A stretch of DNA of 30,781 nt from a virus, in the IMG/VR virus record IMGVR_UViG_3300025128_000205, positions 1 to 30,781 of that record; one strand, 5' to 3'. Of the stretch, positions 1 to 30,781 are shown piece after piece (the first letter of the stretch is position 1; each line of letters begins with the position of its first letter). The notes beneath the pieces were generated by a model. The model was not told the origin of the DNA. It did not search any database and saw only the letters and a program-made list of their open reading frames with translations. The position numbers and the translations under genes were made by a program.

Positions 1-1504
1 TTTTAGTTCTTCCAGTACTTTTTTTAGCTTCTTCTTCTGCTTTCTGTATGGCTATATTTGTTTTTAACAACTCTTGTTGATGTTCTTTAGACGCAGCCAT
101 GTTATAAAGATCTGTTTTGGAAATAGGACTAAATCCTTGCATAGGACCAGAAATACCACCACCTAATAAACCACCAATTATACCATCGTTTATAAAACCT
201 CTAAAATAATCTCGAGTTGTCTTTTCATCTTCAAAAACACCTTGGTCTGCCCATTGTTGTAAAAGATTTGTAATTCCTTCAGCTGTAAATTCATAACCAA
301 ATCCTTTAAGATAACCGAATACAGTTCTTTCCAAAAAGTTTCTACCATATTCTTTTGTTATTTTTTCAAAACCTTCTTTACCACCACCAAGTCCAACGGC
401 CCCTCTAAAAAATTTACCACCAAGATATTCACCGACAAATTCAGCACCCGCGTGAAGAAAAGAATTTTTTCTTAAATCTTCTAAATCTTCATCAGACATT
501 GTTGTAGGATTATATCTATGTTGTATGTTCTCTAGAAATGTACTTGAATAAGTACTAGTACCAATAACACCTGCTCCAAGAAAAGGATTAACAGCTACAC
601 TTAAAAAAGAATAAATATTTGAAACAGCTTGTTCTGCTGCTAGTGTTCCGGCATCGCCAGGTCTTCCTGCTTCAAATAAATCAACAACGTTCATTTGAAC
701 ACCTTGATCGTCTGTTGGTTTAAACACAAACTTATCTAGTTCTGATTGTACTAAATCAAAAGCTCTAAAATCAGTAATCTCTCCAGAAGCTTGCATTCCC
801 TCCATTGTTTTACCATCTCTTAGTCCTTGTGCTATTGTTTCTGTTTCAAAAGCTCTTACAGGATGTTCTATAATCAACTCTGTAGCTCTTTTAGCCACAT
901 TACTACCCCAACCAACAAACCAATCTGGTTGCCATCCAGTTATTGTTTTCTGTGTTCTAACAAACCAAGGGTCTCCTTCTTCTGAAAGTTTTTTAGCTTT
1001 AAGTATTTTCGCATCTGGAGAATTTAATTTAGAAATATTATTTATTGTTTTTTGAATATATTCTTCATCTTCACCTGCTATTCTCATTCTTTCAGCAGTT
1101 TCTTCCATCCACAAGTTGAAATCATCCATATTATCCATTACATGACCAGCTTTAAAACTTCCTATAGCTTGAGGTAATTTGAAAAAGTCTGGTACAACTT
1201 CATCTCCAGGTTGTATAATTCTAGTAGCGTCTTCAAGTTTTTGCATTTGAACCTCCCTTACGGTTTGTCCAACTGTTGATTTGTAATCAAATTCAAAATC
1301 TTCCGTGTTAGCAAAAGTACCAAACTCTTCTTCATTACCACTAATATTAACATCAAGTGTTTTTTCTGTAGACACAGGATCAGTTCTCTCTACAAGACCA
1401 AGCCCTTTCATTTGTTTTAAATATTCATCAAAATCCATATTTAATTCAAGAGCAAAACCTTGAAGATCCTCTAAAGTATAAGTAGCACCTTTATATTCAA
1501 ACAT
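1..1504 (-). CDS. Large internal (ejection) protein, C-terminus outside window
   Basis: The frame is open from the ATG at 1504 to the edge, about 501 codons without a stop, so the C-terminus is missing. The N-terminus reads MFEYKGATYTLEDLQGFALE, then a segment with LNMDFDEYLKQMKGLGLVER. Helical segments follow, then from about residue 290 a series of Gly/Ala/Phe-rich, weakly hydrophobic stretches (IYSFLSVAVNPFLGAGVIGT, KFFRGAVGLGGG, GFINDGIIGGLLGGGISG). Such glycine-rich amphipathic regions are typical of the largest internal proteins of podoviruses, which help form the channel for DNA entry and may carry a muralytic domain further on. None is visible in this part. Confidence 0.62.
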   Translation of the reverse strand, partial: MFEYKGATYTLEDLQGFALELNMDFDEYLKQMKGLGLVERTDPVSTEKTLDVNISGNEEEFGTFANTEDFEFDYKSTVGQTVREVQMQKLEDATRIIQPGDEVVPDFFKLPQAIGSFKAGHVMDNMDDFNLWMEETAERMRIAGEDEEYIQKTINNISKLNSPDAKILKAKKLSEEGDPWFVRTQKTITGWQPDWFVGWGSNVAKRATELIIEHPVRAFETETIAQGLRDGKTMEGMQASGEITDFRAFDLVQSELDKFVFKPTDDQGVQMNVVDLFEAGRPGDAGTLAAEQAVSNIYSFLSVAVNPFLGAGVIGTSTYSSTFLENIQHRYNPTTMSDEDLEDLRKNSFLHAGAEFVGEYLGGKFFRGAVGLGGGKEGFEKITKEYGRNFLERTVFGYLKGFGYEFTAEGITNLLQQWADQGVFEDEKTTRDYFRGFINDGIIGGLLGGGISGPMQGFSPISKTDLYNMAASKEHQQELLKTNIAIQKAEEEAKKSTGRTK

Positions 1505-1525
1505 ATATTATTTGTTTTATCTTTT

Positions 1526-3250
1526 TTAACCTTCAATTTCTGTTAATTTTTCTTTATACTTTTTCATCATTTTATCAACGGCTTTCTCATAATCTTCTTG
1601 TGATACGTTTTTAGGTAAACCAAGGAATTCCTTCTTCCTTCTTTCATCCATCATGGTGAATTTTCCCATTTCTTTTGCAAGCTCTTTCTTATTTTTACTT
1701 TTAACTTCTATAACTTTTTCAACTTTAGGATCTAATATTTCTTTTTTTGGTACTACTCTAAACTTATCAAAATCAGGATGACTAATTTTAAATCCAGTAT
1801 TTTTACCTATTAATAATTGTGTGGATACACCTTCTTTTCGTATACCTTTACCTGTCCAAACTTTATTAGCAGCATTGTATCTATAAGTAACATTATTAAC
1901 ACTAAAAGTTGCATCTTCACCGTTCATTGCTTTTTCAAGTTCATTATACATATCAGTAGCTTCGTAGTATTCTATCCACCCGTTCCCCCCAGCTCCTTGA
2001 GCACGTAAAGAATTACCACTACCAATCCAAGATCCTAAACCTTCTTCTCCTTCTTCTGGTTTTGGTTTGTTGTCTTTCCAAAACCTATTATAATACTGTG
2101 CTTCTTTATTTGCTGCCCATTCTCCATAAAGTTGTTTAGAAATTTCTAAATCAAACGCTGGATCATATCTATCTGTCAAGGCACTAACCATTCTTTTATG
2201 GTTCATTTTAAATGCTTCAATTTCTGCAGGTGATAATTTAGAAATCGCTGCAACATCCTCAGCATCCACATCATTATCACCATCTTGATCCCATTGAGCA
2301 TATATTTCTCCAATTGGAATTGTTTTACCATCTTCAGTATAATACATATTTTTAACAAGTTCTAAAGATATACCTGTATGATCTAATAAATCATTTTTAA
2401 AAATACCACTACCTGAAGCTACTTCTATTGTAGAAGCGTTCATAAAATCTTCTTCGTCTTGTATTTCGTCTCTATAAACACTTTCGGTTTCTTTCATAAT
2501 TAAATCATTATCATAATAATTATGAGAATCATTTTTTCCATCTAACTGTCCTTTTCTTCCTGCGCTTGTGAATCTATCTTGACCGAATACTTTCATTTTT
2601 TTATCCATTTCAGGTATTCCTTCTTTAATTTGCCTCGCAGTAAATTGTTTACCCGTAGCTGAGTTAATAAAAGTTAAACGACCATTAACATAATCTACAG
2701 TTACATCATCATTAGCATCCATACCACTAATATCTAAAAAAGATTGATAAGTTGATATATTTTCTGGATTTATTCTTTCTTTATTCCAATTATTGGCATT
2801 TCCAAGAATATCTTGAAAGTTTGCTCTAGTATCAACAACTTCACCAGTTATTCTCCTTAATTCACCCATCAATCTCATTCTAGCGTCATTGTTTTCCTCT
2901 GTATCATTTTTACCATAAGTATTATAAGTTTCAAACTCTTCTTGTAATTCTTTAATTCTATCACGCAAAGCGTTGACTACTTTATTTGGCATTGGTTCGT
3001 CCTGCGCGTAAAGTTTTTGAAACCCTTCATCTGCTATTTTTTTAAATCCAGCAAGTTGCTTATCTCTACCAATTCTTAGTAATTCGTTATCTTTTTTAAC
3101 CTCGCCAATCAATCCAGTAACAATATCTCCAAATTGCTTCATAGTATCAACTCTACTATCGTATAAAGGTTTTAGATTTGGGACAGATGTCCCAGCCCTA
3201 CTTAAGGCTTCTTTAAAAGATGCTTGTACTAATGTACTATCTGCTCCCAT
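1526..3250 (-). CDS. Internal/structural protein with dockerin-like calcium loop (574 aa)
   Basis: I do not recognise the whole protein. The N-terminal 150 residues are helical (MKQFGDIVTGLIGEVKKDNE, LRDRIKELQEEFETYN). The middle is mixed, with a clear EF-hand/dockerin-type loop WDQDGDNDVDAEDVAAIS (320-337) in which D321, D323, D325, D329 and D332 could bind calcium. The C-terminal 70 residues are Lys/Glu-rich and helical. There is no signal peptide or membrane segment. Its position between the Ala/Gln-rich protein and the large glycine-rich protein suggests the ejection-protein set of a podovirus. A regulatory or scaffold role is an alternative. Confidence 0.6.
   Translation of the reverse strand: MGADSTLVQASFKEALSRAGTSVPNLKPLYDSRVDTMKQFGDIVTGLIGEVKKDNELLRIGRDKQLAGFKKIADEGFQKLYAQDEPMPNKVVNALRDRIKELQEEFETYNTYGKNDTEENNDARMRLMGELRRITGEVVDTRANFQDILGNANNWNKERINPENISTYQSFLDISGMDANDDVTVDYVNGRLTFINSATGKQFTARQIKEGIPEMDKKMKVFGQDRFTSAGRKGQLDGKNDSHNYYDNDLIMKETESVYRDEIQDEEDFMNASTIEVASGSGIFKNDLLDHTGISLELVKNMYYTEDGKTIPIGEIYAQWDQDGDNDVDAEDVAAISKLSPAEIEAFKMNHKRMVSALTDRYDPAFDLEISKQLYGEWAANKEAQYYNRFWKDNKPKPEEGEEGLGSWIGSGNSLRAQGAGGNGWIEYYEATDMYNELEKAMNGEDATFSVNNVTYRYNAANKVWTGKGIRKEGVSTQLLIGKNTGFKISHPDFDKFRVVPKKEILDPKVEKVIEVKSKNKKELAKEMGKFTMMDERRKKEFLGLPKNVSQEDYEKAVDKMMKKYKEKLTEIEG
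2264..2293 (-). other. Codons of a dockerin/EF-hand-like calcium loop
   Basis: This stretch encodes the acidic loop DQDGDNDVDA of the 574-aa protein. The D-x-D-G-D spacing with a later Asp pair matches the type-I dockerin/EF-hand calcium-binding loop. Only one loop is visible, whereas dockerins usually have two. Confidence 0.65.
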
Positions 3251-3278
3251 ATTTTATATTTGTTTAAATTTTATGTTT

Positions 3279-3989
3279 TTAACCTCCCGTTCCCGTATAA
3301 TCTATTTGTCCTAATGCTGATGTCATAGTACCCATCATTTGCATAGTATTTTGCTGTGACGCTATTTGCGCTTGCATTTGATTTGCTTGAGCTTGTTGTG
3401 TCGCTAAATTAGCGCCGGTTGACTGCCCCATTTGCATACCAAGTAACGTTGCTTGTCTATCCATTTCAGCTTGTTGAACCCATTGTTCACCTTGCATTTG
3501 AGCAGTTTGAACTTGCGCTGCTCCTTGCTGCACTTGATAAGCTCCTTTCGCTTTTAATGCTTGATTTCTAGCTTCTTGTTGACCTATTGAAGCTGATATT
3601 TGTTGTGTTTGTAATTCACCTTGTCTCGCGAGTGCTTGCGCTAATCCAGCAACACCACTACCACCAGCGGCTCCTCTAAGACTTTGCATTATATTAGCTC
3701 TTTGTTGTGCCCCTTGTTCCGCTTGGAATTCAGCTTGTTTTTGGTTTACAGTTAGATCTTCATATACATTTTCTTGATACATGTTTCGCATTTGAGCAAA
3801 TGGATTTTCAAATTCCATAGCTTTATACTCTGCTTTTTGAGCATCTAATTTTGCTGTTTCTATATCTTGCCGTTCTTTTGCATCATTATATTGTTGTTGA
3901 GCTTGATCTCTATTTTTTTTGTCTCCAACAGCACCGATTATACCCGTAATCAAAGTGGCACCAGCCACCGCTACCATTCCATAACTCAT
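3279..3989 (-). CDS. Ala/Gln-rich internal virion protein (236 aa)
   Basis: A short hydrophobic N-terminus (MVAVAGATLITGIIGAVG, 5-22) is followed by a long helical coiled coil very rich in Gln and Ala, through QMRNMYQENVYEDLTVNQKQ (66-85) to the end. A Gly-rich hinge (GAAGGSGVAGLAQALARQGE) lies near 106-125. This architecture is typical of small ejection proteins (T7 gp14-like in behaviour), which sit inside the head and enter the host envelope at infection. The order before two more internal-type genes supports this. Sequence alone does not give a named family. The gene is preceded by an A/T-only leader containing one ATACGCGAT patch. Confidence 0.6.
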   Translation of the reverse strand: MSYGMVAVAGATLITGIIGAVGDKKNRDQAQQQYNDAKERQDIETAKLDAQKAEYKAMEFENPFAQMRNMYQENVYEDLTVNQKQAEFQAEQGAQQRANIMQSLRGAAGGSGVAGLAQALARQGELQTQQISASIGQQEARNQALKAKGAYQVQQGAAQVQTAQMQGEQWVQQAEMDRQATLLGMQMGQSTGANLATQQAQANQMQAQIASQQNTMQMMGTMTSALGQIDYTGTGG

Positions 3990-4014
3990 ATCGCGTATAT
4001 ATTAATTAATTCTT

Positions 4015-4509
4015 TCATTTTTTACTTTTTAAATATTCATTATATTCATTCCAATTAAATACAACATTCATTTCAGCCAACTTATTTAAATCTTGTGTGT
4101 TAGTTGGATTAGCATGTACTGTTACTATTACACAATCTTCTATTGCGTAAACAATTCTTTTTGCTCCTTGCGGTGATATAATATAACATGGAGCTATAAA
4201 TTCCTCTACACCATCTTCTTTTGATGATGCTAGTAATCCTGATAATAAAAAGAATCCATAACTATGTTTGTGTATTGCTGAAAAACCTATTTGACCTTTT
4301 TTCATTCTCATTTCTCTAATATAAACACCTTCTGGAAAAGAATGTTTATATTCCCACATATCGGGATAGATTAATTCACTCCCATTTCCTACTACTATAT
4401 CCTTTCCATCAGCTATACTAGTTAAATAACTTTCTATTTCTTCAACTTTATCTTTATAAGATTTAACAGGTATATTGTCAAATATTTTTTGTAATTCGTT
4501 TTTAGGCAT
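4015..4509 (-). CDS. Cupin-fold protein (164 aa)
   Basis: A single small beta-barrel with cupin-type motifs. Motif 1 is KKGQIGFSAIHKHSYGFFLL (70-89), containing H80 and H82 but with Phe where the usual Glu sits. Motif 2 is ISPQGAKRIVYAIEDCVIVT (111-130), with PxG present, Arg in place of the usual His, and H132 just after it. Metal binding by H80, H82 and H132 is possible, but the altered ligands make a classical enzyme uncertain. An N-terminal helix (VEEIESYLTSI) precedes the barrel. The gene lies between tail and internal protein genes, so it could modify or cap virion proteins or sugars, or be a non-enzymatic structural barrel. The stop is TGA, so TGA is not reassigned here. Confidence 0.68.
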   Translation of the reverse strand: MPKNELQKIFDNIPVKSYKDKVEEIESYLTSIADGKDIVVGNGSELIYPDMWEYKHSFPEGVYIREMRMKKGQIGFSAIHKHSYGFFLLSGLLASSKEDGVEEFIAPCYIISPQGAKRIVYAIEDCVIVTVHANPTNTQDLNKLAEMNVVFNWNEYNEYLKSKK

Positions 4510-4563
4510 AATTTAATTTAATTTATACCTAATATAGTCACAGTTTTGCTTGTTTTTTTACTA

Positions 4564-7500
4564 TTAAGCTGATGTTGAGAGAAGTTTTTCAATATCAAAT
4601 CTTAACGTTTGATCAGCGGTACCCGCTTTGATTATTTCTATATTACCAGTTATAGTTGCCGTTCTACTTGTATTTTCTACTGTTAATGTGGTACCACTTT
4701 CTAAATCTTGAACTGCATCAGCGGTCCAATTACCAGCACCATCAGCTCCACCACCACTAGTAATTAATGGGTTTTGTACGGAAGATTTAATCCCAATACC
4801 ACCTATTCTAGACACATTATTAATAACACCTTCTCGATCAGCTACAGGTATTGTAGCGCTGCCAACTACAGCTGATGTTGTAGTAGTAGTTTGAGCAGTC
4901 AATGTAATCGCTAAATTACTAAATTTAACTTCCCAATCAAGTAATCGTAATATTTCACCTTCACCATAACCTCCAACTTTTATTGTATCGCCAGCTAAAG
5001 CTAAAGGTTGTTGGTTATTAAAAACTATATCTCCTGCTTGCACTGTAACTAATCCTTCTACTACTGTTGGTGTTTTACCAACTGTACTTACTGCAGGTTT
5101 TTCATTAATTATTGTTTGTTTTCTAAACTCTGTTCCATCCATAGTTACTAATCTATCTATATAAGGTTTTATTGTTGAGCTTGTTGTAACATTTGTACCT
5201 GGCACAATAATCATGTCTTCTTTAAGTTTATGTGCAAAATTATTTATTGGCCAACTATAATTCATTTGATTACTAAAACTTAATGTAGCCCCATCACGAA
5301 CACCAAATCTAGAACTTGTTCCACCATCCTCATCTACGTAAGAAAATTCTTTAGCGTTATCGCTATCTGGATTTAACTCTGCTACTGTGAATAACTCTCT
5401 ATTACATTTTGGGGTAAAAGTTAGTGTTTCACCATCGCTTAAAGAAACCGCTTGTGACATTGAGAACTCTTTAACATTATCACCATCTGGATTTAAAGCT
5501 GCAACCGTTACAATTGTTGCACTATTATTATTTAAAAGAGCATGAGGAACCCCTGATAAAGCAGCTGTTATTCTATCTCCAACAGCCATTTTTGTAGCAA
5601 CATTATTGTCCATGACTACTTTAACTCCACTAGAAACAGCACCGTCTACTGTATCTGTTAAATCAGTTGTAGCTATAGTTATTTTATCACCAACTTTCAT
5701 TTTATCCGCAACATTAGTATCCATAACGATTTTAGTTGCAGTTGTAGTAGCTCCGTCAACTGTATCTGTATTATTAACAGTTGGATATATATTTTCTCCT
5801 GGCAAAGTGATTGGCGCAGCTCCAATAACAGGTGATACAAAGGCTAAAACATCACTACTTGCTGGTTGTTTTATAATTCGATACGCGGCTGTTGTTCCTG
5901 CTAATATAGATGTCGAAAAGGCTGTCGCCTCTTTTGATTTATTTCTAAAAACCGTTAAAGTACCATTAGTACCAGTACCTGCTACAGTTGAGTTTGGTGA
6001 ATATGGACTTAATGTTAACGTTAAAGTAGTATATTGATATATAATTTTTTGCATTATTGAAGAATTAGAACCAATAGAGCTATTTAAATCAACGGTACCA
6101 TCGCCAAATCGTTCTTCAATACGAGCAACATGTCTTGTACCTGCTTTAGCATGTAAGTAAATATCATAATGATCATTATCAGTTACAGTTGGAAAGACTA
6201 TACTATCTTTATACGAACTATCAACTAACTTACCTTCCAATACTGATTTCGCAGCTTGAAAAGTGTCGTTGTAAAAGTTATAATAATAATTATCTTCATT
6301 TCTTATTTCTAAAATAAACTCCGCTCCAATATCTCCAATTATTTCTACATTTCTAGTTTCAGTTGTACTAGATAAATCACTTAAGTCTAATTTAAAACTT
6401 GTTATAACTTTTTCTGATAAATCACCATATACTTCTTGAAATTGATCTACTTTTATATATCGACCATCGGATCTACGAACGTAACCATCAATATTATTAT
6501 CACCACGTGGAGATATTATTGGTTGAAGAATTGGATCTGTTGGGATTGGACCACCAGTACCCCCACAACCACTATTTATACAATTTTGTTCAGTCGCGTA
6601 CTGACCTTGCATAGGCCAAATTCTTTCTATACATTGTTGCATACCTCCCCAAGTATCATATAAACTAACAGGAGATACTTCTCCAATATTTGGAATCGAA
6701 GTTACGCAATCCCAAGAAGAAGTAACTTCACAAGCAGCTTCACAATCAGCTAGTGTAGTATATTGTCCATTACCAGTTTGAGGATCATAACACCCTCCAG
6801 TAGATGGATTACAGTCCCAAGAATCTGGACACCAGCACTCTTTACAATCATTACAACTAAGTGCATATGGTGGTGTACCACTAAACGTTGGATAATGCAC
6901 AATAGGCACTTGCATCCAACCAGTAACGGGAAAGTGTCCATCGTACGTTATACAATAACCTGGCTCTACGCCCCAACAAGCGTTTTCTGTCATAGCTATT
7001 GTATCACCTGGACTAAGGGCTGTTACTCCTAGTTGAGTTATTACATCAGTATAAAACGCTTCTATCCATAAATATTGATTATTTAATGTTGCCGCATTAC
7101 CAGCTGGAGTTCCACTTCCAGTGCCACCGCATAGTGCGTAGTTTGCTCCCCATGCTGGACTACAATTTGGATCCCAAGTAGGATCTAATGCTGCTATATC
7201 CATAGCGGTATATGAGCCTATATTAGCGTTTACATAATATGGGTAAGGGGCAATTGGTGGGACTTGATAATGATTAGTCGCGGGCATATTAGGACATATA
7301 GTCCAAAATGGCATCATCGTTCCACCTCCTTTTGTTTGTTTTGCAAGTTTATTTACTTCAGCGGGAACTGTATATATAATCGGTTCTTCAGTACATTCTC
7401 CACTTAATTTAGCTTGTATATCTTCAGGTGGTGTCTCGTTACAATCACAAACTTCAAGTAATGTTGTTGCCCAAGAAATACGAGTTTGGTGCCATAATAA

Positions 7501-7989
7501 TGAGTCTAATCCAATACCTGAAGTCGGAGGAGGTGTTAGGTATTGAGCTATATAGTCTTGATCACTAATAATAATATCTCTTAACACTTGACATCCAGTT
7601 GGTTGAGAAGGATCAGGTGTATATACACCATCTGGACCTAACACGAATTTATCCCATGCATATTGTATATTCCATTCAAAAGACGATCTAACAAGAGCAG
7701 GATCAGGTTGATTTGTTGTATCAACTAAAGGCCATAACAGTTCATCTGCTAAAGCTAAAAAATACGCGTGAGTACATGTCCCAGTTGGAGATGGAGGTTT
7801 TGGGGGTTCAGAATCTATATATTTATTTTTTCCCTCTCCTTTTCCATTACCGCTACCGAATAATGACGCATGTTCAGCATCGGACATAAGTGTACCATCT
7901 GGCATATAATGAAAACCAGCAGGAGCGGCTTGTCCCTGAGCATTTGTCGTGCTTTGTCTCGCGCTACTAGGTATATTGTGATATGACAT
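4564..7989 (-). CDS. Large tail-associated structural protein with Cys modules (1141 aa)
   Basis: The N-terminus contains AGFHYMPDGTLMSDAEH (24-40), a motif I know from marine phage virion proteins. Residues about 60-385 form a Trp/Pro/Cys-rich region. Two cysteine modules follow at about 391-423 (WDCNPSTGGC to LADCEAAC) and 426-475 (WDC to NCINSGC). Residues about 500-665 are a recognisable beta-domain (SFKLDLSDLSSTTETRNVEI, then FPTVTDNDHYDIYLHAKAGT and SSIMQKIIYQYTTLTLTLS) widespread in uncultured marine phages. Two pairs of internal repeats lie at 741-905. The C-terminal quarter is Thr/Gly-rich and beta-helical in appearance. A fibre or tail-collar role is likely; no enzymatic motif was seen. 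Confidence 0.68.
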   Translation of the reverse strand: MSYHNIPSSARQSTTNAQGQAAPAGFHYMPDGTLMSDAEHASLFGSGNGKGEGKNKYIDSEPPKPPSPTGTCTHAYFLALADELLWPLVDTTNQPDPALVRSSFEWNIQYAWDKFVLGPDGVYTPDPSQPTGCQVLRDIIISDQDYIAQYLTPPPTSGIGLDSLLWHQTRISWATTLLEVCDCNETPPEDIQAKLSGECTEEPIIYTVPAEVNKLAKQTKGGGTMMPFWTICPNMPATNHYQVPPIAPYPYYVNANIGSYTAMDIAALDPTWDPNCSPAWGANYALCGGTGSGTPAGNAATLNNQYLWIEAFYTDVITQLGVTALSPGDTIAMTENACWGVEPGYCITYDGHFPVTGWMQVPIVHYPTFSGTPPYALSCNDCKECWCPDSWDCNPSTGGCYDPQTGNGQYTTLADCEAACEVTSSWDCVTSIPNIGEVSPVSLYDTWGGMQQCIERIWPMQGQYATEQNCINSGCGGTGGPIPTDPILQPIISPRGDNNIDGYVRRSDGRYIKVDQFQEVYGDLSEKVITSFKLDLSDLSSTTETRNVEIIGDIGAEFILEIRNEDNYYYNFYNDTFQAAKSVLEGKLVDSSYKDSIVFPTVTDNDHYDIYLHAKAGTRHVARIEERFGDGTVDLNSSIGSNSSIMQKIIYQYTTLTLTLSPYSPNSTVAGTGTNGTLTVFRNKSKEATAFSTSILAGTTAAYRIIKQPASSDVLAFVSPVIGAAPITLPGENIYPTVNNTDTVDGATTTATKIVMDTNVADKMKVGDKITIATTDLTDTVDGAVSSGVKVVMDNNVATKMAVGDRITAALSGVPHALLNNNSATIVTVAALNPDGDNVKEFSMSQAVSLSDGETLTFTPKCNRELFTVAELNPDSDNAKEFSYVDEDGGTSSRFGVRDGATLSFSNQMNYSWPINNFAHKLKEDMIIVPGTNVTTSSTIKPYIDRLVTMDGTEFRKQTIINEKPAVSTVGKTPTVVEGLVTVQAGDIVFNNQQPLALAGDTIKVGGYGEGEILRLLDWEVKFSNLAITLTAQTTTTTSAVVGSATIPVADREGVINNVSRIGGIGIKSSVQNPLITSGGGADGAGNWTADAVQDLESGTTLTVENTSRTATITGNIEIIKAGTADQTLRFDIEKLLSTSA
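5268..5508 (-). repeat. Second repeat pair in the 1141-aa protein
   Basis: Two copies about 40 residues apart start at residues 828 and 868: TVAALNPDGDNVKEFSMSQ and TVAELNPDSDNAKEFSYVD. Both then run into a GETLTF or GATLSF strand. The period is 120 bases. Together with the preceding repeat this shows stepwise growth of the shaft-like region. Confidence 0.85.
5548..5769 (-). repeat. Tandem 37-residue repeat in the 1141-aa protein
   Basis: Two adjacent copies, residues 741-777 and 778-814, each begin TDTVDGA and contain KIVMDTNVADKMKVGDKIT or KVVMDNNVATKMAVGDRIT. The DNA period is 111 bases. They look like duplicated small beta modules rather than a recent copy, since the bases have diverged. 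Confidence 0.85.
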
Positions 7990-8002
7990 AATTATCTTTT
8001 AT

Positions 8003-8362
8003 TTATTTACTACTTTCTGTAATTTCTGAACTAACACTAAAAAGCTCTATATCACCTTCTGACCAATTTACAAATCTTGCAAGAGCATAGTAACCTAATA
8101 AACTAGATGTATTTACTATTTTGTCTTTTGCAAAAGATATATAAGAACCTATTGGTGGAGCACTTACAAAACTATCATTATATAGAACTGTTATAATATT
8201 GTTATTAATAGCTGTTATAGTACCCAACAATACGGTGTTTTGTAGATCAGCATTATTAAAACCACCAAGTAGTCCGCCACCAGTTGTATAAAAAACAACA
8301 TCTCCAACTTGTACGGATATGTTTATACTATTAAAAGTTAAATCTATGTTTGCTAATGGCAT
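8003..8362 (-). CDS. Small virion structural protein (119 aa)
   Basis: The protein is beta-rich: NISVQVGDVVFYTTGGGLLG (14-33), TVLLGTITAINNNIITVLYN and a C-terminal FAKDKIVNTSSLLGYYALAR followed by ELFSVSSEITESSK. The 'VGDxVYY...GTIT...FSKDKxVNxSSLLGYYAxxxFVN...ELFSVxSEvxESSK' pattern is one I remember from structural proteins of marine phages, often beside large tail proteins, although no function has been assigned. It lies between the giant hub and the 1141-aa tail protein and probably helps join them or forms a small barrel subunit in the tail. Confidence 0.65.
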   Translation of the reverse strand: MPLANIDLTFNSINISVQVGDVVFYTTGGGLLGGFNNADLQNTVLLGTITAINNNIITVLYNDSFVSAPPIGSYISFAKDKIVNTSSLLGYYALARFVNWSEGDIELFSVSSEITESSK

Positions 8363-8381
8363 TTGTTATTATTGTTTATAG

Positions 8382-11300
8382 TTAATTTGCTCCACATGCT
8401 GAATTACATGAGGCTAGAGAGCTATAGGTAGCTCCACTACATACCGGCGTAGTTCCACAAGCCTGTCCTTGATAACATTCCGTACACGGTCCATTACCTC
8501 CTTGAGGATCACACTCCCACCATACCGCTGTTGGATAATAACAATCCCCACTATCATAATTTGCGCTTGGATTGTAATTACAAGCGTTACCATCTGTACA
8601 TCCTTCAACAACCCCTGGATGCTCGTCCCAATCATGAGCTGTACCAAACGTAAATACATGCCATATACCGCACGCGGCAGTTGAAGAAGAGTTAAGTCCG
8701 TAATTAACACCGCCTTTTTCGGTATAAACTTCTACAGCATATTCTTGTTCGTCTGAAGTGAATGTTGTGCTTACTCCGGGTTTGTAAACATCAAACTCAT
8801 AATTACTAGCATCATCATGAGCTGGACCCCACGGATAAGGATTAAACGGCGCTGGATCTTCTCTATCCCCAAGTATCGCCCCATTAGGAGATGTCGCATT
8901 TGCAAATCCATCAGTTGTATTACTTGGATCAATATGTTTTATAACAGGTGTTATATTCCAATTTCCGCTTGGATCTCTTTTCCAAAGTTTTACTACAACA
9001 TGATCTCCAGAGTCATACTGTGCCTGCATATTAGGGAGTTGAGAAGTTATACGTAATCCAATATCTTGTTCACCATATTGGGTAATCATTCCTGGAACGG
9101 TTGAACATTCTGGACAACCAATAGGATATTGAGTACCACTTGGTGTTGTCTGATGTAAGTAGTGTTTAACTGTATCTGAAGGATCTGGCGCATATTGATA
9201 GTAATACATTGGTTGAGGTTGCGTAATTGGCTGCCCACTAACATCAACAGCATTTGGATTACCTATGGTAAGACTTTGGAATCCCCATATACATGAACCA
9301 TCTTCCTCATCGGCAGTTGGATCGTAATTACATGCTTGTCCAGGTATTTCATCTCCTCCGTATATAGATGCCCAAGTAGAAGCACTTAAAGCTCCACCAT
9401 CTCCAATTGCAGTGAACCAGTTATTCATATTAGTACCACCACGTGTACAACCTGATGAAGGTGCATAAACACAACTACCATCATCTACTGTAGCACAAGC
9501 TAAATAATTCAGCGCTGTTGGATCAGTACATCCAAAATAATTACAACTACCATCATCTACAAGAGTCCAATTACCAGGTAAATTACCTGGATTTGGATCA
9601 CCATTACCACCATACAAATTACATGCATTAGGATCAGTACATCCATAAACAGTATAGTCACAACATTGTGTTCCTGGGCTACTATCATCACATGCTATTG
9701 TGCAAGAAGCAGGATAATATGCTTGTGAAGCTGTATTATACGCTTGACATCCATCATTTGGAGATCCGTAATTATCTGCTATAGGGTCCATACATCCAGC
9801 ACAAGTAGTCCATTCACAACTACCATCATCTGTATATACTGATGAATCATAATTACAAGCTGTTGCATCTGTACAACCAAAAGTATTAAAAATACAAGAA
9901 CCGTCATTAACACTAACATTATCACTACACGGTGTTAATGAACCAGCATTTATAGCTGTTGCACAATCATGATTCATCGCAAGAGGGAGATTACAACCAG
10001 GTATAATACAACCATCGTCCCAACCTGGATAACCAACAGGGGTATTTGCATTGAAATTCGTAGCATAATAAATCGCACATCCAGACGGCCAAGTACATGA
10101 ACCATCATTAATAGTTATTCCGGCACTAGCATCATACTCAGTAGCTGGATAACCAGGCCATGTAGATACTATAGGATTTCCTGTTGCATCATAAGAACCA
10201 GTAGCGCCAGTACCACTATCACCACTATCTGGACAGCCAACATCCACACAACTACCATCGTCTATCATACCATATCCACCAGAATTATTATACGGTACGT
10301 AAGTTAACGCTGCATCTGGCCAAGCGGTACCTTGATCTGGACCATGAGCAGCACCAAGATGGTAAAAGCTAGATAAAGGGTTGGTACAACCATACCATGT
10401 ACAATAACCAGGATCAAAGTTAGCAAGAACATCAAAATTAGTAGCAGATTCCTCCGTACATCCATAATAAAGATCAACACAACTACCATCATCAAAGTTC
10501 GCATTTGGATCATAGTTGAATGCACCGTCAACCCAAGAAGGACTTACACCATTACAATATTGACCAGGATTTTGTGATTCCCAATAAGAACCACAATCTG
10601 TACAACCTGGAATTGTTGCAACGCAATTACCATCATCTATTATACTCGCACCCTGGAAGTATGTGTATGCTATTGAAGGAAATGCAGTTGTATTCTGGCA
10701 ACCCTCAGGGTATGACCATGCAGGAAGACAAGTACAACCTGTCCAAAAACAACTATTATCATCAGTATTAACTGACGCATTAAAGTTACTTGCGGTAGGT
10801 TCCATACAACCGTTTACTATAGCTTCACAACTCCCGTCATCAATTGTTGCCATGTCATTAAAGTTAAACGCAGTAGGATCTGTACATCCAAGAGGATTTG
10901 ATATTACTGGAGCTACATTTAATATACCAATACCTTGTACTGCAAAACTATCTTGATCAAATGAAGAATTCCCGTCTTGATTAATAACAATTTGATTATT
11001 TAGACCGGTAGAAATAGGAACTCCTTTTATATAATTAAACCATTTACCTTCTTTTTCTATAAATTCATCTACAGATCCAGTTTCCATGTCTGTTCTTATT
11101 TTATCTACATACCACCCGGGTTGATCTTGTAAATTATAATATTGATCATCTTGAAAATTAGGAATAATTCTTGACTCAGTACCTTCGTAGTTTAGTGTTT
11201 CGAAAGATTTAACTATACTAGGAAAATCATTTAAATAAACTGATACTGAAGAATATGATGGAGTACCATAAAAATTATTTCTATTAACATTTTCATCATG

Positions 11301-14300
11301 ATGTCTCCACGCTTTACCTTCTTTAAAAGTATAATATTGATTAGCGCAACTAATACCGTATTCTGGAATAAAAGATTTAAAACTAACCCACCCTTTTACA
11401 TCTTCTCTAAACGTAACGGTTTCAGAAGAAAAAGAATTGTTTGAATTTATAGTAATATTATATTCTTCTTTTTTATCATCGTAACTTCCTGGATAAAATT
11501 TATTATCAACTAAATTATCTTTAAACCAATCTTTCATACCGTGATCAGATATAGGTGTTAATCCATCTTTTGATAATCTCATTATAGAACCTCTTGTTTT
11601 ATCAGTAAAATATGCTCTATAAGCTTCTGACGCAAATGATTCTGGATTTTTAGATATACCATATTCACCAACAAAAGGTATTGTTTGTCCCAATACATTT
11701 CCAGTAGCTGTTAATTGAAGATTTCCATCAGCATTAAATACAGCGTCTTTATCAGCTAATATTTTTAAAACTTTATCTTCACATAAAGTAACTAAGTCTG
11801 TATTTCTAGAATGTAATTTTTGAATACTACCATATATAGGATTTATATCTTTTGTAATTTTCTCAGCAGTAATAAATTGATTTAAATTATTAACTCCAGA
11901 TGTAGAGTTATATATACCAGAGTGTATTAAACCATATTTTCTATGTTCTTCTTCGTAATCTTTTTCAAGAATTGTTGATACTTTAACTCCTTTACCTAAT
12001 ATATCAGAATTAAAAGTATCAGATATTCTATCAGACTCTACTCCATTTCCAAAAGCAAAGCAATTATGCCAAGTTAATCCAAAGTTATTATTATAAATAT
12101 TAGGATCTACTATTATATGACCCAAACTTGTTGAATCTTCAGCAACAACTACTGTTATATAACTACCGTCAGAGTTTGTAATTTTAATAACATCATCTTT
12201 TAATAAACCACCACCATTTGATGCTGTAACATACATTCTACTCATGTTCGTTTGAAAGTAAGCAAATCCGCAATCATCGGGAATAATCGCGCCACTAGCA
12301 CAGTCATAACAACTTATAATAGCTCCATATTCTAGACCTAATTGAGAAACTGTATCAAAACGATTAAACATTTTTATTGGATAACTTTGTGAAGCCTCAT
12401 AATATAATTCTAAATCTGCAGGATCTGGTGGTATTGTTTCCCATATAGCTGGATTTATAGATGCTTCATATTCCGGTTGTCCAAACCCAGCACTACCCCA
12501 TAATGACTGCATAATCATACCTATATTCATCGCGTGATGCGCGGCGTATATCATCCAATTTCCAGGTTCTAAATCTATAACATTTCCAAACGCTATATCT
12601 CTATTTGTCGCGGTACCTGATGATGGAGATGATTGAGTTGGAACATATCCAAGTCTAGTTGACCCATCTTTATTTGTCCATATAAGCGGGTCTATATCAA
12701 TCATATTACTCCACTTTGGATTATTTGGATCTGCTTGATCATAAAATGCCCCATGTGTTTGAGGACACGTTTGCATTACAGTTGTTCCACCCGCATAACA
12801 ACCATTATCAAAAGTAGGTGGATATTGCACTGCGGGATCATAATTAGGATTAGGAACAATTCCAGTTACACTATAATCTAATGGCCAAAATGTATAATGA
12901 TGAGCATATACCGGCGTACCATTACAACAAATAGCTCCACTAGTATTTCCGTTTCCAGCTACAGCGTGATTATAAGTTTCGTCTGGAGTTCCTCCTGCAT
13001 CTACATATTCTTGTGGTGTTATTATACCTTGATCTTGTACTGTAGTACCAATGACTTGGTCTAATAATAATTCATATCTAACTCTATGTACGCCACTTGA
13101 ATTTGACCAATTCCAATGATAAGCTGCTTTTCCCGCAGTATTTTCACAATCGAAATCATTATATACATTTGTAATATTTTCAACTATTCTATAATCTACA
13201 ATTTTATATACAATCTCTCCAGGATCTCCATTAAAAATAAATGGAGCATTAAAACTTGTGAGAAAATCATGTGTTTGTTGATTAATAAATTCATCAAAAT
13301 CTACAGTACCACCCATATAATCTGGACCAACGTAGGATATATCCATTCGTTTACTCCCTATTCTAGCACCAACACCAGGGGTATTCATTAAACCTCTATC
13401 ATTACTTCCGTTATCTGGACTTGCAGAGGTACCATCAGCTTTTTCATAATATACCTCAACTCCATTATTCCAACTTTTTGCAGGAAAATTCATGGTTGGT
13501 TCCATATCAATAAACCAATGACCCATACCCGTGTGATCACCAGTTTGATCCGCAAAGGATTTCCAAAAATCTCCACTTCTAACAACGCTACGAGTATAAT
13601 GAACTTTATAAGGTGGGTTAGTATGTGGAGAAGAAGAGCCAAATACCTCGTCATAACAACCCGCTGTTTGAAAAGCACCTAACATATAAGGATAATCTTT
13701 AGGATATATATTAGTGGGAGCAACATTTCCAATAGGATTTGGATAGTTAGCATTATCATATCCATGTGACCAAGTATTACCACCGTGTGACATATGCCAA
13801 AATTCATTTCCAACAACACTATTTAAAGTTATATCACGCCAACGTGGATCCATAAAAGATTCTCCCTTCCTATAATCAGCGTTTGTACCAATTTCAGAAA
13901 TACCATTATAATCTTCATAAGCAGGATTATTAACAGTAGGAAGGAAACCAAATCCACCACCATTATTACCATATGTTTGGAATGTGCCTATATTAGGATT
14001 TGATCCAATATCCCAATTTGGATTTCCTGGGGAACTTAAGTAATTATTAAATGCAGCTTCAGTATGATGTTCCCCATCGTAACGTAAAAAACGTGCTGAT
14101 AATATACCTATAACAGAATAACCCCCATCATATTCATATTGTAAAATAGATTGTTCTAACGCGGAGTCTTTAAGAATTTTAACAAAAAATCTACCGTCAA
14201 AAGCAGCGTATGGTGTTTCAACACTTCTAGCTATTTCTATCGCAGCGCCATTACAAAAAGCACCACTGTTATCCATAAATGCCATATCATCGCCAAAAAC

Positions 14301-16964
14301 TCCATGTATTTTAACTGCTAGTGTACTCGTACTATTTGCCACGTACGTATCCATTACTGATATTTCATACCAATTAGATGTTTGTTTTTGAACTGTTGTC
14401 TTTTGAAATCTCAACCACATCTTTTTAAGATTAGATTCTTCCCAATCTTCAAAAGCATGTATCAAATCACTACTACTACTATCAAGAGCTTGATTAGATA
14501 AATATATAGCGTTTGCCATGGGAACCGGCGGTGTTGTTCCAAGGAGATTGTAACTAGCATGTGATTCTATACCATATGATATTTTAGTATTTTTAACGAA
14601 ATCAGGAACCTCATTTGATATAGCTATAACTTTATATTCTGCGGTGTCTGTTATAGCTATATTACTATTAATATTCTTTTTTAATATTATAGTACTTTCT
14701 TCTGTAAGTTTATTCCTATCTAATGATGGAAAACTCAACCAAACATTACCATCCTCTGCATTATACCATCTATCCATTGCTAAATTATAATATTCAGTAG
14801 ATGGTTCTTTAATAAAAAAACGAAAAGAATCTGCCCATGGAGGTGGATCATTTATTATTTTAATATCTATTAAATTTGTATTACCAGATTCTGATTTAGG
14901 TACTTTTAAAGTAGATTGACTACTTGTCATAACGGGAGATTGCCTACCATATTTATCTTCAAAAACTACGCCAAATTGGTATTCTCTTAATGATTTTATC
15001 GATCGTAATGGTGTTACAAGAGTTCCATCCCACTCATAAGGATGTTCGTAATAACCATATAATGGAGATCCATCTTGTTTTTTTGTATGGGGAGCTAAAG
15101 ATATATCAAACCTGGGTTTAGCATAACTAGCTAGTGTTGTATAATTTTGTTTATAATTACCATAAACAATTCTACTACCCGTTATTTCTTGCGCACGTGC
15201 TACTTTAGGAATATTGTCATAGTGTCTTAAAATTTGATTTTCAGCAATAACAGCATATATTAATTCTGAATCAATAATATATTCATTATTATTCCAATGC
15301 CCAGTACCATCATTAGGTTTTATTTGATCTACAAGATATATATTAGAAGATCCAGATTCTTTGTATAATATGTCTATTTGAATTACGCCATCTGGAATAT
15401 TAGGAGGTTTGATATTTGTTAGCGTAGCTTGCTTTAAATGATTTTGCATACCAACATTGAGTCCTTTTTTTGGTTGATAATCCCATGATAGAGGAACAAA
15501 TGCTGTTTGAGTAAATGGAGAAAATACAGAATATTCATTGTCTTGATATTTATATCTAAGTCCAAATTTTGGAAATTTAAACTTAAATATATTATCAACA
15601 TTATTTATTTTTAAATCAATTAAATAATCAAAATTTCCAATTAAAGTTTTAGGACTTATAGACACTATCTCAATTTGCAAAGTAGTTGTGAATACACCAT
15701 TCGCATCAGGGAGAGATGACGGAGCACCTGTTGATGTTATTTTTCCTACAACAAGAGGTTCTCTAAGTGGAAACCTAATCTCTACGTCTTCATCTGGTTT
15801 TCTTTCAATAGCCACAAGATCACCAACATTAATATCAAGATTATTCTGAGTGCCAAGAGGTGTTAGTCCATTCGATATACTATGTTTTACCCATATCCAC
15901 ATAGAATCTCCTGGAATTAATAGTTCACCAGGATTATTTGAAACATCCTCAAAAGTAGTTTCAAACATACCCATAGTAGCTTCTGATGGTTTAGTAGATT
16001 CTAACGTCATAGATGGAGGAAGTTTTGGTGCTTCTTTAATGACAGTTATGTGCTTTTCTTCTACTGGAACACTAGTACCTAGTGTTTCATTTATAAAATC
16101 AGTATGTGTAAATATATTAGTAGTTCCTAATATAGATCTAGGTATATTAATTTTTTTAGGTTCAGAACCTACTAACTCGCCGTTAGAATCATAATGTCCA
16201 TCAACCCAAAACAACATATCATCAATAATATTTAATCCAGTTACTAATATATCGCGCTTAAAACTTAACACTGGTTTATTCCAAGATGCTAATGCATACC
16301 ATGAGAATTGAGGAATTACTCCGCCAAAAACTTCAGTAAGCATTTCCCAAAATGGTACATTAATCGTAACAATACCAGTTGAAACATCTACATTTGTAAT
16401 AATACCATTAAATTCTAATTCTTCAAAAACACCATTAGAACTTATATCACCATAAATATTTGTAATATTCATTCCTTGAGCTAAATTTGCTAAATTAGCA
16501 TCACTTGGATCGAAATGTAAATGCGTAAGAGTTAATGAATTATTATTTCCATCAGCGGGCGTAAACATTGCACTAGAGCCGGTTAATATTGAAGATTGTA
16601 TGTCTACAAATACAGGCGTTATTGAATTTTCTTTATACTGTAAAATCATGTTTTTTACAGTAGCAGCAGTACCGCTCAAATCATTAACAATCGATTCATT
16701 TATTAACCAATAAAAAGTATCGTTTTTTTCATCAGAAACAGCCCCAACACAAGTAGCGGTACCACTCATTCCAATTGCATTTGGTTGATAATTAGGGGAT
16801 AACATCGCGTTACCTAATAAATTTTGAACAGTACCTATGTCAGCAGCTTCTGAGGTTGATACTTGTATATTTCTTGCATCCCAATATTGGCCGTTTGGAA
16901 CAAGTCTTTCATCAACATCCTTGTTCATTTTACCTCCAGTAAAATTATGTTTAATTTCTGGCAT
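8382..16964 (-). CDS. Giant tail hub/stabilisation protein with Cys-rich adhesin-like C-terminus (2860 aa)
   Basis: The N-terminus (HNFTGGKMNKDVDERLVPNG, 5-24, then WDARNIQVSTSEAADIGTVQ) is the signature I know from P22 gp10-like DNA-stabilisation/hub proteins of marine phages. These are beta-propeller-like and close the tail end. The fold seems to resume around 1600-1990 with KYGLIHSGIYN, DKTRGSIMRLSKDGLTPISD (about 1780) and GWVSFKSFIPEYGIS (about 1855). Between them a very long beta-rich region may be inserted, enlarging the protein several-fold. Residues 2026 to about 2810 carry 15 GC...DDGSC modules, interrupted by a 228-residue domain (about 2560-2787), and the end is a further Cys module (2810-2860). 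I infer a hub fused to an outward-facing receptor-binding or structural arm. Confidence 0.75.
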   Translation of the reverse strand: MPEIKHNFTGGKMNKDVDERLVPNGQYWDARNIQVSTSEAADIGTVQNLLGNAMLSPNYQPNAIGMSGTATCVGAVSDEKNDTFYWLINESIVNDLSGTAATVKNMILQYKENSITPVFVDIQSSILTGSSAMFTPADGNNNSLTLTHLHFDPSDANLANLAQGMNITNIYGDISSNGVFEELEFNGIITNVDVSTGIVTINVPFWEMLTEVFGGVIPQFSWYALASWNKPVLSFKRDILVTGLNIIDDMLFWVDGHYDSNGELVGSEPKKINIPRSILGTTNIFTHTDFINETLGTSVPVEEKHITVIKEAPKLPPSMTLESTKPSEATMGMFETTFEDVSNNPGELLIPGDSMWIWVKHSISNGLTPLGTQNNLDINVGDLVAIERKPDEDVEIRFPLREPLVVGKITSTGAPSSLPDANGVFTTTLQIEIVSISPKTLIGNFDYLIDLKINNVDNIFKFKFPKFGLRYKYQDNEYSVFSPFTQTAFVPLSWDYQPKKGLNVGMQNHLKQATLTNIKPPNIPDGVIQIDILYKESGSSNIYLVDQIKPNDGTGHWNNNEYIIDSELIYAVIAENQILRHYDNIPKVARAQEITGSRIVYGNYKQNYTTLASYAKPRFDISLAPHTKKQDGSPLYGYYEHPYEWDGTLVTPLRSIKSLREYQFGVVFEDKYGRQSPVMTSSQSTLKVPKSESGNTNLIDIKIINDPPPWADSFRFFIKEPSTEYYNLAMDRWYNAEDGNVWLSFPSLDRNKLTEESTIILKKNINSNIAITDTAEYKVIAISNEVPDFVKNTKISYGIESHASYNLLGTTPPVPMANAIYLSNQALDSSSSDLIHAFEDWEESNLKKMWLRFQKTTVQKQTSNWYEISVMDTYVANSTSTLAVKIHGVFGDDMAFMDNSGAFCNGAAIEIARSVETPYAAFDGRFFVKILKDSALEQSILQYEYDGGYSVIGILSARFLRYDGEHHTEAAFNNYLSSPGNPNWDIGSNPNIGTFQTYGNNGGGFGFLPTVNNPAYEDYNGISEIGTNADYRKGESFMDPRWRDITLNSVVGNEFWHMSHGGNTWSHGYDNANYPNPIGNVAPTNIYPKDYPYMLGAFQTAGCYDEVFGSSSPHTNPPYKVHYTRSVVRSGDFWKSFADQTGDHTGMGHWFIDMEPTMNFPAKSWNNGVEVYYEKADGTSASPDNGSNDRGLMNTPGVGARIGSKRMDISYVGPDYMGGTVDFDEFINQQTHDFLTSFNAPFIFNGDPGEIVYKIVDYRIVENITNVYNDFDCENTAGKAAYHWNWSNSSGVHRVRYELLLDQVIGTTVQDQGIITPQEYVDAGGTPDETYNHAVAGNGNTSGAICCNGTPVYAHHYTFWPLDYSVTGIVPNPNYDPAVQYPPTFDNGCYAGGTTVMQTCPQTHGAFYDQADPNNPKWSNMIDIDPLIWTNKDGSTRLGYVPTQSSPSSGTATNRDIAFGNVIDLEPGNWMIYAAHHAMNIGMIMQSLWGSAGFGQPEYEASINPAIWETIPPDPADLELYYEASQSYPIKMFNRFDTVSQLGLEYGAIISCYDCASGAIIPDDCGFAYFQTNMSRMYVTASNGGGLLKDDVIKITNSDGSYITVVVAEDSTSLGHIIVDPNIYNNNFGLTWHNCFAFGNGVESDRISDTFNSDILGKGVKVSTILEKDYEEEHRKYGLIHSGIYNSTSGVNNLNQFITAEKITKDINPIYGSIQKLHSRNTDLVTLCEDKVLKILADKDAVFNADGNLQLTATGNVLGQTIPFVGEYGISKNPESFASEAYRAYFTDKTRGSIMRLSKDGLTPISDHGMKDWFKDNLVDNKFYPGSYDDKKEEYNITINSNNSFSSETVTFREDVKGWVSFKSFIPEYGISCANQYYTFKEGKAWRHHDENVNRNNFYGTPSYSSVSVYLNDFPSIVKSFETLNYEGTESRIIPNFQDDQYYNLQDQPGWYVDKIRTDMETGSVDEFIEKEGKWFNYIKGVPISTGLNNQIVINQDGNSSFDQDSFAVQGIGILNVAPVISNPLGCTDPTAFNFNDMATIDDGSCEAIVNGCMEPTASNFNASVNTDDNSCFWTGCTCLPAWSYPEGCQNTTAFPSIAYTYFQGASIIDDGNCVATIPGCTDCGSYWESQNPGQYCNGVSPSWVDGAFNYDPNANFDDGSCVDLYYGCTEESATNFDVLANFDPGYCTWYGCTNPLSSFYHLGAAHGPDQGTAWPDAALTYVPYNNSGGYGMIDDGSCVDVGCPDSGDSGTGATGSYDATGNPIVSTWPGYPATEYDASAGITINDGSCTWPSGCAIYYATNFNANTPVGYPGWDDGCIIPGCNLPLAMNHDCATAINAGSLTPCSDNVSVNDGSCIFNTFGCTDATACNYDSSVYTDDGSCEWTTCAGCMDPIADNYGSPNDGCQAYNTASQAYYPASCTIACDDSSPGTQCCDYTVYGCTDPNACNLYGGNGDPNPGNLPGNWTLVDDGSCNYFGCTDPTALNYLACATVDDGSCVYAPSSGCTRGGTNMNNWFTAIGDGGALSASTWASIYGGDEIPGQACNYDPTADEEDGSCIWGFQSLTIGNPNAVDVSGQPITQPQPMYYYQYAPDPSDTVKHYLHQTTPSGTQYPIGCPECSTVPGMITQYGEQDIGLRITSQLPNMQAQYDSGDHVVVKLWKRDPSGNWNITPVIKHIDPSNTTDGFANATSPNGAILGDREDPAPFNPYPWGPAHDDASNYEFDVYKPGVSTTFTSDEQEYAVEVYTEKGGVNYGLNSSSTAACGIWHVFTFGTAHDWDEHPGVVEGCTDGNACNYNPSANYDSGDCYYPTAVWWECDPQGGNGPCTECYQGQACGTTPVCSGATYSSLASCNSACGAN
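8535..10889 (-). repeat. Fifteen Cys-rich GCTD...DDGSC protein repeats
   Basis: Protein-level repeats within residues 2026 to about 2810 of the hub protein. The core is GC(T/M/N)DPxAxNYxxxAxxDDGSC; the best copies start with GCTDPTAFNF, GCTDATACNYDSSV, GCTDPTALNY and GCTDGNACNYNPSA. Core length is about 24 residues, but several copies carry loops of 10-35 extra residues before the DDGSC. Each copy has a first Cys after Gly and a last Cys after Asp-Gly-Ser, likely a disulfide pair, and the Asp-Asp-Gly turn could bind calcium. At DNA level this gives recurring CCATCATC and GGATCxGTACATCC blocks. Confidence 0.9.
8604..9290 (-). other. Inserted non-repeat domain between Cys repeats 14 and 15
   Basis: About 228 residues (2560-2787 of the hub protein) interrupt the repeat array. 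The segment has alternating beta-strand patterns (LRITSQLPN, DHVVVKLWKRD, YEFDVYKP, QEYAVEVYTEKG, CGIWHVFTFG), few cysteines and no repeat core. It reads as a beta-sandwich, Ig/CBM-like domain, which would be a natural receptor-binding head. Fold assignment is a guess from strand pattern only. Confidence 0.5.
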
Positions 16965-16968
16965 TTAA

Positions 16969-18327
16969 TTAATGTTTGATTTGTTTGGATTTACCTCTTA
17001 AAATTTGAGTAATTTCTTCTAACTTAATATTTGATAATCTTAATTTCGCTGTTCTTATAGCAGCAAATCTTTCTTTTTTTAATCTATTAACTTGATATTC
17101 TGGAATATTAATTCTAGTTGATAATATAGCGTGCATTATCCACTTGTACATTGCTTCTTCAGCGAATTTATGAACTTGCATTTCTTCGTTAGTACCAAGA
17201 CTATCACTTATATAATCTAATATTACTGTTTTACCACTAACATTAGAGCTAAAATGTATTTTTCCAGATATACAGTCTATATAAAAAGAACCATTAGCTT
17301 GAGCATGTTGAGGATCTAAACCATATCTTTCTCCGTCAGCAGGCCAATATGTATCGTCTATATAGTCATCTTGATTTTCAGATGGTGTAGCTGATTTATA
17401 ATTAGACCAAGTAGTTGATTCAAGTACTTTTGGATTTGTAAAATAAACAGTTTGTCCGTCTAGAGTTGATATTAACGCAGGTTTACTTAATAATATAGAC
17501 GTATCATTTATAGAAACAACCTCTGTTTCCGGTGTCCAAACAGTGTTATCAGAAGGTTCAATTATCATACCAACTTTTAAATCATTTAAATCTGAAGCAG
17601 AAGTAACTGTAATTGTCATATCTCCTGGTGTCCAACCAGCAACGTTTGTTATTTTTGCGCCATCTTCATAATTAGGATATAAAGTTGCTCCATTATCAAT
17701 ATAAAAATTGAGTTTTTCTTTTGCAGTTGTATTTGAAGTAAAAGCACTACCCGCTTGTGAATCTTTTAAGGTTAACACAGTTGTATTAGAAACATGAGTA
17801 AAACCTCTTACTATCCAACTATTAGGTATTATATTATTTATAGTCGGACCAGATACTTGTGTACCATATGGTATATAAAACAATCCATCCATTACTACTT
17901 CTTCACTACCATCGGTTAAATCTACAATGGCATCAAAAGTAAATTCTCCATCTGTATTTGTAAGAGGAGAAATTAATGGGTTTGATGTTTTAGAGGTTGG
18001 ATACATCAAATGTTTTATACCAGCAGAATCCACCCAAGATATTTTTGTGTAATTTACATAATCTTGTGGTAATATCATTTGTAGTGTTGCTGGCACTGTA
18101 ATTTCTTGTGATTTACAAGATTTAAATGTATCAAAAGATAATTCCTGCATAGCTCTTTGAGCGTGAAATGCTACATCAGCTCTATTAGTTGAAGATATGA
18201 TTTTATCTTCCCCAACGTATACAGACATAAAATAATTTATTATGTGATCTAAAGAAGTAAACTGATAATTACCATGATCATTTCCATCGTAATATATTTG
18301 TGCTTTTTGATTGTCTAATAATCCCAT
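16969..18327 (-). CDS. Head-tail connector / tail tubular A-like protein (452 aa)
   Basis: Probable second neck ring, comparable in position and make-up to T7 gp11 or P22 gp4-type adaptors. An N-terminal helical part holds ADVAFHAQRAMQELSFDTFK (50-69). It leads into a conserved-looking beta stretch, ITVPATLQMILPQDYVNYTK (76-95) with ISWVDSAG and MYPTSKTSNP. The middle (about 130-330) looks like an inserted beta domain with many Thr/Asn residues. The C-terminus is helical again (EEAMYKWIMHAILSTRINIP, then RLKKERFAAIRTAKLRLSNI). This helix, beta, helix arrangement matches adaptor proteins in which the end helices pack on the portal. The insertion makes it longer than most members. The giant hub gene follows after 4 bases. 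Confidence 0.65.
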   Translation of the reverse strand: MGLLDNQKAQIYYDGNDHGNYQFTSLDHIINYFMSVYVGEDKIISSTNRADVAFHAQRAMQELSFDTFKSCKSQEITVPATLQMILPQDYVNYTKISWVDSAGIKHLMYPTSKTSNPLISPLTNTDGEFTFDAIVDLTDGSEEVVMDGLFYIPYGTQVSGPTINNIIPNSWIVRGFTHVSNTTVLTLKDSQAGSAFTSNTTAKEKLNFYIDNGATLYPNYEDGAKITNVAGWTPGDMTITVTSASDLNDLKVGMIIEPSDNTVWTPETEVVSINDTSILLSKPALISTLDGQTVYFTNPKVLESTTWSNYKSATPSENQDDYIDDTYWPADGERYGLDPQHAQANGSFYIDCISGKIHFSSNVSGKTVILDYISDSLGTNEEMQVHKFAEEAMYKWIMHAILSTRINIPEYQVNRLKKERFAAIRTAKLRLSNIKLEEITQILRGKSKQIKH

Positions 18328-18332
18328 TTATT

Positions 18333-19046
18333 TTATTGTTTTTCTTGTTGAACTTGTGTCATTTCTAATCCTTGTCCCGCTGTCATTATATCATTTCTTT
18401 TCATAGAAACTCCAGCATATTTTAATATTTTATAAATTAATTCAGTTTCTTCCGCGGCATGTAATTGAAAATGAACAGTTGATGGACTATTAGCATCATA
18501 AAGAGCTTTACTTCCAACTACGAAATAACCCCAAGAAACTGTTTCTGGTTGGATAAAATAAAATACACCAGTAGGTGTTATAAATGAGTTATTACTACCA
18601 ACTACTCTCATTCTGTTTTCTCTAATATTAGCTATTGGTCTTTCATTACTTGGAGCTAAAAGTGGTCCTGAATCTCTTAATTCATTAAAGTCAAATGTAT
18701 TATGGATCTCACAATTAACATTGTTAAACTCTATTCTTATAATTCTATAAATATAATCAGGAATTATTTTAAAGTCAAGAGTTCCAGCCCATGAATTTAT
18801 AGCTGCAGATGTTTCAAGTCTTTGAAATATTTGAAGTTTTTCTTCTAATATATTATCAATATTTGCAAATGGTGTGTCGTTACCATGGATTCTTTGGAAT
18901 TGATTTAAATCATAAAAATATTGTTCAAATATTTCTGCTTGAGCTTGATTGGCAAATAAATTAAACTCTTGTGGAGTTATATATCCTCTCTGCTCTTTAT
19001 TAGCTAACGCTAGTACTCTTTGATATACTGTATCTATATTTACCAT
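18333..19046 (-). CDS. Neck/adaptor structural protein (237 aa)
   Basis: Probable connector ring protein between portal and tail. The N-terminus IDTVYQRVLALANKEQRGYI (4-23) followed by TPQEFNLFANQAQAEIFEQY (24-43) is a helical signature that I associate with neck proteins of marine and crAss-like podoviruses. A central beta-rich domain follows (IIPDYIYRIIRIEFNN, PIANIRENRMRVVGSN, TGVFYFIQPETVSWGYFVVG). The C-terminal helices (AAEETELIYKILKYAGVSMK) end in a Gln-rich tail. The next gene, also adaptor-like, starts 5 bases downstream. Assignment rests on position plus remembered family pattern; a minor head protein is the alternative. Confidence 0.62.
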   Translation of the reverse strand: MVNIDTVYQRVLALANKEQRGYITPQEFNLFANQAQAEIFEQYFYDLNQFQRIHGNDTPFANIDNILEEKLQIFQRLETSAAINSWAGTLDFKIIPDYIYRIIRIEFNNVNCEIHNTFDFNELRDSGPLLAPSNERPIANIRENRMRVVGSNNSFITPTGVFYFIQPETVSWGYFVVGSKALYDANSPSTVHFQLHAAEETELIYKILKYAGVSMKRNDIMTAGQGLEMTQVQQEKQ

Positions 19047-19054
19047 AATTTCTT

Positions 19055-19213
19055 TTATTTATTATAAGGAAATAATCTGTTTAAAGTATCTTTCCTTTTT
19101 CCACAGTTGCAAGGTTTTTTAGTTATTTTGCTCACTGTATCAACAACTTTTTTTATTCCAGTTGCTTTTGTAATTTTTTCTATTGAATCTCCTAATCCTT
19201 TTGATTTTTTCAT
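19055..19213 (-). CDS. Small CxC-motif protein (52 aa)
   Basis: This short gene fills the gap between the UNCG hairpin and the next neck gene. It starts with ATG at 19213 (MKKSKGLGDSIEKITKATGI) and ends with TAA at 19057-19055, nine bases before the next gene's ATG. The protein is basic, with a helix (about 8-32) and a C-terminal signature PCNCGKRKDTLNRLFPYNK. From memory, small proteins ending in CxCGKRxxxLNxxFP recur in marine phage structural blocks, so I believe it is a real conserved gene; function is unknown. The two cysteines in CNC could bind metal or form disulfides. Same strand, leader type and spacing as its neighbours. Confidence 0.72.
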   Translation of the reverse strand: MKKSKGLGDSIEKITKATGIKKVVDTVSKITKKPCNCGKRKDTLNRLFPYNK

Positions 19214-19233
19214 ATAATTTAATTTTGTAGTTA

Positions 19234-19255
19234 CGATCGCCCCGTAGGGCGACCG
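19234..19255 (-). other. Stable GC-rich RNA hairpin with UNCG tetraloop
   Basis: On the minus strand the arms CGGTCGCCC and GGGCGATCG pair over 9 positions (one G-U) and close a TACG loop on a C-G pair. This is the C(UNCG)G class of extra-stable tetraloop. Three more pairs (TAG with CTA) extend the stem after an internal loop. It lies 14 bases after the stop of the 278-aa gene and 21 bases before the ATG of the 52-aa gene. No T-run follows it, so it is not a standard intrinsic terminator. An RNA processing site, mRNA stabiliser or translation-control element is more likely. It stands out as a GC-rich island in AT-rich DNA. Confidence 0.7.
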
Positions 19256-19268
19256 CTCTACAGTTAGA

Positions 19269-20105
19269 TTAATTTAATCTTTTTTCAATATTGGAATAAA
19301 TTTCCATTCCTTCGTCAGTCTTAAACCAAGCAGCTAAAGCTGAATATGGATGCTCATCAAACGGAACGTTCATTAGTTTCCTATCATTAGATCCCCAACT
19401 AAATGTTCTTTGATCAGAAGATAATTTTAATATACCCATTTCTGCTGCTTTAATACCAAAGTTTCTAAGTTGAACGTTTTCATCATTTACTAATTCTAAG
19501 AATAAATTTGGATTTTTCTTAGCGTATAATAGTAAATCTCTTTTAAGTTCCTTAGAACTCATACTAGATACCTTAGAACCTAATTCAACACGCATAACCG
19601 CTTCAGCCATATCAATATCTAGGTTTCTAGCAGCATTTAACGCTTCTATTTCTAACTCTATAATTTCTACTTCACTTTGAGCCTCTATTTGAGGTTGATA
19701 TTCAGTATATAAATGCTTTCTACCAGGATGATATAAAGATAATAGTTTTTGTAAGGTTTGTTTTTCTCTAGGAACATGTAACACGCCTCTTCTAAAAATT
19801 ATATGTGATAATCTTTGATCTCCTTGCATTTCATCTACAAAGCAAGTAGTTTGATTTTCACAATATTTTATTTCTCTTTCATATCCTTTTTCTTCATCAA
19901 AATAATAAACACCAGAACTTTTTATAGATCTTGATAGTGATTTTCTAGCCTTACCTTTTATAAAATAAGTTCTATTTTTTATTTCCCAAGTATCTTTTTT
20001 GGGTGTTGGTAAAGGTTTTTCTTCAACAACTACTTTTGGTTGTTCTACAACTTGAGTAACTTCTTCGGTTACTACTTCTTTTTTTGTTTCTTTTTTCTTT
20101 GCCAT
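19269..20105 (-). CDS. Head-associated protein of unknown function (278 aa)
   Basis: I do not recognise a named domain. Residues 1-38 are a Lys/Glu/Val/Pro-rich low-complexity arm (KKKETKKEVVTEEVTQVV). Residues about 39-125 form a beta-rich domain starting DTWEIKNRTYFIKG and containing ENQTTCFVDEMQGDQRL. From about 126 onward the protein is helical (LQKLLSLYHPGRKH, then two long helices). It ends in a segment with SDQRTFSWGS (about 230-239) and AWFKTDEGMEIYSNIEKRL. It lies between the capsid terminator and the neck genes, so a capsid-accessory or head-completion role is plausible. The start ATG is preceded by an A/T-only leader just after the terminator. Confidence 0.6.
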   Translation of the reverse strand: MAKKKETKKEVVTEEVTQVVEQPKVVVEEKPLPTPKKDTWEIKNRTYFIKGKARKSLSRSIKSSGVYYFDEEKGYEREIKYCENQTTCFVDEMQGDQRLSHIIFRRGVLHVPREKQTLQKLLSLYHPGRKHLYTEYQPQIEAQSEVEIIELEIEALNAARNLDIDMAEAVMRVELGSKVSSMSSKELKRDLLLYAKKNPNLFLELVNDENVQLRNFGIKAAEMGILKLSSDQRTFSWGSNDRKLMNVPFDEHPYSALAAWFKTDEGMEIYSNIEKRLN

Positions 20106-20124
20106 AATATAATATATAATAAAA

Positions 20125-20167
20125 TTAATAAAAAATAAAGGGACTGGGGACGAACCCCAGTCTCTTT
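20125..20167 (-). terminator. Intrinsic terminator after the major capsid gene
   Basis: Read on the minus strand, arms AAAGAGACTGGGG and CCCCAGTCCCTTT pair over 13 positions (one G-U wobble) around the loop TTCGT. The hairpin spans 20137-20167 and is followed directly by a T-rich run (TTTATTTTTTATT). It begins about 13 bases after the capsid stop codon. It should end or strongly reduce transcription, so the capsid gene is transcribed more than the neck and tail genes beyond it. Confidence 0.85.
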
Positions 20168-20180
20168 AAAATAATTGTGC

Positions 20181-21686
20181 TTACTTCATTAACATAAAGT
20201 TGTTAGCACCTTGAGTAATTAAACATCTTTCTGATAAGAAGTTCATTTGCATCGCATCTAAGTCAGATGTAACAGCTCCAACAGAACCAGTAGTCCAAGT
20301 TTTCATTTTTCTACTCTCTGTTTGAGAAGCTCTATATCTAACATGTAAGAAAGGACGTTTAAGATTCTTTCCTAGATTCTCATCATAAACTGAAGATACA
20401 CCAGCTGGAATAAATATTCCACGAACAGCATCAGATGTCGCAGCAGTATTAATACCACCTCTAGTAGCTTTATCATTCAGATATTTCCAATCAGATTTGT
20501 AGAAGTCATAAGAACCTCTTCTAAATCCAGAAAAACCTAAATTAAGAGCCATATCCTCTGAGTTATCAAATACTCCATAAGAAGTACCACCAGCTCCGTA
20601 AGAATTCATTGAAGCTAGCATGTCATCAACTGCTAACGAAGTAGCTCTATTAACAAACATCATGTTTTCTTCAATAGCTCCTTGAGAATCAAATTCAGCT
20701 AAGATAGCGTCAAATTCAGCTAAATCAGTAGCTGCATTAACACCGTTAATACCAGAAGTTAAATTACCTCTGTTTTCAACAGCGTAAAATAAACCATCCA
20801 TACCACCTGGAGTTCTACCAGATGAATAGTAACCAGAATCATCAGTTGCGCCCGCATTTATAATATGAGACTCAGCATTAGCTGGTTCAGCTTCAATACA
20901 CATCATCTCAACATAATCGTTAAAACGAACTCTAGTATCACCAGCCGCTTTTAAGTACCATAAATAACCACCAGTACCATCTTCACCTGTAACTTCAACC
21001 CAACCAATTTGAGAAGCATCAGATCCAGAGATCTCATAGTAATCTTTCATAATGATAGGTTTGTTAGAAAATGAAGTGTGAGTTGGTTTAATAGCTTTAT
21101 TAGTACCAGTACCTTGAGTAAGACCACCGTGACCAGTTGAAGCTTTTTCCCAATCAGAACCAATAACTACAACTTGCGTGTTCGCTAAAGTTGCAGATGA
21201 TCCATGAAATGGAGCGTCAGCCCAAGTTTCTTCACCATAAGGTATAATAGTAACAGCTGTACCGTTAACTAAAACTACTTGACCAGTACCTGACCAACCA
21301 GAGTTAGCTACTAAACATACGTCATATAATCTAAGACCGTGACTAGCTATAACATAACCATCACCTGATACATTTCCATCACCATCACTAACTACAGTAA
21401 AAATGTTAGTGTTTGTTACAAGTGAACCAATACACGAAACGTGTAATCTTCCTTGTTCAGACCATACGACTTGATCAGACGACATAGCCTCTTCAGCTCC
21501 TACTTGTGACAAGAAACCTGAGATAGTTCTGTTTCCAAAAACCTCAGATTCTTTCTCCATAAGATCTGGTAAATATTGTTGTTCCCAGCCGGTAGAACCG
21601 TCTGTGAAATCGATATAATTTGTTTGTAACGTTTGCTTCATTGAAGCTGGAACGCTATTCAAATTAGTTCCTGCAGTAATTGCCAT
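20181..21686 (-). CDS. Major capsid protein (501 aa)
   Basis: Main shell subunit, expected to have the HK97 fold. It starts MAITAGTNLNSVPASMKQTL and runs through a helix with YLPDLMEKESEVFGNRTISG (39-58), resembling the N-arm and spine-helix region of large marine phage capsid proteins. Long Gly/Thr/Ser-rich segments (about 85-210) may form an inserted or E-loop domain. The C-terminal part has RYRASQTESRKMKTWTTGSV (about 451-470) and ends QGANNFMLMK. It lies right after the scaffold-like gene and is followed by the strongest terminator of the window, as expected for the most abundant virion protein. Base composition is somewhat less AT-rich than in the neighbours, which is common for highly expressed genes. 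Confidence 0.88.
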   Translation of the reverse strand: MAITAGTNLNSVPASMKQTLQTNYIDFTDGSTGWEQQYLPDLMEKESEVFGNRTISGFLSQVGAEEAMSSDQVVWSEQGRLHVSCIGSLVTNTNIFTVVSDGDGNVSGDGYVIASHGLRLYDVCLVANSGWSGTGQVVLVNGTAVTIIPYGEETWADAPFHGSSATLANTQVVVIGSDWEKASTGHGGLTQGTGTNKAIKPTHTSFSNKPIIMKDYYEISGSDASQIGWVEVTGEDGTGGYLWYLKAAGDTRVRFNDYVEMMCIEAEPANAESHIINAGATDDSGYYSSGRTPGGMDGLFYAVENRGNLTSGINGVNAATDLAEFDAILAEFDSQGAIEENMMFVNRATSLAVDDMLASMNSYGAGGTSYGVFDNSEDMALNLGFSGFRRGSYDFYKSDWKYLNDKATRGGINTAATSDAVRGIFIPAGVSSVYDENLGKNLKRPFLHVRYRASQTESRKMKTWTTGSVGAVTSDLDAMQMNFLSERCLITQGANNFMLMK

Positions 21687-21705
21687 TTTTTATTGTTTTA
21701 AATTG

Positions 21706-22911
21706 TTATTTTCTATTTTTAATTTTTAACTTAAAATCATTAGCATCATCTCCTAGTACCTTGAACTTTAAACCACCTGTTTTAATTTCTCCATGAGTTT
21801 GTCTTGGATTCATATTAACATTTTTGGCTTTAGTAACGCTTTCTTTTATAGCATCAGCTTTTCCTTGTTCGTAAAAGTGTTTTGCAATAGCATCAGCATT
21901 CATTGCTGTATATAGAGATTTATGATAACCTTTAGCATCTGATAATGTAGAATTTTTATCTAAAAACTTTTTAGTAAAATTATTTATATCACTTTGAGCT
22001 ATTTTAACCTCCTCAGCGTTATTTACATTGAATCTATATTTTTTATCACCAACGTTATATTCAAAACCTTTGAATTTATTATTAAAAACTTTATCAGTTT
22101 TTTGTGTAAAAATTTCAGAATTCTTTTTAACTATTTTTTGAGTTGCTTCTGATTCTTTGTTATATCTATTAAAGAAATCTACAGCTTTTTGTTGTTCTTG
22201 AGTCAACTTTGACCCAGCTTTGATATCTTCATAGTATTTGGACTTTTGCCCGTCCAGATGGGCTCTAGCGTTGGCAACTTGCTCTTTTAACGCTAATTTC
22301 TTTCTTCGTATATCTCTTTCTTCATCTTCATCTTCGTCGTAAGAGAACGAATCTTCCATAAGGAAGTTAATTTCTTCATTATTTAAATGAGGTTTTGTTT
22401 GCTTATAATATTCATATAATAGATTTTGATCATCTAATTTTGAATAATCTTGGTTAAGCTTAACATAGTCACTTAAATCCCCACCAGTTTCCTCCATAAA
22501 GTCCATTAACTTTTGGATATTCTCTGGTAATGGTTTTCCGGTAGCCTCAGCCTCGGCAATAGCTTCTTCAACTTTTTCTTCTACTTCAGCAACCTCTTCT
22601 TCAGTAGAATCTTCAGTGATTTCTTCTAATACTGGAGTTTCTTGTGTTTCAGTTTCCGGTTGTACTTTTTCTTGTTCTTGTGTGGACTCGGCATCTTCAG
22701 ACTCTGCAGCCACTCCACTGTCGCCAGCGTTATCTTCTTTAGTTTCATTTTCTTCTGGTTTAGGTGTTGGAGGTTTACTTAAATCTACTTTAATAACGCT
22801 ATCATCTCCAGCGCTTTCAAATTTAGATTCATCTACTTGAGGAGTTTCCTCAGTTTGTTCAGTTGTTTCTTGTGTAGTTTCTTCAACTACTTCTTCATTT
22901 TTTTCTTCCAT
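21706..22911 (-). CDS. Capsid scaffolding-like protein (401 aa)
   Basis: Likely internal scaffold that guides capsid shell assembly and is lost on maturation. The first 125 residues are extremely acidic and Thr/Pro/Gln-rich (VEETTQETTEQTEETPQ and further Glu runs). A helical middle follows (about 130-260, including DEDEDEERDIRRKKLALK), then Lys/Asn-rich stretches and a basic C-terminus (KVLGDDANDFKLKIKNRK) that could bind the inner capsid surface. Acidic N-terminus, helical centre and position directly upstream of the major capsid gene are the usual marks of scaffolds; there is no sequence-specific signature. No protease domain is visible, so shell maturation probably does not depend on this protein cleaving itself. 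Confidence 0.7.
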   Translation of the reverse strand: MEEKNEEVVEETTQETTEQTEETPQVDESKFESAGDDSVIKVDLSKPPTPKPEENETKEDNAGDSGVAAESEDAESTQEQEKVQPETETQETPVLEEITEDSTEEEVAEVEEKVEEAIAEAEATGKPLPENIQKLMDFMEETGGDLSDYVKLNQDYSKLDDQNLLYEYYKQTKPHLNNEEINFLMEDSFSYDEDEDEERDIRRKKLALKEQVANARAHLDGQKSKYYEDIKAGSKLTQEQQKAVDFFNRYNKESEATQKIVKKNSEIFTQKTDKVFNNKFKGFEYNVGDKKYRFNVNNAEEVKIAQSDINNFTKKFLDKNSTLSDAKGYHKSLYTAMNADAIAKHFYEQGKADAIKESVTKAKNVNMNPRQTHGEIKTGGLKFKVLGDDANDFKLKIKNRK

Positions 22912-22939
22912 AATATAATATAATAATAATTAATAAATT

Positions 22940-25360
22940 CTACGTAGGATCAAATACACCTAAATCAAATCCCCCGCCTAGTATATCGTTACCAGCAGAT
23001 TCAAAATTTTTAGGTGGTCTCCCACTCTTTCTTTGATCGATGAGTTCACTTTGTTGGGTTGCTTGTATTCTAGTTCTCTCATCTTTACGGTCTTCTTTTT
23101 CTTTTTCTTTTGTTTTCTGTCCATCAACTTCAATACCTTTTAACTGCATATTATATTGAAATTCTAACCCCATTAGTTCTTTTTTCATTTCAACTTCTTG
23201 CGACATTCTTTGCGATTCAAGTTGAGCTTTTACTTGTTCTAATTGAGCGTTATTTTGTGTTAGTGCTTGATTTTTTTGAACTTCAGCTTGAGCCGCTGCC
23301 TCTGCAGATTGTTGATTCATTTGCGCTTGCAACTGCATGTTTTGTTGTTGTATCGTTTGATCTTTATCCAATTTTTTCTTTCTACGTATTTTAAGAAGTT
23401 GATTTGCTAATTTAACATTTTTAATTTCTCTAATATCAATAGCATCAGCAAGTTCAATTATCTGCTGTTGCAAAGCCATTTGAATATTATTTTCAAGCAT
23501 CATCTTTTCTTCTTCGTCTGGTTGTAATTCAATAAATATACCAAAATCATATAAGTGAAGTTCTGTTAATTCTTCTAATACAGCCGCATTATGAACACCT
23601 ATAGCTTGTATAAAAGCATCTTTTGTTGGTGAATATTCTATAATATCAGATATTCTAAGAGATAAACATTCCGCAATCTCTGCTGTTAAAAATAATCCAG
23701 CTTGTAATATATGTCGTGTAGCCGTATTGCTATTTGCTGCTGCCATTTTTTGAACACCAACTAAGGCATTTTTATCCGGTAAACTACCATCTCTTGCTTC
23801 GTTAAGTCCGGTTACATCTCTTATCATTTGAAGATAATAATTATAATTACCTATAAGTGCTTGCATTTTATTACCACCAGATCCAGATGTAATCTCTTGA
23901 ATAGGAACCTTACCTGGATTCATATCGCCTTCAGAGGTAAAACTTCGCCCAATAACAGATCCAGTTTGGAAGAACATGTTTAATGCTTCTTGTGGATTAT
24001 AATTAGTACCATTTCCTAAATCAACTTCAGCTAATCCATCGGCATCTAAATAAACACCATCTGGAACCATTCTTGATAATACTTGTTGTAACTTTAAATG
24101 TGTTAGTTGAATCATGTCAGCAAATCCTGTGATTTTGCTAACTAAAGATTCTATTCTTCCTTCATACATTCTAGGAGCAACAATAGCATAATTCATTTTA
24201 ACTTTAGTAAAATCACTTTTAGGACGCATCATGTTTTTAGCCATTTCCCATTTAAGCAATTTATCGGTACCTAAAATCATAGCGCCATCATAAAGACATT
24301 CTATTGATCTTAACATTCTACTATATCCGCCTTCCATTTCTTCAGGAGGATTAAAAGAATCATCTTTTGGTATAATCTTATCCGCGCCAGTTCCAGTTTG
24401 TTTTATTTTATATACTTCATTCATATATGTTTTATAGTTAAAATATAAAACTTGAATAGTATTATTGTCTTCTTTTTCTACAGAAAATCTTGAATTATAA
24501 TTAGATCTATTAGTAGATTTATTCTTCATTATATCTTCAAGATCACTTTCAGTTAAATGAGGAAATTGTTTTGCTAATTCATTTACTGGAATAGATTTAA
24601 CTTCGCCAACATAATATATATCATCAAAATAAGGAGAATCCGTATAAGAATAAACTAAATTCGCAGGATCAACATAATCAACTACAACACCCTCAGATGT
24701 ATTAAAAGAAGTTTTTACAGCGCCAATACCAAGGACAGTAAGATCATAATAAAATTGCTTTTTTATTAATTCGTATTTACTTCCTTCTAATAATGTGTTT
24801 ATAGCTTGTTCTTCAGCAACTTCTACGGATTGTTTATATGCTATTTGCATGTGGAGTTCTAATTCCTCATTGCTTTCGGGAAGTTCTTCTATTTGACTTT
24901 TTCTAACATTTAATTGTAATTCATATTGAACCGCATTATTAAATTCTTTTAATCTCATATCTTTCAATATGGATTCCATATATTCTGTTCTTTTAGAAAC
25001 ACCATATGGATCTTGTGAATATGCTCTTACATCATAAGTTCTTTCAGCAATACCATTAACAACTATATCTACAAATTTAGAAATAATTGGAACAGGCTTC
25101 CAATCTAAATTTAAATAGGATAAATCGCCATTGATAGACAACTCATCCTTATATTTTTGAATAGATTGCTCGCCTCTTGCGTACAATCTTAAATTATGAA
25201 AATTATTTTGATTAGATCTATATTTATTAAGACTTCTATCATTATCGAACCATTCTGTTTCAATTGCTTTACCTACTTTCAAACCATAATCGTAACTTAG
25301 CTTTTCAGCATCGCTAACTGTTTGACTAGGAAAATAACTTTTAATGCCAGACTCTGCCAT
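22940..25360 (-). CDS. Portal protein (806 aa)
   Basis: Dodecameric ring at the capsid vertex through which DNA enters and leaves; it binds TerL and the neck. Typical portal signatures are WKPVPIISKFVDIVVNGI (87-104), GIGAVKTSF followed by DYVDPANLVYSYTDSP (211-243) and a stem/crown region with IRDVTGLNEARDGS (513-526) and NALVGVQKMAAANSNTATRH (531-550). The last 150 residues are a Gln/Ala-rich, then Lys/Glu-rich coiled coil (about 660-780), longer than in small portals and likely part of a barrel. The C-terminus (SAGNDILGGGFDLGVFDP) is Gly/Phe-rich. The gene sits between TerL and scaffold, the standard order. Confidence 0.92.
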   Translation of the reverse strand: MAESGIKSYFPSQTVSDAEKLSYDYGLKVGKAIETEWFDNDRSLNKYRSNQNNFHNLRLYARGEQSIQKYKDELSINGDLSYLNLDWKPVPIISKFVDIVVNGIAERTYDVRAYSQDPYGVSKRTEYMESILKDMRLKEFNNAVQYELQLNVRKSQIEELPESNEELELHMQIAYKQSVEVAEEQAINTLLEGSKYELIKKQFYYDLTVLGIGAVKTSFNTSEGVVVDYVDPANLVYSYTDSPYFDDIYYVGEVKSIPVNELAKQFPHLTESDLEDIMKNKSTNRSNYNSRFSVEKEDNNTIQVLYFNYKTYMNEVYKIKQTGTGADKIIPKDDSFNPPEEMEGGYSRMLRSIECLYDGAMILGTDKLLKWEMAKNMMRPKSDFTKVKMNYAIVAPRMYEGRIESLVSKITGFADMIQLTHLKLQQVLSRMVPDGVYLDADGLAEVDLGNGTNYNPQEALNMFFQTGSVIGRSFTSEGDMNPGKVPIQEITSGSGGNKMQALIGNYNYYLQMIRDVTGLNEARDGSLPDKNALVGVQKMAAANSNTATRHILQAGLFLTAEIAECLSLRISDIIEYSPTKDAFIQAIGVHNAAVLEELTELHLYDFGIFIELQPDEEEKMMLENNIQMALQQQIIELADAIDIREIKNVKLANQLLKIRRKKKLDKDQTIQQQNMQLQAQMNQQSAEAAAQAEVQKNQALTQNNAQLEQVKAQLESQRMSQEVEMKKELMGLEFQYNMQLKGIEVDGQKTKEKEKEDRKDERTRIQATQQSELIDQRKSGRPPKNFESAGNDILGGGFDLGVFDPT

Positions 25361-25365
25361 ATTTA

Positions 25366-27579
25366 TTATTTGATTATTTGTGAATTTGTTCCAGTATTAC
25401 TATACTTAGAAATATTTATGTTTAATTTAGGTTTTTCAACTTTTGCATTTGGAGTATATAAATGTCTATTGTTTGCCATTATAGCTAATCCAGAACTTAT
25501 TGATGCATCAAATTTTGTTCTTTTTGTAATATCAAATCTACTCCAATCATTTAATAGAGCATTAAAATATAAATCTCCAAATGTTCCATCTTGTTTCATA
25601 CCCACGTGATCTTGAATATACATTTCAATCGCAGCAGCATGAGCTTGTTTTATATCTTCGCTAGAGTTTGGTATACCTCCAACTTCTTTTTCCGCTACAG
25701 ATAATTTATTCCAAACTTTATCAGGACGATTCATGCTAAACCCTCTGTATCCTCTTCTTCTTAAATAGTACAACAATCTAGGTTTATTATTCTCTGCAAG
25801 TATTGGCATTCCATAAAATACTAACGCCATTAGTACATCTTCGAAAAATATTTCTGCCGTAGGTGGTCTTGATAAGTATTCTAAAAAGAAACTATTCGCA
25901 GGAGCGTCCTCCATACTAAACCTGGTTAAGCCGTGTAAAGCTCCTTTAGATCCTTCTCCATCTACGGTCCCTGATATATCATAAGAGTCACAACCAAATG
26001 CTCCCATGTGTTCATTACCAGGATATTTAATACCATTTTTAAGTACCACTCTATTTTGTAATTGCTGAGGTGGAACCCAGCTAACTTTAAATCTACCATT
26101 TTGATCTGGATAGAATATCACTTGAGTGTCTTTCACTCCGTTCACCCATTGAAAATTACCTTTAGTAACTCCTAAGGTTCTAGACATCTCTTCGTTATAA
26201 TCTATTTGTTCATATATTTTAACTAAGTTAAATATACTGCCTTTTGCCTCGTCTCTAAACGCGTGCTCTGTAGTTCTTGGAAATTGACGGTAAAACTCAT
26301 TTAAAGCGTCATGATCACCTTTTAAACCATCTGCTTCATTTTGCCAATTATCTATTACACCAACATCTATTAATTCACCGTCTGGGGCAAGCACATCTGT
26401 GTCAGGAGTAGTGAATACTGGAATTCCGTGCTCGTCAATAAATCCTTCGTAGTTCCACTCCATTGGGATAAACAAAGAGTATAAACCAGACTTTGTTTGA
26501 CCATTTCTATTTCGCTTAGTGACATCTGATGCATTGTATAATTTTTTAAAGTTATCACCTCCTTTATCTAAAGCATTTGACGTTGAACCCATCATACACT
26601 TACCTACTATTCTACTACCTAACCTTAAACACGTTTTTGTAACTCTCCAGTTATTTAATATGTTATCAGGTCTTTCCCATTTACCACTTTCATCATGTAC
26701 TAGTAGATTTAATTTTTCACCATCATAACTATTATCTCCAGTATTTTTCCAATCAATAGTAGTGTCTAATCCTTCTAACTCCTCAAGCTTTTCGTTACTT
26801 GTTATTTTCTTTCTAGTAAATTTACTAGCAGGAACTCTATATGCTAATTCTGTTTTTGGTCTATCCATACCATCTTGTATGGGTTTGAAAAAGAATGGAT
26901 AATTTATACTAATTGGTACGACTTTATCGGTAAACATTTTCTTAGCGTCAGCACCTGTTTTAGATAAGATACCATATCTACTATCACTTGCAAGAGTGGC
27001 TAAATTAACTGTTTCTGCTGATGACATAAAAGAAAATCCAGAACGACGATTTTTAAGATAACACATTCCGTAACACCTCTTATCAGCTTTACAAGCTTCC
27101 CAAAATATAAAAAACAATCTATTGGCCTCTCTAAAATCTGGAGCTCCAACATCTATTTTACTCCATTGAAGATACATATAATGAGTTCCTACTATATATA
27201 TCGGTTTATCATTATTCATAAACCAAAAACCCTCATCTCTTCTTTTAAATTCTTCGTCTATATAATCAAACCACTGTTCTTTATTTTCGTCTGGATAGTT
27301 TCTCCAGTCGAATATATTTTTAATCCTACTTAATTCTTTTGGATATTCCTGTTTTACCCACTTGTTCTCTTCCCGCAAGTGCAATTGCACTGGTTCCAAT
27401 GGCAGGCCAATTCGCAAATTTTGGATTTCATATATTTCTCCAATTTTTCCAGTTTTTGAGATAACGATAATATCATGTTCTTTATTATATCCATATTTCC
27501 ATTTTTTACCCTTATTAAGACGATTAATAGTAGTCTTTTTTATAGGTTCGATTATTTTATATAAAGTTTGTTCGTACAT
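25366..27579 (-). CDS. terL: Terminase large subunit (737 aa)
   Basis: Packaging motor: an ATPase that drives DNA into the prohead through the portal, plus a nuclease that cuts concatemers. The N-terminal 150 residues carry the HYMYLQW signature (133-139) seen in large TerL proteins of this type. The Walker A-like loop KNRRSGFS (176-183) is a degenerate P-loop, as in many TerLs. Walker B is LLVHDE with D296 and E297, and the coupling motif is GSTSNA (331-336). The RNase H-like nuclease starts at GAFGCDSYD (526-534), with D531 as first metal ligand, probable E596 and a late Asp such as D678. The length is at the large end for TerL but matches crAss-like terminases from memory. The portal follows after 5 bases. 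Confidence 0.93.
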   Translation of the reverse strand: MYEQTLYKIIEPIKKTTINRLNKGKKWKYGYNKEHDIIVISKTGKIGEIYEIQNLRIGLPLEPVQLHLREENKWVKQEYPKELSRIKNIFDWRNYPDENKEQWFDYIDEEFKRRDEGFWFMNNDKPIYIVGTHYMYLQWSKIDVGAPDFREANRLFFIFWEACKADKRCYGMCYLKNRRSGFSFMSSAETVNLATLASDSRYGILSKTGADAKKMFTDKVVPISINYPFFFKPIQDGMDRPKTELAYRVPASKFTRKKITSNEKLEELEGLDTTIDWKNTGDNSYDGEKLNLLVHDESGKWERPDNILNNWRVTKTCLRLGSRIVGKCMMGSTSNALDKGGDNFKKLYNASDVTKRNRNGQTKSGLYSLFIPMEWNYEGFIDEHGIPVFTTPDTDVLAPDGELIDVGVIDNWQNEADGLKGDHDALNEFYRQFPRTTEHAFRDEAKGSIFNLVKIYEQIDYNEEMSRTLGVTKGNFQWVNGVKDTQVIFYPDQNGRFKVSWVPPQQLQNRVVLKNGIKYPGNEHMGAFGCDSYDISGTVDGEGSKGALHGLTRFSMEDAPANSFFLEYLSRPPTAEIFFEDVLMALVFYGMPILAENNKPRLLYYLRRRGYRGFSMNRPDKVWNKLSVAEKEVGGIPNSSEDIKQAHAAAIEMYIQDHVGMKQDGTFGDLYFNALLNDWSRFDITKRTKFDASISSGLAIMANNRHLYTPNAKVEKPKLNINISKYSNTGTNSQIIK

Positions 27580-27854
27580 TATTTAGATCTTCCTTCTGCA
27601 AATCCTTTAAATACTCTCTCTTTCTTTTCTTCTGGTTCTTTACCTTCTAAAAGATTTTCTTCCTCTTGTATTCTATTAAGTATTTCAAATGCATCAAATA
27701 TTGCTAACTTTTTAGTAGCCGCGGCATTTTTTAATCTATCTGCTGATATATCGTCATCTGAATCTACAATTGCTTCTTTAGCGACTTTAATCAGTTCTTC
27801 AACTGCTTTGTGCCCAGCTTGGATTATATTCTTCTTCGTCTCCTTGATATTCAT
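27579..27854 (-). CDS. Small helical protein before TerL; candidate small terminase subunit (91 aa)
   Basis: I place the start at the ATG at 27854 (MNIKETKKNIIQAGHKAVEE), not at an earlier in-frame ATG at 27941. The earlier one would add 29 poorly ordered residues and deepen the overlap with the GroES-like gene from 56 to 143 bases. The protein is almost all helical: KETKKNIIQAGHKAVEELIKV, an acidic turn VDSDDDISADRL, then KNAAATKKLAIFDAFEILNR and a charged tail. Position immediately before the large terminase (TAATG overlap), small size and helical make-up suit a small terminase subunit. No recognisable DNA-binding helix-turn-helix supports this, so the role is inferred. Confidence 0.5.
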   Translation of the reverse strand: MNIKETKKNIIQAGHKAVEELIKVAKEAIVDSDDDISADRLKNAAATKKLAIFDAFEILNRIQEEENLLEGKEPEEKKERVFKGFAEGRSK

Positions 27855-28389
27855 ATTTGATTGTAATAAAATTAGATAAAACTCGGTATAGTCTCTCGCC
27901 ATCAACGATAAACTCGTATTCACTTTTTGGTCTAAAACCAATTAGATCATTAACCTTAACTGTATTGTCTGAATACTTAACAATACCTTGTAAAGGTTTT
28001 TCTAAATCTATATTAAGTGGATTTTGTGCTTTTAAAGGTTTTACAAAACAATAACCTTTTGGCGCTATCCACTTATTATTTCTTTTATATAAAAATATTT
28101 GATCTTTAGAAATCATATAAGTAGATTCATTAAAATAGCTTTTACTATTTTTTTCATCACCTTTTACGTTATGCCATCTACGGAAAACGTTATGATGCAC
28201 TATAACCGTATCTCCAGCTTTTATATCTGTATCACCAATTATAGGTGTTGATATAACAATAGCTTCTCTATTTATATATTGATGATTAAATATCTCGGTA
28301 TTTAAAATTAGTTCTGAATCACCAACTTTCTTTTTATTATTATATCTTTCTCCTTTTGGTGTTACAACAAAGTTGTAAACACTTTTCAT
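27799..28389 (-). CDS. GroES-like (tandem co-chaperonin fold) phage protein (196 aa)
   Basis: The sequence fits two consecutive GroES-like beta-barrels. The first half has ISTPIIGD, KAGDTVIVHHN (about 58-68) and SKDQIFLYK (about 94-102), in the order and spacing of the GroES pattern 'GDxVI... ESDILA'. The second half repeats it with GYCFVKPLK, GIVKYSDNTVKVNDLIGFRP and LYRVLSNFITI. Phages such as T4 carry a GroES analogue (gp31) that helps fold the capsid protein with host GroEL. A location just before terminase, portal and capsid would suit such a role. This is a pattern-based inference: length is about twice that of GroES, and a structural role cannot be excluded. It is linked to its upstream neighbour by TAATG and overlaps the next gene. 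Confidence 0.5.
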   Translation of the reverse strand: MKSVYNFVVTPKGERYNNKKKVGDSELILNTEIFNHQYINREAIVISTPIIGDTDIKAGDTVIVHHNVFRRWHNVKGDEKNSKSYFNESTYMISKDQIFLYKRNNKWIAPKGYCFVKPLKAQNPLNIDLEKPLQGIVKYSDNTVKVNDLIGFRPKSEYEFIVDGERLYRVLSNFITIKYEYQGDEEEYNPSWAQSS

Positions 28390-28610
28390 TAGTATTCTAA
28401 ATTATATTCTATAGATACCGCCATGTTTTTATTAAAATCTTTCCAAGGCAGTACGTCTTTATTTTTCTTGATATAAATAGAAAACTTATCATCTTCTTCT
28501 ATTATATCACAAATAGTATGACCACCATACACTTCTTGCCCCACGGCATAGTGCATAGCGTCATTTTTATAATCCTTACCTACACTAATCTTTCTTATTA
28601 GCTTCGCCAT
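28389..28610 (-). CDS. Small protein of unknown function (73 aa)
   Basis: I do not recognise a named family. The protein reads as a compact alpha/beta fold with the signature YAVGQEVYGGHTICDIIEED (21-40), then a strand FSIYIKK and a WKDF motif. The start at 28610 lies inside the 3' end of the upstream coiled-coil gene (26-base overlap). An internal Met at residue 19 would be an alternative, but the longer form keeps the MAKLIRKI start that looks natural. Its stop overlaps the next ATG by one base (TAATG), so it is probably translated together with the GroES-like gene. Confidence 0.6.
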   Translation of the reverse strand: MAKLIRKISVGKDYKNDAMHYAVGQEVYGGHTICDIIEEDDKFSIYIKKNKDVLPWKDFNKNMAVSIEYNLEY

Positions 28611-28884
28611 TTTCTGGATAGTTTATTGTACCGTCGGTAATATTTATATCAAAAGTACCGTATTCTTTTTCAAATTCTTTTTGTAACCTAGTTAACTCAT
28701 CCCTCATTCCTACTATAGTATGCAATAAGTCATGTTTTCTAAGCTCTATACTTCCAATTTCTAATTGAGATCTATTTAAACCGTTTACAGTTTCTTGAAC
28801 TTTTTCTAATTGTTCATTTGTTATTTTCTCTGCTTTAGGTTTTAAATTTATAATTTTTTCTTTTTTTGTTTTTGTTTTTGCCAT
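28585..28884 (-). CDS. Coiled-coil protein of unknown function (99 aa)
   Basis: A lysine-rich N-terminal 20 residues leads into a long helical, heptad-like region (about 22-75: NEQLEKVQETVNGLNRSQ through TRLQKEFEKEYG). A short beta-like tail follows, with the motif FDINITDGTINY (about 78-89). The architecture suggests a small oligomeric coiled-coil protein, perhaps a chaperone or scaffold helper for the adjacent structural genes. I cannot name a family. It is preceded by an A/T-only leader (28885-28915) and its 3' end overlaps the next gene by 26 bases. Confidence 0.65.
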   Translation of the reverse strand: MAKTKTKKEKIINLKPKAEKITNEQLEKVQETVNGLNRSQLEIGSIELRKHDLLHTIVGMRDELTRLQKEFEKEYGTFDINITDGTINYPENGEANKKD

Positions 28885-28915
28885 TTTATTTTAATTTAAG
28901 TTAATTTAATTTATT

Positions 28916-29713
28916 TTACTGTGCTTCTATATAGTCGAATATTTCTTTTCTATCAGCTGAACTAGCAGCCGTACCATCCCATATTAGTATATCTTTTATG
29001 AATCCATGAAAATTAGAAGTATCATCAGCGCCAGCTCCTAGATTGCTTATAGTTATTTCTCCAGTGGATTGTGCCTCACTACCAAACTGCGTTCCTGTTG
29101 CAGTTCCATCAAAATAACCAGAATCAGCGCCTCTAATAAATAAATTTACATTACCTGTAGATCCATCACTTCTAACAATAATCAAGGTAGTATATTTATC
29201 TGTTGCGAGGTTACTACTAGCTAAAGTAAAATCAGTATTACTAGCATTAACCCTTAGCCTTACAACAGTATTGCTATTTAATCTTACAAACTCAGTACCA
29301 TCTGAACCAAATAAGCAACCAGGAGTTGAAAAATCATCAGCTTTAAATCTTATAGCTATTGTAAAATCTGTGTTAGCATCTAAAACAACATTTGCAGAAA
29401 GATCCATATACTTAATAGCATTGTGGAAATTTACAGATCCTAAATCTGCAGCGTCAGTTTCCCATAAAGGTTTATCAGCCGATGTTGTTTGCACTGCATT
29501 TATACTAGTATTACCAAATGCATTCCAAGCGTTAATTTTATCAAGGTCCGCCATGTTTCCAGCTGCCGTGCTGTGAGTAATAGAAGTACCGCTAGAATCT
29601 TGATCTGCAGTAATGTTTTCATTAACCTTTAACCACAAAGATAGATTTGATAAACTTTCCGGTGTCCATCCAAACGCTGCGCCACCTGTTATACTATTTC
29701 CTAGTCCTAACAT
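28916..29713 (-). CDS. LamG/concanavalin A-like virion protein (265 aa)
   Basis: Probable beta-sandwich carbohydrate- or protein-binding domain of the LamG/concanavalin A-like superfamily. The pattern fits that fold: an N-terminal segment around SLSLWLKV (about 24-31), a central strand pair with DFTIAIRFKAD (about 121-131), then VRLRVNAS, LIIVRSDGS, NLFIRG and a terminal strand FIKDILIWDG (about 238-247) followed by a short helix. This FTIAIRF...YTTLIIVRSDG...G.IKDILIWDG order is typical of LamG-type lectin domains in phage fibres and adhesins. There is no signal peptide, as expected for a virion protein. It is coupled to the upstream gene by a TAATG overlap. Assignment rests on fold-like pattern, not on a search. 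Confidence 0.6.
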   Translation of the reverse strand: MLGLGNSITGGAAFGWTPESLSNLSLWLKVNENITADQDSSGTSITHSTAAGNMADLDKINAWNAFGNTSINAVQTTSADKPLWETDAADLGSVNFHNAIKYMDLSANVVLDANTDFTIAIRFKADDFSTPGCLFGSDGTEFVRLNSNTVVRLRVNASNTDFTLASSNLATDKYTTLIIVRSDGSTGNVNLFIRGADSGYFDGTATGTQFGSEAQSTGEITISNLGAGADDTSNFHGFIKDILIWDGTAASSADRKEIFDYIEAQ

Positions 29714-30129
29714 TAAGCTCTATTTCTATAATCTGGTCTTGGCGCAACGTAAACCACAGCAGATCCAGAGTTTAACTCTACGTTATCCCACATACCATAT
29801 ATAGTCATGCCTTTTGGAAAAGTATCTGCAGTAGCTATCGCGTCTGCGTCTTCATCGGTTTCAGCTGTAGTATCAGCTGCCGCTGCATTCCACATAGTGT
29901 CTACAGCCAACACATCAGTTCCTACAAAAGCAGTATCACCCATGCCCATGTTAACACCTCCATCAAGAGATTCTAAAGCTTGGAAAGTAACATCTGTTAC
30001 CATTGAGATAGCGCAAACATAATACTTAGCTGTTGAAGCTGTTAACAATAATTTTGCTCCATCACCTTTTAAAAACGTAGATCCAAATTGACCAAAGCCA
30101 TAAGCTACATCTGTTGAATTTTGTCCCAT
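29713..30129 (-). CDS. Probable virion surface/decoration protein (138 aa)
   Basis: The sequence is small-residue- and beta-rich, with no membrane segment and few charges apart from a Thr/Asp/Glu/Ala-rich loop (about 85-103). This is a composition typical of capsid decoration or fibre-tip proteins. It begins MGQNSTDVAYGFGQFG and ends VAPRPDYRNRA. I recognise it only as a type seen in uncultured marine phage contigs, not by a named domain. Its stop codon overlaps the ATG of the LamG-like gene by one base (TAATG), which suggests translational coupling and a shared role on the virion surface. Confidence 0.55.
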   Translation of the reverse strand: MGQNSTDVAYGFGQFGSTFLKGDGAKLLLTASTAKYYVCAISMVTDVTFQALESLDGGVNMGMGDTAFVGTDVLAVDTMWNAAAADTTAETDEDADAIATADTFPKGMTIYGMWDNVELNSGSAVVYVAPRPDYRNRA

Positions 30130-30133
30130 AATT

Positions 30134-30520
30134 TTATTTTTTTACTTTTTCAAATGATCGACCACCAAAATAAGCACCGATCACGGTTATTAATACTAAT
30201 TGAAGTAAATCCACCCATGATGACTTTACTTCAAAATTTAATGCACCCGCATCTATAAATATCAATAGCATGGTGCATACTATTAAAAATATCAATACCA
30301 GTGGCCTAACATTCTTACTAAGCCATGAATCTGATTTTAAATCTGCCTCCCATCTGCTTGTGATGTTTTTCTCCATCTCAACCTGATAGTTAGCCATTAA
30401 TTCTTTTATTTTTCTTTCTGCTTCGAGCTTTTCTTCTTTAGACGTGTGTAAGTTATCTATAACTCCACCTACACCTTTAACGAGGTCAGCAGCGCCTCCT
30501 GAAAATAATTGTCCTAACAT
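30134..30520 (-). CDS. Holin, 3-TM type (GTA_holin_3TM-like)
   Basis: Probable holin, the membrane protein that times host lysis or lets the endolysin reach the cell wall. The 128 residues contain an amphipathic Gly-rich N-terminus (about 5-22), a charged helical linker (about 26-60), a conserved-looking WLSKNVRPL segment (66-74) leading into a first clear membrane helix (about 73-90), and a second one (about 102-119) ending in AYFGGRSFEKVKK. The WLSKxVRPL...AYFGGRSxEK pattern is what I know from the 3-TM holin family of gene-transfer agents and many marine phages. No endolysin gene is visible beside it. The next gene starts only a few bases downstream. Confidence 0.75.
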   Translation of the reverse strand: MLGQLFSGGAADLVKGVGGVIDNLHTSKEEKLEAERKIKELMANYQVEMEKNITSRWEADLKSDSWLSKNVRPLVLIFLIVCTMLLIFIDAGALNFEVKSSWVDLLQLVLITVIGAYFGGRSFEKVKK

Positions 30521-30529
30521 AATTTAATT

Positions 30530-30772
30530 TTATTTTTTAAATCCTGAGAACCCTTTCATTTTAAACGGTCCTGTTTTCTTTTTAGCAGGCGTTAAAGATT
30601 TCTTAGTATAATCTAGAATTTGTATTTGTTTAGCTCTATTATGAAGCGATTTTTTGTGTTCTTCTATATCTTTTTTAGAATAACTCTTAGGTTCTGGGTT
30701 TTCTTGTGTTGCTTTTAATAAAGCTTGGAAGTAACCTTCATCTTTATCGTAATTTTTAGTTTCAGATGCCAT
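30530..30772 (-). CDS. Small basic protein of unknown function (80 aa)
   Basis: I do not recognise this protein. It is lysine-rich and mostly hydrophilic, with no signal peptide or membrane segment. The middle looks helical, and the C-terminus is a basic Gly/Phe-rich tail (KMKGFSGFKK). It is the first complete gene of the transcription block and ends about 10 bases before the holin start, so it is very likely co-transcribed with it. The start is an ATG followed by ASETKNYDKDEG. It might be a minor virion or nucleic-acid-binding protein, judging only from its charge and position. Confidence 0.7.
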   Translation of the reverse strand: MASETKNYDKDEGYFQALLKATQENPEPKSYSKKDIEEHKKSLHNRAKQIQILDYTKKSLTPAKKKTGPFKMKGFSGFKK

Positions 30773-30781
30773 ATTATTTCT

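Follow-up and report, generated by a model that had tools for sequence, protein, structure and literature searches.

The locus raises two questions: what kind of virion protein carries a long series of small cysteine modules, and what such a series might do there. We analysed the whole of a 30,781-base virus record, referred to here as the window, in which all features given below lie on the (-) strand. The modules are borne by an intact ORF of 2860 aa (8382-16964) with homology to the nozzle/gate, or muzzle, proteins of crAss-like podoviruses. A regular expression recovers exactly 15 GC...C units, as the original prediction had it, at residues 2026-2808, corresponding to nucleotides 10889 down to 8541 (8535-10889 in that prediction). 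The 15-module array is real and far above chance: a strict module pattern occurs 8 times in the muzzle ORF, whereas 5000 shuffles of its residues gave 0.008 on average and never more than 1, and 56 of the 70 cysteines of the ORF lie after residue 2000. All 15 modules are present, but they do not form one contiguous array. Fourteen fall within residues 2026-2558 (9291-10889), a stretch delimited by pattern, shuffles, array alignment and cysteine statistics, whereas the fifteenth stands alone at residues 2788-2808 (8541-8603), parted from the others by a 229-residue, predicted all-beta domain (residues 2559-2787; 8604-9290). Behind it come 52 more residues (2809-2860; 8385-8540), again rich in cysteine but different in kind.

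The carrier had been taken for a tail hub, an assignment that we replace, since the array sits on the muzzle and 'tail hub' names a different protein in the crAss001 nomenclature. The ORF matches phrog_14478 (E=3.2e-125) and is homologous to gp97 of Cellulophaga phage phi38:1; its homologues in isolated phages, namely Cellulophaga phi38:1 and Calle and the Flavobacterium elemo phages, are all without an array. A conserved core of residues 1-2015 (10920-16964) is traced by tblastn and blastp to these phages and to IMG/VR relatives. Within it, the muzzle C-terminal domain crAss_MUZ_C (PF25729; residues 1894-1980; 11025-11285) is matched with 24.7 bits and E=3.2e-5, just below the Pfam cut-off of 27. 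Upon examining the 14 aligned muzzle members, which comprise the window and its relatives, we find the same domain in 13 (best E=1.1e-18), and one relative (L010) scores 53.7 bits with the long crAss_MUZ model, which is over the threshold. Membership of the Crassvirales-type muzzle proteins is indicated through the family and is marginal for the window ORF by itself. In the structural block the muzzle gene follows the terminase, portal and capsid genes and the small virion (ring-type) genes, in the same order as in phi38:1 and the elemo phages. A Pfam scan of the ORF gave no BACON domain, and no PDB chain matched at E<=1, either with the single protein or with the 14-member profile. Pfam and an inspection of the N-terminus revealed neither a Por_Secre_tail match nor a hydrophobic signal, so the protein is not of the T9SS-secreted type. 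The muzzle of the gut phage crAss001 sits at the tail tip as a hexamer, where it acts as the gate of the tail and is believed to touch the cell surface (PMC10172136). By analogy the window muzzle would also form a hexamer, and the tail would then bear six arrays, which may begin close to the tail barrel and not at the tail tip.

In a comparison of what follows the conserved core in 70 ORFs, we observe one attachment point for arrays, right behind the muzzle C-terminal domain; in the window it is a junction or spacer ending ..SFAVQGIGIL.. (10890-11024). Many array-less muzzles run straight into a last domain ending ..GYYA.V....ELFSV.SEVTESSK. In the window this domain is encoded as a separate gene of 119 aa (8003-8362), the product of which is homologous to the fused C-terminus of five array-less muzzles (L010, L012, L014, L024 and L082), and phrog_18548 covers both pieces, the muzzle and the separate last domain. 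The separate gene is also found behind the array in the other array phages having enough sequence, which points to a split muzzle whose last domain is made in trans. Four array-less phages (L011, L016, L042 and L054) also encode the last domain separately. Other splits were seen as well: a sister group of six phages has a second break in the muzzle after residue ~281, and most of the six bear cysteine modules on the N-terminal piece; in two further phages (L021, L026) a split near residue 1840 places the array on the second piece.

The domains found behind or within the arrays are unrelated between phages, being LRR (LRR_4, 1.8e-7), fn3 (1.1e-7), Lcl_C (6.9e-6) or the all-beta domain of the window. 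The latter is shared with three relatives (L001, L015 and L018; blastp, 32-35%), and its AF2 model, of low confidence (pLDDT 49), consists mostly of strands. Judging from these matches, array ends are exchanged between phages.

Next, we investigated the modules themselves, comparing the six compact modules of the window with their counterparts in related phages, in other phages and in bacteria. The core, to which these six conform, is GC-x(18)-C with A, N-Y/F and D-D-G-S positions, and both core cysteines are present in 605 of 605 matches of a pattern that does not demand cysteine. Additional cysteines come in specific combinations, Cys8 co-occurring with Cys16 (odds ratio 12, p=1.5e-29) and with a linker cysteine (p=2e-24), both p-values being inflated by shared descent. 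This linked conservation of core and extra cysteines points to disulfides, and the pairing within modules that had been proposed thereby gains support from co-variation. Modules 1-2 are predicted as small loops with short strands (pLDDT 92-96). Disulfides in a virion had been considered unusual; they stabilise the tail of crAss001 (PMC10172136), and oxidation after release would therefore not be exceptional. The best PDB sequence match of the module is the EGF-like hinge of perforin-2 (MPEG1; chain residues 330-354 of 6u2j, profile E=4.2e-4; domain layout in PMC6989145), which is also the sole, weak match of a Foldseek search against the PDB (E=2.2, prob 0.51). In BFVD the top structural match is a crassvirus muzzle C-terminal domain-containing protein of Virus NIOZ-UU157; the modules also resemble parts of giant-virus MACPF proteins (Terrestrivirus, Orpheovirus).

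These data bear on a reading in which the cysteines, instead of forming disulfides, hold a metal: zinc or iron, in the reducing environment of the cytoplasm, or calcium, bound jointly with the aspartates. Such a reading would suit a muzzle that has no signal for secretion and therefore has to reach its fold inside the cytoplasm, and the DDG stretch of the module, which is reminiscent of calcium loops, was counted in its favour. It sits poorly with extra cysteines that co-occur in specific pairs, with related modules in secreted proteins and in perforin-2, which works outside the cytosol, and with TSP3_bac (PF18884), which gave 0 matches in the window, and we regard it as improbable. The same result ruled out the TSP3-type calcium repeat as the identity of the modules. 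Taking together what is directly observed, namely the position on the muzzle, the single junction, the separate last-domain gene, the swapped far ends and the linked cysteine conservation, we consider it probable that the array is a modular, disulfide-stiffened stalk on the muzzle C-terminus, displaying exchangeable host-contact domains.

We also examined where else the modules occur. That similar repeats exist in surface proteins of marine Flavobacteria was stated in the original prediction, and we do find close matches in secreted or surface Flavobacteriales proteins with T9SS sorting domains, so the modules are not confined to phage proteins. The bacterial modules belong to proteins of Flavobacteriales, Saprospiraceae and Chitinophagales, and to a few archaeal and other genome bins, and all scanned bacterial module proteins have a T9SS sorting domain (L083 and L089 by Pfam; L083, L089 and L106 by NCBIfam). 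Their distribution is patchy, with modules in 3 of 296 genomes sampled from the phylum. Six of the bins are labelled as marine archaea, Anaerolineales or Firmicutes, and are either real or misbinned. Among viruses, IMG/VR holds at least 570 confirmed module stretches; upon inspecting complete viral module ORFs with crude patterns, we observe a hydrophobic N-terminus together with a T9SS-like end in many of them, and others are muzzles. Several compact modules of the window have bacterial best matches. Overall, the modules appear to form a pool shared with host T9SS exoproteins, in which they are probably also repeated spacers. Many IMG/VR contigs encode module proteins with a signal peptide and the T9SS type A sorting domain TIGR04183, and viral genes of this type often adjoin one recurring small gene cassette; Cryophage provides a precedent for phage T9SS cargo, termed unique there (PMC7468147). 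Searching the annotated phage collection with the array region by tblastn matched no phage, and at the module level annotated phages gave weak matches in S-CAM3 and one single-cell virus. In cyanophage S-CAM3, two shortened modules lie in a virion structural protein (L252, 3569-5119). No Pfam or NCBIfam model matched the module, common though it is in the sampled marine Bacteroidota and phage sequences, and a literature search with its motif letters found nothing relevant.

The next structural gene of the window (1141 aa; 4564-7989), of which residues 527-1141 are conserved in relatives and residues 1-526 are variable, contains a second kind of cysteine module, WDCNPSTGGCYDPQTGNGQYTTLADCEAAC (WDC...C...GQYTTLADCEAAC; 6730-6819), 69% identical to a Flavobacteriales protein (L083). 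In one protein (L146) this WDC module and GCTD modules occur together. Elsewhere in the window, one ORF appears cupin-like by eye (4015-4509) and another jelly-roll-like by eye (28916-29713), the latter without a match in an NCBIfam search.

The presence of the modules in host proteins had suggested that the phage has acquired or mimics host modules. When whole arrays were scored against permuted module order, the window array aligned in order with those of seven phages (L001, L015, L018, L025, L002, L005 and L006; z 4-7), and it was not collinear with that of L033 or with any of the three bacterial arrays tested. An order kept with divergent phages and with none of the tested bacterial arrays, for modules that are common in phages too, argues for an established muzzle appendage and against recent capture. 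Two other approaches were set aside: rank correlation of single modules between arrays, which was uninformative as compact modules are all alike, and assigning origin by nearest-neighbour classes, in which the window modules scored slightly better against other muzzle modules, yet individual best matches were often bacterial and 21 residues are too short to give a direction of transfer.

On the muzzle tree, array presence clusters but changes repeatedly; with a quick method, the well-supported branches require at least 5 changes. In the one close pair compared for selection (L008/L030), identity is 95-98% in the core (dN/dS 0.10) and 82-93% in the array region, where dN/dS is 0.31, a value not above 1. 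These results fit an old appendage that has been gained and lost, under what seems to be weaker yet still purifying selection. Repeated gain and loss, together with widely varying C-termini and the existence of phages that live without an array, could also be expected of a recombination-prone stretch without a specific function that rides along where the end of a split gene tolerates it. We find this very unlikely given that module order is kept among divergent phages (z 4-7), that the dN/dS of 0.31 denotes purifying selection, that the cysteines are invariant, and that array phages having enough sequence retain the separate last-domain gene.

The faster evolution of the array region relative to the core in L008/L030 is also relevant to a different function, in which binding would be done by the modules themselves, through variable loops that contact host polysaccharide or protein, with the array giving avidity, not reach. 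Only 6 of the 15 window modules are compact, at 21 residues; the other 9 differ from this length within an overall range of 17-54 residues, mostly via added loops, with up to 33 extra residues. Long modules make up 20% in muzzle arrays, against 5% in bacterial and 1% in other phage arrays, but this excess is confounded by sequence sampling and is not significant under matched sampling (p=0.08). Bacterial modules are mostly compact, and several phages (among them L004 and L031) combine mostly compact modules with a separate terminal domain, and binding through the loops is accordingly the less expected role, one we would call unlikely. Loop elaboration as a signature of muzzle arrays was withdrawn after the matched sampling.

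In the stalk reading that we favour, disulfides would form in the modules once the cell has lysed or the virions are released, and interchangeable domains held by the stalks would touch the outside of a marine Bacteroidota host cell, a contact that would help adsorption and perhaps the opening of the gate. More tentatively, and with rather less confidence than in the stalk itself, we propose a split gate design in a widespread marine crAss-like group. Supplying the last domain from a separate small protein would free the C-terminus (in the sister group, the N-terminal piece after residue ~281) to carry disulfide stalks that are hot-swappable and bear interchangeable host-contact domains; their modules would come from a pool common to phage virions, to T9SS exoproteins that phages encode and to the exoproteins of hosts. 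These findings suggest that the host-contact diversity of marine crAss-like phages sits on the gate protein, at a defined junction, and offer a rule for predicting such appendages, with the last domain in trans and the array at the junction. They also place one module family in two settings, secreted bacterial proteins and virions assembled in the cytoplasm.

Among known systems, gp97 of Cellulophaga phi38:1 and the structural proteins of the Flavobacterium elemo phages share with the window a homologous muzzle and the same gene order, and differ in being without an array and in having the last domain fused. The crAss001 muzzle gp44 (PMC10172136) resembles the window protein in its homologous C-terminal domain, its position in the structural block, its nature as a large tail-end protein and its insertions that vary between phages; in contrast, the window has a separate last-domain gene and an appended array of ~780 residues, and no cysteine-module array is described for gp44. 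The perforin-2 hinge is a single module in an animal MACPF protein, and its relation to the array modules is suggestive only. Marine Flavobacteriales T9SS proteins have the same 21-residue GCTD...DDGSC module, the tandem arrays and the cysteine pattern, although they bear a signal peptide and a sorting domain and the muzzle has neither. Finally, the crAssphage tail carries tandem repeats of BACON, a domain of Bacteroidota surface proteins proposed to serve in host binding or linking, the repeats being partly old internal duplications (PMC6949934). By analogy, the array of the window would work like these repeats, yet it is not BACON: the latter has an Ig-like beta-sandwich fold and belongs to a different protein of the tail region, whereas the window has a 21-residue, putatively disulfide-bonded module on the muzzle itself.
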